Shown: positions 1 to 64,000 of the stretch, piece by piece
How the letters are laid out: the number at the start of each line of letters is the position of its first letter
Position numbering within the stretch: the first letter of the stretch is position 1
Source: Thioalkalivibrio sp. AKL19
Lineage (GTDB): Bacteria; Pseudomonadota; Gammaproteobacteria; Ectothiorhodospirales; Ectothiorhodospiraceae
Direction: 5' to 3'
Assembly: GCF_000420165.1 (NCBI RefSeq)
Contig: NZ_ATUK01000018.1
Coordinates: 51,290-115,289 of the forward strand
Length of the DNA: 64,000 nt
The notes under the pieces: generated by a model
What the model was told of the DNA's origin: nothing
Database searches by the model: none
Seen by the model: only the letters and a program-made list of their open reading frames with translations
Made by a program: the position numbers and the translations under genes

Positions 1-1616
1 GCCTGGCGTACGGGCGCCAGGAGCTGCCGGGTACGATCCTCGCGGCACTTGAGCAGGTAGCGCGAGCGAGCCTGCCCGCGGACTTGCTGGTCGAGACCGC
101 GGGCAAGCCGGCTCTTGCCCAGCCCGGCCTCGCCCTGGACCAGCACGAAGCGGAGCTCGCCGCTCTCCAGGACCTGGTCCCAGTGCCCGCGAAGCTGCTG
201 CAGTTCCGGACTGCGCCCGGTCAGGGGCGTCAGGCCGCGCAGGCTCTGTGCATCCACCCGGTCCAGCGGACCGGGGTCGCTGGTGACGCGGTAGGCACCG
301 GTGCCGTCCTCTGCCTCGCGGAAGGTGAAGTACCCCGAGACGCGAGCGTAGGTCGGTTCGCTGACTCGCAGGGTGCCGGGATCGGCATGCTGGGCGCAGT
401 CGTGGACGCGAGCGGTGAGCTGGCCGGTCGGATCGGGCAGGTCGGGGTCGACACCGGTGACAATCAGGTCGGTATCCACGGCCAGGCGCAGTTGACAGTC
501 GGCGGGAGCGGTCTCCAGGGCTTGCCAGGCGGCATGCACGGCGTCGACGGTCGCCTCCTCGCGCCCGGCCGGGTAGCCGAAATAGGCCAGCAGCCCGTGT
601 CCCGGGGAGGGCACGACATGGCCGTGATGGCTCAGCAGGACGAAGTCGACATGCTCCAGGGCGCGGTTGACCTGCTGCTGCTGGACCTCGATGTCGGCGC
701 TCGCATCGGGCTGGACATGGCAGGCCACGACCGTGACGCGGCGGCGTTCGGGGCGCAGGATGGCCGGTTCGGGCTCCTCGGTGTTGACGTGCTGGCTGCT
801 GGCCTCGGCGCGTTCGGCGCCGAGGATTTCCTCGCGCGTGCGCGCCAGGAGCTCGCCGGGCGCCTTGCCGGCCTCGGCCTCGAGATGGCAATAGTGATCG
901 AGCGCGCGCTTCGGGTGGCCGCTGGCTGCGAGGGCCTTCATCAGGAGATGGTGCAGGGTCTCGTCGTGTGGCTCCATTGCCAGCAGGCGGTGGAGCTCGG
1001 CGAGCAGCGGCTCGCCCTCGTTGGGCTTGGCCAGCTCGACAAGGTTGTGGGTGATGAAGACGAGAAGATTTTGCCAGTGATGGTCGCGCTGGGCCTGGGC
1101 CCAGGCGGACAGTTCCGGGAGATCCTGCAGGGCGCGCAGGCCCTCGAGGAAGTGCCCGCGGTAGTCGCAGACGATCGACAGGTTCGGATGTGCGGCGGTG
1201 GCTGCGCGGCTTTCGGCGGTGCGTCGCTCGGCGCGGGCACGCTCGGCAGGCGGGGTGGTCGTCTCGCGGCCCTCGGCGGCGCGGCGTTCGGCGCGCGCAC
1301 GATGCAGGGTGAGGAAGTCGATGGACGATCCCGGTTGTGGCTGGAAGCGGACATAGCGGGGCGTGGCGTCGAGCAGCGGGGGATCGCTGTCCGGAAGCTG
1401 GCGGCGCAGCTGGAACAGGCCCTGGCGCAGGTTGACCCGGGCGCTGTCGGAGTCGAGGTCTGGCCAGAACAGGCGTGCCAGCTCCTCGCGCGGGATGCGC
1501 CGGGGACTCTCGGCCGCCACATAGGTCAGGAGCAGACCCAGCTTGGTCCCGGACAGGGCGGGTATGTCACGGTCCTGCACGCGTACGCCGACGGTGCCGA
1601 AGGTCGTGATTTCCAT
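1..1616 (-). CDS. BTAD/SARP-type regulator with degenerate cyclase domain and AAA ATPase (C-terminus outside window)
   Basis: Reading from an ATG at 1616 (MEITTFGTVG) the frame stays open for 538 codons to the window edge. Residues 1-75 look like the OmpR-like winged helix of SARP/BTAD regulators, including EELARLFWPDLDSDSARVNL. Residues about 145-265 form a helical BTAD-like region. Residues 290-445 align with class III nucleotidyl cyclase domains (RRRVTVVACHV, then GHGLLAYFGYP), but both metal-binding aspartates of the family pattern are His (H300, H340), so catalysis is unlikely. A Walker A motif GEAGLGKS (495-502) begins an AAA/STAND-type ATPase. Inferred role: a large ATP-dependent transcriptional activator with a sensory pseudo-cyclase module. 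It points away from the DsrE-like gene and its target is unknown. The large plus-strand open frame over the same DNA is antisense shadow. Confidence 0.8.
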   Translation of the reverse strand, partial: MEITTFGTVGVRVQDRDIPALSGTKLGLLLTYVAAESPRRIPREELARLFWPDLDSDSARVNLRQGLFQLRRQLPDSDPPLLDATPRYVRFQPQPGSSIDFLTLHRARAERRAAEGRETTTPPAERARAERRTAESRAATAAHPNLSIVCDYRGHFLEGLRALQDLPELSAWAQAQRDHHWQNLLVFITHNLVELAKPNEGEPLLAELHRLLAMEPHDETLHHLLMKALAASGHPKRALDHYCHLEAEAGKAPGELLARTREEILGAERAEASSQHVNTEEPEPAILRPERRRVTVVACHVQPDASADIEVQQQQVNRALEHVDFVLLSHHGHVVPSPGHGLLAYFGYPAGREEATVDAVHAAWQALETAPADCQLRLAVDTDLIVTGVDPDLPDPTGQLTARVHDCAQHADPGTLRVSEPTYARVSGYFTFREAEDGTGAYRVTSDPGPLDRVDAQSLRGLTPLTGRSPELQQLRGHWDQVLESGELRFVLVQGEAGLGKSRLARGLDQQVRGQARSRYLLKCREDRTRQLLAPVRQ

Positions 1617-1766
1617 ATGCGCCAAAGCGGTCTCCGTCTTTCTCGGCAGTCGTTGGCTGCCATTCGTGTGCCGGTCAAACAACCTGGCTACCGTACCCTC
1701 CGGCGTGATTCCGGCGCGGGGTTCGTGTCCGCCTGACTGGATTGTACCGGCATTCTGCCGTACGGG

Positions 1767-2258
1767 TCAGTCAATGCGGATGGTGGTGTAGCCCTGGTTC
1801 TCGTAGCCCATGATCGACAGGAACGTGTTGCCCACCAGTTCAATCCCGGGCAGCAGGTCATCCTGTGCGAGGTCGAAGCGCCGGGTCGCGATGTGGCAGG
1901 CCTCCATGTGGATGCCGTCCAGCGCCTGCAGGCCCTCCAGACGTTCGTGGACGTGGCGTACGGCGGACACGTCTTCGATGTCGAGGTGATCGGTCGAGCG
2001 GGCGATCAGCGCGGCCGCGCCGCCACGGAAGGCGAAGACCATCTGCGGCTCCAGGCCCTGGCGCTGCATGTCTTCATAGGTCTCGCGGATCACGCTCAGG
2101 CGGGCGATCAGGCGCTCCGGTTCGGCGATGGTGATGTCCCAGAGGATGCGCCCGGTGTCCATGCCGGCAATGGCGCGCTGGTCGCCGGGCTTGTCGGCGA
2201 GCGCCAGGCTGGGGAGCAATAGGGCGCACAGCAGGAAGGAAGCAAGAAGGCGTTGCAT
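1767..2258 (-). CDS. Secreted DsrE/DsrF-like family protein
   Basis: A 163-residue protein starting MQRLLASFLL. The ATG at 2258 is preceded by AAGGGA, and an upstream in-frame Met lacks such a site. Residues 1-21 form a typical Sec signal peptide ending LALA, so the product is probably periplasmic. The rest resembles the DsrE-like fold of small sulfur-relay proteins (COG1416-type): a Rossmann-like sheet with FAFRGGAAALI (76-85) and a conserved-looking Cys121 in EACHIATRRF. Sulfur-carrier or redox activity is inferred from the family; no partner Dsr/Tus genes lie nearby. It is monocistronic, co-oriented with the photolyase operon but separated from it by about 140 nt containing a strong hairpin. 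Confidence 0.75.
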   Translation of the reverse strand: MQRLLASFLLCALLLPSLALADKPGDQRAIAGMDTGRILWDITIAEPERLIARLSVIRETYEDMQRQGLEPQMVFAFRGGAAALIARSTDHLDIEDVSAVRHVHERLEGLQALDGIHMEACHIATRRFDLAQDDLLPGIELVGNTFLSIMGYENQGYTTIRID

Positions 2259-2353
2259 GGCGTTCGTCCCTTTTTGGCGGAAATCCTGCCTTGAGAGTAG
2301 CAGGCTCGCTGGCGCTGTGTGCACACGAGTCCGGGGTCCAGCCCGTGGCGGGG

Positions 2354-2387
2354 GAGGCCGGACCCGGGGACGGCGGGTTCCGGCCTC
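2354..2387 (-). terminator. GC-rich hairpin downstream of the photolyase operon
   Basis: A near-perfect stem (GAGGCCGGACCCG pairing with CGGGTTCCGGCCTC, one bulge, 7-nt loop) lies just after the stop of the 87-residue gene that ends the photolyase operon. There is no U-tract on either strand, so intrinsic termination is not established; it may instead protect the 3' end. Confidence 0.3.
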
Positions 2388-2399
2388 CGCAAGCGCCGC

Positions 2400-2663
2400 T
2401 TAGTGACCGTGGTGGCCGTGATGCAGGTATTCCACCCCGTCGAGGCTCTGGATCTCGATCTCGCGCACCGGGATGAAGCGTGCCGATCCCGGGCTCACGA
2501 TCTCCTCGGTGACGCGGATGCGGTAGGGGGCCTCGTGGTTCAGCAGCTGGCCGACAAAGCGTTGCCCTTCGTGGGTCACGCGTACCGGCGTGGTGTCGTC
2601 GTAGCGGCTGAAGTTGTAGCTCACGTCCTTGGGGTATTTCAGGTTCTGTTCGGAAAAGGTCAT
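2400..2663 (-). CDS. Small hypothetical protein with His-rich C-terminal tail
   Basis: An 87-residue protein (MTFSEQNLKYPKDVSYNFSR to YLHHGHHGH) lies 17 nt downstream of the CPD photolyase gene on the same strand, so it is probably the last gene of that operon. It has no signal peptide or membrane segment. The sequence is rich in short beta-type stretches and ends in six His within eight residues, a likely metal-binding tail. I do not recognise the family. The Shine-Dalgarno site is weak, which fits translational coupling. Reality of the gene is supported by its spacing and by codon use like its neighbours; function is unknown. Confidence 0.6.
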   Translation of the reverse strand: MTFSEQNLKYPKDVSYNFSRYDDTTPVRVTHEGQRFVGQLLNHEAPYRIRVTEEIVSPGSARFIPVREIEIQSLDGVEYLHHGHHGH

Positions 2664-2680
2664 GGTTGGGCCCGTTGCAG

Positions 2681-4087
2681 TCAGTGGTCTTTTACGGCCT
2701 GGAAGGCCTCGAGTGCGGCCTGGCGGCTGGCTTTCAGGTCCACGATCGGGTCCGGATAGCCGCGGGCGCCGCCGGCACCTGGCGCGTGAATATACCGCGT
2801 TTCGACGTCCTGGAGCACGGGGACGAAGCGACGCACAAAGGTCCCGTCCGGATCGTGGCGTTCGCCCTGGGTTCGCGGATTGAAGACGCGGAAATAGGGC
2901 GCCGCGTCGGCACCGCAGCCGCCGGCCCACTGCCAGCCGAGGGTGTTGGCGGCGAGGTCGGCGTCCACCAGGGTATCCCAGAACCAGCGGGCCCCGTGCC
3001 GCCAGTGCAGGCGCAGGTTCTTGGTCAGGAAGGATCCGACCACCATGCGCAGGCGGTTGTGCATCCAGCCGGTTTCCCATAACTGGCGCATCGCCGCGTC
3101 GACGATCGGGAGCCCGGTCTCGCCGTGCTGCCAGGCCTGCAGGTCGCGTCGGGCCTCGCGCCAGGGGAAGGCCTCGAAGCGCGGGTTCAGCGGTTGTTCC
3201 GGGGTGTGCGGGAAGTGGTAGAGCACGTGATGGGCGAACTCGCGCCAGCCGAGTTCGCGGACGAAGGCCTCGGGGCCGCCGCTGTCCGGGTGCAGGCCGG
3301 CCTGGCGCAGCGCGCGCAGGATCTGGTGCGGTGATATCTCGCCGAAGTGCAGGTGCGGCGACAGGCGCGAGGTGCCGTCGTGGTCCGGACGGTCGCGCTC
3401 CACGCCGTAGTGGCGCACCGCGCCGTCGAGGAAATGTTCCAGCCGTTCGAGGGCCGCTCGCTCGCCGGGCGTCCATGCGGCGCGCAGGCCGGCGGCCCAG
3501 TCGATGGCGGGCAGGAGTTGGAGGTGTTCGGGCTGCAGGCGGTCGGGCCAGGTGCCGGGTGGCGCGAGGGTAGCGGGCGCGGGCAGCGGGTCGCGGTCGA
3601 TGCCGCGCTTGAGGCAGGCCTTCCAGAACGGGCTGAAGACCCTGTAGGGCCGACCCTGGCCGGTCTCGACGTCCCAGGGCTCGATCAGCAGGTGGGCATT
3701 GAAGCTGTGCACCTCGAGTCCATCGGCGCGCAGCCCGGCCTTGATTTCCGGGTCGCGCAGGACGAAGGCGGGGTCGTACAGGCGGTTCCAGTAGACGGCG
3801 GTGGCACCGGTTTCGCGCACGAGGCTTCGCAGGGTCTCGAGGCTGGGGCCGGCGCGCAGGGTCAGGCGGGAGCCCAGCGCGCGCAGGTCACGCTCCAGAG
3901 CCTGGAGGCTGTGGTGCAACCACCAGTTGGAGGCGGCGCCCGACTGCCATGGGGCCTCTTCCTCCGGGGCATGGATGAAAACCGGGATGACCGGGCCCCC
4001 GCGTTCGCAGGCGGCGTGCAACGCGGGCTGGTCGGCCAGGCGCAGGTCGCGACGCAGCCAGACGAGGGTGGGGCCAGGATCCGGCAT
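2681..4087 (-). CDS. phrB: Deoxyribodipyrimidine (CPD) photolyase, class I
   Basis: A 468-residue enzyme that repairs cyclobutane pyrimidine dimers using FADH- and blue light. It begins MPDPGPTLVWLRRDLRLAD, the classical N-terminal antenna-binding domain. The C-terminal FAD domain shows DGTSRLSPHLHFGEIS, the WETGWMHNRLRMVVGSFLTK block and WQWAGGCGADAAPYFRVFNP, all diagnostic of the cryptochrome/photolyase superfamily. Length is normal. The start codon overlaps the stop of the upstream [4Fe-4S] photolyase gene (TGATG), so the two are translationally coupled. The order merR, FeS photolyase, phrB, small gene reads as one light-damage operon. Confidence 0.95.
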   Translation of the reverse strand: MPDPGPTLVWLRRDLRLADQPALHAACERGGPVIPVFIHAPEEEAPWQSGAASNWWLHHSLQALERDLRALGSRLTLRAGPSLETLRSLVRETGATAVYWNRLYDPAFVLRDPEIKAGLRADGLEVHSFNAHLLIEPWDVETGQGRPYRVFSPFWKACLKRGIDRDPLPAPATLAPPGTWPDRLQPEHLQLLPAIDWAAGLRAAWTPGERAALERLEHFLDGAVRHYGVERDRPDHDGTSRLSPHLHFGEISPHQILRALRQAGLHPDSGGPEAFVRELGWREFAHHVLYHFPHTPEQPLNPRFEAFPWREARRDLQAWQHGETGLPIVDAAMRQLWETGWMHNRLRMVVGSFLTKNLRLHWRHGARWFWDTLVDADLAANTLGWQWAGGCGADAAPYFRVFNPRTQGERHDPDGTFVRRFVPVLQDVETRYIHAPGAGGARGYPDPIVDLKASRQAALEAFQAVKDH

Positions 4088-5655
4088 CAGATGCGGCCTC
4101 CCTGCGCGAGTGCATTGCGGATGTGGCCGGCCCGGTCGCGGATGGCCTGCAGGCGTTCGGGATCCATCTTTTCGACGTGCTTCCATTGCAGTGCGGTGCG
4201 CGGATGACGGGCGAAACGGTCGCGGTGGCGGTCGAGGAAGTCCCAGTACAGCGTGGTGAAGGGGCAGGCGTTCTCGCCCACGGCCTCGGCGGCGTCGAAC
4301 GGGCACTGCCGGCAGTAGTTGCTCATGCGCTGGATGTAGCGCCCGGTCGCAACGTAGGGCTTGGAGGCGATGCGCCCGTCGTCCGCGTACTGTGACATGC
4401 CGATCACGTTGGGGAGCTCCACCCACTCCACGGCATCGACATAGATGCCCAGGTACCAGGCGTGGATCTCGGCGGGGTGCACGCCCAGGAGCTGGGCGAA
4501 CAGCCCGGTGACCATGAGGCGCTGGATATGGTGTGCGTACCCGAGTTTCAGCGTCTGATCCACCGTCTGGTGGAGGCAGTGCATGGAGGTGTCGGCGTCC
4601 CAGTAGAGGGCCGGCAGCGGCTGGTCTGCCGCCAGGGCGTTCCACTCGTGCCAGGACTGGCCAAAGTGGAAGTACAGCCCGCGCACATACTCGCGCCAGC
4701 CGAGGATCTGGCGGATGAAGCCCTCCACGGAGGGGAGCGGCGCGTGGCCGTCGCGCCAGGTCTGCTCGGCCGCGTCAATCACGCTGCGCGGGTCGATCAG
4801 GTGCAGGTTCAGCGCGGCGGACAGGCGGGCGTGGTAGAGCCAGGGACGGTCGGTCCACATCGCGTCCTGACAGGTGCCGAACGCGGGCAGGCGGTGCTGG
4901 ATAAAGTCGTCGAGGGCCTGCTGCGCCTGTTCCGGGGTGACCGGCCAGTCGAAGTCATCGGCGTGACCCGGAAGGTCCGGGAGGTGCCGGGTGATGTCCT
5001 CCAGGCACTCGCGGGTGAGCGCGTCGGGCGGGAAACCCACGGGCTGGGGCAGGGGGCCCGGGCCATCCCGTCCGAAGTGTCCGCGGTTATCGGCGTCGAA
5101 ATTCCACTGGCCGCCCGCCGGCTCGTGGCCGTTCATCAGCACGGCCAGGGCCGCGCGCTGTTCCCGGTAGAAGTACTCCATGCGCAGCTGCTTGCGCCCT
5201 TTGGCCCAGGTCCGAAAGGCCTCCAGCGGGACCAGGAAGTGCGGGTCGTCCAGTATCTCCAGCGGGATGCCCCGGTCGGCACAGGCTCGTTCCAGCTGGA
5301 GGAGGACGCGGTGTTCCCCCGGCTGCAGGACCCGGACCTGCCGCGGCCGGAGCTGGTCGAGATCCGCAAGCAGGGCGTTGCCCAGGGTCTGTCGGCTGTG
5401 TTCGCCCAGACGGCGGTAGGAAACGGTCAGGCCCTCGTCGCGGCGCTGCGCGGCGAAGTGGCGCATCGCTGACAGGAACAGAAGGGTGCGGGCAACGTGT
5501 GACGGCACGTGCCGGGATTCTTCGGTGACCTCGGCCATCCAGAGACAATCCTGCTCGGGGTCCAGATGCTGCAGGCCCGGGTGGTCCGGAGCGAGCTGGT
5601 CGCCGAGCACGACCAGGAGGGTGCGCACGGTCGCGGGCGAGGTGGACGGGGCCAC
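4087..5655 (-). CDS. [4Fe-4S] bacterial cryptochrome / (6-4) photolyase (FeS-BCP, CryB/PhrB type)
   Basis: A 522-residue member of the 'deoxyribodipyrimidine photolyase-related' family, which includes (6-4) photolyase PhrB of Agrobacterium. It starts at a GTG with LLVVLGDQL, the family's N-terminal signature. Cysteines 360, 448, 451 and 464 have spacings of 88, 3 and 13, matching as I recall the cluster ligands of Agrobacterium PhrB (C350, C438, C441, C454), so a [4Fe-4S] cluster is very likely. FAD-domain blocks such as QILGWREYVRGLYF and YVDAVEWVELPNVIGMSQYA are present. It repairs (6-4) photoproducts or acts as a blue-light receptor; sequence alone cannot separate these. It lies 24 nt after the merR-type gene. 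Confidence 0.92.
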   Translation of the reverse strand: MAPSTSPATVRTLLVVLGDQLAPDHPGLQHLDPEQDCLWMAEVTEESRHVPSHVARTLLFLSAMRHFAAQRRDEGLTVSYRRLGEHSRQTLGNALLADLDQLRPRQVRVLQPGEHRVLLQLERACADRGIPLEILDDPHFLVPLEAFRTWAKGRKQLRMEYFYREQRAALAVLMNGHEPAGGQWNFDADNRGHFGRDGPGPLPQPVGFPPDALTRECLEDITRHLPDLPGHADDFDWPVTPEQAQQALDDFIQHRLPAFGTCQDAMWTDRPWLYHARLSAALNLHLIDPRSVIDAAEQTWRDGHAPLPSVEGFIRQILGWREYVRGLYFHFGQSWHEWNALAADQPLPALYWDADTSMHCLHQTVDQTLKLGYAHHIQRLMVTGLFAQLLGVHPAEIHAWYLGIYVDAVEWVELPNVIGMSQYADDGRIASKPYVATGRYIQRMSNYCRQCPFDAAEAVGENACPFTTLYWDFLDRHRDRFARHPRTALQWKHVEKMDPERLQAIRDRAGHIRNALAQGGRI

Positions 5656-5679
5656 GGAGCCGGGAAACGGTGGGGACGG

Positions 5680-6690
5680 CTACTGGGGCAGGTGCCGCGA
5701 GAGCCGCGCCGCGGCTTCCAGGGGCGGCCCGGGCAGGACCTCGATCTCGCGGCCGTGTTCGCACTTCGAAAGCTCCAGGGCCGCCGAGCCCGCAAGGTAG
5801 CAGGGCGGACCGGCCTGCTTGAGGATGGCCTCCACCCGGGGGAGCTCGGGGCTGCGCATCAGTTGCGAGGAGCCATGGATGATCAGCGCCGGGGCGTTGA
5901 GGCGGCGCATCAGGGTCTCCAGGCCCTCGGGGCTGGTGGCGTCGAACAGGGGCAGGGTCTTCAGGCCGCGGCGGGCGCAGGCGAGCTGCAGCAACATGCC
6001 GCCGACCTGCTGGTGACCGCCGCCCAGCACCAGGCAGGGGTAGGCGGGGTCATCGCAGGCCCGGGTCGCGGTGCGCAACTGATCGGCGAAGGCCGCGGTG
6101 GCCCAGGCCGCGAAGATGGCCAGGCGGACTTCGCCTTCGGCGTCGTGCCGGGACTCCTCGCGCAGGCGGCGGTAGACCTCGAGGAAGGCGCTTTCGTGGA
6201 CGCCATCCCAGCCGTGGCGCATGACCTGCCGGGCGTAGGTGCGATCCAGTTCACCGACGTCCAGATCCGTGACCGAGTCGTACAGGGCCTCGGCGAGAGG
6301 GTCCATGGTGTGGGGGGCGATCCCGGGGCTGGCACTCGTGCGCCGTTGAGGCCGCCTGGTGTTCTCCGGGGTCGTCCCGGTCTTGCTCGGCTCGGACCGG
6401 GCGGGTGCCGACGCGGGTTCGTCATCCAGGACCCGATGGACCTGGGACACCGGTATGCCCTGTTCCAGCAGCTCCATGATCCGCTTGATCCGCGCGATGT
6501 CACCAAGGCTGTAGAGCCGGTGACCCTTGGGTGTGCGCATCGGGCGAATCAGCCCGTAGCGGCGCTCCCAGGCACGTAGCGTCACGTCGTTGATGCCCGT
6601 CTCCGCGCATACGTGCCGGATCGGGTACAGGCCTTCTTCGTCGTGGGGTTCGATGTGCGTCGCGCTCGCCATGAATAAATTGTACGACAT
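5680..6690 (-). CDS. MerR-family regulator with C-terminal cobalamin-domain-like region (LitR/CarH-like)
   Basis: A 336-residue protein. Residues about 20-90 are a MerR winged helix (YPIRHVCAETGINDVTLRAW, RRYGLIRP, GHRLYSLGD). After a Pro-rich linker, residues 130-335 resemble the helical-bundle plus B12-binding region of LitR/CarH light-responsive repressors. The cobalamin motif (D/E)xHxxG reads GGHQQVG with His226 kept, and SSQL follows, but the W-x9-EH photosensor motif is not evident. It heads the photolyase operon, so control of photoreactivation genes is the natural inference (LitR/CarH relatives are known to control phr/cry genes). The start is uncertain: the ATG at 6690 overlaps a possible -10 box, and the Met at 6672 is an alternative. 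Confidence 0.82.
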   Translation of the reverse strand: MSYNLFMASATHIEPHDEEGLYPIRHVCAETGINDVTLRAWERRYGLIRPMRTPKGHRLYSLGDIARIKRIMELLEQGIPVSQVHRVLDDEPASAPARSEPSKTGTTPENTRRPQRRTSASPGIAPHTMDPLAEALYDSVTDLDVGELDRTYARQVMRHGWDGVHESAFLEVYRRLREESRHDAEGEVRLAIFAAWATAAFADQLRTATRACDDPAYPCLVLGGGHQQVGGMLLQLACARRGLKTLPLFDATSPEGLETLMRRLNAPALIIHGSSQLMRSPELPRVEAILKQAGPPCYLAGSAALELSKCEHGREIEVLPGPPLEAAARLSRHLPQ

Positions 6691-6709
6691 TTATACAGCG
6701 CATGTACAA
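6680..6709. promoter_or_regulatory. Inverted repeat TTGTAC-N18-GTACAA in the merR/DUF255 divergent region
   Basis: Six-base inverted arms (TTGTAC at 6680-6685, GTACAA at 6704-6709) with a TATAC/TATAAA core between them lie at the start of the MerR-type gene. On the minus strand TTCACC-N16-TATAAA is a passable sigma70 promoter overlapping the repeat. This placement is typical of an autoregulatory MerR/LitR operator. Inference only. Confidence 0.45.
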
Positions 6710-6819
6710 GCGGTGAAATATGTGCTGCGATCCGCGTGGCCCCGGGAATGGGAATGAACCTTCCCGGTCTGCGCGTCCCAAAGGGTAGCAACCTTTTTTC
6801 GTTGTTGCTGGAGGATCGC

Positions 6820-8709
6820 ATGTTTGCACCGCTCGGAAATCGCTGGTCCGGACTCCTCGCCCCGCTGCTGCTGGCGGCGCTGGCCGCACCCGGCAGCGTC
6901 CAGGCCAATCCGGAGATGGCCGACAGCATTTCGCCCTATCTGCGCCTGCACGTGGAGGATCCGGTTCAGTGGCGTGCCTGGGATCCGGCCCTCCTCGAGA
7001 AGGCGAAGGAGGAGCAGCGGCCGCTGTTGATCTCCAGTGGCTATTACTCCTGTTACTACTGCCATGTGATGCAGGAGGAGAGCTTCAAGGACGAAGGTAT
7101 CGCCGAGCGCCTGAACGAGAATTTCATCCCGGTGAAGGTGGATCGCGAGGTCAACGGGGCACTGGACAGCTACCTGCTGGAGTTCCAGCGCGCCACCGCC
7201 GGCAGCGCGGGCTGGCCGCTCAACGTGGTGGTCACGCCCCGCGGGCACGCGCTGACCGGCGTGGTGTACGCCCCGCGCGATCAGTTCGCCGAATTCCTCG
7301 ATGGCATTACCCAGCGTCTGGAGGCGGACTACGACCGGCTGGTGGATCTCGCTCGGCGCGGTAGCGAGGAGTTGACCCAGCAGTTGCGCGAGGGCGAGGA
7401 GCCAATGTCGGAAAGCCGTGCCGGCCGCCTGCCGCAGGTATTGTGGAACCGGCTGGAACGCGAGGCGGACGATCTGCAGGGCGGCTTTGGCAGCTCTACC
7501 AAGTTCCCGCATTCGCCGTATCTGTACGCAATGCTGGAGGCCGAACAGGCCGGTACGGCCCCCGGGTGGGTTGCGGAATTCCTGGAGATCACCCTGGACG
7601 AGATGGCCCACTCCGGCCTGCGCGATGTGCTGGGGGGCGGTTTCTTCCGCTATTCCGAGTCGCCGGACTGGAACGAACCGCACTTCGAGGTGATGCTGGA
7701 GGATCAGGCCCAACTGGCGCTGGTGTACCTGCGTGCCGGCGACCATTTCGGCCGCGACGACTGGGTCGAGCTGGGACTGGAGAATCTCGATTTCGTCAAG
7801 CGCGACATGGCTCTGCGCGAGGACGAGACCGGAGACCGGGCGGAGACCGCCGAGGACGGGTTCCGCGGGTTCGCGTCGAGCCTGTCGGCGGTCGACGACG
7901 AGGGGCGCGAGGGCGGTGCCTACCTCTGGCCCGAGGCGGATCTCGAGTCCGCGCTGGCGGACCACGAGCATCCGGGGCTGGTGCGCGCCTGGTTCGGCAT
8001 GGAGGGCAGTTCGGTGTTCGATCTCGGCTACCTGCCACGGCGTGGCGCGGGGGTCGAGGCCCTGGCAGAGCGCTTTGACCTGGACGAGGAGGCGGTGCGC
8101 GAACAGGTGGCCGCCGGGCGCGAGGCGCTGATCCGGGCCCGCGAGGCGCGCGGCCTGCCGCGCGACGAGAAGGTCCTGACCGGGGCGCACGGTCTGCTGC
8201 TCTCCGCCCTGGCGGAGGGCGCGCAGCATGATGAGCGCTTCCTGGAGGCCGGTGCGGCGGTGTATGCCTGGCTGCTGGAGGTTGCTTCCGATGCGGATGA
8301 ACTGCCCGCGCTGATGGGCCTGCCCGCCGCGCAGGCGGGGGCCGCCACGTTGAACGATTACGCCTTTGTTGCGCGCGGACTGCGCGACTGGAAGGCCGCC
8401 ACGGGCGAGGGCGAGCAGGCCCCGGCGCTCGCATTGCTGGAAGCGGCCTGGGAGCGCTTCCGCGACGACGACGGCTTTCGCTCGGAGCCGGAGCCGCCGC
8501 TGCCGGGGATGATCTCACAGCGCTTCCATCCGGCGGTGCACCGGCCGTCGCCGACAACCCTGATTTTCCGTCTCAGCGAGGCGTGGGCCGGGGACAGCGA
8601 GGCGGTGGATGCGGCGTTCGGGGAGTACGACTTGCGCCCGGGGCGTGCCATCGAAACCGATCCCGAACACCACGCCCGCCTGGTCCTCTGGCTGCAGGAG
8701 CGCGATTAG
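6820..8709 (+). CDS. Exported DUF255 thioredoxin-fold / glycosidase-like protein (YyaL family)
   Basis: A 629-residue protein starting MFAPLGNRW. The ATG at 6820 has a perfect GGAGG five bases upstream and a signal peptide to about residue 29 (PGSVQA). The N-terminal domain is DUF255, a thioredoxin fold beginning SPYLRLHVEDPVQWRAW. The family's usual CHWCHVM active site reads CYYCHVM here (C78, C81). The rest is the alpha/alpha toroid related to six-hairpin glycosidases, as in the YyaL/SPATA20 family, with FGSSTKFPHSPYL and HFEVMLEDQAQLALVYL. The product is acidic and probably periplasmic. It is divergent to the photolyase operon and might share its regulation. Biochemical function of the family is poorly known. 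Confidence 0.88.
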   Translation: MFAPLGNRWSGLLAPLLLAALAAPGSVQANPEMADSISPYLRLHVEDPVQWRAWDPALLEKAKEEQRPLLISSGYYSCYYCHVMQEESFKDEGIAERLNENFIPVKVDREVNGALDSYLLEFQRATAGSAGWPLNVVVTPRGHALTGVVYAPRDQFAEFLDGITQRLEADYDRLVDLARRGSEELTQQLREGEEPMSESRAGRLPQVLWNRLEREADDLQGGFGSSTKFPHSPYLYAMLEAEQAGTAPGWVAEFLEITLDEMAHSGLRDVLGGGFFRYSESPDWNEPHFEVMLEDQAQLALVYLRAGDHFGRDDWVELGLENLDFVKRDMALREDETGDRAETAEDGFRGFASSLSAVDDEGREGGAYLWPEADLESALADHEHPGLVRAWFGMEGSSVFDLGYLPRRGAGVEALAERFDLDEEAVREQVAAGREALIRAREARGLPRDEKVLTGAHGLLLSALAEGAQHDERFLEAGAAVYAWLLEVASDADELPALMGLPAAQAGAATLNDYAFVARGLRDWKAATGEGEQAPALALLEAAWERFRDDDGFRSEPEPPLPGMISQRFHPAVHRPSPTTLIFRLSEAWAGDSEAVDAAFGEYDLRPGRAIETDPEHHARLVLWLQERD

Positions 8710-8985
8710 GGAAACCCCGATTCATGTACCCAATGGCGTGGGTAGCCGAGGTTTTCCGAGACTCGGCGTCTAACGCAGCGGGTGGTGGTCGACCCGCTGC
8801 GTGCCGCAGGATTGTGGGCAATGGGGCGCTCACCCTTCGAAGCCTCGTTCGCCCGTCGTTGCTGAAAACGGGCTGGCGGATTGCGTTGCGGCCCGCCTTC
8901 GCAGCTCGGCTACACTGCACTCAGCGGGCCTGGTCAGCACGCCAGGGCGACTCGAGGGCGAATGTGGGCATGAATCCGGCTTTTC
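8709..8985. repeat. Degenerate family-A MITE-like element (copy A1)
   Basis: This fills most of the 400-nt gap between the DUF255 and DUF3422 genes. The left end GGGAAACCCCGATTCATG overlaps the TAG of the upstream gene. The right end is a degenerate inverted copy (reverse complement AAAAGCCGGATTCATG). The interior shares GCGTGGGTA, AGGTTTTCCG and GCAGCGGGT with copies at 19.6 and 39.9 kb. No coding capacity. The remainder of the gap (8986-9108) holds only a probable leader of the DUF3422 gene. Confidence 0.6.
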
Positions 8986-9108
8986 ATCTGGAGCGGGGCC
9001 CCGGTTGGAGCGGCACTCCGGTCGGCAGGATTTCCGGGCCGTGCGTGTCCCCTTGCGCCGGCGCGGCCTGTCCCGGCTGCTGGCAACCGTTTACAGGCTG
9101 AATCCGTG

Positions 9109-10446
9109 ATGAAAGAGAGTCCGTCCCTGCCCCCGAGCCACCCCCTGCGGGAGGCGATCCACGACGAGGTCCACGCGCGCTTCTACGAGCCGCTGGACGC
9201 GCCTGCCAGGGCTTCATGGCTGGCCTTGTTGTCGCCCCGTGACTCCATCGGCCGCGAACGCGAGCTGGTGGCTTCGCTCTGCCATCGCTTTGGAAGCGAG
9301 GAACCGCTCCCGGAGAAAAATTTCGTTGCCTGTGATCTCGGGACGTTCCGCATGCGCTGGGAACGCCACAACGAGTTCTCCACGTGGTCATTCTTCGTGA
9401 CCGGGGAAACGGTCAGCGATCCGTTCGCCGATCCGGCGATCAACCGGGTACCGGCGGACTGGCTGGCCGAGCTGCCGGGTAGCACGATCGCCGCGATCCA
9501 TCTGGCGCTGGAGTCGCGGGACATGCCGGAACGGACCGTCGAGGAGCTGGAGGCTGTATTCGCCCCGCATGCCTTCGTCGGCAACGGCGTGGCCGGCGGT
9601 GACGGCCTGGTGTGGACGGATTTCCGGGTCCACGAAGACGGCTTCTCCCGCTTCCTGGTGCGCGATATCGACCTCACCCGGCGTGAGGCCGGGCGAATTG
9701 CCCAGCGCCTGTTCGAGCTGGAGACCTACCGCTTGCTGGCCCTGCTGGCGCTCCCGCTGGTCCGTGAGCTGATGCCGGAACTCGACGAGCTCGAGAGTCG
9801 CCTGAACGATATCAACGACGAGATGGCGGGCATCACCGAGCAGTTCGCCGCGTCCGAGCGCGAGGAGCATTTGCTGGCCGTACTCTCCGACCTTGCATCC
9901 GATGTCGAGCGCTTGAGCAGCTATGCCGGCAGCCGTTTCCATGCCTCCCGCGCCTATGCCTCGCTGGTCAACAAGGGTGCCGAGGAGTTGAGGACGGTGC
10001 GCATGCCGGGGCTGCAGACGCTGTGCGAGTACCTCGGCTGGCGCATGGATCCGGCCATGGGTACCTGTGCGTCGCAGGCGGAACGGCTGGAGGTGCTGTC
10101 GATGCGCGTCCATCGCACTGGAGCGTTGTTGCGCACCCGGGTGGATGTGACGCTGGAACGGCAGAACCGCGATCTGCTGGGCTCGATGAACCGGCGCGCC
10201 GATCTGCAGTTGCGCCTGCAGCGCACGGTGGAAGGGCTTTCGGTGGTGGTGATCAGCTACTACCTGACCAGCCTGGTGGCCTACCTGCTACGTGGACTGG
10301 ACGAGGTCGTCGCGGTGCAGGTACCGGTGAACCTGGCCATCGGGGTGGCGGTGCCGGTCGTGGTCGCGGGGGTGTGGTTCTCCCTGAGGTCGATGCGCAC
10401 GCGCATCGAGCGCAAGGTCAGGCGCGGGGCTGACAGTGGGGGCTGA
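9109..10446 (+). CDS. DUF3422 family predicted membrane-anchored protein
   Basis: A 445-residue protein beginning MKESPSLPPSHPLREAIHDEVHARF, whose HPLR...E.HAR block is diagnostic of DUF3422 (COG4949). A GTG sits directly before the ATG. The long cytoplasmic part includes coiled-coil-like helices (ELDELESRLNDINDEMAGI). Two membrane segments lie near the C-terminus (VVVISYYLTSLVAYLL and VNLAIGVAVPVVVAGVWF) with a basic tail. The topology resembles CorA-like or sensor-anchor proteins, but the function of the family is not established. It converges on suhB with a 30-nt gap. Confidence 0.88.
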   Translation: MKESPSLPPSHPLREAIHDEVHARFYEPLDAPARASWLALLSPRDSIGRERELVASLCHRFGSEEPLPEKNFVACDLGTFRMRWERHNEFSTWSFFVTGETVSDPFADPAINRVPADWLAELPGSTIAAIHLALESRDMPERTVEELEAVFAPHAFVGNGVAGGDGLVWTDFRVHEDGFSRFLVRDIDLTRREAGRIAQRLFELETYRLLALLALPLVRELMPELDELESRLNDINDEMAGITEQFAASEREEHLLAVLSDLASDVERLSSYAGSRFHASRAYASLVNKGAEELRTVRMPGLQTLCEYLGWRMDPAMGTCASQAERLEVLSMRVHRTGALLRTRVDVTLERQNRDLLGSMNRRADLQLRLQRTVEGLSVVVISYYLTSLVAYLLRGLDEVVAVQVPVNLAIGVAVPVVVAGVWFSLRSMRTRIERKVRRGADSGG

Positions 10447-10476
10447 CACCCGGTGCCCGGGGGCGGCGCGAGGCCT

Positions 10477-11289
10477 TCAGGCATCGGTGCGGCTGCTGGC
10501 TTCCTTTTCCGCTTTGTGCAGGCGCTGGAGCATGGCCTTGAGGACCTTCGGGTTGCCGGCGACGACGTCGCCACGGCGCATCACGTCCGGGTTGCCCTGC
10601 CAGTCGCTGACCACGCCGCCGGCTTCCTGTACCAGCAGCAGGCCCGCGGCCATGTCCCAGGGCTGCAGGCCCATCTCCCAGAAGCCGTCAAAGCGCCCGC
10701 AGGCGACCCAGGCCAGGTCCAGTGCGGCCGAGCCGGGGCGGCGTACCCCGGCGGTGCCGGGTACCAGGTGGCGCAGGCTGCTCAGGTAGCGCTCCAGGTC
10801 CTGGCCCTCGCGGAACGGGATGCCGGTGCCCAGCAGGGCGCCGTTGAGGTCCTTGCGTTCGGTAACGCGGATGCGGCGGCTATTGAGGAAGGCGCCGGCG
10901 CCGCGCGTGGCGGTAAACAGCTCTTCCTTCAGCGGGTCGTAGACCACTGCCTGCTCCAGCCGGCCCTTGTGTTTCAGGGCGATGGAGATGCCGTACTGCG
11001 GGATTTCGCGCAGATAGTTGGTGGTGCCGTCCAGCGGGTCGATGATCCACACAAAGTCGGCGTCGCTGCCGCTTTGCTCGCCGCCTTCCTCGGCCATGAT
11101 CGAGTGGTCGGGATAGGCGCGGCGCAGGGTCTGCACGATGGCCTGTTCGGCGGACAGGTCGACGTCCGACACCCAGTCGTTGCGGGCCTTCTCGCGGGTG
11201 TTCATGCGATCCGGCCGTCCCCAGGCGCGGGTGGTGATGCGTCCGGCCTCGCGGGCCGCCGATACCGCCGTGTTCAGCATGGGGTGCAT
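10477..11289 (-). CDS. suhB: Inositol-1-monophosphatase / Nus-complex factor SuhB
   Basis: A 270-residue Mg2+-dependent phosphatase of the IMPase family. Metal-site motifs are all present: MAEEGGEQSG, WIIDPLDGTTNY and WDMAAGLLLVQEAGG. In Enterobacteria SuhB hydrolyses inositol phosphate and also joins the rRNA antitermination complex, so a role in rRNA transcription is likely by homology. Start at 11289, preceded by AGGAG. Divergent from trmJ, the classical gammaproteobacterial neighbour. Confidence 0.95.
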   Translation of the reverse strand: MHPMLNTAVSAAREAGRITTRAWGRPDRMNTREKARNDWVSDVDLSAEQAIVQTLRRAYPDHSIMAEEGGEQSGSDADFVWIIDPLDGTTNYLREIPQYGISIALKHKGRLEQAVVYDPLKEELFTATRGAGAFLNSRRIRVTERKDLNGALLGTGIPFREGQDLERYLSSLRHLVPGTAGVRRPGSAALDLAWVACGRFDGFWEMGLQPWDMAAGLLLVQEAGGVVSDWQGNPDVMRRGDVVAGNPKVLKAMLQRLHKAEKEASSRTDA

Positions 11290-11354
11290 GGGGTCTCCTG
11301 GTGTTCTGCGGGGTGTCCGGCGGGCCTCTCTGGCAAGCCGCGGGAAGGCCGCGA

Positions 11355-11407
11355 ACAATACACAAGCGGCTCTTTTTTGGGAAGTCGCGGGTGCCCGTGT
11401 GTACAAT
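11355..11407. promoter_or_regulatory. Probable divergent promoters for suhB and trmJ
   Basis: On the plus strand TTGGGA (11377-11382) and TACAAT (11402-11407) lie 19 bp apart, 30 nt before the trmJ start. On the minus strand TTCCCA (11383-11378) and TATTGT (11360-11355) lie 17 bp apart, leading to suhB. Matches are 4-5 of 6 to sigma70 consensus. Confidence 0.4.
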
Positions 11408-11436
11408 CCGTGGCCTTTGACGAGGGGGCTCCACGA

Positions 11437-12183
11437 ATGGAAGAACGCCTGGGCCGGGCGCGGGTCGTGCTGGTGGGTACGACGCATCCGGGCAATATCG
11501 GTTCGGCCGCGCGCGCGATGAAGGCCATGGGGATCGCCGATCTGGTGCTGGTGGCGCCGGAGAAATTCCCGCATGCCGACGCGACGGCGCTGGCCTCGGG
11601 GGCGGATGACCTGCTGGCCCGGGCGCGGGTGGTGGAGGATCTGGCCACCGCCGTTGCCGACTGCGTGTGGGTGGTGGGCACCAGCGCGCGGCTGCGCACC
11701 CACTCGGTGCCGGTCCTGGGGCCCGACGTCGCGGCCGGGCAGGTACTCGCGCATGCATCCGCGGGGCCGGTGGCCCTGGTCTTCGGCCGCGAGCACAGTG
11801 GCCTGACCAACACCGAGCTGGATCACTGCAATGCCTTCGTGCAGATCCCGACGGTACCGGATTTCAGTTCCCTGAATCTGGCCGGCAGCGTCCAGGTGAT
11901 GACCTACGCGCTGCGCATGGCCGCGCTGGGTGGTCCGGAAGACATCGCGTCCCCCGCCGCGAGCGCGGAGGAGGCCGAGCGCGACCCGCTGGCGACCCAG
12001 GCGGAGATGGAAGGCTTGTTCCGGCATTTCGAACAGGCCCTGACCACCATCGAGGTCCTCGACCCGGACAATCCTCGCAACCTGATGCGGCGGTTGCGGC
12101 ATCTTTACCTGCGCGCCGGGCTGAGCGCCAGCGAGGTGCGCATGCTGCGCGGTATATTGACGCACACCGAAAGGGGCCGCTGA
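11437..12183 (+). CDS. trmJ: tRNA (cytidine/uridine-2'-O-)-methyltransferase TrmJ
   Basis: A 248-residue SPOUT-class methyltransferase that 2'-O-methylates position 32 of certain tRNAs. The start ATG at 11437 (MEERLGRARVVLVGTTHPG) fits the family. The reading frame is open for about 1 kb upstream, but that part is antisense to suhB. SPOUT knot motifs are seen: HPGNIGSAARAMKAMG, VFGREHSGLTNTEL and IPTVPDFSSLNLAGSVQV. The C-terminal helical extension (FRHFEQALTTIEVLDPDNPR) is typical of TrmJ rather than TrmL. Followed by cysE and iscR, a common gammaproteobacterial order. Confidence 0.95.
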   Translation: MEERLGRARVVLVGTTHPGNIGSAARAMKAMGIADLVLVAPEKFPHADATALASGADDLLARARVVEDLATAVADCVWVVGTSARLRTHSVPVLGPDVAAGQVLAHASAGPVALVFGREHSGLTNTELDHCNAFVQIPTVPDFSSLNLAGSVQVMTYALRMAALGGPEDIASPAASAEEAERDPLATQAEMEGLFRHFEQALTTIEVLDPDNPRNLMRRLRHLYLRAGLSASEVRMLRGILTHTERGR

Positions 12184-12240
12184 GGCCGCGTGCGCACTGC
12201 GTGATAACCTAGTGGAGTACTCAGGATTTGAGGCCGGTTG

Positions 12241-13068
12241 ATGTTTGACAGGATGCGCGAGGACATTCGCTGCGTGTTTGACCGTGACCCGGCGGCACGC
12301 AACGCCTTCGAGGTGCTGACCGCGTACCCCGGGCTGCATGCACTGTGGTATCACCGACTCGCGCACTGGCTGTGGAATCACAAGATGCGCTGGCTGGGGC
12401 GGGTAGTCGGCAACTTCAGCCGCTGGGTGACCGGGATCGAGATCCATCCGGGGGCGACCCTTGGCCGGCGGTTTTTTATCGACCACGGCATGGGCGTCGT
12501 GATCGGCGAGACCGCCGAGGTCGGCGACGACTGCACCATCTACCACCAGGTGACCTTGGGCGGCACGACCTGGGAGGGTGGCAAGCGCCACCCGACGCTC
12601 GGCAACGAGGTGGTGATCGGTGCGGGCGCCAAGCTGCTCGGCCCCATCCACGTCGGAAACCATGCGCGCATCGGCTCCAACGCGGTCGTGCTGAAGGACG
12701 TGCCGGCGGATGCAACGGCGGTGGGGATCCCCGCCCGGGTGATCGGCCCGCGCCGGGAACCGGACCCGGGTTTCCAGCAGATGGCGGATCGCATGGGCTT
12801 CGATGCCTACGGCCTGTCGCGCGACATGCCGGACCCGGTGGCAAACGCCATTCATCGCATCGTGCAGCGCGTGCACGACCTGGACGAACGCATGGAGCGG
12901 GCCTGCCAGGCGCTCAAGCGTGCCGGCATCGACCCGGGCGAGGCCCTGGGCGAGGACGAATCCGGCCCGCTGGAGGCCTGCGATCTCGAGGGCCTGGAAC
13001 CGGATGAATGCGAGGTTCCGGTGAGCACGGCGAGCGAACAAGAACGTAAACAGCAGGGGAATACTTGA
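12241..13068 (+). CDS. cysE: Serine O-acetyltransferase
   Basis: A 275-residue enzyme making O-acetylserine, the first step of cysteine synthesis from serine. The ATG at 12241 is preceded by GAGG; a TTG one codon earlier is less likely. The hexapeptide left-handed beta-helix is clear, with [38 protein letters not shown] and [18 protein letters not shown]. The N-terminus is the short form, while the C-terminus has an acidic extension of about 80 residues ending near an IscR site. Placement just ahead of iscRSUA links cysteine supply to Fe-S assembly. Confidence 0.93.
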
Positions 13069-13085
13069 TCGTTTTGGTCAGGTAT
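13061..13085 (+). promoter_or_regulatory. IscR type-1 operator of the isc operon
   Basis: A 25-nt site with arms ATACTTGA and TCAGGTAT around a TCGTTTTGG core matches the E. coli type-1 IscR pattern (ATA-YYGACT-N5-AGTCRR-TAT) at the outer and most inner positions. It overlaps the cysE stop codon and lies 42 nt before the iscR ATG, so [2Fe-2S]-IscR should repress its own operon here. Confidence 0.75.
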
Positions 13086-13126
13086 TGCTAAGCTTGCCGG
13101 CAAATGACCGACAAGTGCACTCAACC

Positions 13127-13639
13127 ATGAAACTGACGACCAAAGGCCGCTACGCCGTGACCGCCATGCTGGATGTGGCGATGCATACCCGCAACGGGCC
13201 GGTATCCCTGGCCGAAGTGGCGCGCCGGCAGAAGCTTTCATTGTCCTATCTGGAGCAGCTTTTTTCCAGGCTGCGCCGCAAGGGCCTGGTGAACAGCAGC
13301 CGCGGGCCGGGCGGAGGCTATGCCCTCAGCCGCGAGCCGGAAGGCATCAGCGTGGCCGAGATCGTGGTCGCGGTGGACGAACCGGTCGACGTGACCCGCT
13401 GCGGTGGCAAGGCCAACTGCAACTCGGATTCGCGCTGCCTGACGCACGACCTCTGGACCGATCTGAGCCAGCAGGTCTACGACTTTCTCAGCACCCGCTC
13501 GCTGGCGGATGTATTGCAGCGCCACCGCGAACAAATGGAAAAAGACGGTGTGCAGGAGGTCGTCATGCACGGCACCTCGCTGCAGGCCTCGACCGATAAA
13601 AGCCATGCGGCCGCCGAGGCGGCCGCGGAGAGGAGCTAA
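13127..13639 (+). CDS. iscR: Fe-S cluster-sensing transcriptional regulator IscR
   Basis: A 170-residue Rrf2-family regulator. The start [18 protein letters not shown] is canonical; an earlier in-frame ATG would add 14 residues lying in the operator/leader. The winged helix spans about 1-80 with [15 protein letters not shown]. Cluster ligands Cys92, Cys98, Cys104 and His107 are all in the E. coli positions. [2Fe-2S]-IscR represses the isc operon when cluster supply is sufficient. First gene of an eight-gene operon, with iscS starting 6 nt downstream. Confidence 0.97.
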
Positions 13640-13645
13640 CGCCCC

Positions 13646-14869
13646 ATGAGTGACCTGAAACTGCCGATCTATCTGGATTATTCCTCCACCACGCCGGTCG
13701 ATGAGCGTGTGGCGGAGAAGATGGCGGGCTGCCTGACCAAGGACGGCCTGTTTGGCAACCCCGCCTCGCGCAGCCACAGCTTCGGCTGGAACGCGGAAAA
13801 GGCGGTGGAGAACGCCCGCGGCCAGGTCGCCGAGCTGGTGGGTGCCGATCCCAAGGAGATCATCTGGACCTCCGGTGCGACCGAGGCCGATAACCTGGCG
13901 ATCAAGGGTGCGGCGCACTTCTACCAGCGCAAGGGCAAGCACATCATCACCGTGAAGACCGAGCACAAGGCCGTGCTCGACACCACGCGCCAGCTCGAGC
14001 GCGAGGGCTTCGAGGTGACCTACCTGGGCGTGAAGGAAAACGGCCTGATCGACATGCAGGAGCTGCAAGACGCGATGCGTGACGACACCATCGTGGTGTC
14101 GGTGATGCACGTGAACAACGAGATCGGCGTGATCCAGGACATCGAGGCGATCGGCAACCTGTGCCGCGAGCGCGGCATCGTGTTCCACGTGGATGCCGCG
14201 CAGTCGACCGGCAAGGTCGCGGTTGACCTGTCGAAGCTGCCGGTGGACCTGATGAGCTTCTCCGCGCACAAGACCTACGGCCCGAAGGGCATCGGCGCCC
14301 TGTTCGTGCGCCGCAAGCCGCGCGTTCGCATCGAGGCGCAGATGCACGGCGGTGGCCATGAGCGCGGCATGCGTTCCGGCACGCTGGCGCCGCACCAGAT
14401 CGTCGGCATGGGCGAGGCCTTCGCGATCGCCGGTGCCGAGATGGGCCCCGAACTCGAACGCATCCGCATGCTGCGCGACCGCCTGTGGGCCGGTCTCGAC
14501 GGCATGGAAGAGGTCTACCTGAATGGCGATCAGGAGCAGCGCGTCGCGCACAACCTGAACGTGTCGTTCAACTTCGTCGAGGGCGAGAGCCTGATCATGG
14601 CGCTGCGCGACATCGCCGTGTCCTCCGGATCGGCCTGTACCTCGGCGAGTCTGGAACCGTCCTATGTCCTGCGCGCCCTGGGCCGCAACGACGAGCTGGC
14701 GCACAGCTCGATCCGCTTCTCCATCGGTCGCTACACCACCGTGGAAGAGGTCGATCACACGGTCGAGATCGTGCGCGCCGCGGTCGCCAAGCTGCGCGAG
14801 CTCTCGCCGCTGTGGGAGATGTACCAGGACGGCATCGATCTGAGCACCGTCGAGTGGGCGGCCCACTAG
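13646..14869 (+). CDS. iscS: Cysteine desulfurase IscS
   Basis: A 407-residue PLP enzyme that converts cysteine to alanine and hands the persulfide sulfur to IscU and other acceptors. The PLP lysine is Lys209 in [12 protein letters not shown]. The catalytic Cys331 sits in [20 protein letters not shown] on the mobile loop. Length is close to E. coli IscS (404). A strong AGGAG site precedes the ATG. No oddities. Confidence 0.98.
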
Positions 14870-14923
14870 GGGCCCGCTCGACACCACTAACGCAACGCGT
14901 ACACACGCAACAGGAGAACGGTC

Positions 14924-15334
14924 ATGGCTTACAGTGACAAGGTTCTGGACCACTACGAAAATCCGCGTAACGTCGGCAGCTTCGACAAGAACGATGACTC
15001 GGTCGGTACCGGCATGGTCGGCGCGCCGGCCTGCGGCGACGTGATGAAGCTGCAGATCAAGGTCAACGACGAGGGCATCATCGAGGATGCCAAGTTCAAG
15101 ACCTATGGCTGCGGTTCCGCGATCGCCTCCAGCTCGCTGCTGACCGAATGGGTGCGCGGCAAGACCCTGGAAGAGGCGAGCCAGATCAAGAACACCCAGA
15201 TCGCCGAGGAACTGGCGCTGCCGCCGGTGAAGATCCACTGCTCCGTGCTGGCCGAGGACGCCATCAAGGCGGCGGTCTCGAACTACCAGGAGCGCCACGG
15301 CGAGGCCGCCGAAGCCGAGAAGAAATCTGCCTGA
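14924..15334 (+). CDS. iscU: Fe-S cluster assembly scaffold IscU
   Basis: A 136-residue scaffold on which [2Fe-2S] and [4Fe-4S] clusters are built. The ligand residues Cys37, Asp39, Cys63, His105 and Cys106 are all present. The LPPVK sequence recognised by the chaperone HscA is at 99-103. The C-terminus has a short Ala/Glu/Lys-rich extension. It starts 54 nt after iscS and ends 7 nt before iscA. Confidence 0.98.
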
Positions 15335-15341
15335 GGGCCCT

Positions 15342-15665
15342 ATGGCGATTACAGTGACCGAACCCGCGGCCGAACGCATCCACAGCTTCCTCGAGAAACG
15401 GGGCAAGGGCGTGGGCGTCCGGCTGGGCGTCAGGACGACCGGCTGCTCCGGCATGGCCTACGTGGTGGAGTTCGCCGACGATATCGAGGACACCGACACG
15501 GTGTTCGAGGATCGCGGCGTGAAGCTGGTCGTGAACCCGAAGTCCCTCGTGTACCTCGACGGGACCGAGCTGGACTTCGGCAAGGAAGGCCTGAACGAGG
15601 GGTTCAGGTTCAACAACCCGAACGAGAAGGCGCGGTGCGGCTGCGGTGAAAGCTTCAGCATCTGA
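15342..15665 (+). CDS. iscA: Iron-sulfur cluster assembly protein IscA
   Basis: A 107-residue A-type carrier that transfers clusters to apo-proteins, mainly [4Fe-4S] targets. The three ligand cysteines are canonical: Cys35 (TTGCSG) and the CGCG motif (Cys99, Cys101). Start [13 protein letters not shown] and length match the family. Third structural gene of the isc operon. Confidence 0.97.
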
Positions 15666-15773
15666 CTGAGCCTCGTATGCGGGGTGGTGCATGGGGGTCG
15701 CGCGGGGATCCGTTCCCGGCGGCCGTCGTCCCACCCCTTTTCTTTTGTTGCCCCGTCGCAAGGCCGAGACTGG

Positions 15774-16301
15774 ATGAACGACCCATTCGAGCAGTTTGAC
15801 CTGCCGGTCGCCTTCGAGGTGGACCGGCAACAGCTGGACGAGCGCTTTCGCCGGCTGCAGGCGGAGCTGCATCCGGACCGTTTTGTGCGCCAGGGCGATC
15901 AGGCCCGGCGCATGGCGGCATCGGTGGCGGCCGACGTGAACGAGGCCTACGCGATCCTGGCGGACGACTACCGGCGCGCTGTGCACCTGTTGGAGCGCAC
16001 CGGGGTGGATTTCGATCCCGAGCGCGATACCAGCCAGAACATCGAGTTCATCGAGGCGCAGATCGAGTGGCGCGAGCGCCTGGAAGAGGCCGCGGCGGCG
16101 CGCGACAGCGAAGCGCTGGAGGTAGCCGGCGGCGAGCTGGAGCAGGCCCGCGCCGCCGCGCGGGCGAAAGTCGCGGAGGCTTTGAAGGACCCGGAGGCAC
16201 CGGCAGAAGACGCCAAGGACCGGGTGCTGGAGCTGCGCTTCTTCGACCGCCTGCTGGACGAGATGAAACGAACCCGACGAAACCTGGCTGCGGCCGAGTG
16301 A
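15774..16301 (+). CDS. hscB: Co-chaperone HscB (Hsc20)
   Basis: A 175-residue J-type co-chaperone that delivers IscU to HscA and stimulates its ATPase. The start MNDPFEQFDLPVAFEVD is chosen by homology; an open frame extends 30 codons upstream but looks non-coding. The J domain keeps HPD in LHPDRF, and the C-terminal three-helix IscU-binding domain includes VLELRFFDRLLDEMKRTRRN. The 108-nt iscA-hscB gap is the largest inside the operon; I see no clear promoter in it. Confidence 0.95.
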   Translation: MNDPFEQFDLPVAFEVDRQQLDERFRRLQAELHPDRFVRQGDQARRMAASVAADVNEAYAILADDYRRAVHLLERTGVDFDPERDTSQNIEFIEAQIEWRERLEEAAAARDSEALEVAGGELEQARAAARAKVAEALKDPEAPAEDAKDRVLELRFFDRLLDEMKRTRRNLAAAE

Positions 16302-16316
16302 AGGAGCCGATTTTCG

Positions 16317-18200
16317 ATGGCCTTACTGCAGATCACTGAACCCGGAGCTGACTCCGCCCCGCACCAGCGGCACCTGGCGGCCGGGATCGATCTCGGCACC
16401 ACCCATTCGCTGGTCGCGACCGTGCGCAGCGGTGAGGTGGACACGCTGCCGGACGAGCAGGGGCGGCATATCCTGCCGTCGGTGGTGCACTACGCCGCGG
16501 ACGGCGTAACCGTGGGTCATGCGGCGGCCGAACATGCGGCGGACGACCCGCACAACACCATCGCCTCGGTGAAGCGCCTGATCGGGCGGGGGGCGGCGGA
16601 TGTCGCGACACTGTCCGGCGAGCTGCCGTTCCGGCTCAAGACCGGCGAGTCCAGCGTGCCGCGGATCGAGACGGCGGCGGGCGACAAGACCGCCGTGGAA
16701 GTGTCCGCGGAGATCCTGCAGACGCTGCGGGCGCGCGCCGAAGCGACCCTGGGCGACGAGCTCGAGGGCGTCGTGATTACCGTGCCCGCGTATTTTGATG
16801 ATGCCCAGCGCCAGGCCACGCGCGACGCCGCGCAGCTGGCCGGGCTCAACGTCTTCCGTCTGATCAGCGAGCCGACCGCGGCGGCCGTCGCCTACGGCCT
16901 GGACCAGGGCGAGGAAAGCACCATCGCCGTCTATGACCTGGGCGGCGGGACCTTCGATATCTCCATCCTGCAGCTGCGCCGGGGCGTGTTCGAGGTGCTG
17001 GCGACCGGCGGCGATTCGGCCCTGGGCGGCGACGACATCGACCGCGCCATCGCCGACTGGCTCCTGACCCAGGCTGGCATGGGCGGGGAGACCGATCCGC
17101 AGCGCCTGCGCCGCGTGTTGCTGGCCGCGCGCCATGCCAAGGAGGCCCTGACCGACGTCGCGAGCACCACGGTCGAGGTCGTGCGCGCTGATGGTTCCAC
17201 CTGGTCCGGCGAGATGGATCGCGACACCCTGGTGGAACTGGCCCGCCCGCTGCTGGAGCGCACCATGACCGCCTGCCGGCAGGTGCTGGCGGACGCGGGG
17301 CTGGAGAAAGACGGCATCGACGAGGTCGTGCTGGTCGGTGGGTCCACTCGCATGCCGGCGGTGCGCGAGGCGGTGGAGGGCTACTTCGGCCGGACCCCGC
17401 GCGCCGGGATCGATCCGGACCGCGTGGTCGCGATCGGGGCCGCGCAACAGGCGGACATCCTGGCCGGCAACAAGCCGGATACCGAGCTGGTGTTGCTGGA
17501 TGTGATCCCGCTGTCGCTCGGGCTGGAGACGATGGGGGGGCTGGTCGAGTTCATCGTCCCGCGCAACACTACCATCCCGGTCACGCGGGCGCAGGAGTTC
17601 ACCACCTTCAAGGACGGCCAGACCGCGATGTCGTTGCACGTCGTGCAGGGCGAGCGCGACGTGGTCGACGCCAACCGCTCGCTGGCCCGGTTCACGCTTT
17701 CCGGCATCCCGCCAATGGTCGCCGGTGCGGCGCGCATCCGCGTGACCTTCCAGGTGGACGCCGACGGGTTGCTGAACGTGACCGCGCGCGAGCAGACCCA
17801 GGGGGTCGAGGCGCATATCGAGGTCAAGCCGAGCTATGGCCTGACCGACGCCGAGATCGAGCAGATGCTGCGCGATTCGGCGTCCTCGGCCCGCGAGGAC
17901 ATGGAGGCCCGCCGCCTGCGCGAGGAGCTGGTCGAGGCCGACCGGGTGCTCGAGGCACTGGACGCCGCGCTGGAGGCGGATGGCGATCGGTATCTCGAGC
18001 CCGAGGAACGCCAGACCATCGAGCAGGCGCGCGACGCCCTGCGCGCCGAGCGCGAGAAGGGCGCGGATCCGGACGCCATCGAGGCCGCCCGCAAGCGCGT
18101 GGAGCAGGCCTCGGAGGCCTTTGTCGCGCGGCGCATGAATGACAGCATCCGGCGCGCGCTCGCCGGACACAACGTTAGCGAATACGACGCAGGGAACTGA
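16317..18200 (+). CDS. hscA: Specialised Hsp70 chaperone HscA
   Basis: A 627-residue Hsp70 that uses ATP to extract or transfer clusters from IscU by binding its LPPVK motif. The nucleotide-binding domain shows [32 protein letters not shown] and [15 protein letters not shown]. The substrate-binding domain begins near [12 protein letters not shown] and ends in a charged helical lid. AAGGAG precedes the ATG; hscB ends 15 nt upstream and fdx begins 4 nt downstream. No truncation. Confidence 0.97.
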
Positions 18201-18204
18201 GAAC

Positions 18205-18543
18205 ATGCCCCAGGTAATCTTTCTGCCCCACGAGGAAATCTGCCCCGAAGGCGCCTCCCTCGAGGCCCAGTCGGGCATCAGCATCTGTGATCTCGCACTG
18301 CAAAACGGCATCGAGATCGAGCATGCCTGCGAGAAGTCGTGCGCCTGCACGACCTGCCATGTCTACGTGCGCGAAGGTCTCGACAGCCTGGGCGAGCCGA
18401 CCGAGGACGAGGAAGACATGCTGGACAAGGCCTGGGGCCTGGAGCCGGACTCGCGGCTTTCCTGCCAGGCCATTGTGGCGGACAGCGATCTCGTGGTGGA
18501 ACTGCCGAAGTACACCATCAACCAGGTCTCCGAAAACCACTGA
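18205..18543 (+). CDS. fdx: ISC-type [2Fe-2S] ferredoxin
   Basis: A 112-residue adrenodoxin-type ferredoxin that supplies electrons for cluster assembly. Ligands are in CEKSCACTTC (C-x5-C-x2-C pattern) and in LSCQAI. The start at MPQVIFLPHEEICPEG is chosen because it follows hscA by 4 nt and matches the family; an earlier in-frame ATG lies inside hscA. Confidence 0.96.
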   Translation: MPQVIFLPHEEICPEGASLEAQSGISICDLALQNGIEIEHACEKSCACTTCHVYVREGLDSLGEPTEDEEDMLDKAWGLEPDSRLSCQAIVADSDLVVELPKYTINQVSENH

Positions 18544-18557
18544 GCGAGGGATAGGCG

Positions 18558-18761
18558 ATGAAGTGGACCGATACCCAGGAAATCGCGATGCAGCTGGCCG
18601 ACGAACACCCGGACGTCGACCCGCGCAACATCAACTTCATGGACCTGCGCCAGTGGGTGATGGGCCTGCCGGACTTCGATGACGACCCGGACCGCTCGGG
18701 CGAGCGCATCCTCGAGGCGATCCAGCTCGCCTGGATGGACGAGGCCGACGTCGACGACTGA
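18558..18761 (+). CDS. iscX: Fe-S assembly regulator IscX
   Basis: A 67-residue, very acidic protein that binds iron and IscS and tunes cysteine desulfurase activity in E. coli. The signature MKWTDTQEIAMQLADEHPDV and DLRQWVMGLPDFDDDP is full length. Last gene of the isc operon, 14 nt after fdx. Confidence 0.95.
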   Translation: MKWTDTQEIAMQLADEHPDVDPRNINFMDLRQWVMGLPDFDDDPDRSGERILEAIQLAWMDEADVDD

Positions 18762-18790
18762 CCGGACGCCTTGGTGGTCCAAGGCGTTTA

Positions 18791-19014
18791 TTCACCACGA
18801 AGCCCACGAAGACACGAAGAAAGTCAAAAGCGATCAACAGGAAGATTGGAAGGCGGGAAGATTCTGGGTGTAGGCCGCAGTGTCATGGCTGGACGGATAG
18901 GCAGGCATTGCCGCCCATCCACCGACAGGCGCACCAAAAACAAAATCTTCCTATCTTCCCGTCTTCCTGTGCAATTTGTTCGCCCTTGAATTTCTTCGTG
19001 GGCTTCGTGGTGAA
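18791..19014. repeat. Family-C long palindromic repeat (CACCACGAAG ends), copy 1
   Basis: Perfect 21-bp inverted arms (18791-18811 and 18994-19014, starting TTCACCACGAAGCCCACG) continue inward as an imperfect stem containing CAGGAAGA and GGAAGAT motifs, so the unit folds into a long hairpin. Small frames such as HHEAHEDTK are by-products of the repeat, not genes. It fills the isc-ndk gap together with the hairpin at 19102; the rest of 18762-19182 shows nothing else. Confidence 0.75.
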
Positions 19015-19101
19015 ATCACGGTTTTTGGCGCCGGATTGCCGCGAAGGCGTCAGGTCGCTAGACTACGCGCCGCACGTTGTGTCCGCGTCGTTTTGCGTTG
19101 G

Positions 19102-19123
19102 GAACCCGCCGTTCGGCGGGTTC
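19102..19123 (+). terminator. Perfect hairpin between the isc operon and ndk
   Basis: The stem GAACCCGCCG / CGGCGGGTTC closes on a TT loop and is followed by TCGCGTTTG, a poor U-tract. It could end transcription coming from the isc side or act in the ndk leader, 60 nt before the ndk start. Confidence 0.4.
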
Positions 19124-19182
19124 TCGCGTTTGCACCCGGGCCCGGCGACCGAAATCAATCCAAGTAGCAGGAGAGCCGCCCC

Positions 19183-19614
19183 ATGGCCGTTGAACGCACC
19201 CTTTCCATCATCAAGCCCGACGCCGTTGCCAAGAACGCGATCGGCGACATCATCGGCCGCTTCGAGAAGGCCGGCCTGAAGGTCGTCGGCGCGCGCATGA
19301 TGCACCTGAGCCGCGAGCAGGCCGAAGGCTTTTACGACGTGCACAAGGAACGCCCGTTCTTCAATGACCTGGTCGAGTTCATGATCTCCGGCCCGGTGCT
19401 GGTTCAGGTCCTGGAAGGTGAGGACGCCATCGCCAAGAACCGCGACATCATGGGCGCGACCAACCCGAAGGAAGCGGCTCCGGGCACCATCCGCGCCGAC
19501 TTCGCTGTTTCCATCGACGAGAACGCCGTGCACGGCTCCGATGCCCCGGAAACCGCCGAGCGCGAGATCGCGTTCTTCTTCGGTGACGACGGCGTCTGCC
19601 CGCGTACCCGATAA
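19183..19614 (+). CDS. ndk: Nucleoside diphosphate kinase
   Basis: A 143-residue enzyme that balances NTP and dNTP pools by phosphate transfer through a phosphohistidine. The start [17 protein letters not shown] and the active-site His117 in [16 protein letters not shown] are canonical. Full length. It precedes rlmN, as in many gammaproteobacteria, but here a 284-bp repeat element separates the two genes. Confidence 0.98.
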
Positions 19615-19632
19615 GAGCTCCGCAGGCACCAA

Positions 19633-19916
19633 GGGAAACACTGATCAATGTACACGCTCGCGCTCGAGTCGCTTTTGCGTGCGAACAAGGCGCGGTGACT
19701 GCCGTGCAGTCATTCTGCACAAGGGAGCCGCAACGCAGTTCCCACGCCCGTTTTTGATCAACAACGGGCGGCCGAGCCCCTTCGGGGTTGGCGCCCCAGG
19801 TTCCCCGATCCTGCGTTGCGCCGATTGCGGGTAGAACCACTACCCGCCGCACGACGCGCCTTGTCTCGGACAACCTGGGGTGCCAACGCGAGTGTGTACA
19901 TTGATCAGTGTTTCCC
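19633..19916. repeat. Family-A MITE-like element (copy A2, most intact)
   Basis: A 284-bp element with perfect 23-bp inverted ends (19633-19655 and 19894-19916, outermost GGGAAACACTGATCAATG), after which pairing resumes with CTCGCG. Internal sequence is shared with copies at 8.7, 39.9 and 42.5 kb. It codes for nothing. No obvious target duplication is visible. It sits between ndk and rlmN; 19917-20008 holds the rlmN leader. Confidence 0.85.
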
Positions 19917-20008
19917 TAAGGGGCCCGGCTGCACCGCGCAGCGGGCCCCGTAGGCAGGCATCCCTTCGGCACAGTACACTAGGGGACTTGAGCCAACCGG
20001 TCCCTGTT

Positions 20009-21142
20009 ATGGCAAGCGCATCCTCCACCCTCCTGAATCTGCTGGGCTACAGCCACCAACAGCTCGTCGAGCTGCTGGCGCAGTGGGGTGAACCGCGTTT
20101 TCGTGCCACCCAGCTGATCAAGTGGATCCATCAGCGCGGGGTCACCGACTTCGAGCAGATGACCGACGTCTCGCGCAAGCTGCGCGAGCGCCTGGCCCGC
20201 GAGACCGAGATCCGGGTACCCGAGATCGGGCTGGAAAAGGCCTCCTCCGACGGCACCGTCAAATGGGTGTTGCGGCTCCCCGATGGCAATGCCATCGAGA
20301 CCGTCTTCATCCCCGAGGGCGGCCGCGGCACGCTGTGCATCTCCTCCCAGGTCGGCTGTGCGCTCGACTGCACCTTCTGCTCCACGGCCCAGCAGGGCTT
20401 CAACCGCAATCTCACCAGTGCCGAGATCATCGGTCAGGTGTGGCTGGCCATGCAGCGCCTGCCGGCGCCGGAAGGCCGCAAGCGGGCGGTGAGCAACGTG
20501 GTCCTGATGGGCATGGGCGAGCCGCTGGCCAATTTCGATGCGGTGGTCCCCGCCTGCCAGTTGATGACCGACGACAACGCCTACGGCCTCAGCCGGCGGC
20601 GCGTGACGTTGTCGACCTCCGGGCTGGTGCCGGCCCTGGATCGTCTGAGCGAACACACCGATGTTGCGCTGGCCGTCAGCCTGCATGCGCCGAACGATGC
20701 ATTGCGTGACCGCCTGGTGCCGATCAATCGCAAGTACCCGATTGCCCGGCTTCTGGACAGTTGCCGCCGCTACGTCGAGGCGACCGAGGCCCACAGCGGC
20801 GTGACCTTCGAATACGTCCTGCTGGCGGGGGTGAACGATCAGCCCGAGCACGCCAACGAGCTTGCCGCGCTGTTGCGCGGCATCCCCGGCAAAATCAACC
20901 TGATCCCGTTCAATCCGTTCCCGGGAGCCCCGTTCGACCGCCCGCGCGAGACCGATGTGCTGGCGTTCGAGCGGCGCCTGCAGAAGGCCGGCTACGTCAC
21001 CACCGTGCGTCGGACGCGCGGCGACGACATCGATGCCGCCTGCGGGCAGCTGGTGGGGCAGGTCGAGGATCGAACCAATCGCGGCATGCGCATGTTCCGC
21101 CTGCATGCCGAGTTGCCACAGACGGACCGGAGGGCTTCATGA
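20009..21142 (+). CDS. rlmN: Dual-specificity 23S rRNA/tRNA A2 methyltransferase RlmN
   Basis: A 377-residue radical-SAM enzyme that methylates C2 of A2503 in 23S rRNA and of A37 in some tRNAs. The cluster motif is CALDCTFC (Cys117, 121, 124). The resolving Cys lies in DIDAACGQL near the C-terminus, and the family block [13 protein letters not shown] is present. The start [19 protein letters not shown] is chosen over upstream in-frame codons that read into the repeat element. Its TGA overlaps the next ATG (ATGA). Confidence 0.96.
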
Positions 21143-21909
21143 CGGGACGCACGGGTTTGCGCCTGGCGGCGTTGCTGTGCTTGGCGCTGCTGCTGGGGGG
21201 CTGTGCCGCGACCGCCGACCGGCCGGTCTCCGGCGAGCGCGAGGAGGCGGCCGAGGTGCATGCCGAGCTCGGGATCGGGTATCTGCGCGAAGGCGAGTTC
21301 GAGCAGGCCGAACGCAACCTTCGCCGCGCGCTCGACTATGACCCCGGCTACGCCCTGGCCAACATCGGCATGGCGGCGGTGTACGAGCGCAAGGGCCAGC
21401 TGGACCGTGCCGAGGAACACTACCGTCGGGCCCTGCGCCGGGACGAGGGGAACCCCTTCGCCCAGACCAACCTGGGTGCGCTGCTGTGTAGTCGCGAGGA
21501 CTTCGACGAGGCCCAGGAGCTCTTCGCCCGGGCCATCGACAACCCGGACTACGACCGTCGCGACATCGCCTACATGAATTCCGGCGTCTGTCACGCCGAT
21601 GCAGGCGACACTGAACAGGCGGAACGTCAGTTGCGGCGTGCACTGGAACTGAACCCGCAGTACCCGCGGGCGCTGCTGGAAATGGCGCGGCTGACCTATC
21701 ACGCCGACCGCCCCATGCAGACCCGTGCCTTCCTTCAGCGCCTGGACAGCCAGGGCGTGGAGAATGCCGAGACGCTCCTGCTGTGCTACCAGGCCGAGAC
21801 CGCGCTGGGGAACAGCCGCGCGGCCAATGCCTGCGCCGAGCGCCTGAGCCGCCAGCACCCGGACAGCGAAGAGATGACCGAGCTGCGCCGTCTGGAGCGT
21901 GAGGGGTGA
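21139..21909 (+). CDS. pilW: Type IV pilus biogenesis/stability lipoprotein PilW (PilF)
   Basis: A 256-residue TPR lipoprotein that promotes assembly of the PilQ secretin in the outer membrane. The signal ends in the lipobox LLGGC (Cys at about 22). Several TPR units follow ([46 protein letters not shown] and others). The order rlmN-pilW-rodZ is conserved in gammaproteobacteria. Start and stop overlap both neighbours by 4 nt, giving translational coupling. Confidence 0.92.
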
Positions 21910-23090
21910 GCGATTCGCGCGACAAGGAACCGGATCTGGGCCGGGTCGAGGATGTCGATGACTCGACCGGAAACGTCGCCCCGCTGCGCACCGAGGCGAC
22001 GGACCCCGACCCGGAGCCGTCGTTCTCCGCCGCCCACGGCCTGACCACCCGCGATCAGCCAGGTGGCACCGAGGCGGAGGTGCCGGGGAACGACGACGAG
22101 CCCGGTGCCAGCCTGCGCCGGGCGCGCGAGGCCGCGGGTCACGATACCGCGTCCCTGGCCCGCCGTATCCATCTGGGGCGCGGTACCCTGGAAGATCTGG
22201 AGTCCAACCGCTTTCAGCACATGCCGCCGGCGTACGTACGGGGGTATCTGCGCTCCTGCGCGCGCGAGCTTGGTGTGGATGCCGGCCCGTGGATCGAGGC
22301 CTTCGAGCGTCATGGCCTGGTGGACCCCGAACTCCGGGCGGTCGCGACACCGTCCGCGCGGGCGCGTCACCAGCGCCGCGGCCGGGGCATCTACTGGCTG
22401 GCCCTGTTGCTGTTCGCGATCCTGCTGGGTCTCGGGGTGTACGCCTGGAGTGAACGCACGGGGACCCCGGTCCTGCCGTCGCTGAACCTGGGCGACGCCC
22501 GCGAGGCGGTTCCGGGGCTGGGCGGGACCCAGGACGCGGATGTAGACCCACCGGGTCCGCCGGAGACCATTCCCTCGGACAGCGAGCGTGCCGAGCCCGA
22601 GACGCCCGCTCCGGCGGGCGTGGCGGAAGAAGCTCCGGTAGAGGAGACCGCCGAATCCCCGATGACCGGGCCCGGCGGGGACGATTCCGCCGAGGCCGCG
22701 GCTGAAACCGCGCCGCCCGGGGTGACGGCCGAGTCCCTGACCGAGCGCCTGGCCGTGCCGGAAGAGCCGGCCACGCCCGATGTGGCCGCATTGCCTGAAA
22801 CCGAGTCCGTGGCCGAGGCCGATTCCGGGCCGGCCGAGGCGGGCGACGGCGCCGAGCTGGTACTGACATTCGAGGAAACCTCCTGGGTGGAGATCCGCGA
22901 TGCCGATGACGAGGTAGTGCTGACCGGTGTGCTCAGTTCGGGCGATCGCGAGACGCTCCGTCTGGAGCTGCCGGGCCGGGTGATCCTGGGCAACGCCCCT
23001 GGCGTCTCGCTGACGCTGGACGGCGAACCGGTGGACCTCGAGCCGCATATCCGTAGCGACCGCACCGCGCGCTTCGATCTGGAAGGCTGA
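21906..23090 (+). CDS. rodZ: Cell-shape protein RodZ
   Basis: A 394-residue bitopic protein linking MreB to the elongation machinery. An acidic, disordered N-terminus (1-65) is unusual in length. The HTH domain follows ([40 protein letters not shown]). The single membrane helix is [21 protein letters not shown] Pro/Glu/Ala-rich periplasmic linker leads to a DUF4115 beta domain ([20 protein letters not shown]). It starts at a GTG overlapping the pilW stop. Confidence 0.93.
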
Positions 23091-23133
23091 GCCCGGGCCT
23101 TCCCGGTCGGCTATCACAACCAAGAAAGACGCC

Positions 23134-24414
23134 ATGAAAGCGATCAAGTCGATCCGCGGGATGCACGACATCCTGCCCGAGTCCATTCACGTCTGGCAGC
23201 ACCTGGAAGCCACCCTGCGCGAGGTCCTGGAGGGCTACGGCTACCACGAGATCCGTATGCCGATCGTGGAGGCCACGGAGCTGTTCAAGCGCTCTATCGG
23301 CGATGTCACCGACATCGTCGAGAAGGAGATGTATACCTTTGACGACCGTAACGGCGACAGCCTGAGCCTGCGCCCCGAGGGGACCGCCAGCTGCGTGCGC
23401 GCCGGGATCCAGCACGGGCTGCTGCACAACCAGGTCCAGCGCCTGTGGTACCTGGGGCCGATGTTCCGCCACGAGCGCCCGCAGAAGGGTCGCTATCGTC
23501 AGTTCCATCAGGTCGGAGTCGAGGTCTTTGGTCTCCCGGGCCCGGATGTCGACGCCGAGATGCTGGCGATGACGGCGCGGCTGTGGCACATGCTGGGACT
23601 GGCGAACGTGCGTCTGGAACTGAATACGCTGGGCACCCCCGAAAGCCGTCAGCGCTATCGCGACCACCTGATTGCCTATTTCGAGCAGCACCGCGACGCC
23701 CTGGACGAGGAGGCGCAGCGCCGGCTGTACGACAACCCGATGCGCATCCTCGACAGCAAGCATCCGGAGACCCGAGAGGTCGTTGCGAACGCGCCCAGCC
23801 TGATGGATGACCTGGACGACGCCTCGCGCGCCCACTTCGATGGCCTGTGCGCGCATCTCGACGCGCTGGGCATCGCCTACGAGCACAACCCGCGCCTGGT
23901 GCGCGGCCTCGATTACTATACGCATACCGTATTCGAGTGGATCACCGATGACCTTGGTGCCCAGGGCACGGTATGCGCCGGCGGCCGCTACGATGGCCTG
24001 GTCGAACAGCTCGGCGGGCGCGGGACCCCGGCCATCGGGATGGCCATGGGGCTGGAGCGCCTGGTGGCGCTGCTGGAGGCGCGGGAAGAGGCCCCGGCGG
24101 CCCCGGGGCCCGATGCGTACCTGATTGTCGGGGGCGACGAGCTGGTGGGGCCGGCGCTGCAGCTGGCGGAACAGCTGCGTGGCGAGTTGCCGGGGCTGCG
24201 CCTGGTGCAGCACTGTGGCGGCGGGAGCTTCAAGTCGCAGATGAAGCGCGCCGACCGGCTGGGGGCGCACTACGCCCTGGTCCTCGGAAGCGACGAACAC
24301 GCCGCGGGCACCGTGACGGTGAAGCCGTTAAGATCGCAGGGCGGCGAGCAGGTGGCCGTCGACCGTGCATCCCTCGCCGATCATCTGCGCAGCGCCCTCG
24401 ACGCGCGCTCGTAG
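23134..24414 (+). CDS. hisS: Histidyl-tRNA synthetase
   Basis: A 426-residue class II synthetase charging tRNA-His. It shows the N-terminal [11 protein letters not shown], class II motif 2 near [17 protein letters not shown], the histidine-A block [13 protein letters not shown] and motif 3 [11 protein letters not shown], followed by the anticodon-binding domain. Full length. ispG, commonly found between rodZ and hisS in related genomes, is absent; the gap is only 43 nt. Confidence 0.97.
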
Positions 24415-24437
24415 CCAACGCAAGGACAGAAGACACG

Positions 24438-25052
24438 ATGAGTTATCTCACCGACGAAGAAAAAGCCGAGCGCATCAAGCAGTGGTGGTCGGACAACGGC
24501 CTGGCGATCGTGGCCGGGCTGGTCCTCGGGATCGGCGGCCTGTTTGGCTGGAACTGGTGGAGCGATCGCGAGGAAACGCGGGCCCAGGCGGCCTCCGAGA
24601 TGTATCAGGCCCTGCAGACGGCCGGACGGACCGGTCAGACCGATCGTGCGCTGGAACTGGCCGATGCGGTGATCGAGCAGGGCCGGGGGACACCCTACCG
24701 AGCCCTCGCCTGGGTCTACCGTGCGGACGTGGCGATCGCGCAGGATGACCCCGAGGCCGCGATCGATGCCCTGCAGGCCGCGCGTGACGCCGCGCCGGAT
24801 CGCGGCTATCGCGAGGTCCTGACCCTGCGTCTGGCCCGTCAGATGATCCTCGCCGAGCGTCTCGATGACGCCGAGGCCACCCTGGCGGACATCCGCAGCG
24901 ATGCCTTCACGGGGCTCAAGCGCGAGCTGGAAGGCGATCTGGCCCGTGCCCGTGGCGATCGCGAGGCTGCCCGCGAACATTACGAGGCCGCACTGGACGC
25001 GGGGCACAGCCCCGAGTACCTGCGCCTGAAGTACGAAGAACTCTCCGTCTAA
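24438..25052 (+). CDS. yfgM: YfgM-family ancillary SecYEG translocon subunit
   Basis: A 204-residue single-pass inner-membrane protein with a periplasmic TPR-like domain. The start MSYLTDEEKAERIKQWWSDN is the family signature. The membrane segment is GLAIVAGLVLGIGGLFGW. In E. coli YfgM associates with SecYEG and PpiD and assists folding of exported proteins. It lies between hisS and bamB as in most gammaproteobacteria. Confidence 0.92.
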   Translation: MSYLTDEEKAERIKQWWSDNGLAIVAGLVLGIGGLFGWNWWSDREETRAQAASEMYQALQTAGRTGQTDRALELADAVIEQGRGTPYRALAWVYRADVAIAQDDPEAAIDALQAARDAAPDRGYREVLTLRLARQMILAERLDDAEATLADIRSDAFTGLKRELEGDLARARGDREAAREHYEAALDAGHSPEYLRLKYEELSV

Positions 25053-25080
25053 ATTTTCCGTCCAGAGGATTCCTCGCCCG

Positions 25081-26271
25081 ATGTCAGTGCCTTCCCTTGC
25101 GAGTCCGGCCGTGCGCCTGCTGATTGCCAGCGCGTTGATCCTGTCCCTGAGCGCCTGCGGTCTGTGGCAGCGCGATACCACCGAGCCGCCCGCGGACCTG
25201 CCGGACTTCGAGGCCGAGGGCCAGCCGGAGCGGCTGTGGTCGCGCTCGGTGGGCAGCGGCGGCGAGCGTTTCCTGTGGCAGGTCTACCCGGGCATTACCG
25301 ATGACCTGGTGGTGATGACCGATGCCGCGGGACGCGTCTCCGGTCTGAATCCCGATGGCGGCAGTCAGCGCTGGCAGGTGCGCCTGGACGATGCCCGCGT
25401 CTCCGCCGGCGTGGGGGTCGGGGAAGACCTCGCGGTGGTCGGCACGCTGGACGGCTACGCCATTGGCGTGGATCTCGAAGGCGGTGGCGAGCGCTGGCGG
25501 GCCGCGCTCTCCAGCGAGGTTCTGACGGTCTCGGACGTGGCCGCCGGGCTGGTGGTCGTGCGGACCAACGACGGGCGCATCCACGCCCTGGATGCAGCCT
25601 CCGGCGCAACCCAGTGGACCGCGCTGCGCACCACTCCCTCGCTCAGCCTGCGCGGGGCCCAGCGCCCGCAGATCACCTCCGGCCGGGTGCTGGCCGGGTT
25701 CGACAACGGGCGGCTGCTGATGCTGGGACTCAACCGCGGGAACGTCCTCTGGGAGACGACCCTGGGCGTCCCCAGTGGCCGCACCGAGGTCGAGCGCATG
25801 GTGGACGTCGACGGGCACATCCCGTTGTATCGCGGGGCGGCCATCGCCGCGACCTATCAGGGGCGCCTGGCGGCTCTGGACCTGAATTCCGGCGAGATCT
25901 TCTGGGCCCGCGACTTCTCGTCCTACCAGGGCGCGGACGTCGATACCGGGTCCGACGTGCTGGTGGTGACCGACGCCGAAAGCCACGTCTGGGGGCTGGA
26001 GCCGCGCAGTGGCGGCGACCTGTGGCAGATGGACGGCCTGCGCCTGCGTGGCGTTACCGCGCCGGTCGTGGTGGGGCAGCACGCGATCGTCGGCGACTAC
26101 GAGGGCTACCTGCACTGGATCGACCTGGAGGACGGGCGCATCGTGGCCCGGCTGCGCGCCAGCTCCGGTTCCGTGGTCACGCGGCCGACCCTGGTGAACG
26201 GTACGCTGTACGTCGTTACCGACAACGGGCAGCTGACCGCGGTGAACCCCTCGATCCGGGGCGCCGAGTGA
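25081..26271 (+). CDS. bamB: Outer-membrane assembly lipoprotein BamB
   Basis: A 396-residue lipoprotein of the BAM complex. The signal peptide ends with the lipobox LSAC (Cys at about 23). Eight PQQ-like beta-propeller blades follow, visible as repeated [22 protein letters not shown] and [11 protein letters not shown] motifs. BamB binds BamA and speeds insertion of beta-barrel proteins. Full length, followed by der after 49 nt. Confidence 0.95.
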
Positions 26272-26320
26272 ACCACGCCATGCCGGGTCGCCGGGCGCAC
26301 TGCAACGGGCTGGGCCGCCG

Positions 26321-27781
26321 ATGATCCCGGTGATCGCGCTGGTCGGACGGCCGAACGTCGGCAAGTCCACGCTGTTCAATCAGCTCACGCGCTCGCGCGA
26401 TGCCCTGGTGGCGGATGTTGCCGGGCTGACGCGCGATCGTCAGTACGGCATCGGCAAGGTCGGCGACTTTCCCTACCTCGTGGTGGACACCGGCGGGCTC
26501 TCGGGCGAGGGCGCGGAGATGGACCGCGCGATGGCGGAGCAGACCCGGCGCGCGGTGAACGAGGCGGATCACGTGCTGTTCATGGTGGATGCCCGGGACG
26601 GCCTGACGCCGCAGGACCAGGCGATTGCGGACCAGCTGCGCGAGGCCGGCGTGAAGGCTCGCGTGGTGGTGAACAAGACCGATGGTCTGGATGCCGACTC
26701 CGTCAGTGCCGAGTTCTACGCCCTGGGGCTCGGGACGATCACGTCCATCGCGGCTGCCCACGGCCGAGGTGTGCAGGGCCTGATGCAGGCCGTGCGCCGG
26801 GACGTGGCGGCTGCTCGCCGGGTGTCGACGGATGCCGCCGGCGAGGAACCGGGTGAAGAGACGGCCAGCGACGGTCTCGACGAGGCCTCGCAGCAGGCCG
26901 CGCTGGATGACTGGCCGGGCATCCGCGTGGCGATTGTCGGGCGGCCCAACGTCGGCAAGTCGACCCTGGTCAACCGCATCCTGGGCGACGAGCGTGTGGT
27001 GGCCACGGATGTCGCCGGTACCACCCGCGACAGTATCTTTGTTCCGTTCGAGCGTGACGGTCAGGACTACACCCTGATCGATACCGCCGGGGTGCGCCGC
27101 CGGGCCCGGGTGCACGAGGTGATCGAGAAGTTCAGTGTCATCAAGACACTGCAGGCCATCGAGGCGGCCCACGTGGTGATCCTGGTGGTCGACGCCCAGT
27201 CCGGGCTGTCGGATCAGGATTCGCACCTGCTCGGGATGGTGATCGAGGCCGGGCGGGCGCTGGTGCTGGCCGTGAACAAGTGGGACGGCATGGAGGACCA
27301 CGCGCGCGAACGCATCCGCGACGAGCTGGACCGCCGCCTGGGCTTTGTCGATTTCGCCCGCATGCGCCTGATCTCGGCGCTGCACGGGACCAACGTCGGG
27401 CATTTGCTGGACGACGTGCGCGAGGCCCACGCCAGCGCCTTCCGCAAGGTCTCCACGCCGGAACTCACGCGCCTGCTGGAGGCCGCGGTAGCGGAGCACG
27501 CCCCGCCGATGGTCAGCGGGCGCCGGATCAAGCTGCGCTACGCCCACCAGGGCGGGCAAAACCCGCCGGTAATCGTGGTCCACGGCAACCAGACCGATTC
27601 CCTGCCGGGCAGCTACAAGCGCTACCTCGAAAACTTCTTCCGCAAGCACCTGGAGCTGGTGGGGACGCCCCTGCGGCTGGAATTCCGCTCCGGGCGCAAC
27701 CCCTACGCCGGGCGCCGCAACAAGCTGACCCCGCGCCAGCAGCAAAAGCGCAAACGCCTGATGCGGCACGTTCGCCGCTGA
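26321..27781 (+). CDS. der: Ribosome biogenesis GTPase Der (EngA)
   Basis: A 486-residue double-GTPase needed for 50S subunit assembly. Two G domains are evident: [13 protein letters not shown] at the N-terminus and [13 protein letters not shown] in the middle, each with NKxD (VNKTDG, VNKWDG) and switch regions. The C-terminal KH-like domain contains [18 protein letters not shown]. An acidic linker joins the G domains. Usual length. Confidence 0.97.
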
Positions 27782-27789
27782 TCGCGACT

Positions 27790-28986
27790 GTGGTCCCGGA
27801 GCATCCCGCCAATCGGCTTCGTGACCCGGCGCTGTCCGGCTTTGCCGAGGTTGTCGAGCCGTTTCGGGTGATGGACATCCTGGCACGGGCCCAGGCGGCC
27901 GAGCGCACCGGGCGCGACATCATCCACCTGGAGGTAGGGGAGCCGGACTTCCCGACGCCGCCCGCGGTAATCGCGGCCGGTCGCGCCGCGCTGGCGGCCG
28001 GGGATACCCGTTACACCCCCGCGCACGGGACCCAGGCCCTGCGCGAGGCGCTGTCCGCCGACTACCGGCGACGCCATGGGGCCGAGGTCGACCCGGAACG
28101 CATCGTGATCACCGCGGGTGCCTCCGCAGCCATCCTGCTGGCGCTGGCGGGAGGGGTGAATCCGGGCGAGGAAGTCCTGCTGCCGGACCCCGGCTATGCC
28201 TGCAACCGCCAGTTTGTCGCCGCGCGTGGGGCGACCCCCGTGGGTTTGCCCGTCCAGGCAGAACATGCCTTCCAGCCGACCGCCGAGTCGATTGCCGCCG
28301 CGTGGGGCGCCAATACCCGGGCGGTGCTGCTCGGGTCGCCGGCGAACCCGACCGGGACCTGCCTGTCGCGTGACCGGCTGGCTGCGATCGTCGAGATCGT
28401 GCGCGAGCGGGGAGGCCTGGTGATCATGGACGAGATCTACGCCCAGATCGTCTTCGATACCCCGGAGCCCAGTGCCGCGGCCGGCTTCCCGGATGTGGTG
28501 GTGATCAACTCGTTCTCCAAGTACTTCGCCATGACCGGATGGCGCCTGGGCTGGATGGTGGTGCCGGAAGCCTGGGTGGACCCGGTACGGCGTCTGGCGC
28601 AGAACCTCTTCGTGGCCCCGGGCACTGTGGCGCAGGCCGCCGCACTCGCGGCTTTCGCCCCCGAAACCGAGGCCCTGCTGCAGTCCCAGGTCCAGGAACT
28701 AAAGGCGCGCCGGGATGTGCTACTGGACGCGTTGCCCAGGCTTGGCCTGGAAGTGCAGGCACGCCCGGAGGGGGCGTTCTATGTCTGGACCGACTGTCGG
28801 GCGCATGGAGTGGATTCCGAGGCCCTTTGTGCCCGAATCCTGGACGAGACGGGGGTGGCCCTGACTCCGGGGACGGACTTCAGCCCCACCCGCGGTCGTG
28901 ATTATGTGCGCATTGCCTACACTCAGTCCGAGTCCCGCCTGCGCGAGGCGCTGGAGCGCCTGCAAACCGTGTTCGCCCGCGGGTGA
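27790..28986 (+). CDS. PLP-dependent class I aminotransferase
   Basis: A 398-residue fold-type I aminotransferase. The start is probably the GTG at 27790, giving an N-terminal arm before VEPFRVMDILARAQ; the ATG at 27871 would cut into conserved sequence. Signature motifs: GEPDFPTP, SPANPTGTC, DEIY and the PLP lysine in SFSKYFAMTGWRLGW. It resembles alanine/aspartate-type (AlaA-like) enzymes; the substrate cannot be assigned. A truncated second copy lies at 31.4-31.7 kb, with which it shares a 77-nt identical block. Confidence 0.88.
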   Translation: MVPEHPANRLRDPALSGFAEVVEPFRVMDILARAQAAERTGRDIIHLEVGEPDFPTPPAVIAAGRAALAAGDTRYTPAHGTQALREALSADYRRRHGAEVDPERIVITAGASAAILLALAGGVNPGEEVLLPDPGYACNRQFVAARGATPVGLPVQAEHAFQPTAESIAAAWGANTRAVLLGSPANPTGTCLSRDRLAAIVEIVRERGGLVIMDEIYAQIVFDTPEPSAAAGFPDVVVINSFSKYFAMTGWRLGWMVVPEAWVDPVRRLAQNLFVAPGTVAQAAALAAFAPETEALLQSQVQELKARRDVLLDALPRLGLEVQARPEGAFYVWTDCRAHGVDSEALCARILDETGVALTPGTDFSPTRGRDYVRIAYTQSESRLREALERLQTVFARG

Positions 28987-29084
28987 CACGGCTCTCGCGG
29001 TTCCGGGGCCATCGCACTGCAGGAGGCTAGCCCTCTGGCCGAAGGGGCGCTGGCGAGGCCAAGATCGCCGAAAGGACTCGGCTC

Positions 29085-30752
29085 CTATGCGCTGGTGGCT
29101 GCGGTTTCGGGGGCCTCGTGGCGAGCGCCCTCCGGGGAGGCCAACAGCAGGGAGTAGCGGCGCAGCAGCCAGACCCCGCGCTCGAACAGGCTGGTGGCAC
29201 CGAACACTGCGTCACGCGTGCTGCCGACGAGTTCGCCGCCGGTCAGTAGACGGCGCCGGATCGAGTCCATCAGTTCCGATCGATCATGGGTCAGCGACTG
29301 CAGCAGTTCGATGTCGTCGGCATCCTCGGTACGCGCCGCATCGTTCAGCGTCAGCAGCATCATGTGGAGGGTCTCGATCAGGCCATGGGTCAGCGCACGC
29401 GCCTCGGCCGAGTCCTTGCCAGTGCGTGCGCGTTCGACCTCGATGACCAGGTCGTTGAGGGTCTCCTGCAGCGACCCGATCAGTTCGTTCCGGCTCTTCA
29501 ATACGATCGCATGGTCCAGGGTGGCGCCGCTGAGGGCGCCAGACAGGATCTCGTCCAGGAATTGTGCCGTCGCGTCCGCGACCTGGGTTCCGCCGCGCTG
29601 CAGGCTAACGCGGTCGTGACGGGGCTGTGGAATCTCGTCGCGCACGCCGTCGAGATATTCCGGCAGATGCCGCAGCAGGCGCAGCTGCTCCTGTTCAGCG
29701 AGCATCAGGGCACTGCCCGCGTCGTTCTGGGCCCCGGCGTACAGGTACTTCGGCTTTCCCAGGGTCTCCTCCGCGGTGGGTGGGGCCTTGCGTTCGAGAT
29801 AGTCGGCGACGCGGTGGTGGAACGGGTGCATGACCATGTCGCAGGCAATCTGATAGAGCACATAGGAGAACGCGATCTGGAAGCCAATCCCGATCGGGAG
29901 TGCGGCCAGCAAGGCCGCGACCAGCGGGATGCCGCCGTAGAACTCGATCCAGAACAGTGGAAGCAGCAGGGCCAACCCCATGGCCTTGAGGATAAACTGG
30001 TACAGCGCTAGCTGCCGCCCGAGCCCCTTGTGCGAGGCGGCCAGCACAAGGGTGCTGATGCCCGTGCCGAAGCCCGCGCCGTAGACCACCATCAGCCCGT
30101 ACTCCAGATCAATCACGCCACTGGCGGCCAAGGCCATGGTGACGATGGTGATGCTGGAGGCGGAGTGGGCGATGACCGCGAATACCAGCCCCGTCACGAA
30201 CGCGATCAGCAGGGATTGCGCCGAGAGGGACATCAGTTCGGTCATCCAGGGGAGGTCGGCCAGCGGCTTGGCCCCCTCCTTGATGAAGATCAGGCCCAGA
30301 AACAGCAGCCCAATGCCGAGCAGCGCGCGGATCAGATGGCGCAGGCGAGCGGACTGGTCGCGATCGAAATAGAACAGCAGACCGGTCACACCCACCAGGA
30401 TGAACACCATCAGGCTCAGGTCCAGGGCGGCGATCAGCACCAGCAGCGAGGTCCCGAGATTGGCGAAGTTGATGACCGGCTGGGCACGGCGCGCATCCAG
30501 CACGCCTGCGGTCACTAGCGAGATCAGCACGAAGATTACGGCGTGGATGCTCTGGCTGATGGCCCCGCCTACTAGTCCCAGCGCGGCAGCCGAACGATCG
30601 CTTGCGGTTGCCCGTCCGACCAGGGTGCGCAGGCGCCGATCCGCCAACTGGCGCAGATGTTCGCTGATCAGGCGGATGCCGACGAAAAACAGCCCGAGTC
30701 CCGCGAACAGGGTGGCGGCGATCTCGAACGTGACGATCCATTCATCATTCAT
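29085..30752 (-). CDS. Na/Pi cotransporter family protein (NptA/YjbB-like)
   Basis: A 555-residue membrane protein. Residues 1-310 carry about nine hydrophobic segments with the two inverted Na/Pi-cotransporter repeats (GGAISQSIHAVIFVLI and IAHSASSITIVTMALA). Residues from about 330 form a soluble, helical PhoU-like region (LGKPKYLYAGAQND, LMLAEQEQLRLLRHL). This arrangement is found in YjbB-type phosphate exporters. It sits between the intact aminotransferase and the truncated symporter copy, so it was probably inserted during the rearrangement. It converges on the aminotransferase. Confidence 0.88.
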   Translation of the reverse strand: MNDEWIVTFEIAATLFAGLGLFFVGIRLISEHLRQLADRRLRTLVGRATASDRSAAALGLVGGAISQSIHAVIFVLISLVTAGVLDARRAQPVINFANLGTSLLVLIAALDLSLMVFILVGVTGLLFYFDRDQSARLRHLIRALLGIGLLFLGLIFIKEGAKPLADLPWMTELMSLSAQSLLIAFVTGLVFAVIAHSASSITIVTMALAASGVIDLEYGLMVVYGAGFGTGISTLVLAASHKGLGRQLALYQFILKAMGLALLLPLFWIEFYGGIPLVAALLAALPIGIGFQIAFSYVLYQIACDMVMHPFHHRVADYLERKAPPTAEETLGKPKYLYAGAQNDAGSALMLAEQEQLRLLRHLPEYLDGVRDEIPQPRHDRVSLQRGGTQVADATAQFLDEILSGALSGATLDHAIVLKSRNELIGSLQETLNDLVIEVERARTGKDSAEARALTHGLIETLHMMLLTLNDAARTEDADDIELLQSLTHDRSELMDSIRRRLLTGGELVGSTRDAVFGATSLFERGVWLLRRYSLLLASPEGARHEAPETAATSA

Positions 30753-30801
30753 GGGCGTATTCTAACGGGGCCTGAGGACGCAACGTGCAGCGGGCGTCGG
30801 T

Positions 30802-31356
30802 TCACAACGGCAGATGGCCGCTCAGGTCCGACAGCTGCCAAAAGCGGCCGAGCAGGGCCGCGGGCGCGACATAACGCAGGATCGTGCGCCATAACGAGTC
30901 GGTGATTCGCCACTGTCCCATCTCGCTGACGGCGATCTGGTTGGGGATGACCCAGCCCGCGAACAGGGCGATCAGCAATCCGCTCATGGGTAGCAGGATA
31001 TTGATTGAGGCATGCTCGATCAGTTGGTAGAGCGTGGGCAGTTCTCGCCCCAGCAGGGTTAGCTCGATCTGCGCCCATTCGGCATCGGTGAACGAGGCAA
31101 TGGTGATCAGGCTGAGCCCCCAGATTGCGAGTCCGGAGATCATCGCAGCCCCGGCCGGATGCATCCCGAAGCGCTCCCTTAGCAGGTGCGCGAAGACCTG
31201 CACATTGGCAATCATGGTGCTGAATACCCCGATACCCAGGACCACGAAAAATACGGTCGCGAACAGCACACCCGCCGGGATTGCCGAGAGTGCCAGGGGC
31301 AGAGTCTCGAACATCAGGCCCGGCCCCGCGGCGGGGTTCAGCCCATGGGCGAACAC
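30802..31356 (-). pseudogene. Truncated NSS-family Na+ symporter (C-terminal part only)
   Basis: About 184 residues match the C-terminal 40% of the intact symporter at 31761-33134 (compare GLNPAAGPGLMFETLPLAL with GLDPAEGPGLMFQTVPLAL; LLGRELPTLYQLIEHASIN with LLGRELPTLYHAIEHIAIN). The first seven or so membrane segments are missing; upstream sequence switches abruptly at about 31357 to the aminotransferase remnant. Without helices TM1 and TM6 it cannot transport. Divergence from the intact copy shows it is not recent. Confidence 0.85.
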
Positions 31357-31359
31357 GGG

Positions 31360-31740
31360 CGCCTGGGCTGGATGGTGGTGCCGGAGACCTGGGTAGACCC
31401 GGTGCGGCGCCTGGCGCAGAACCTGTTCGTGGCCCCGGGCACTGTGGCGCAGGCCGCCGCACTCGCGGCTTTCGCCCCCGAAACCGAGGCCCTGCTGCAG
31501 TCTCTGGTCCAGGAACTAAAGGCACGCCCGGAGGGGGCGTTCTACATCTATGCCGACTGCACGGCCCATGGACCGGATTCCGAGGCCCTTTGTGCGCGCA
31601 TTCTCGACGAGGCCGGCGTGGCCCTGACGCCCGGCACCGATTTCAGCCCCACCCGGGGCCGGGACTACCTGCGCATCGCCTATACCCAGTCGGAGACCCG
31701 GCTGCGCGAGGCGGTGGAGCGCCTGCGGGCCGCGTTGTAG
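31360..31740 (+). pseudogene. Truncated aminotransferase (C-terminal fragment)
   Basis: From RLGWMVVPETWVDPVRRLAQ to the TAG at 31740 this matches the last third of the aminotransferase at 27790-28986. It lacks the catalytic lysine and everything before it. Relative to the intact gene it also lacks 54 nt (18 codons) after QELKAR, between GGC(A/G)CGCC repeats. A 77-nt block (31426-31502) is identical to 28609-28685 while flanks differ, suggesting gene conversion. Confidence 0.88.
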
Positions 31741-31760
31741 GCGCCTGGGTGTGATCAGAC

Positions 31761-33134
31761 CTAGAGCACCCCGACCAGGTTCAGCAGGAGTACGCCGAGG
31801 CCGACCGGGGCCACGTAGCGCACCACGAAGCGCCAGATCGTGAAGCCAGCGGGTGGCAGGGCGAGCTCCTCGCGGGCCATGCGGTCCTTGATCACCCAGC
31901 CGGCGAACACCGCGATCAGCAGCCCGCCCACGGGCAGCAGCAGATTGATCGCGATGTGCTCGATGGCGTGATAGAGCGTCGGGAGCTCGCGCCCCAGCAG
32001 GGTGATGTCCAGGCGTGTCCAGTCGGCGCCGCTGAACGAGAACACGCTGGCCAGGCTGAGCAACCAGACCGCGCCACCGCAGGCCAGGGCGGCGCGGATG
32101 CGCGAGGCGTGCAGGCGTTCGTGAAACAGGTGCACGAACGCGCGGGCGTTGGTGATCATGGTGCTGAACGCGGCCAGGCTCAGGGTGGCGAAGAACAGCG
32201 TGGTCAGCACGACGCCGGCGGGTACCGCCGCGAGGGCCAGGGGGACGGTCTGGAACATCAGGCCCGGTCCCTCGGCCGGATCGAGTCCGAAGCCGAACAC
32301 AATGGGGAAGATCGCCAGCCCCGCGATCAAGGCCACGGCGGTATCCGCCAGCGCCACCCCGATGGCGGTGCGGGCGATGGACGTCTCCTGTGGCAGGTAG
32401 GCGCCGAACATCATCAGCACGCCGGCGGCCAGCGTCATGGTGAAAAACGCGTGCCCCACCGCGATGAGGACGCCGTGCGGGCTGAGTGCGGAGAAGTCCG
32501 GGCGCAGCAGGAATTCGAGGGCCTGCCGGGGTTCCCCGATCCACCAGGCGCTCGCTAGGGCGGTCAGCAAAAGTACCAGTAGCACCGGCATCAGCACATG
32601 CAGCCAGCGTTCCAGGCCCTGGCGCAGGCCCAGGGCGACGATGGCGAAGGCGAGGGTGACGGCGAGGGTGCTCCAGGCGAGCATTTCGACGGGGGAGGCG
32701 GTCATCGCGGCGAACAGCCGCGCCACCTGCTCGCCGCCCGCCCCGACAAAGGCCCCGGTGGCGGCCTTGTGGACGTACGAGAAGGCCCAGCCGGTGATTA
32801 CCACGTAGAAGCTCATGATCAGGAAGGCGGCGAACAGCCCCAGCCAGCCAACCAGTTGCCACAGGTCGTGGGCGCCGCTTTCGCGTGCCACCGCACGGGC
32901 GGCATAGCCCGGCGAGCGGCGGCCGCGGCGCCCGATCATGACCTCGGCCATCATGATCGGGATGCCGATCAGGACGATGCAGCCGACGTAGATCAGCAGG
33001 AACGCACCGCCCCCGTTCTGACCGAGGATGTAGGGAAACTTCCAGACGTTTCCCAGTCCGACCGCCGACGCCGTGGCCGCCAGGAAGAACGCGTAGCCGT
33101 GGCTCCAGCGCTGCGCGGTGGCGGTGATGTCCAT
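31761..33134 (-). CDS. Sodium-dependent neurotransmitter:sodium symporter (NSS) family transporter
   Basis: A 457-residue LeuT-fold transporter with 11-12 hydrophobic segments. The TM1 Na+/substrate-site signature ATASAVGLGNVWKFPYILGQ is intact, and the TM6 region (GHAFFTMTLAAGVLMMFGAY) is present. Bacterial members take up amino acids with Na+; the specific substrate is unknown. The C-terminal half is duplicated in the pseudogene at 30.8-31.4 kb. It starts 10 nt after pgm on the same strand. Confidence 0.92.
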   Translation of the reverse strand: MDITATAQRWSHGYAFFLAATASAVGLGNVWKFPYILGQNGGGAFLLIYVGCIVLIGIPIMMAEVMIGRRGRRSPGYAARAVARESGAHDLWQLVGWLGLFAAFLIMSFYVVITGWAFSYVHKAATGAFVGAGGEQVARLFAAMTASPVEMLAWSTLAVTLAFAIVALGLRQGLERWLHVLMPVLLVLLLTALASAWWIGEPRQALEFLLRPDFSALSPHGVLIAVGHAFFTMTLAAGVLMMFGAYLPQETSIARTAIGVALADTAVALIAGLAIFPIVFGFGLDPAEGPGLMFQTVPLALAAVPAGVVLTTLFFATLSLAAFSTMITNARAFVHLFHERLHASRIRAALACGGAVWLLSLASVFSFSGADWTRLDITLLGRELPTLYHAIEHIAINLLLPVGGLLIAVFAGWVIKDRMAREELALPPAGFTIWRFVVRYVAPVGLGVLLLNLVGVL

Positions 33135-33144
33135 CCGGCGCGGC

Positions 33145-34782
33145 TCAGGTGATGACGTCGGGCTTCTCGCGGCGAGTCAGGCCGGGGATGTCGCCCAGGC
33201 GGCAGGCGGCATCGATCAGCGGTCGCAGCAATTCCTGCGGGTCGGCATCCAGGTGTTCGGGATGGGTCTCGTGCTGTTCGATATACAGGCGCAACGTGGC
33301 GCCCTCGGTACCGGTGCCGGACAGGCGGAAGACGATGCGGGCACCGCTCTCGAACAGCACTCGCAGGCCCTGGTGCTCGGTCAGGCTGTTGTCCACCGGA
33401 TCGCGGTAGGCGAAGTCGTCCGCGCGGGCCACGCGCATGCCGGCCAGTGATTGTCCCGGCAGCACCGAGAGCTGTTCGCGGATGCGCGCCATCACCTGCT
33501 CGGCGCGGTCGCTCTCCACGGCCTCGTAGTCGTGCCGGGTGTAGTAGTGGCGACCGTACTGGCGCCAGTGGTCGCGCACGATCTCCTCCACCGACTGACG
33601 CCGGGCGGCCAGCAGGTTGAGCCAGAACAGTACGGCCCACAGCCCGTCCTTCTCGCGCACGTGGTCGGAGCTGGTGCCGAAGCTCTCCTCGCCGCACAGG
33701 CGGATGCGCCCGTCGTCCAGCAGGTTGCCAAAGAACTTCCAGCCGGTGGGGGTCTCGAAGCAGGGCACGGCCAGCTTCTCGGCGACCACGTCCACGGCCT
33801 GGCTGGTGGGCATGCTGCGGGCCACGCCCTTCAGGCCGTCGGCAAACGCCGGGATGTGATGGGCATTGGCCGCCATGATCGCGAGACTGTCCGACGGCGT
33901 GACGAAGAAGTGCCGGCCGAGGATCATGTTGCGGTCGCCGTCGCCGTCCGAGGCGGCCCCGAAATCCGGGGCGTCGCGGCCGAACAGGGCCTCGCTCAAC
34001 TCGCGCGCGTGGGACAGGTTCGGGTCCGGGTGACGCCCGCCAAAGTCGGCCAGGGGCTCCGCGCGCAGGATGGTGTCGGCCGGGGCCCCGAGGCGGTTGA
34101 CCAGGATCTCCTCGGCGTACGGGCCGGTGACCGCGTGCATCGCATCGAAGCGCATGCGGAAGTGATCGGAGCGCAGCAGGTCGCCGATGCGTTCGAAGTC
34201 GAACAGCGTGGCCATGTAGTCGGCATAGGTCCCGACGGGGTCGACGACCTCGACCGCCATGTCCCCGAGCGGGCCCGCGTGCAGGTGGTCGATATCCACG
34301 TGTTCCGTGCCGTTCGCGATGCGGTAGTGGCCGAGGCGGGTGCTCTGCTCGAAGATGGCGTCGGTCACTGCGGGTGGCGCCGGGCCGCCATTGGCGGTAT
34401 TGAGCTTGACGCCAAAATCGCCCTCCGGTCCGCCCGGATTGTGCGAGGCCGAAAGGATCAGTGCGCCAGTGGCCCCGCGCGAGCGGATCAGGTAGGAGGC
34501 CGCCGGGGTCGACAGCAGACCCCCGAGGCCCACGGCCACCTTCTGCACACCGTTGGCGAGCGCCATGCGCAGGATGACCTGGATCGCCTCGCGGTTATGG
34601 AAGCGTCCGTCGCCGCCGAGGAGCAGTTCGCCGTCCTTCAGTTCCGGACAGGCATCGAAGATGCTCTGGATGTAGTTCTCGAGATAGTGTGGCTGGCGGA
34701 ATTGCCGGACGCGCTTGCGCAGGCCGGAGGTGCCGGGTTTCTGATCGGGGAAGGGCCGGGTCGTGACGACGCTGATGTCCAT
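33145..34782 (-). CDS. pgm: Phosphoglucomutase (alpha-D-glucose specific)
   Basis: A 545-residue alpha-phosphohexomutase interconverting glucose-1- and glucose-6-phosphate for glycogen and nucleotide-sugar supply. The start MDISVVTTRPFPDQKPGTSG is preceded by AAGGA. The catalytic serine lies in LSASHNPGG, the metal loop is DGDGDRN, the sugar-specificity loop is GEESFGT and the phosphate site is RLSGTGTEG. Full length. Glucose-1-P made here would feed the UDP-glucose dehydrogenase pathway at 59-60 kb. Confidence 0.95.
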   Translation of the reverse strand: MDISVVTTRPFPDQKPGTSGLRKRVRQFRQPHYLENYIQSIFDACPELKDGELLLGGDGRFHNREAIQVILRMALANGVQKVAVGLGGLLSTPAASYLIRSRGATGALILSASHNPGGPEGDFGVKLNTANGGPAPPAVTDAIFEQSTRLGHYRIANGTEHVDIDHLHAGPLGDMAVEVVDPVGTYADYMATLFDFERIGDLLRSDHFRMRFDAMHAVTGPYAEEILVNRLGAPADTILRAEPLADFGGRHPDPNLSHARELSEALFGRDAPDFGAASDGDGDRNMILGRHFFVTPSDSLAIMAANAHHIPAFADGLKGVARSMPTSQAVDVVAEKLAVPCFETPTGWKFFGNLLDDGRIRLCGEESFGTSSDHVREKDGLWAVLFWLNLLAARRQSVEEIVRDHWRQYGRHYYTRHDYEAVESDRAEQVMARIREQLSVLPGQSLAGMRVARADDFAYRDPVDNSLTEHQGLRVLFESGARIVFRLSGTGTEGATLRLYIEQHETHPEHLDADPQELLRPLIDAACRLGDIPGLTRREKPDVIT

Positions 34783-34894
34783 GGGGTCGCGCATCCTTGT
34801 TGGTCCATTCGAAGGTACCAAAAAGGCCCGGGGGTGTCCCGCCCGATGATACTGATGCTCGCGGAATTGCCGTCGTTTCCCTAGACTGCGCGGC

Positions 34895-35377
34895 ATGTTG
34901 CTGGAGCGTAAGACCCCGTCCCATCTGGAGCCCAGGCCCGAGAGCTTTGCGGCGCTGATGGAGATGTACGAGGAGAACTACCTCGCACTGCGCCGTCTGT
35001 GCCCGGAACTCGAGCGGCAGCCGTTGCGGTCGGTGTCGCGGGTCGACGGCGCGCTGGACCTGTACCTGGAGGTGCTGGAGCGCACGCGTTACACCACCAC
35101 GCTGCATCTGACCTATCGGTTCGACCACCACGGCGAGTGGCGCCAGCAGCCGGACATGCGCGTGCGCATGTTCCACGATGCGCGCCAGGCCGAGGTGCTG
35201 GAGCTGCACTGCCGGACCATGGGCGAGGACACGGCGCAGGAGATGCTGACCGGGCACCCGGGGCTGGTCTGCCGCTGGCGGCACAACCGCTTCCTGTACA
35301 AGTGGCTGCGCTACTGCCTGCGCCAGGGGCACCGCTTCCTCGCGGATGCCGCGTCGCAGGCGGTCGCGGTCGAGTAG
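34895..35377 (+). CDS. DUF1249 family protein (YqiB-like)
   Basis: A 160-residue soluble protein with the DUF1249 pattern (FAALMEMYEENYLALRRLCP, YRFDHHGEWRQQPDMRVRMF and NRFLYKWLRYCLRQGHRF). Proteins of this family are widespread in gammaproteobacteria; their molecular function is unknown. Divergent from pgm, convergent with the GGDEF-EAL gene 25 nt away. Confidence 0.9.
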   Translation: MLLERKTPSHLEPRPESFAALMEMYEENYLALRRLCPELERQPLRSVSRVDGALDLYLEVLERTRYTTTLHLTYRFDHHGEWRQQPDMRVRMFHDARQAEVLELHCRTMGEDTAQEMLTGHPGLVCRWRHNRFLYKWLRYCLRQGHRFLADAASQAVAVE

Positions 35378-35401
35378 GGGGCGTTTAGGCGGCGCTCCGG
35401 C

Positions 35402-37543
35402 CTACTGACATGCTGCCGGGTGGGGCGTCAGCGCCTCGTTTTCCCGGAGGCGGTGCAGCGGGGCGGGCTGGCCGAACAGGAAGCCCTGCATCATCGGGCA
35501 CTCCAGCTTGCGCAGGTAGGTGCGATGGGCGTCGGTCTCCACGCCCTCGGCCACGATATTCATGTTCAGCCCGCGCGCCATGGAGATGATGGCGTTGACG
35601 ATGCAGGCCTCGTCCGCCTGGCAGATGCTCTGGGTAAAGCTGCGATCGATCTTGAGCGTGTGGATTGGCAGCTTCTGCAGGTAGCTGAGGGACGAGTAGC
35701 CGGTGCCGAAGTCGTCCACCGCGATCTGCACGCCGGCGGCGCCCAGCCGGTTCAGCTTGTGCACCGTGTCCGGGGTGTCGCTCATCAGCAGGTTCTCGGT
35801 GATCTCCACCTCCAGCAGGTCGGGCGGAAAGCCGGCCTCGCCGAGGATGCCCAGGAAATCCTCGACAAAGTCGTCGCGCTCCACCAGCACGGGCGACAGA
35901 TTCACGGCCAGGCGCAGTTCCGGGTATCCCTCCTGCATGTGCTGCAGGATCTCGCGGCTGGCGGTGCGCAGGGTCAGGCGGTCGAGGTCCACGATCAGGC
36001 GGGTGTCCTCGGCGACCGGGATGAACTCGGCCGGGCCCAGCAGCCCCAGTTGCGGATGGTCCCAGCGGATCAGCGCCTCGACACCGACCATGCGCCCGGT
36101 TTCGGTGTCCACCTGGGGCTGGTAGAGGATATGGAACTCCTCGCGCTCCAGTGCGCGGCGCATGTCCTGTTCCAGCTGCAGCCGCCGCGGGGGGTGTCCG
36201 CCCATGTCCGGACTGTAGACCCGGACCCCGGTCTTGCCGGTGTTCTTCTCGCGATACATCGCGATGTCGGCGTTCTTGATCAGGGCCTCGAGATTGTCCC
36301 CGGCATCCGGGTAGATCGCGATGCCGATGCTCGCCCCGACGAACAGCTCGTGGTCGCCGATCTCGAACGGCTCCTGCAGGCTCTCCAGGATCTTCTCGGC
36401 CACCTGGATGGCCGCCTCGCTGCTGGACAGGCCGGGGATCAGCAGCGTGAATTCGTCGCCCCCGAAGCGCGACAGCGTGTCGCCTTTGCGGATGCAGGAC
36501 TGCAGCCGCTGCGCCACCCCCTGCAGGAGGCGGTCGCCGACGGTGTGTCCCAGGGAGTCGTTGATGACCTTGAAGCGGTTGAGGTCGATAAACAGCACGG
36601 CCAGCTGGGTGCCCGCGCGGTGGGCATGGGAGATGGCGACATCGACCCGGTCACGGAACAGGGCGCGGTTGGGCAGGCGGGTGAGCAGGTCGTGATAGGC
36701 CTGGAAGTTGATAAAGGCCTCGGATTCCTTGCGCTCGGTGATGTCGCGGGCGGTCCCGTAGGTCAGTGCTTCATGGCCGCCATCGGCATTCTCTTCGCCG
36801 GAGCTGTTGGGCCAGATGGCCACCTCGAAGAAGTGCCGGTTGTGCGATGGCTGGGCCGGTTTCAGGGCCAGTTCCACGGAGCGAATATGCGCCTGGCGGC
36901 GGCTCGCCTGCTCGAAGAAGTACGCGGCCTTGTCCCGGTCCTCGGGTTCGACCAGATCCAGGATGGAGGTGTCCAGCACGTCCTGGCGCGAATACCCCAG
37001 CAGCTCGTGGACGCGGGAGTTCACGAAGCGGAAGCGATGGGTGGGGTCCAGCACGAACACGATGTCCGGCGAGTTGTTCACGATCATGCGGTGCAGGCGT
37101 TCGGATTTCTCCAGCCGCGCGCGCATGGTGCGGTTGGAGTCTTCCAGCGCCTTGTGCTGCAGCGCGTTGCGCACGGTCGCCAGCAGTTCGGCGGGTTCGT
37201 AGGGCTTTTTCAGGTAGTCGTGTGCCCCCTCGCGCAGCGCGCCGGCAACGTCCTCCACCGTGCTGTTTCCGCTGATAACCACGGTCAGGGTCTCCAGGCC
37301 GGCGGCCTGCATGAAGCGCAGCACGTCCAGCCCGTCGAGCTCCGGCATGGCGAGGTCGAGCAGCAGCAGGTCGTAGCGCTTCTCCCGCAGGGCCTCGATG
37401 GCGGCGCCGCCGCCCGGAGCGGTCTGGACGGGATAGCCCTCCAGGGTCAGGAGTTCGCGGAGGCTGTCGAGCAGGCCGGGATCGTCATCCGCGATGAGGA
37501 TGCGGACGGACTGCGGGTCGATCGGCGCGTCGCGTTCGGTCAT
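35402..37543 (-). CDS. Response regulator with PAS, GGDEF and EAL domains
   Basis: A 713-residue cyclic-di-GMP enzyme. Receiver domain 1-125: acidic pocket ADDD at about 18-21, phosphoacceptor Asp63 (LLDLAMP), and KKP at 112-114. PAS domain about 145-270 (NNSPDIVFVLDPTHRFRFVN). GGDEF motif at 361-365 is intact, with an RxxD inhibitory site RKGD at 352-355. EAL begins VEALIRWDHP (489) and keeps LLEVEITENLLM, DDFGTGYSSLSYL and LKIDRSF, so both activities are possible. It lies 30 nt after the HDOD-kinase gene, its likely cognate partner. Confidence 0.95.
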   Translation of the reverse strand: MTERDAPIDPQSVRILIADDDPGLLDSLRELLTLEGYPVQTAPGGGAAIEALREKRYDLLLLDLAMPELDGLDVLRFMQAAGLETLTVVISGNSTVEDVAGALREGAHDYLKKPYEPAELLATVRNALQHKALEDSNRTMRARLEKSERLHRMIVNNSPDIVFVLDPTHRFRFVNSRVHELLGYSRQDVLDTSILDLVEPEDRDKAAYFFEQASRRQAHIRSVELALKPAQPSHNRHFFEVAIWPNSSGEENADGGHEALTYGTARDITERKESEAFINFQAYHDLLTRLPNRALFRDRVDVAISHAHRAGTQLAVLFIDLNRFKVINDSLGHTVGDRLLQGVAQRLQSCIRKGDTLSRFGGDEFTLLIPGLSSSEAAIQVAEKILESLQEPFEIGDHELFVGASIGIAIYPDAGDNLEALIKNADIAMYREKNTGKTGVRVYSPDMGGHPPRRLQLEQDMRRALEREEFHILYQPQVDTETGRMVGVEALIRWDHPQLGLLGPAEFIPVAEDTRLIVDLDRLTLRTASREILQHMQEGYPELRLAVNLSPVLVERDDFVEDFLGILGEAGFPPDLLEVEITENLLMSDTPDTVHKLNRLGAAGVQIAVDDFGTGYSSLSYLQKLPIHTLKIDRSFTQSICQADEACIVNAIISMARGLNMNIVAEGVETDAHRTYLRKLECPMMQGFLFGQPAPLHRLRENEALTPHPAACQ

Positions 37544-37573
37544 CGGGCAGTGTGTCCCTGGGTTATGGTTGGG

Positions 37574-39703
37574 TCATGGCCGCGTCGTCCCTGTGGCGTC
37601 CGCCGGACCCGCTGGCTGATGGGGCAAGGCGATCTCGAAGCGCGTCCCGGCGCTTCCGGTGGTAAAGGTGAGCCCCGCACCGATCTCTTCGGTGAGGCGC
37701 TTGACGATGCTGAGCCCGAGCCCGGAATGGCCCGGTCCCTTGGTGGATTCGACCGGGGCGAAGGCGGCGGCCTGGACCGACGGTGGCAGCCCGGGACCCT
37801 TGTCGGTGACCGAAAGGGGCACCACCCGGCGGCCCTTGACCGTGGTCGGGGCCCGCGTGGCGATGGTGATCTCGCCGCCGGTGGCCTGGGCCTCCGCGGC
37901 GTTTTTCAGCAGGTTGGTCAGGATCTGGCGCAGGTGGTCCGCCGGAACGGATAGCGGCGGATCGGAGGGGCTCAGGTCCAGGTGCAGGTTGATGCCCCGT
38001 GTCCGGCACAGGGAGCCGTCGACGATGTCCGCGACCTGACGCACCAGGTCGTTCAGGGAGGCCGGGCCTGCATCGCCGGCCGGGGCGGCTTGCGGGTCGC
38101 GCAGGCGCAACAGGATGCGGCCAACCCGGTCGATTTCCTCCTTGATCAGCCCCAGTTCGTGGCGCGCCTCGTGTTCCTCGCCCAGCTTGTGGTGCAGCAC
38201 CCCCAGGTAGTTCTGGATGATGCTCAGCGGGTTGCCCGCCTCGTGCACGGTCTCGCGGATGCGCTGTTCGGTCTTGGTGTCGTCGCGGGAGGCCGCGGGG
38301 GTGGGCTGGACCAGGGCGCGGGCGATCTCGCGGGCCAGGGCGCGGATGAAGTCGCTACGGGCCTCCAGGGCGCTCGCCTGATCCTGGGTCAGTCCGAGGA
38401 TCAGCACCCCGGCCGGCGGGCGGTCATCGGCAAGGAGCGGGAAGCTCCATAGTCGTTCGGCCTCGCACAGGCGGAACAGCTGCTGGTCGATCACCGGGAG
38501 GCCGGCGGCATTCTCCTCCTCGTGGCGCAGGATCTCGCGGTCCAGCAGGGTGTCGGTTACCAGGCTGCGGCCGGGCAACAGCGGGAGGATGAAATCCGGT
38601 GTCTCGTCGTCCTCCACCCATGCGGATACCGACTGCTGGTCCGCGTCGACCAGGAACAGCAGGCTCTGGCTCACGCCCAGGGTCAGGAAGAGGGTGCGAC
38701 GGGCGGCTTCGCAGCGTTCCTGGAGGCTGGCGCCCCGGGCCAGTTCGCCGTTCATCCGCTGCAGCTCGGTGAGATCGCGTACCCGGGCGCCCAGCGCGCG
38801 TTCGGCGGCGCGGTCCGCCGACTCCGGGCCGGCTGCGGGCTCCGGCGCGGGGCCGTCCAGGTCAATCTCGAGCGAGCCGGCGATGCGTTGCACGTCCTCG
38901 GCCACCCGCCCGCGCAGCTCCCGCGCGAGCCCCTCGTTCAGGCCGAACAGGGTATCGGCAGCGGCCAGTGCGGTCTCGTTGCAGCCGGCCTCGGCGGTGG
39001 CGGATAGCGTCGCTGGCAGGCAGCCCAGGGAATGGGCCAGGTTGACGAGCTTGACCAGGTGGTGCGCATCGCGGACGTGCTCGGCCGGCTCCATGTGGTA
39101 GCGCACGGCATCGGCCACGAAGGGGCCGATGCCCCAGGTCTCCAGGCAGTCCCCGCCCAGTTCGCCGTAGTGGCGCCCGTAGGTCTCGCGCTCGCTGGCC
39201 ACCAGGTGCGGGTCGTCCTCCGCAGCCTGCAGGATCGGCCAGTAGTGCCCCTCGTCCTCGACCAGCCGGATCAGGCGGCCGATGTCGATCAGGAGCCCGG
39301 CCAGGTAGGCCTCTTCCGGGCGTGGGTAGCGGGTCAGGGTTGCGAGGACCTGGGCAAGGTTGGCCGTGGTCAGGGCACGGCGCCAGACGACCCGCAGGTA
39401 GCCGCGATGGCGCGGACCAAACTCGCCGAAAAGCTGCTGGATTGCCGCCGTCAGCGCCAGGCTGCGGACCGTGTCCAGCCCCAGGCTGAACAGCGCGCGA
39501 TCGATCGTGCGGCAGGGCGAACCGCGGTAAAAGAAGGGGGAGTTGGCGGCCTGCAGCAGACGCCCGGACATCCCGGCGTCTTGCAGGATGGCGCGGGCAA
39601 GGGACTGGAAATCGGCCTCCTCGGCCTGCGTCGCGTCGAGAACAGGAATCAGTGCCTGCGGCAGGCTGGGTAGTGCGTCGGTTGCCGTGTTGACCCTCGC
39701 CAT
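37574..39703 (-). CDS. HDOD-domain sensor histidine kinase
   Basis: A 709-residue cytoplasmic protein with no membrane segments. The start MARVNTATDALPSLPQ has GAGGAG upstream. Residues about 10-230 form an HDOD domain (LLQAANSPFFYRG, AYLAGLLIDIGRLIRL). A GAF-like region (about 330-480) follows. The C-terminus is a HisKA/HATPase pair: H-box ETVHEAGNPLSIIQNYLGVL, N-box LRQILTNLLKNAAEAQ, G1 VTDKGPGLP and G2 GHSGLGLSIVKRL. It likely phosphorylates the adjacent RR-GGDEF-EAL protein; the signal is unknown. HDOD kinases are uncommon compared with HDOD-only proteins. Confidence 0.93.
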   Translation of the reverse strand: MARVNTATDALPSLPQALIPVLDATQAEEADFQSLARAILQDAGMSGRLLQAANSPFFYRGSPCRTIDRALFSLGLDTVRSLALTAAIQQLFGEFGPRHRGYLRVVWRRALTTANLAQVLATLTRYPRPEEAYLAGLLIDIGRLIRLVEDEGHYWPILQAAEDDPHLVASERETYGRHYGELGGDCLETWGIGPFVADAVRYHMEPAEHVRDAHHLVKLVNLAHSLGCLPATLSATAEAGCNETALAAADTLFGLNEGLARELRGRVAEDVQRIAGSLEIDLDGPAPEPAAGPESADRAAERALGARVRDLTELQRMNGELARGASLQERCEAARRTLFLTLGVSQSLLFLVDADQQSVSAWVEDDETPDFILPLLPGRSLVTDTLLDREILRHEEENAAGLPVIDQQLFRLCEAERLWSFPLLADDRPPAGVLILGLTQDQASALEARSDFIRALAREIARALVQPTPAASRDDTKTEQRIRETVHEAGNPLSIIQNYLGVLHHKLGEEHEARHELGLIKEEIDRVGRILLRLRDPQAAPAGDAGPASLNDLVRQVADIVDGSLCRTRGINLHLDLSPSDPPLSVPADHLRQILTNLLKNAAEAQATGGEITIATRAPTTVKGRRVVPLSVTDKGPGLPPSVQAAAFAPVESTKGPGHSGLGLSIVKRLTEEIGAGLTFTTGSAGTRFEIALPHQPAGPADATGTTRP

Positions 39704-39881
39704 GCTGCTCCTCGGTGACGCTGCAGGAGACCTGCCGCCCCTGTTGCCCGATGCACGGGTCCGGCGCTGGAACCGCGTGGTTCGGGGTCGCCGGGCGGTT
39801 ACTGATACCCGACTATACTGCGTGGTCTTGCCCTGTGCCACCGAATGGGGTAGACCGGCTGTAAATTCGCCGTCATTCTCT

Positions 39882-40078
39882 AAGGAAACACGGATCAATG
39901 TACATGCTCGCGTGGGTACCCCAGGTTTTCCGCGACAAGGCGCGTCGTGCAGCGGGTAGAGGTTTTACCACGCTAGCAGCGCAACGCAGTATCGGGATGA
40001 CGGTACGGCGGTCACTGCGCCTTGTTCGCCCGCAAATGCGACCCGAGCGCGAACGCGTACATTGATCCGTGTTTCCTT
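39882..40078. repeat. Family-A MITE-like element (copy A3)
   Basis: A 197-bp element with perfect 22-bp inverted ends (39882-39903 and 40057-40078, AAGGAAACACGGATCAATG outermost). Interior shares GCGTGGGTACCCCAGGTTTT and CGCGCCTTGTTCG-type stretches with the other copies; it is shorter by an internal deletion. It lies in the divergent promoter region of the HDOD-kinase and the FleN-like gene and supplies a spurious in-frame TTG to the latter. The rest of 39704-40112 shows only leader DNA. Confidence 0.85.
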
Positions 40079-40112
40079 GACGATGCCGATGAGCGCGATG
40101 CAGGAAGCGACA

Positions 40113-41585
<1,473 letters not shown>

Positions 41586-41592
41586 AGGGACG

Positions 41593-41769
41593 CTACCTGG
41601 GGCCCAGCAACAGCCAGGCGATCAGGCCCAGCAGCGGCAGGAACAGCAGAATCAGGATCCACAGCACCTTCACGAGCGGGCTCGCAGGACTTTGTGCGGT
41701 GCGCACGATGGCCCAGATGACGATCAACAGCCAGATCAGACCGAGAATACCGGTGACTTCAATGCCCAT
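41593..41769 (-). CDS. Small PLDc_N-domain membrane protein
   Basis: A 58-residue protein (MGIEVTGILGLIWLLIVIWA to WLLLGPR) with two membrane helices, matching the phospholipase D N-terminal (PLDc_N) small-protein family. AAGGAG precedes the ATG at 41769. The second helix, LWILILLFLPLLGLIAWLLL, is typical of the family. Function unknown, likely inner membrane. Convergent with the FleN-like gene, 7 nt apart. Confidence 0.8.
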   Translation of the reverse strand: MGIEVTGILGLIWLLIVIWAIVRTAQSPASPLVKVLWILILLFLPLLGLIAWLLLGPR

Positions 41770-41995
41770 GCGAGGCTCCTTGCGGGGTTCGGCGCGCCCG
41801 GGACGCGCGCCTGGAAGGGGTTGGAGCGGATCGCCTCGGGCCGCCCTCACTCGGCTCGGCCCCGGAGCAATCCCTCTGGAAACTTGATAGCACGCAGGCG
41901 GCACAAGTGCCAATCCGGGCCGCCGCAAAGTGTGCCGGACGCCGCGAACGGATACCCTGCATCCCGTCGTTCAGTCTGTTTCTGGAAGGAGTTCC

Positions 41996-42445
41996 ATGAA
42001 AATCTGGGTGGATGCGGATGCCTGTCCCGCCGTCATCAAGGAGATCCTGTTTCGCGCCGCCAAGCGGACCGGGACCCCGATGACCCTGGTCGCCAACCAG
42101 CCGATGCGCACGCCGCCGTCGAAGCTGATCGACTCGATCCAGGTCGGCGCCGGTTTCGATGTGGCCGACAACGAGATCGTGCGGCGTCTCGCCGCCGGTG
42201 ATCTGGTGATCACCGCCGACATCCCGCTGGCCGCGGAGGTGATCGAGAAGGGCGGTCAGGCGCTCAATCCGCGCGGCGAGCTCTACACCCGCGACAACAT
42301 CCGCGAACGCCTCAGCATGCGCGATTTCATGGACACGCTGCGCTCCAGCGGCGTCGAGACCGGTGGCCCGGCGGCGCTGGGTCCGCGCGACCGCCAGGCC
42401 TTCGGGAATGCCCTGGACCGCTGGCTGGCACAGCACGGGGTGTAA
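41996..42445 (+). CDS. yaiI: YaiI/YqxD family (UPF0178, DUF188) protein
   Basis: A 149-residue protein with the family start [20 protein letters not shown], the block [20 protein letters not shown] and the end REL-type motif [14 protein letters not shown]. The fold resembles PIN/NYN nucleases with acidic residues D6, D8 and D85-type positions, but activity is unproven. AAGGAGTTCC precedes the ATG. Single gene. Confidence 0.92.
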
Positions 42446-42459
42446 GGCGGGAGGCTTCC

Positions 42460-42588
42460 AGGGCGACACGGGTCAATCCGGGCCGTGGCGGCAGCCCATT
42501 GAGGGCGGGGCCATGCTGTGCTCGCCGCGCCGGGTCGGCGCGCAACGTGGACTCGAGCGCGGACGCGCGGATTGATCCGGGTCACTCT
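42460..42588. repeat. Short degenerate family-A element (copy A4)
   Basis: Imperfect 21-bp inverted ends (42460-42480 and 42568-42588) contain GGGTCAATCCG / CGGATTGATCC, and GACTCGAGCGCG inside the right end matches copies A1 and A2. Only 129 bp, so an internal deletion derivative. It begins the 565-nt gap 42446-43010; the remainder holds a doubtful minus-strand frame and the leader of the OB-fold lipoprotein gene. Confidence 0.55.
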
Positions 42589-42865
42589 AAAGTCGCAACT
42601 GTCGGATCAGCCTCGCGGTTTCGTTTGCCAGTTCCACCCAGTCGTCATTCTGCGGGACGGGTTGGCTTGCCTGTGGCGTGTCCTGCCTGGTGCGACGCGA
42701 CGCGCCCCGGGTTTCCCGGGAGAGGGGCGAGGCGTCCAGCGCGGGTGCGAGCGGTTCACGGCGGCGTGCGGGATTCACGGGCGGCTCCCTTGCTGGGTCT
42801 TTCTGCGGTAACGGCCGACGAGGCGCTCGCTTGAGCGATGCGCCTCGGTTCCCCCGCAGCCGCAA
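42587..42865 (-). CDS. Doubtful small hypothetical protein
   Basis: A 92-residue frame rich in Arg and Pro, ending QNDDWVELANETARLIRQLR. The last 20 residues look like a genuine amphipathic helix, whereas the rest is low-complexity and typical of random GC-rich frames. Its stop codon lies in the right end of repeat A4. No Shine-Dalgarno site or homolog is recognised. It may be a short real peptide with a later start or nothing. Confidence 0.25.
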   Translation of the reverse strand: MRLRGNRGASLKRAPRRPLPQKDPAREPPVNPARRREPLAPALDASPLSRETRGASRRTRQDTPQASQPVPQNDDWVELANETARLIRQLRL

Positions 42866-43010
42866 CCCCGTACCGGTCCCGCCTGAACCGGGAGGGCCGG
42901 CGGCTTGGGCCCGTCAATCGCGCGTGAATCGGGATCGCCTGACGGAATTTCGATAGGCTGTTACCGGGTAGAAAGCGGCGAGGCCGCGAGCAGAAGCAGG
43001 AGATAAGGCC

Positions 43011-43367
43011 GTGTGGAAAGGGATCATCGCGATCGGGCTGGGGCTGGCCATAACGGGCCTGCTGGTGGCCTGCGGGAGCGAGCGCGTCACGCCGGTGACG
43101 CTCGCGCAGCTGGCCGCGTCGGCGCCGGCGTTCAATGGCGAGCTGGTGGAAACCGAAGGGGTCGTGAATCGTTTCGACGATCCCGAGCACTACTGGCTGG
43201 AGGATGACGCCATCAATCGCGTGGCGGTTACCCCGGGTTCGGCGGTGCGCGACCACCTGGGCGAGAACCTGCGCGTGGTGGGGCGTTTCTCCTACCACCC
43301 CGAGGAGGGCCGGGAGATCGAGATCGACGCGGCCGCGACGGCGGCCCTGCGCGCGTCCGCGCGCTGA
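43011..43367 (+). CDS. Small OB-fold-like lipoprotein
   Basis: A 118-residue protein starting at GTG 43011 with AGGAG upstream. The signal peptide ends in a lipobox-like LLVACGS (Cys at about 21). The mature part has an OB-fold-like pattern: GELVETEGVVNRFDDPEHYW, INRVAVTPGSAV, NLRVVGRFSYHPEEG. Probably anchored in the membrane facing the periplasm. Function not recognised. It is 54 nt upstream of the Rieske gene on the same strand. Confidence 0.75.
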   Translation: MWKGIIAIGLGLAITGLLVACGSERVTPVTLAQLAASAPAFNGELVETEGVVNRFDDPEHYWLEDDAINRVAVTPGSAVRDHLGENLRVVGRFSYHPEEGREIEIDAAATAALRASAR

Positions 43368-43421
43368 TCCACTGCGGCGGCGCGAGCTTGTGTTGAACCT
43401 TGTTACGCCCTGAGGGATGCA

Positions 43422-43748
43422 ATGACGGAATGGATTGACGTGGCCCAGGCCGGGACCATCGAGGATGGGGATCATCGCCTGGTGGAGACTGCCGATACCG
43501 AGGTTGCGATCTTCAATCTGGGGGGCGAGTACTTTGCCGTGGAGAACCTCTGTACCCACGAGGATGTGCCCATCGCGGATGGCGAAATCGATGCCGATGA
43601 CTGCATTACCTGCCCGATGCATGAAGCCCAGTTCTGCCTGCGCACCGGCGAGGTATTGGAACCGCCGGCCGAAGAACCCCTCACCCGGTTCCCGGTCCGC
43701 GTCGAGGGAGGCATGGTCCAGGTGGGGGCCCAGCCACTGGACGACTGA
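43422..43748 (+). CDS. Rieske-type [2Fe-2S] ferredoxin
   Basis: A 108-residue soluble Rieske protein. Ligand boxes are CTHEDVPI and CPMHEAQFC (CxH and CxxH), with the usual spacing for ferredoxin components of non-haem iron oxygenases. No oxygenase subunit or reductase is nearby, so it is an orphan and may serve a general redox role. It is very acidic. Start MTEWIDVAQAGTIEDGDHR matches the family. Confidence 0.9.
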   Translation: MTEWIDVAQAGTIEDGDHRLVETADTEVAIFNLGGEYFAVENLCTHEDVPIADGEIDADDCITCPMHEAQFCLRTGEVLEPPAEEPLTRFPVRVEGGMVQVGAQPLDD

Positions 43749-43820
43749 GCCGCCCGCGCCGCGGGGTGAAACTTGCCCCGGATGCCCTGCTTTTGCCGCG
43801 CCTGTACACTATTGGCCGAA

Positions 43821-43841
43821 CTCACGCTGAACTAACGTGAG
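43821..43841. promoter_or_regulatory. Palindrome CTCACG-N9-CGTGAG upstream of DUF1631 gene
   Basis: Six-base inverted arms with a 9-nt centre lie 33 nt before the chosen DUF1631 start. It could be an operator for an unknown dimeric regulator or a leader hairpin. A GTG start would fall at its right end. Confidence 0.35.
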
Positions 43842-43873
43842 TGATCCAGCGGCAATACGAGGGCACCTCAGCG

Positions 43874-45937
43874 ATGACAGGCAGGGAGCAGGCAGACAAG
43901 GGCGGGCGAAGCGCGGACCCGGCGGCCGTCTGGTCGGGGCTGTCCGGCTTGTCGGATGCCCAGCGCCAGCAGCTCGCGCACGGCATCGTCCCGCGGGTCA
44001 TCGATCATCTTGACCAGTGCCTCGAATCCATCGCGCGTGCATGGGCCGCCGGCGACGAGGAGGCGGACAGGAAGGAGTGGGCGAATGAGCTCCAGGGCTA
44101 CCAGTTCGTGCTTCGGCGCGAGTTCGAGGAGGCCCTGGAACGGGACTTTCTCGCCACGACCTACCCCCCGAAATACGAGTTCTCCGGCTCGAGCTACGCG
44201 GGCGATGACTCGGGGCTGCAGATCCTGGACGACTACCAGTCCACCCGGCGCTCGTTGCGCCACAAGCTCGAGGGGCTGGTCCGCGAGCACAACCGCTATT
44301 CCTGGTTCGTCTTCCTGCAGGCCGCGCGCGAGAATCATCGTTTCGAGCACCCCGGCTGGGCGCCCTGGTCGCCGCTGAACTGGTACGAGCGACTGATCGA
44401 GTCTGTCGAGGCCCAGTTCGGGCGGACCGACATGGCGCTGGAACTGATGCGCGCCTACGTGCGCTGCCTCGGCAAGACCGGCGCGCCGACCCTGGCCTTC
44501 GTGGTCGAGACCGTGGAGTCCTGCGGCCTGGTCCGCGAGCCGGTATCCGAGACTCCGGATGGCGACCTCACGCGTTCGTCGCGGCGCGCCAGTTGGCGGA
44601 CGCCCGCTCATGATGAGGCGGCCACCTCCGGCTCCGAACCCGGCGGGTCGGATGCCGCGGTTGTCCCCGCCGGCGGTGTGGGCGGCGCTCTGGGGTCGCG
44701 GGCGTCAATACCCGCAGCGGATGCCGGGTCCGCGGCCTGGCAGCAATGGGCGGCGACCTCGGGCTGGCTGCCGTCGCGAGCGGGCGCCGGCGGGGGAATC
44801 GCCGCCGGTGGGGGTGCGGTGGTAACCGGCTCCGGTGAGGCCGCCGCGGAACCGCCGCTCGAGGCCGTCATGGAGGCCGTGGTCGCCGGCGTGTTCGGCG
44901 AGGTCTCGCGCCAGCTCCAGTGCCATGCCGACTTCCGCGCGATCATGCTGAAGCTGCAGCCGTTGCTGGCGCGCGCGGTCTGCCGCGATCTGGAGTTCTT
45001 TCACGATGCCGACCACCCGTTACGCGAGTGGGTGGGCAGCCTGATCAATACGGGGGTGCGCATCAGCCCCGGGATCAGCGCGGAGGATTCACGGGCGGTC
45101 GGCAGCTACCTCGATGCGATGCGCCGCAGTGTCGAACGCCTGGAGGCGGAGGTCGACGACCTCGATCGCGCGGGCGCGCAGGCGCTGCGCGAGGACTGGG
45201 ATGCGGTCGTGGCCGCGGAACACGAGCACTGGCAGGCGCAGGCGGAGGAGCTTGCAGAGCCGATGTGCCAGAAGGAACGCGCCGCCCGTGCCCGGCGCAC
45301 CCTGACGGTCTGCGTGCTGGAGACCGGTGCCGAGCTTCCCGAACGCACGGCCGAGCAGATCGCCGAGGCCTGGGAAGACCTGCTCGCCGAGAACGAGGCC
45401 GCCGTGCAGGCGCTGGATACCGAGGTTCAGAAGGTCGTCCGGGCGATCTGCAACGGTGTCACGCCCCAGGAGGTCAATCCGCTGGTGCAGCGCATCGTGA
45501 CCACGGCCCGCGAGCACGGCGCCGACGATGCCCGCATCAAGGCGGTGGTGCAGCACCTGGGGCAGGCGCATCTGCAGCGGATCCGTGCCTCGGCCGACGA
45601 GCCGCGCTTCGACCCGCAGGCGCGCATCCAGGCGCGCCGTGCCACGCGCTTCGAGGATGACGATCCCGACCTGTTGACCGATCTCGACGACCCCTGGGTA
45701 TTCGATGCCAGTCGCATCCGCACTGGCGAGTGGTTCGAGATGGTCGACAAGGCCAGCGGGGAGTTGCATCGCATGGGGCTCGTCTGGCGCGGCGAGGCGA
45801 CCCGCGGTTTACTGTTCCTGTCGCTGGACCTGGGCGCCAGCCGGCGGCATTCGCTGCAGGGCGTGGCCCAGGAACTGCGCGAGGGCCGGATGCGTCCGCT
45901 CCCCGAAGACAACCCGCTGGATGCGTTACTGGCCTGA
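43874..45937 (+). CDS. DUF1631 family protein
   Basis: A 687-residue soluble protein (start MTGREQADKGGRSADP at 43874, GAGGG upstream; a GTG at 43841 would add 11 residues). DUF1631 features: N-terminal helical region with FEEALERDFLATTYPPKYEF, a Gly/Ala-rich linker at about 245-330, and a long helical C-terminal part ending in a small beta domain (RTGEWFEMVDKASGELHRMGLVWRG, split over residues about 625-650) that recalls PilZ-like folds. Family function is unknown; some members are misannotated as thymidine phosphorylase. Monocistronic. Confidence 0.88.
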   Translation: MTGREQADKGGRSADPAAVWSGLSGLSDAQRQQLAHGIVPRVIDHLDQCLESIARAWAAGDEEADRKEWANELQGYQFVLRREFEEALERDFLATTYPPKYEFSGSSYAGDDSGLQILDDYQSTRRSLRHKLEGLVREHNRYSWFVFLQAARENHRFEHPGWAPWSPLNWYERLIESVEAQFGRTDMALELMRAYVRCLGKTGAPTLAFVVETVESCGLVREPVSETPDGDLTRSSRRASWRTPAHDEAATSGSEPGGSDAAVVPAGGVGGALGSRASIPAADAGSAAWQQWAATSGWLPSRAGAGGGIAAGGGAVVTGSGEAAAEPPLEAVMEAVVAGVFGEVSRQLQCHADFRAIMLKLQPLLARAVCRDLEFFHDADHPLREWVGSLINTGVRISPGISAEDSRAVGSYLDAMRRSVERLEAEVDDLDRAGAQALREDWDAVVAAEHEHWQAQAEELAEPMCQKERAARARRTLTVCVLETGAELPERTAEQIAEAWEDLLAENEAAVQALDTEVQKVVRAICNGVTPQEVNPLVQRIVTTAREHGADDARIKAVVQHLGQAHLQRIRASADEPRFDPQARIQARRATRFEDDDPDLLTDLDDPWVFDASRIRTGEWFEMVDKASGELHRMGLVWRGEATRGLLFLSLDLGASRRHSLQGVAQELREGRMRPLPEDNPLDALLA

Positions 45938-45977
45938 TCCGGCACTTGCCTGGCATGGGCGAGATCAAGGGCGTTTG

Positions 45978-46315
45978 TCACCACGAAGCACATGAAGGCA
46001 CGAAGAAGGTCAAAGGCGATTCACAGGAAGGCTTGAAGGCTGGAAGGCGGTTGATGGGCTGGAGGGTCCGGGGGCGCCGCAGGGTTTCGGTGCGCCGGTC
46101 TGCCTGCAGGAAAAAGGTTGACAATGAATGCGGGGCAGCGCGCCGCTGGCGGTTCAACGCCTGAACCCTCTTATCTTCGCGTGGCCTTGCCATGGAAGGC
46201 CTGAATCCGAGCTCGGCGATCCCGGAAGAATCGACGCGGCAATCGTTATCCCTTCCAGCGTCCTTCCCTGCTTCCTGTAACCGGCTTTTGAATTCCTCCG
46301 TGCCCTCTGTGGTGA
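45978..46315. repeat. Family-C long palindromic repeat, copy 2
   Basis: The left end TCACCACGAAGCACATGAAG and right end with reverse complement TCACCACAGAGGGCACGGAG form imperfect inverted arms around a longer centre (338 nt overall). ACAGGAAG and TTGAAGGCTGGAAGG motifs occur as in copy 1 at 18.8 kb. It fills the gap between DUF1631 and cysZ. No gene in 45938-46323. Confidence 0.65.
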
Positions 46316-46323
46316 AAAATGAT

Positions 46324-47082
46324 CTAAGCGGTGCCCCGGGGTTCGGGAGTGGGTGAATCCTGGGGCAGGCGCACGCGCAGGTGGGTTGCGCCGATGACCG
46401 CGGCCGGTACCAGCAGCAGGTTCAGCACCGGCACCATGGCCAGCAGCGTGGTCCCGGCCCCGAAGCTCAGCGTCTCCAGCCGGTGGGCGCGCAGGGTCCG
46501 GCGTACCTCGGCGAACCCCAGGCCGTCGTTGGCCAACGGTGCTTCCATGAACTCCACGGCCAGCACCCAGCTGCCGAATACGAACCAGGCCAGTCCGGCC
46601 AGCAGGTTCAGCCCGGGAATCACCGTGATCAGCAGTACGGGGATGAACAGCAGCGCGTAGTAGCCGGTCTTGCGCAGTGCGGTCACGGTTGCGTGGCCCA
46701 TCTCGCCAAGGAACGAGCGTGCCGGCTGGCGCGGTTCGTGGCCCAGCCCCTGCGCGGTGCGGTAGGCCAGGGGCCCGGAGAACGGACTGGCGATGATCGC
46801 GGCCAGCGCGACGGCGGAAACCCCGAACGCCACCAGCAGCGCCAGGGCGAACAGGGGCCACAGCAGCCAGGCGAGCCAGTCCCACCCGCCGGGCAGCCAG
46901 GTGGCCAGCAGGGATTCGAAGCCAATCCCGGCGGCCGTTGCCAGTCCGAGGACCACCACGATGTTGATCACCAGCGGGCCGATCACCAGGCCGCGCAGGC
47001 CCGGTTCGAAGACCCGCGACAGGCCCCGGAACGGCGCGAGGAACGCGAACAGCGGCGTGAGGCGAAGCGGACCGCGCGCCAA
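46324..47082 (-). CDS. cysZ: CysZ-family sulfate permease
   Basis: A 252-residue inner-membrane protein of the CysZ/EI24 family that conducts sulfate for cysteine synthesis. It starts at a TTG 8 nt after the DUF3185 gene, with GAGGG in front. Four or more hydrophobic segments and family blocks are seen: ALAAIIASPFSGPLAYRTA, YYALLFIPVLLITVIPGLNL, FGSWVLAVEFMEAPLANDGL. Co-transcribed with the small DUF3185 gene. Confidence 0.9.
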   Translation of the reverse strand: MARGPLRLTPLFAFLAPFRGLSRVFEPGLRGLVIGPLVINIVVVLGLATAAGIGFESLLATWLPGGWDWLAWLLWPLFALALLVAFGVSAVALAAIIASPFSGPLAYRTAQGLGHEPRQPARSFLGEMGHATVTALRKTGYYALLFIPVLLITVIPGLNLLAGLAWFVFGSWVLAVEFMEAPLANDGLGFAEVRRTLRAHRLETLSFGAGTTLLAMVPVLNLLLVPAAVIGATHLRVRLPQDSPTPEPRGTA

Positions 47083-47090
47083 GGATGCCC

Positions 47091-47300
47091 TCAGCGGCGC
47101 ACCCCGAAGATCGTCAGCACCAGCCCAACCACGGCCATGACACCCCCCGCGATCAGATACCAGCGAGTCTCTTCCGTATAGCGCCCCATGAACTCCCGAT
47201 GCAGTTCCTCGCCCAGGCTTTCGGTGGCGTTGTAGCCCATTACCAGCAGGATGATGCCGCCTGCCAGCAGGGCAATCCCGAGAATCCGCGTCCAGTGCAT
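47091..47300 (-). CDS. DUF3185 family small membrane protein
   Basis: A 69-residue protein (MHWTRILGIALLAGGIILLV to VGLVLTIFGVRR) with two membrane helices and a connecting loop ESLGEELHREFMGRYTEETR, typical of DUF3185. AAAGGGAC precedes the ATG at 47300. Function unknown. It precedes cysZ by 8 nt on the same strand. Confidence 0.85.
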   Translation of the reverse strand: MHWTRILGIALLAGGIILLVMGYNATESLGEELHREFMGRYTEETRWYLIAGGVMAVVGLVLTIFGVRR

Positions 47301-47374
47301 GTCATGTCCCTTTATAGTGGGCCTGTTCCGAATGTAGCACCGATCACCGTTTCCGGCCCCGCAGCCGGACATGC

Positions 47375-47524
47375 TGTAGGAGCCGCCTTGGCGGCGAAGC
47401 CCCTGCCCGCGTCCGGTTCTGGAAAACCGGATATCCGTGCTTCAGGAACCGGTTCGCCGAACTCATCCCATTCGGGGCCGTCTCCGGCTTTGGCAGGGGC
47501 TTCGCCGCCAAGGCGGCTCCTACA
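47375..47524. repeat. REP element 1 (perfect 33-bp inverted arms)
   Basis: Arms at 47375-47407 and 47492-47524 are perfect reverse complements (TGTAGGAGCCGCCTTGGCGG at the outer end, then CGAAGCCCCTGCC). Each arm itself contains a short hairpin CCGCCTTGGCGG and begins with the GTAG tetranucleotide typical of REP heads. It lies between the DUF3185 and FGGY genes. Confidence 0.9.
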
Positions 47525-47549
47525 TGGGCCTTGTCGGCACAGGGGATGG

Positions 47550-48845
47550 TCAGTCCGCGGGGCCCGGCTCCAGGCCTACGCCGATCCGCGCGAGCCGGGC
47601 GGCGCCCTGGGCGGCGTCGTCGTCCTCGGCCAGGGTTACGGGCAGCCCCAGGATACGGCTGCGGATGCGGGTCCAGACGGCGTTCCGGGCGCCAGCCCCA
47701 AGGGACACCACGCAGTCGATGCGCGGGGCGCCCAGCTCGGTCAGGCGCTGATAGCCGTCGCGTTCCACCCGCGCAATGCCTTCGAACAGCCCCTGCAGGA
47801 AAAGCGCGTCGTCTTCCGGCCGGGGGCTGAGCCGGGGTTTCAACTCGGGGTCATTGACCGGGAAGCGCTCGCCGGGCCGGGGCAGGGGGAGGTAGTCGAG
47901 GCCGCTGTCGGTCTCCGGGTCGATCGCGGCGCTCAGGCGCTCCAGTGTCCGATCGTCGAAGTGCTGGCGCAGCACCGCGCCCCCGCTGTTGGAGGCCCCG
48001 CCGACCAGCCAGCGCCCCAGCAGCCGGTGGCTATAGATCCCGAGTTCCGGGGCGTAGATCGGTTCCGGCGCGAGCTGCTTGATCACCAGCGTCGAGCCGA
48101 GGCTGGTCACGCCGGTGGTGTCGTCGCCCACACCGGAGGCGAGGAACCCGGCGATGCTGTCGGTGGTGCCGGCGACCACCCGGCAGGCCGGGTTCAGGTG
48201 CAACGACTCCGCCGTGCCGGGGTCCAGTGGCCCCAGCACGGTCCCGGCCGGGACGACCTCCGGCAGCAGTTCGGCATCGGTGCCCAGGGTCTCCTGCAGC
48301 CAGTTCGGCCAGCCGCCCCACAGCGCGTCGTAGCCGAGCTTGAGGGCGTTGTTCTCGTCCATGCGGTCAAAGCGCGCGCGCAGGCGCCCGGCAATCCAGT
48401 CGGCCTGGTGCAGGACGCGACGCACGCCGGAGAGCCCCTCGTGGCGTCGCAGCCACAGCAGCTTGGCCGCCGACGAGCTGGGGCTGTGCACGGCGGACTC
48501 GGCCGGCGCGACCCCGGCCAGCACCGACAGCATGTCGGTGGCCCGGGCATCGTTGTACATCAGGGCGGGGTGGGTCGGGCGTCCGTCGGCATCCAGGCGC
48601 AGCAGGGTGGCGGAGGTGCCATCCACCGCGATGGCGGCGGGTTCGCCGTCGAGATGCGTGGCGGCCTCGCGCAGCAGCTCGCGCACGATGGACCACCAGA
48701 GTGCCGGGTTCTGCTCTGCCCACTGTTCGTCACCACCCACCGAGGCCGGCAGCGTCCGCTGCGCGGCGTGGATGCGCACGCCTTCGGGGTTCAGCAGCAC
48801 CAGGCGGATGCCCGAGGTGCCGAGATCGATGCCGATGGCGTGCAT
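47550..48845 (-). CDS. FGGY-family pentulose kinase (D-ribulokinase/xylulokinase-like)
   Basis: A 431-residue sugar kinase, shorter than classical xylulokinases (about 490). It opens MHAIGIDLGTSGIRLVLLNP, with the ATP/phosphate motifs AIAVDGTSATLLRLD, AGTTDSIAGFLASG and SLGAGARNAVWTRIRS. The size and motifs resemble the cyanobacterial/plant XK-1/SePSK group, which prefers D-ribulose, so D-ribulose phosphorylation is a reasonable inference. It starts 19 nt after queF and is probably co-transcribed. Confidence 0.88.
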   Translation of the reverse strand: MHAIGIDLGTSGIRLVLLNPEGVRIHAAQRTLPASVGGDEQWAEQNPALWWSIVRELLREAATHLDGEPAAIAVDGTSATLLRLDADGRPTHPALMYNDARATDMLSVLAGVAPAESAVHSPSSSAAKLLWLRRHEGLSGVRRVLHQADWIAGRLRARFDRMDENNALKLGYDALWGGWPNWLQETLGTDAELLPEVVPAGTVLGPLDPGTAESLHLNPACRVVAGTTDSIAGFLASGVGDDTTGVTSLGSTLVIKQLAPEPIYAPELGIYSHRLLGRWLVGGASNSGGAVLRQHFDDRTLERLSAAIDPETDSGLDYLPLPRPGERFPVNDPELKPRLSPRPEDDALFLQGLFEGIARVERDGYQRLTELGAPRIDCVVSLGAGARNAVWTRIRSRILGLPVTLAEDDDAAQGAARLARIGVGLEPGPAD

Positions 48846-48864
48846 CTTCAGTGTTTCCCCGGGC

Positions 48865-49287
48865 TCAACCGTTCATGTCCAGCGGGCTGCGCGTCGGCGC
48901 TGGCAGATGCACCGGCTCCGGGGGCGTCCAGCCGGGCTTGCGGTGTTCCGCAACCACCGTGGTGTAGACGCCGCCACGCACGTTGAAGTACGAGGTCAGG
49001 CGCATGTAGCGCGGGTCGGTCGCCGCGACCAGGTCGGCCAGGATGCGGTTGGTGACCGCCTCGTGGAAGGCGCCCTCGTCGCGGTAGGACCACATGTAGT
49101 TCTTCAGCGATTTGAGTTCCACGCACTTGCCGTCGGCAACATACTGGATATGAATCTCGGCAAAGTCCGGCTGCCCGGTGGCCGGGCACAGGCAGGTGAA
49201 CTCCGGGACGCGGATGTAGATCGCGAAATCGTTCTCCGGCGCCGGGTTGTCGAAGGTCTCCAGGGTCTTGCTCGGCTGGCTGGGCAT
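48865..49287 (-). CDS. queF: NADPH-dependent 7-cyano-7-deazaguanine (preQ0) reductase
   Basis: A 140-residue type I QueF converting preQ0 to preQ1 for queuosine synthesis. Catalytic Cys34 is in [14 protein letters not shown] with Asp41. The family motif [10 protein letters not shown] is at 57-66 and the His75/Glu76 pair is in GAFHEAVTN. Length corresponds to the unimodular form. Upstream intergenic DNA carries a REP element. Confidence 0.95.
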
Positions 49288-49336
49288 CTACGTCTCTCGT
49301 TATTGAATGAATGGTCCCGCGCCTGACTGTGCCACC

Positions 49337-49414
49337 GCAGGAGCCTGCTTGCAGGCGAAGCCCCTGCCCGCGCCGGATTTTGGCAGGGGCTTCGCCTGCG
49401 AGCAGGCTCCCACA
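49337..49414. repeat. REP element 2
   Basis: Inverted arms GCAGGAGCCTGCTTGCAGGC...CCCCTGCC and GGCAGGGG...CAGGCTCCCACA, with one or two mismatches, lie between queF and smc. The stem tip is CCTGCTTGCAGG rather than the CCGCC type, showing sub-families. Confidence 0.85.
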
Positions 49415-49519
49415 GGGGATCAAGGCAGGGGCGAACAGGTTTTCGGGCTGTGGTCACGGTACGGGTCTAACCGTGTACCATTCTACCTCCGACTGTCCTG
49501 ACCGCGGATTACGCCGAAC

Positions 49520-52500
49520 GTGCGACTCGCCCGAATCAAGCTGGCCGGCTTCAAGTCGTTCGTGGACCCGACCACACTCGTCCTCCCCGGCAATCGGGTG
49601 GGCGTGGTCGGGCCCAACGGCTGTGGCAAGTCCAATACCATCGACGCCGTGCGCTGGGTCATGGGCGAGTCCTCGGCCAAGCACCTGCGCGGGGACTCCA
49701 GCGAGGACGTCATCTTCAACGGCTCGTCCAGCCGCAAGCCCGTGGGGCAGGCCTCCATCGAGCTGGTGTTCGACAACTCCGACGGCCGCCTGGGCGGCGA
49801 GTACAGCGGCTACGGCGAGATCGCGGTCAAGCGCGCGCTGACCCGCGACGGCCAGTCCAAGTACTTCCTCAACGGCCAGCGCGCGCGCAAGCGCGACGTG
49901 GTCGACCTGTTCCTCGGCACCGGCCTGGGCCCGCGCAGCTACGCCATCATCGAACAGGGCATGATCGCGCGGCTGATCGAGGCGCGCCCCGAGGAGCTGC
50001 GCGTCTACCTGGAGGAGGCCGCCGGGATCTCCAAGTACAAGGAGCGCCGCCGCGAGACCGAGAACCGCGTGCGCCATACCCGCGAGAACCTGGAACGCCT
50101 GGACGACGTGCGCGACGAGGTGTCCAAGCAAGCCGAGCGCCTCAACCGCCAAGCCGCCACTGCCGAGCGCTACCAGGCACTGGCCGCCGAGCGCCGGCGC
50201 AAGCGCGCCGAGGCCATCCTGCTGCGCCTGCAGGCCCAGGAACGGGAGATGGAGGCCAGCCGTACCCGCCTGAACGACGCCGAGACCGCCCTGGCCGCTG
50301 CCCAGGCCGAGGCGCAAAAGGCGCAGACCAGCACCGAGCAGGCCCGCCAGGAGCGCGTCGAGCTGGAGGCCGCCACCACCCAGGCGCAGAGCGCCTACTA
50401 TGATCGCGCTGCCGAGGTCTCGCGCCTGGAGCAGTCCATCCGCCACGCCGAGGACGAACTGGCGCGCGAACAGGCCGAGCTGCGCCAGCTGGACAGCCGC
50501 ATCGAGGCCGCGGCCGGCGAGCATCAGGCGGTCGAGGCTCGCATCGCCCAGGCCGAGCAGGAGAGCGCGCAACGCCAGGAAGCGGCCGCGACCGCGGAGG
50601 CGGAGCGGGAACGCCTGGAGGCCGCCGCCGAGGGCGCCGAGACCGAGTATCAGACCGCGCGCGAGGCGCTCACCGAATGGGAGCGCTCACTGGCCGAGCC
50701 GCGCCAGAACGCCCAGCTCGCCCGCTCGCGTATGGACAGCGCCGAGCACCTGCTCAAGCGCGTCGCCCAGCGCCAGGAACGCCTTGAGGCCGAGCGCGCG
50801 GCCCTGCCACAGACCCACCCGGGCACCGAGGCGGATCGCCTGGATTCCGAACTGACCGGCCTGCGCGAGCGGCTGCAGGAACTGCAGGGCGAACGCGAGC
50901 AGCAACAGGCGGCGCTGGCCGATCTCGAACAGGCCCAGCGCGAGGAGCAGGACACCCTGCATGCCACCGAACGCGAGGCGCGCGAGGTCGCCGGGCGCCT
51001 GGCGGGGCTGGAGCACTTCGCCGGCGAGGACGACCCGCAGGAGACCCGCGCCCGCCGCGAGGCCTGGGCGCGCGAGCACGGGCTGGACCTGTCGCGCCCG
51101 CTGGTGCAGCAACTGGAGGTGGCCGAGGGCTGGGATACCGCGGTGGAGATGGTGCTGGGTGCCTGGCTGGAGGCCGCCGTTACGGAGCGGCCGGAGGCGG
51201 CGCCGGACCTGCCCGACACGATGCTGCGTCTGGTCGGGACGGACGTGCCGCAGGCGGCGCAGGCCCCGGCCGGCCGCCTGGCCGCCCGCGTCCAGGGTTC
51301 GCCGGTGGTCACCGCCTGGCTGGCGGCGGTGCATTGCGCGGAGGACCTTGATGCCGCGCGGGCGCAGGTGGCCACGCTCGGCCCCGGCGAGAGCGTGATC
51401 ACGCCCGATGGCACCTGGCTGGGGCCGGGCTGGGTCGCCCATCGCACCCTGGAGGGCGGGGCCAGCGGCGCGGTGGCCCGGGTGCGCCTGGCGCGCGAGC
51501 TGCAGGAACGCCAGGAGGAACTGGCCACGCAGGTGAACCGCCTGCAGGCCGCGCTGGAAGAACGCAAAGAGACCATCGCGGCCACCCGCGCCCGGCGCGA
51601 GGCGCTGGACGGGCAGATCCGCGAGCAGCAGGCGCAGATCGACGACCGCGAGCGTCGCGTGCAGCGCCTGCGCGACCAGGCGCGGCAGCTGGAACAGCAG
51701 CAGGAACGCATCGACCGCGAGGCGGGCGAGCTCGACGAGGAGGCCGCGCGGGCCCGCGAGCAGTTCGCCACGGCCGAGGCCGAGCGCAACGAGGCGCTGG
51801 CGCGCATCGAGACCCTGGAGGCCGACCGCGCCGCCCTGGAAGCCCGGGTCGTTGCCGCCCGCAATGCGCAGTCCGAGGCCCGCGACGCGGTGCGCGCGGC
51901 GCGCGACGCAGCCAACCAGGCGCGCATGGCCGAGCAGGAGGCGCGCCATCGCCTGGAGCGCGAACAGAACGAGCGGGGGCGCCTGGAACGCCAGCGCGAG
52001 GAGGATGCCCAGCGCCGCGAACGCCTGGCGCAGGGGCTGGGCGAACGCCAGGGCCCGCTGGAGCAGTGGCGGGCGGACTTGCAGAGCGCGGCGGAGCAGC
52101 GCCAGGAGGCCGAGGCACGGTTAACCCAGGCGCGTGCCGACCTGGAGGCCTGCGACGCCCGACTGCGCGAACTGGCCGGCACCAGCACCGAGCTGGGCAA
52201 CCGCGTCGAGGCGCAGCGCTCCACCTGCGAGGAGCTGCGCCTGGACCTGCGCGAACGCTCGGTGCAGATCGAACAGCTCAAGACCCAGTTCCAGGAATCC
52301 GGCTTCGCCGCCGAGGCCCTGGCGCCCGAGCTACCGGAGGACGCGACCGTCCCGGCCTGGGAACAGGCGATCGGTGAACTGGATCGCAAGATCGAGAAGC
52401 TCGGGCCGATCAACCTGGCGGCGATCGACGAGGCGCGCAGCCTGGAGGAGCGTTCGCGCTACCTGGAGGAGCAGCACGCCGACCTGATCGAGGCGCTGGA

Positions 52501-53014
52501 GACCCTGGAGGCGGCGATGCACCGCATCGATCGCGAGACCCGGGCCCTGTTCAAGCAGACCTTCGACCAGGTTAATGCCGGGCTCGGGCACAAGTTCCAG
52601 CGCCTGTTCGGGGGCGGCGAGGCGCGCCTGGAGATGACCGGCGATGACCTCCTGGATACCGGCGTCACCATCATGGCGCGCCCGCCGGGCAAGCGGCTGT
52701 CGACCATCCACCTGATGTCCGGCGGCGAGAAGGCGCTCACCGCCTCGGCCCTGGTGTTCGCGATCTTCGAGCTGAATCCGGCGCCCTTCTGCATGCTGGA
52801 CGAGGTGGATGCCCCACTGGACGAGGCCAACGTCGGCCGCTTCTGTGACCTGCTGCGCGAGATGTCGGAGCAGATCCAGTTCATCTTCATTACTCACAAC
52901 AAGGCAACGATGGCCATGGCGGAACAGCTGATCGGCGTTACCATGCACGAGCCGGGCGTGTCGCGCCTGGTTAGCGTGGATATCGACGAGGCTGTGGAAC
53001 TGGCCGAGGCCTGA
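49520..53014 (+). CDS. smc: Chromosome segregation ATPase SMC
   Basis: A 1164-residue structural-maintenance-of-chromosomes protein. It starts at GTG 49520. Walker A is GPNGCGKSNTIDAVRW at about 31-46. Long coiled coils (about 165-490 and 660-1000) flank a hinge at about 500-640. The C-terminal head has the signature LMSGGEKALTASALVF and Walker B PFCMLDEVDAPLD. It condenses and segregates DNA, usually with ScpA/ScpB encoded elsewhere. First gene of smc-zipA-ligA. Confidence 0.97.
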   Translation: MRLARIKLAGFKSFVDPTTLVLPGNRVGVVGPNGCGKSNTIDAVRWVMGESSAKHLRGDSSEDVIFNGSSSRKPVGQASIELVFDNSDGRLGGEYSGYGEIAVKRALTRDGQSKYFLNGQRARKRDVVDLFLGTGLGPRSYAIIEQGMIARLIEARPEELRVYLEEAAGISKYKERRRETENRVRHTRENLERLDDVRDEVSKQAERLNRQAATAERYQALAAERRRKRAEAILLRLQAQEREMEASRTRLNDAETALAAAQAEAQKAQTSTEQARQERVELEAATTQAQSAYYDRAAEVSRLEQSIRHAEDELAREQAELRQLDSRIEAAAGEHQAVEARIAQAEQESAQRQEAAATAEAERERLEAAAEGAETEYQTAREALTEWERSLAEPRQNAQLARSRMDSAEHLLKRVAQRQERLEAERAALPQTHPGTEADRLDSELTGLRERLQELQGEREQQQAALADLEQAQREEQDTLHATEREAREVAGRLAGLEHFAGEDDPQETRARREAWAREHGLDLSRPLVQQLEVAEGWDTAVEMVLGAWLEAAVTERPEAAPDLPDTMLRLVGTDVPQAAQAPAGRLAARVQGSPVVTAWLAAVHCAEDLDAARAQVATLGPGESVITPDGTWLGPGWVAHRTLEGGASGAVARVRLARELQERQEELATQVNRLQAALEERKETIAATRARREALDGQIREQQAQIDDRERRVQRLRDQARQLEQQQERIDREAGELDEEAARAREQFATAEAERNEALARIETLEADRAALEARVVAARNAQSEARDAVRAARDAANQARMAEQEARHRLEREQNERGRLERQREEDAQRRERLAQGLGERQGPLEQWRADLQSAAEQRQEAEARLTQARADLEACDARLRELAGTSTELGNRVEAQRSTCEELRLDLRERSVQIEQLKTQFQESGFAAEALAPELPEDATVPAWEQAIGELDRKIEKLGPINLAAIDEARSLEERSRYLEEQHADLIEALETLEAAMHRIDRETRALFKQTFDQVNAGLGHKFQRLFGGGEARLEMTGDDLLDTGVTIMARPPGKRLSTIHLMSGGEKALTASALVFAIFELNPAPFCMLDEVDAPLDEANVGRFCDLLREMSEQIQFIFITHNKATMAMAEQLIGVTMHEPGVSRLVSVDIDEAVELAEA

Positions 53015-53044
53015 CCGTCGGTACCGGGATCAACGAGGTTTTTT

Positions 53045-56358
<3,314 letters not shown>

Positions 56359-56384
56359 GGCAATTTGGGCTGTCGCAATTTCAC

Positions 56385-56467
56385 TGTGGGAGCGGGCCTT
56401 GCCCGCGAAGCGCCTGCCGGTGTTGGGCTTGGGCGGGAGGCATTCGCGGGCAAGGCCCGCTCCCACA
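56385..56467. repeat. REP element 3 (upstream of RAYT gene)
   Basis: Arms TGTGGGAGCGGGCCTTGCCC...CGAAGCG and CATTCGCGGGCAAGGCCC...TCCCACA face each other 48 nt before the RAYT start. Head tetranucleotide is GTGG. Confidence 0.88.
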
Positions 56468-56514
56468 AAGCTCGTTCCTGCAAGTAAGTGCTTCGACAAG
56501 TCAAGGAGGTTGGA

Positions 56515-56970
56515 ATGCCACGGAAGGCACGAACGCACCGTCTGCGCCTCGGCCGTTTCAGCGAGCCGGGGCGGGTCTATCTGATCACCGCGGTCTGTGC
56601 TGATCGGCAAGCCTGGTTTTCGCAATTCGACCAGGGTCGCTGCGTCGTTCATGCGTTGCGCGATCTGGAAGGCGCGGCGTCGACGTTCTGTTTCGTGGTC
56701 ATGCCTGACCATGTGCACTGGCTGATGCAGTTGGAAGGGGGTGACCTCTCCAGTACCGTGCAAAAGCTCAAGAGTCTCACTACCCGCCGGATTGGGCGAC
56801 TGCGGAGGTGCACGTGTCGAGTGTGGCAGAGCGGCTTCCATGACCGCGCGTTGCGCCGGGAAGAGGATCTCCAGGCGGTCGCCCGCTATGTGGTGGCGAA
56901 CCCGCTGCGGGCAGGGCTGGTCGGCAATCTCGGTGATTACCCCCTGTGGGATGCGGTCTGGCTGGAGTAA
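56515..56970 (+). CDS. REP-associated tyrosine transposase (RAYT)
   Basis: A 151-residue Y1 HuH transposase related to IS200/IS605 TnpA. The ATG at 56515 has a perfect AAGGAGGT. HuH motif: MPDHVHWLM. Catalytic Tyr in ARYVVANPLRAGLV near residue 127. N-terminus RKARTHRLRLGRFSEPGRVY is typical. RAYTs bind and nick REP hairpins and are thought to have spread them as a domesticated single-copy gene. It is flanked on both sides by REP elements (56385-56467 and 56988-57077), the classic arrangement. Confidence 0.93.
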   Translation: MPRKARTHRLRLGRFSEPGRVYLITAVCADRQAWFSQFDQGRCVVHALRDLEGAASTFCFVVMPDHVHWLMQLEGGDLSSTVQKLKSLTTRRIGRLRRCTCRVWQSGFHDRALRREEDLQAVARYVVANPLRAGLVGNLGDYPLWDAVWLE

Positions 56971-56987
56971 GGGGCTGGATGGAGTTT

Positions 56988-57077
56988 GGCGGGGGCTTCG
57001 CGGCCAGGGCCGCTCCCACAGTAAACCAAGCCGGGGGTACCCTTGTGGGAGCGGGACTGCCCGCGAACGCCCCTGCC
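56988..57077. repeat. REP element 4 (downstream of RAYT gene)
   Basis: Two REPs in tail-outward orientation (GGCGGGGGCTTCGCGG...CTCCCACA at 56988-57020 and TGTGGGAGCGGGACTGCCCG...CCCCTGCC at 57044-57077), 18 nt after the RAYT stop. The heads face each other across a 23-nt spacer, opposite to elements 1 to 3. Confidence 0.85.
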
Positions 57078-57178
57078 AGCATGGAACCGATCACAACCCC
57101 TTCAGCGATGAGTGCATTTTCATCACGGCTTGCTTATGCTCCGCACGCCGCGATGGAGAGCGGCGGTGAGCGGGTGCG

Positions 57179-57196
57179 TACACTTGCTGTAGTGTA
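57179..57196. promoter_or_regulatory. Inverted repeat TACACT-N6-AGTGTA ahead of the polysaccharide dehydratase gene
   Basis: Perfect six-base arms overlap a GTGTAAT sequence that could serve as -10, about 50 nt before the start. A candidate operator. Confidence 0.35.
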
Positions 57197-57246
57197 ATCC
57201 GGGTAGTTTTTGTGGACGGGAGAGTCGGGCGAGACATGCCGGGACG

Positions 57247-59160
57247 GTGTTGCAGATCATGCTGAGAAGGGGCCTGGAAAGCTTGTTCAAGCTGCCGCGC
57301 TCGAAGAAGCGCTGGCTCATGGTGATGGCGGATACCGTCATGCTGCCGCTGGCGTTGTGGTCCGGCTTCGCGATCCGCCTGGCCGAGCCGTTCCCGCTGA
57401 TCATGCTGGAGACCTGGTGGCTGTTCCCGCTGGTGGTCCTGGTCGGCATTCCGCTGTTTGTGCGGCTGGGGCTTTATCGGGCCGTGGTGCGTTTCATGGG
57501 GGCGCGCACCATCTGGGCCGTGGGGTCCGGGGTGGTGGTCCTGGCGTTGGTGCTATGGGCGGCCGCGATGCTGGGACGGGTCGAGGGCTTCCCGCGTTCG
57601 GTGCCGATTAACTTCGCGATCGTGGCCTTCATCTATGTCGGCGGCAGCCGCTTCCTGGTGCGCACGTGGTATCGCTCGATCATCGAGGCGGGCGCGGGTG
57701 CCGAGCCGGTGGTGGTCTTCGGGGCGGGCGAGGCCGGCGTGCAGCTCCTGTCCGGGCTCAAGGCCGGGGGCCGGTTTCGAGTGGTCGCCTTCGTAGACGA
57801 GGATCGCAGCCTGCAGGGGAGTTCGATCGACGGGATTCCCGTCCATAGTCCGGATCGTCTTGAGCGCTTTGTGTCCCGTTTCCGGGTCAGGCGGATGCTC
57901 CTGGCCATTCCGTCCGCGACGCGCCAGGAACGCCGGCGCATCCTGGAACAGCTGGAACCGCTCCCGGTGTACGTGCAGACGGTTCCGTCGATGGAGTCGG
58001 TGGTCTCCGGGCATGCGAGCCTGGAACAGCTGGAAGACGTGGACATCGCCGATCTGCTCGGGCGCGACCCGGTACCCCCGGACCCCGAGCTGCTGACCTG
58101 CAGCGTGCACGGGCGGGTGGTGATGGTGACCGGCGCGGGCGGTTCCATTGGCTCCGAACTGTGCCGGCGCATCATCCGTCTGGAGCCGGCGGCGCTGATC
58201 CTGTTCGAGCGCAACGAGTTCGCGCTCTACAGCATCGAGCGCGAGCTGCAGGAGTACTCGGCGCAACTGGAGCAGTGCCCGGCCATTCACGCGGTGCTGG
58301 GTTCGGTGGCCAATGCGCGGCGTGTGGCCTCCGTGCTGGCGGAATACGGCGTACAAACGCTGTACCACGCCGCGGCCTACAAGCATGTGCCGATCGTCGA
58401 GGCCAACCTGATCGAGGGCGTGCGCAACAATGTCTTCGGGACCGCCGTGCTCGCGGAGGCAGCGCTCAATGCCGGCGTGGATCGCTTTATCCTGATCTCC
58501 ACCGACAAGGCCGTGCGCCCCACCAACGTCATGGGCGCCACCAAGCGCCTGGCCGAGATGGTCCTGCAGGATCGCGCCCGAGACCAGCGCGGGACCATCT
58601 TCAGCATGGTGCGCTTCGGCAACGTGCTGGGCTCGTCCGGCTCCGTGGTGCCGCTGTTCCACCAGCAGATCCGCGATGGCGGCCCGGTGACGGTGACCCA
58701 CCCGGAGATCACGCGCTACTTCATGTCCATCCCCGAGGCGACCGAACTGGTGATCCAGGCCGGTGCCATGGCCGAGGGCGGCGAAGTCTACGTGCTCGAC
58801 ATGGGCGAGCCGGTCCGCATCGTGGACCTGGCGCGGCGCATGATCCACCTGCATGGGCGCCAGGTGAAGGAAGACGGCGTGCCCGAAGATGGCGTGGAGA
58901 TCGTGTTCACCGGCCTGCGTCCGGGCGAGAAGCTCTACGAGGAGCTGTTGATCGGCGACAACGTCCAGGCCACAGGCCATCCGCGGATCATGCGCGCACG
59001 CGAGGACTGCGTATCGGCGCAGGATCTGCACGCAGCCCTCAATCAGCTGGACCAGGCCGACCGCGACATGGACACCGAGCGGGCCTGCCGCACCATCCGC
59101 GCTGTAGTACACGAGTACGCCCCGGCCAATCACCCACCGCAGGAACGCGTGGCTGGGTAA
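57247..59160 (+). CDS. Membrane-bound UDP-GlcNAc 4,6-dehydratase family protein (WbpM/PglF/CapD-like)
   Basis: A 637-residue protein. Four hydrophobic segments occupy residues 20-130 (VMADTVMLPLALWSGFAIRL, LFPLVVLVGIPLFVRLGLY). A first, degenerate Rossmann domain contains VVVFGAGEAGVQLL, and the catalytic short-chain dehydrogenase domain has MVTGAGGSIGSELCRRI. The active region STDKAVRPTNVMGATKRLAE has Met in place of the usual Tyr, characteristic of WbpM/PglF. It makes 4-keto-6-deoxy sugar nucleotides for glycans. Start is GTG 57247 or ATG 57259; neither has a clear Shine-Dalgarno site. Confidence 0.92.
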   Translation: MLQIMLRRGLESLFKLPRSKKRWLMVMADTVMLPLALWSGFAIRLAEPFPLIMLETWWLFPLVVLVGIPLFVRLGLYRAVVRFMGARTIWAVGSGVVVLALVLWAAAMLGRVEGFPRSVPINFAIVAFIYVGGSRFLVRTWYRSIIEAGAGAEPVVVFGAGEAGVQLLSGLKAGGRFRVVAFVDEDRSLQGSSIDGIPVHSPDRLERFVSRFRVRRMLLAIPSATRQERRRILEQLEPLPVYVQTVPSMESVVSGHASLEQLEDVDIADLLGRDPVPPDPELLTCSVHGRVVMVTGAGGSIGSELCRRIIRLEPAALILFERNEFALYSIERELQEYSAQLEQCPAIHAVLGSVANARRVASVLAEYGVQTLYHAAAYKHVPIVEANLIEGVRNNVFGTAVLAEAALNAGVDRFILISTDKAVRPTNVMGATKRLAEMVLQDRARDQRGTIFSMVRFGNVLGSSGSVVPLFHQQIRDGGPVTVTHPEITRYFMSIPEATELVIQAGAMAEGGEVYVLDMGEPVRIVDLARRMIHLHGRQVKEDGVPEDGVEIVFTGLRPGEKLYEELLIGDNVQATGHPRIMRAREDCVSAQDLHAALNQLDQADRDMDTERACRTIRAVVHEYAPANHPPQERVAG

Positions 59161-59249
59161 GGCGGGCGTTAACCTTTCGTGCCCCCGATCGCATCATTGT
59201 TCATGGCGCCCCAGTATCCTCGGGCGCTGGGCAAACGTGCCAGCGCCCC

Positions 59250-59328
59250 TGTAGGAGCCTGCTCGCAGGCGAAGCCCCTGCCCGCGCCGGACTTCGGCAG
59301 GGGCTTCGCCGCCAAGGCGGCTCCTACA
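59250..59328. repeat. REP element 5 (mosaic arms)
   Basis: Left arm (59250-59282) carries the CCTGCTCGCAGG tip, right arm (59296-59328) the GCCGCCAAGGCGGC tip. Outer and inner ends still pair, so two sub-families have recombined. It lies between the dehydratase and ugd. Confidence 0.88.
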
Positions 59329-59389
59329 GGGCTCGGACGCACGGCCGACGAACTTGGCTACACCGATTGCAACAGGAAGGAAACCAGGA

Positions 59390-60556
59390 ATGAAAATCGC
59401 AGTCGCCGGAACCGGCTACGTCGGGCTCTCCAACGCCGTCCTGCTCGCGCAGCACCATGAAGTCGTCGCGCTCGACGTGGTGCCGGAGAAGGTCGAGCAG
59501 ATCAACCGCAAGCACTCCCCGATCATCGATGTCGAGATCCAGGACTTCCTGGAAAACCATGCGCTGAACCTCAAGGCCACGCTGGATAAGCAGGAGGCCT
59601 ACGCGGACGCGAACTTCGTGATCATCGCCACGCCGACGGACTACGACCCGCAGACCAACTACTTCAACACCGCCACCGTGGAGTCCGTGATCCGCGATGT
59701 GCTTGCGATCAATCCGCATGCGGTGATGGTCATCAAGTCCACCGTTCCGGTCGGCTACACGCGCGAGATCAAGGCGCAGCTGGAGACCGACAACATCCTG
59801 TTCTCGCCGGAGTTCCTGCGCGAGGGGCGGGCGCTGTACGACAACCTGCACCCCTCCCGGATCATCGTCGGCGAGCAGTCCGAGCGGGCCGAGACCTTCG
59901 CCCGGCTGCTGGCGGAAGGCGCGATGGACGACGATATCCCCATGGTCTTCACGCACTCGACCGAGGCCGAGGCGATCAAGCTGTTCGCCAACACCTACCT
60001 GGCCATGCGCGTGGCGTATTTCAACGAACTGGACAGTTACGCCGAAGCCAACGGCCTGGATACGCGTCAGATCATCGAGGGCGTGTGCCTGGACCCGCGC
60101 ATCGGCAGCCACTACAACAACCCGTCGTTCGGTTTTGGCGGCTATTGCCTCCCGAAAGACACCAAGCAGTTGCTGGCCAACTATGACGAGGTCCCGAACA
60201 ACATCATCAAGGCCATTGTTGACGCGAACCGCACGCGCAAGGACTTTGTGTCAGACGCGATCATCAAGCGTCAGCCAAAGGTCGTCGGCATCTACCGTCT
60301 GGTCATGAAGAGCGGCTCCGACAACTTCCGTGCCTCCGCCATCCAGGGCGTGATGAAGCGCATCAAGGCCAAGGGCATCGAAGTCGTCGTCTACGAGCCG
60401 GAGCTCCCCGATGACGAGTTCTACCGCTCCCGCGTCATCCGCGACCTGGACGAGTTCAAGCGCGTGTCCGACGTCATCGTCGCCAACCGCATCACCGACG
60501 ACCTCCGCGACCAGACCGACAAGGTCTACACCCGCGACCTCTTCAACAACGACTGA
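59390..60556 (+). CDS. ugd: UDP-glucose 6-dehydrogenase
   Basis: A 388-residue NAD+ enzyme oxidising UDP-glucose to UDP-glucuronate. The start [20 protein letters not shown] has AGGAAGGAAACCAGGA upstream. The catalytic Cys is in [15 protein letters not shown], and substrate-binding motifs [12 protein letters not shown] and [17 protein letters not shown] are intact. The length matches the short Ugd class of enterobacteria (388). It supplies uronic acid units for exopolysaccharide and uses glucose from the pgm step. Confidence 0.96.
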
Positions 60557-60579
60557 CCCAGCCCGGTTCGCTGTCCCCC

Positions 60580-60655
60580 TGTAGGACGGGCTCGCCCGCG
60601 AAGCCCCCGCCAAAGCCAGCCCGGGTCCCCCTTCGCGAACAGGCCCGCTCCCACA
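60580..60655. repeat. REP element 6 (degenerate)
   Basis: TGTAGGACGGGCTCGCCCGCG opens and CAGGCCCGCTCCCACA closes an imperfect inverted pair 23 nt after ugd. First feature of the 819-nt gap 60557-61375. Confidence 0.75.
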
Positions 60656-60771
60656 AGGCTCTTCTCCGTGGTCATGCAGCCACGGACCGACGATGCCTTC
60701 GGTTGGGTCATCTCGGTCGATGCGGCTTTATTCCTCTGATCATCACCGGCTGGCCGGTTGCGGGGGTCATT

Positions 60772-61150
60772 GGGAAACCTGATTAGCAACGAGCGTCCGC
60801 CAGGCTCAAGGCCCGTGAGGGCTCGGGTATCCAGGCGCCTCCTACATCGTCATCCCGGAAACCGCGCAGCGGTTATCCGGGATCTCCACGGTATGAGTGA
60901 CGCGTACGTTGGGGCTGGAACGGCGTGCGGAGATCCCGGCTCTCCGCTGCGCTACGGCCGGGATGACGGGGAGGGGGCGCTACGACCGGTATCACAATCA
61001 GGGTGAGCTCCGACCAGGATGACAGGGCAGGGGTAAGGGCCCCGGGAGGGTGACACTCCCAGGAAGGCCTGGATCAAAGTGGCCCGGGGGGGCATGCACG
61101 TCCCCAAATGGGCCCCGCCACTGGCTGACGATCGTTGCTAATCAGGTTGG
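60772..61150. repeat. MITE-like element B with terminal inverted repeats
   Basis: Perfect 17-bp arms (60776-60792, AACCTGATTAGCAACGA; 61132-61148 its reverse complement) enclose 379 nt. The outer left sequence GGGAAACCTGATTAG resembles the ends of family A (GGGAAACACTGATCA), so it may be a diverged relative. No gene inside; a separate palindromic repeat is nested in it. From 61151 to 61375 I see only the wzz leader. Confidence 0.7.
60849..60967. repeat. Nested palindromic repeat GTCATCCCGG...CCGGGATGAC
   Basis: GTCATCCCGGAAACCGCGCA with GGTTATCCGGGATCTCC pairs against GGAGATCCCGG and CTGCGCTACGGCCGGGATGAC. Such ATCCCGG palindromes are common intergenic repeats in proteobacteria. Confidence 0.75.
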
Positions 61151-61375
61151 GAAAAGGGCGGCGGCTAACCTTGCAAAAAGCCCTGGTTTCCGGTCCAATC
61201 GCGACGCCCCGGGGTTGAACCCTTAAGGCACTTCGAGCCCGCATTATGGCAATGCCCGAGCGCCTTCCTGGCAAGTGGTTCGCGGCCGCCATCACTGCCG
61301 GTATTGACCTGGCCGAATGCCTCGGGCCGAACCGAGGCCCCCCTGCACATTGCGTTTGAATACAGGAACTGACTC

Positions 61376-62230
61376 ATGAACGATCCCACCGGTCCGCAAT
61401 CCCGTCCGTACGACGACGAAATCAGTCTGTACGAGCTGTGGGATGTGCTGATGCGCCGTTTGCCGGTCCTGCTGGGTGTCGCGGTACTCACCGTCGTTCT
61501 GGGTGTCGTGTATGCCTTGATGCAGCCGGTGGAGTACGAATACCGCTCGGGTGTGGATCTCCCGAGGATCTATTCCGCCGGGTTCATCGACGTGGTCTCA
61601 CAGGATATGGTGATCGCTCGGCTCGAGGACGTACTGATCCCGCAGCAACGCGATCAGCTCTTCGGCGACGAGGAGCGGGGGCCTCGCGTTCGCGTGAGTG
61701 CCCACGGCTCGGACTACAGCCTGATCCTGGAGTCCACCAGTACGCGCGAGGCCGCCGAGCATGTGGCGGATCTCCACGAGGGGGTGATCGCGGCTATGGC
61801 CGAGTGGCTGAGGCCACGGTTTGAACAAAGCCTGGCCAGCCATCTGAGGCCCTTGAACAGCCGCATCGAGGTCCTGGATGACCAGATCGCGCTGCTGCAG
61901 GAGGACCTCAACGCCCTCTACGGGCGGCTGGGCGAGGGCGATGACATCGCCGGCTTGATCGTGGCCCAGCAAATTGGCGATATCCGCCGAGAGCTGTCCA
62001 GGTTGCGTTCGTCCCGCACGGATGCGGCATCCAGCGCCGAAACAATTGAAGCGATGAGCCGCGACACCGAGCAAACCTTCCTTACCGGGGAATCCGATAG
62101 CCCCGTGGGTGCCGGCCGCGCGCTCATCGTCGCCCTGTCCGTTGTCCTTGGGGGCATGCTCGGATTGTTTGCGGCGTTCTTCTGGGAGTTTGTCAGCAAC
62201 GCCCGAAGCCGCCGCCCCGAACAAGGCTAG
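61376..62230 (+). CDS. Wzz-family polysaccharide chain-length determinant
   Basis: A 284-residue inner-membrane protein. The N-terminal part (EISLYELWDVLMRRLPVLLG) leads into TM1 (VAVLTVVLGVVYALMQP). A periplasmic helical region with coiled coil (SRIEVLDDQIALLQEDLNAL) follows, and TM2 near the C-terminus is ALIVALSVVLGGMLGLFAAF. Topology and size match Wzz proteins that set O-antigen or capsule chain length. AGGAACTG precedes the ATG. Co-oriented with ugd and the EPS regulator but in its own transcription unit. Confidence 0.88.
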   Translation: MNDPTGPQSRPYDDEISLYELWDVLMRRLPVLLGVAVLTVVLGVVYALMQPVEYEYRSGVDLPRIYSAGFIDVVSQDMVIARLEDVLIPQQRDQLFGDEERGPRVRVSAHGSDYSLILESTSTREAAEHVADLHEGVIAAMAEWLRPRFEQSLASHLRPLNSRIEVLDDQIALLQEDLNALYGRLGEGDDIAGLIVAQQIGDIRRELSRLRSSRTDAASSAETIEAMSRDTEQTFLTGESDSPVGAGRALIVALSVVLGGMLGLFAAFFWEFVSNARSRRPEQG

Positions 62231-62302
62231 CTCCGGACTCATGTAGCGTTCCCCGCCGGAGCTTCTGGAGGGGAGGGCTTCTTCAAAGCATGGTCATGTT
62301 TG

Positions 62303-62328
62303 CGCGCGGGCCCGACCGGACCCGCGCG
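62303..62328 (+). terminator. Candidate hairpin terminator after wzz
   Basis: Stem CGCGCGGG / CCCGCGCG with a 10-nt loop followed by TTCCGTT. It lies just before the next promoter, so it would insulate wzz from the ops-controlled unit. The U-tract is weak. Confidence 0.4.
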
Positions 62329-62333
62329 TTCCG

Positions 62334-62363
62334 TTGCCATGCGACCGGCCGATATGCTCTAAT
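62334..62363 (+). promoter_or_regulatory. Sigma70 promoter of the ops-controlled EPS unit
   Basis: TTGCCA (62334-62339) and TCTAAT (62358-62363), each 5 of 6 to consensus, are 18 bp apart. Transcription would start near 62370, giving a leader of about 118 nt with a hairpin at 62372-62390 (GCGTTCA / TGAACGC) and the ops element. Confidence 0.65.
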
Positions 62364-62444
62364 TTTGGCCTGCGTTCATGCCGTGAACGCACATTTAGCA
62401 GTTCTCCTAGGGCGGGCCCGCGAATAATCCGGGTGCACCGTCCC

Positions 62445-62456
62445 GGCGGTAGCGTG
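62445..62456 (+). promoter_or_regulatory. ops element (RfaH recruitment site)
   Basis: GGCGGTAGCGTG is an exact match to the E. coli ops sequence, in the sense orientation and inside the leader, 31 nt before the EPS regulator start. RNA polymerase pauses here and loads RfaH, which suppresses termination and boosts long surface-polysaccharide operons. This marks the start of a capsule/EPS operon running right. Confidence 0.85.
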
Positions 62457-62487
62457 CCCAAACGCTGCTCATGATCCGGATAACCTA

Positions 62488-62838
62488 TTGATTGAAGAAG
62501 ACCTACATCTGGAAGTGCTCCGCCTGCTGGAGCGCGAGCCGGACATGAGCCAACGCCAGCTCGCGCGGGCGCTGGGCCTGTCGGTGGGCAAGACGCACTA
62601 CGCGCTCAGGGCCGTGCTCGACCGTGGCTGGGTCAAGGCGCAGAACTTCCGCCGCTCGGACAACCGCTCGGCCTACCTGTACAAGCTCACGCCGAACGGC
62701 CTGCAGGAAAAGGCGCGCCTGGCGTACGGCCTGCTCCAGCGCAAACGCGCCGAGCACGAAGCCCTGATGACCGAAATCGAACAACTCCGCGCCGAGGTGC
62801 AAAACGCCAAACCCGCGGATGAGCCACCCACCCTGTAG
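62488..62838 (+). CDS. MarR-family EPS-associated transcriptional regulator
   Basis: A 116-residue winged-helix protein starting at TTG 62488 (MIEEDLHLEVLRLLEREPDM). The HTH SQRQLARALGLSVGKTHYAL is followed by a beta-wing (NRSAYLYKLTPNGLQEKARL) and a C-terminal coiled coil. Proteins of this family head exopolysaccharide operons. An ops element lies in its leader. The downstream genes of the operon are cut off by an IS110 element beginning 3-7 nt after its stop. Confidence 0.9.
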   Translation: MIEEDLHLEVLRLLEREPDMSQRQLARALGLSVGKTHYALRAVLDRGWVKAQNFRRSDNRSAYLYKLTPNGLQEKARLAYGLLQRKRAEHEALMTEIEQLRAEVQNAKPADEPPTL

Positions 62839-62844
62839 GAGATT

Positions 62845-63783
62845 CTATGTCTCTCCACAAGGGATCTTAGGTTGGTAATCGGTCTGATTTTTCATCAGGG
62901 CGAAGGCGACGCGGGCCAGCTTTCGAGCCAAGGCGTTCAGTGCCTGGGTCGTCGCCAGGCCACGGTCCAGGCAGCGCTGGTAGTAGTCGCTCCAGGCGGC
63001 TTTCGACTTGGCCTGCATCGCGGCCAGATAGAGCAGCCGTCGCAACTCTGGATCGCCCTGTTTGGTGAGTTTGCGCTGCCCCCGTTTCGTGCCGGAGTCG
63101 CGTATGCGGACATCCAACCCCAGGAAGGCAACGAACGCATCACCGCTGCGGAAGGCGCCGCGATGGAACGCCATCGTCAAGCCGGTGGCGGTGAGCGGGC
63201 CCACACCCTCGATCTGCTGGCAGCGTCGGGCGTGATCCGACCAGCCGGCGCGACCGACCGTCTCGCGCAGCACACGCTGGAGGACAGCGTCCAGCCGACC
63301 GATCTCCCGGAGCAGATCCTTCAGATTGGACTGCAGTTCGGGTACGCCTCGCAGGCTCTGCTCCAGCATGACCCGTGCCCGCACCAGCGTGGCACGCCGG
63401 CGCAGCAGCTTTTGCAGGGTCCGGTAGCCCTCGGGTGGCGGTGTCCAGGGGCGCAGTTCGTCCTGTTCGCGTTGCAGATAACGCACCAGAAGCCGAGCAT
63501 CCCCGGCATCGGTCTTGGCCCGGCCACCGATGCTCTCGCGGTAGCGATTGAGGCGATAGCCATTAATCAGATACACCCGGTGGCCCTGATGATGAGCCTC
63601 CAGCGCCAGGGCCAAGTGATAGTCGTTGGTGGCTTCCAGGGCAAAGTCGGCCGGACCCTCCAAGCCACGGACCCACCGGCGGATCGCCGGGAGCTCGTTG
63701 GGACACGGCTGTGCGGTTTCACCGTCGATGCTGATCCACAACTCGGCCTTGCCGACATCGACCCCGATCCGATGCGTTGCCAT
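62845..63783 (-). CDS. IS110-family DEDD transposase
   Basis: A 312-residue recombinase. GGAGG lies seven bases before the ATG at 63783; GTG/ATG codons just upstream give one or two extra Met. The RuvC-like DEDD residues are Asp9 (GVDVGK), Glu50 (ALEATNDYH), Asp92 and Asp95 (AKTDAGDARLL). The Transposase_20 domain contains GVGPLTATGLTMAF and AFLGLDVRIRDSGTKRGQRK, which includes the likely catalytic serine of SGTKRG. Intact, so potentially active. It is antisense to the EPS operon. Confidence 0.95.
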   Translation of the reverse strand: MATHRIGVDVGKAELWISIDGETAQPCPNELPAIRRWVRGLEGPADFALEATNDYHLALALEAHHQGHRVYLINGYRLNRYRESIGGRAKTDAGDARLLVRYLQREQDELRPWTPPPEGYRTLQKLLRRRATLVRARVMLEQSLRGVPELQSNLKDLLREIGRLDAVLQRVLRETVGRAGWSDHARRCQQIEGVGPLTATGLTMAFHRGAFRSGDAFVAFLGLDVRIRDSGTKRGQRKLTKQGDPELRRLLYLAAMQAKSKAAWSDYYQRCLDRGLATTQALNALARKLARVAFALMKNQTDYQPKIPCGET

Positions 63784-63812
63784 CATCACACCTCCCGAGC
63801 TAGCTTGGAGTT

Positions 63813-63967
63813 GTCTGTCGGGGCCTCACCGAACGCTGGCTTGCCATCTATCGTCGGTCCCGTGCCGATCGATTCCTTATCGGCGTTTAAGGTGAGGGGT
63901 GGGACGAATTCTCCTACCGTCTGTGCCACAGGCCAGATGCCGGCCTCGTCCCTCCACCCCGACAGAC
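63813..63967 (-). ncRNA. Candidate bridge-type guide RNA of the IS110 element
   Basis: Upstream of the transposase an 11-bp perfect stem (63813-63823 with 63957-63967, GTCTGTCGGGG / CCCCGACAGAC) closes a 155-nt region. Inside are CCTCACC/GGTGAGG (63824-63830 with 63891-63897), hairpin GCCGAT-N9-ATCGGC (63864-63884), hairpin GACG-N11-CGTC (63903-63921) and hairpin AGGCC-N7-GGCCT (63930-63946). On the minus-strand transcript the 11-nt loop reads GTAGGAGAATT, nearly the same as the target/IS junction GTAGGAGATTC at 62835-62845. Size and position fit IS110-group bridge RNAs, known from IS621. RNA expression is inferred. Confidence 0.55.
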
Positions 63968-64000
63968 CCTTTCTAGGCCTGCCGGGGTTAAACATACAAG

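Follow-up and report, generated by a model that had tools for sequence, protein, structure and literature searches.

We are highly confident, from comparative sequence evidence, that the locus at the edge of the window (the whole 64,000-nucleotide stretch of DNA analysed here) corresponds to the left end of an insertion sequence (IS) of the IS110 group and that it likely encodes a bridge RNA, whose predicted pairing partners are a REP palindrome for the target-binding loop and the ends of the element itself for the donor-binding loop. Excision would join the right and left ends and thereby form a promoter that makes the RNA; the target-binding loop would then pair with the REP palindrome and the donor-binding loop with the element's own ends, and strand exchange by the recombinase would take place at CT, a dinucleotide present at both junctions of the element. 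The original prediction, made from this DNA alone, had placed an IS110-group bridge RNA upstream of the transposase gene, with a target guide readable in its loop, and the comparative data support it.

The element makes up the final 1.16 kb of the window (62842..64000, minus strand; 1159 bp including one CT core), which ends, together with the contig, exactly at the element's own left end. Its ends are common to the copies in ALE14, ALE31 and its own genome; the copies in ALE14 and ALE31 are 96% and 95% identical to that of the window, respectively. In the orientation of the element, the left end reads CT-TGTATGTT and the right end GACATAGAAT-CT. The left end comprises the core CT and the right-donor bases TGTATG (63993..64000, minus), and CTTGTATG is found at the left end of all 32 tabulated copies, which it also served to locate. 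The right end GACATAGAAT, i.e. the left donor (62842..62851, minus), is followed by the right core CT and the right target CCTAC in a REP remnant (62835..62841, minus). This boundary had originally been labelled 'left'; the junction was correctly found, but in the element's own orientation it is the right end.

The transposase/recombinase gene (62845..63789, minus) codes for a protein of 314 residues that matches Pfam PF01548 and PF02371 as well as NF033542 (198 bits, for a cutoff of 140). In sequence alignments with recombinases of solved structure, the best score was obtained with ISCro4 (9t56, 88.8 bits), and IS621 scored 77 bits. Residues D11, E52, D94, D97 and S232 align with D, E, D, D and S of IS621, presumably the catalytic residues given for it in the passages available of PMC11208158, assuming a two-residue offset in the deposited chain. 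The protein thus combines DEDD RuvC-like and Transposase_20 domains with the predicted catalytic D, E, D, D and S. A tblastn search of plasmids with this transposase gave no match at 1e-40. Its stop codon, TAG, lies within the conserved right-end donor sequence CATAGAAT (62845-62851), so that the coding region almost reaches the last base of the element. On the other side of the junction, the GTAG of the REP remnant (62835-62841) holds, on the plus strand, the TAG stop codon of a MarR-type EPS gene (62488-62838; TIGR04176).

The putative RNA is delimited by a perfect 11-bp inverted repeat (63813-63823 with 63957-63967), which encloses the predicted target-binding (63898..63955, minus) and donor-binding (63825..63896, minus) loops within 155 nt. 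Inside the repeat are found GGGACGA/TCGTCCC (7 bp), CTCACC/GGTGAG (6 bp) and several stems of 4-5 bp. The nested and adjacent stems described beforehand are therefore present, including the inner 7-, 6- and 4-5-bp ones. They do lie in the proposed interval 63813..63967, but the structure continues to ~63988 with a 5' stem-loop. At the sequence level, the left end thus harbours, upstream of the transposase gene, a predicted non-coding RNA with two internal-loop stems. No match to it was found in Rfam at gathering scores.

Folding of the single copy is only modestly better than that of shuffled sequences (z of -2.13, with 8 shuffles out of 200 as good), and GTAGGAG, the heptamer proposed as a guide, is enriched in the window (9 occurrences for 2.74 expected), so a lone match is weak. 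Taken by themselves, these two values would suit the view that the stems and the GTAGGAG match arose by chance. This view is contradicted both by the guide-target comparisons reported below and by the covariation of the stems, and we consider it barely credible. Eight types were aligned by MAFFT alone and then built into a covariance model; their alignment contained 6 double-change cells, compared with 1.9 ± 1.3 in shuffles, while the number of pairs with double changes stood out less, being equalled or exceeded in 39 of 500 shuffles. With the model, we detected 13 places in 10 of the 369 genomes of the class, 14 places in three of the 395 genomes of the family of G308 and three places in two of the seven genomes of the family of G185, the latter places and the G308 place having already been counted in the class-wide search. 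An alignment of 16 types from all loci was fitted to the model and hence leans toward the structure; 95.7% of its cells pair, for 30-44% in slid controls, with 36 double-change cells against 7.9 ± 3.0 and 11 pairs against 4.4 ± 1.4 in shuffles. From this alignment RNAalifold recovered the main stems, with slight differences in the outer parts. One copy of the guide table described below, L069 (G190), is absent from the 16-type alignments. The original prediction had been staked on two points, covariation of the stems among homologous IS copies and correspondence of the targets of other copies with the loop, and both were found.

In IS621, the left guide reads seven target bases and the core, and the right guide reads the core and the target (passages of PMC11208160 and PMC11208158). 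Similarly, we identified a left target guide, AGGCCGG followed by CA at the core positions (AGGCCGGCA; 63938..63946, minus), which the original prediction missed, and a right target guide, GTAGGAG (63911..63917, minus), which would pair with CT-CCTAC, i.e. the core and the right target. Both match the target around the CT core, with A rather than U at core position 9 of the left guide. The loop GTAGGAGAATT (63907-63917, minus) had first been aligned as a whole with the junction GTAGGAGATTC (62835-62845, plus). Both sequences are present, but only GTAGGAG, perhaps with the next A, represents the guide. We rejected the full 11-nt match as a guide, since conservation does not extend to its AATT tail and UUC is in a stem. 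The A that follows GTAGGAG is kept in 12 of 16 types, and the rest of the loop varies (GTAGGAGAG and GTAGGAGAC in other copies). A handshake guide is predicted at 63909..63910 (minus); its first A, found in 12 of the 16 types, would have the final T of GAAT as its partner.

To compare guides and targets, we tabulated 32 copies, drawn from 17 IS types, in which both the left flank and the left guide could be read. The fragments L026, L028, L029, L032 and L034 and the internally deleted L033 were excluded because their loops are broken, and the covariance-model hit L070 (G242) because no CTTGTATG end is in view. Right flanks were located by CATAG(A/G)AT followed by CT, the core being required and the target beyond it not; those of two types, WFHF3C12 (5 loci) and G530, were added by hand. 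The right guide matches its target at seven of seven positions in all 21 copies with a right flank in the same locus, no flank being read there for the other 11. By type, the match is 7/7 in 14 of 14, for a permuted mean of 5.65 ± 0.27 (none of 10,000 permutations as good). The guide/target combinations fall into four classes: GTAGGAG/CTCCTAC, GTGGGAG/CTCCCAC, GAGCCGAG/CTCGGCT and GAGTCGAG/CTCGACT. A tree of 14 transposases, built without L072 and L009, requires six changes between these classes where three is the minimum possible, and well supported branches force at least two changes for each of the two large classes.

The left guide matches on average 4.64 of seven positions over 26 distinct type-site pairs, compared with 2.88 ± 0.26 after permutation (0/10,000). 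The expected register is the best among offsets -3 to +3, some of which compare fewer than seven positions. Counted by copy, 23 of 32 score at least 5 in the expected register and six more (L002, L007, L067, L077, L081 and L085) do so in a slipped comparison, while L066, L068 and L078 (3/32) reach at most 4/7 in both registers. The left guide of the window's IS scores 5/7, plus a wobble, at the second of the two insertion sites of its genome (site 2), and 2/7, or 6 when slipped, at site 1. We also considered CUGGCCU (63930-63936) as a left guide; it matches site 1 exactly but belongs to a covarying apical stem (helix 3), and it was discarded.

Three copies whose transposases are the window's own or 96-98% identical to it have different left guides, with targets to match: AGGCCGG is found beside AAGGCGG or GGCTGGC, AGGCCCG beside AAGCCCG, and AGGCTGG beside GGCTGGC. 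These copies bear directly on the possibility that the transposase itself recognises REP hairpins, the similarity between RNA and target being a by-product of REP-like sequence in the leader. The structured, palindromic nature of the targets would be consistent with recognition by the protein, and elements outside the IS110 group and without known guides, of the IS3, IS4, IS5 and IS256 families, also enter REPs according to the parts of PMC1525189 consulted. Nevertheless, guides follow targets across types, the nearly identical transposases of ALE31 and ALE14 are found at REP arms that differ, as do their left guides, and the guides occupy the same loop positions as in the passages on IS621. 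We thus regard direct recognition by the protein as very unlikely and favour an RNA-guided choice of target.

By their sequence features, the targets are REP palindromes: GTAG or GTGG is followed by a hairpin, they are present in many copies and they often form inverted doublets. A search for doublets with spacings of 46-75 returned 11 in the same genome and one for the reversed control; with spacings of 15-45, a range too short for these doublets, it returned none, for three in the reversed control. REP doublets with a different REP sequence have been reported in one Thioalkalivibrio (excerpts of PMC2817692), and insertion of IS110 elements in REPs is already described in the passages of PMC1525189.

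Four contig ends bear the element in this genome. They are best read, from a broken assembly, as two insertions, one between C14 (left flank) and C11 (right flank) and the other between C17 (left flank) and the contig of the window, C18 (right flank). The right flank on C18 is where the MarR-type EPS gene has its stop codon, and the remaining flanks are moaE-like, degP-like and sugar epimerase-like genes, named by eye. The joining of C17 to C18 is supported by G029, since CCGCCAAGGCGG-CT-CCTAC is uninterrupted there beside the same MarR-type gene (L091). In G009, a contig begins with GACATAGAATCTCCTAC at this gene (L088), and therefore an insertion is probably present there as well. Both target types are also found unoccupied in the genome of the window, ATCGGCCAGAGGGCTGGC-CT-CCTAC at L117 and CCGCCAAGGCGG-CT-CCTAC, the site 2 target sequence, at L127; the latter is in a REP doublet of the window itself (59251..59327, no strand assigned).

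G009 has three contig ends with the right end of the element and no assembled element body (L024/L033, L088, L030 and L035, in G010 and G009); the element is probably present in G009 but lost to assembly. In G010, a 147-bp derivative (L033, 1501-1647) consists of 58 bp of the left end joined to 86 bp of the right end, with the middle gone. It retains the left guide, and 10 nt, CAAGGCGCGC, are common to the guide and to the flanking target with the core C. Lone left-end fragments of related elements, 34-62 bp long, were found in G020 (L026 and L032), G027 (L028), G017 (L029) and G004 (L034), most of them beside REP-like arms; these loci showed no right end. In G596 (L075, ~1328-1640), the leader is partly duplicated in tandem and the target loop is present twice. 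Lastly, of the 19 places found with the exact 17-nt right end followed by CTCCTAC, 13 lie in G162, G370 and G190 (L038-L040, L043-L045 and L048-L054). No match to the window's transposase was found in these three genomes at 1e-50; either their contigs are broken inside the element or their transposases are more distant.

Five distinct sites, G000 site 1, ALE31, G329, G308 and G596, score at most 2/7 with the left guide in the expected register. At offset -1 they score 5, 6, 5, 5 and 6 of 7, respectively, and G000 site 1 scores 5 at offset -2 too. Their slipped mean, 5.6, compares with 2.8 ± 0.56 after permutation (0/20,000); the criterion for picking the sites was a poor score in the first register and did not involve the second, but two of them have near-identical guides. 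Applied alone to all 26 sites, the slipped comparison is weak (2.52, for 2.06 ± 0.23; 295/10,000). It is likely that the left guide can accommodate a single additional target base ahead of the core. Among the listed titles and abstract openings of the literature on Thioalkalivibrio IS110 elements, insertion sequences and bridge RNA bulges, we found no account of this element or of such register play.

On the donor side, we predict a left donor guide ATAAGGAATC (63871..63880, minus), which resembles the right end ATAGAAT-C, and a right donor guide ATGGCAAG (63840..63847, minus), whose CAAG, found in 16 of 16 types, would pair with CTTG. The GGAAUC-like and CAAG bases of the donor loop are candidate matches to GAAT-C of the right end and CTTG of the left end. 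A donor-loop handshake guide, CC (63838..63839, minus), would pair with G at target position -1; its first C is found in 16/16 types, and 29 of 32 copies have that G. Since the donor bases are almost invariant, support for the donor guides is weak; it is provided by G308 and G596, the only places with donor-side differences, where guide and donor both read GGAT.

A promoter is predicted at the junction of the circle, with its -10 half, TATGTT, at 63991..63996 and its -35 half, TTGTGG, at 62855..62860 (both minus), 17 nt apart once the ends are joined. In uncontrolled counts on joined circles, TTG precedes TATG by 17 nt in 12 of 16 rows, the exceptions being L019, L020, L065 and L066, and the mean consensus matches are 3.4/6 and 3.9/6.

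Three strands of the leader are involved in alternative pairings. Strand A (63975..63988, minus) belongs to the 5' stem-loop, strand C (63813..63823, minus) to the 11-bp enclosing stem, and strand B (63956..63969, minus) is predicted to pair with either. Eight of 16 types can form both structures (enclosing score of at least 8 and stem-loop at most -13 kcal/mol); L019, L020 and L076 can form the enclosing stem only, with local folds of -4 to -7, and the enclosing stem is poor in L065, L066, L068, L072 and L077. The mean score of the enclosing helix is 9.4, compared with 7.5 ± 0.37 after permutation (0/1000). In a MAFFT alignment it has a covariation score that no shuffle equalled, and 16 double-change cells for 6.4 ± 2.3 in shuffles; the numbers of pairs with double changes (116/500 as high) and of pair types (412/500) are not unusual.

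We then compared folding energies of the window's RNA, taken up to base 190, with one strand barred. For an RNA starting at base 17, near which the predicted -10 would place the transcription start, barring C costs 6.8 kcal/mol and barring A 1.7; for a start at base 20, the costs are 13.3 and 1.7. They are 2.5 for C and 5.9 for A with a start at base 12, and 5.4 and 8.8 with a start at base 1. These predicted energies thus depend on where the RNA starts, and strand C is a candidate part of the mature RNA. A speculative model, in which we place little confidence, can be built from these calculations. The bridge RNA would be a switch gated by its start site: transcripts entering from the flanking genome would keep the 5' stem-loop, while circle-junction transcripts, starting at ~base 17-20, would fold an enclosing stem of 11-13 bp around both guide loops and thereby mark the excised, insertion-ready element. 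In the same model, the left guide would have two reading registers on REPs, shifted by one base, and a single RNA could thereby serve two REP subtypes.

The two exclusive partners of strand B, as well as the position of the leader directly before the transposase start, might instead suggest that this structure mainly controls transposase expression, by attenuation or translational masking, rather than being a guide RNA. Regulation of the transposase gene by the structure of its mRNA leader is indeed reported for ISPpu9, also inserted in REPs (passages of PMC8450116). As the main function of the leader this is highly improbable, leaving as it does the covariation of guides and targets unexplained, but the same RNA may have expression control as an additional role. 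The bridge RNA is the reading that we retain.

By the features tested, the element belongs to the IS110 group, with a predicted IS621-like bridge RNA and REP targets. It resembles IS621 of Escherichia coli, as presented in passages of PMC11208160 and PMC11208158, in its DEDD-serine recombinase, its predicted left-end RNA with the target loop before the donor loop, its CT core, its use of REPs as targets and, among the predicted features, a promoter formed where the ends join and handshake bases. However, the similarity between the transposases is only distant. The right guide has 7 nt here and 4 nt in IS621, longer right guides being reported for some orthologues, and the core positions of the left guide read CA rather than CU. 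Moreover, an enclosing stem in place of the 5' stem-loop, possible in 8 of 16 types here, is absent from those passages. ISCro4, whose solved structure is the closest by sequence, can be likened on the recombinase alone. The Pseudomonas IS110-family elements ISPpu9, ISPpu10 and ISPa11 have every counted copy in a REP (7/7, 7/7 and 6/6, respectively, in the parts of PMC1525189 consulted) but differ in their hosts and REPs. ISPa11 further differs in being of the IS1111 type, with an RNA downstream of the transposase gene (excerpts of PMC11187229). In the seekRNAs of ISEc21/ISMch6 and ISEc11/ISXne4, related transposases likewise have changed guide bases with correspondingly changed targets, but the excerpts of PMC11187229 give 72% identity between those transposases, whereas redirection here is between copies 96-98% identical. 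Bridge RNAs, seek RNAs and their natural redirection are thus already published (passages of PMC11208160 and PMC11187229).

This family offers a natural series in which guides can be compared directly with targets alongside nearly identical recombinases, and the guide code can therefore be checked without engineering. The right guide reads the strand complementary to the GTAG/GTGG signature of the REPs, and it differs where the REPs differ. If true, the register play and the alternative enclosing helix would bear on the prediction of off-targets and on the control of bridge recombinases.
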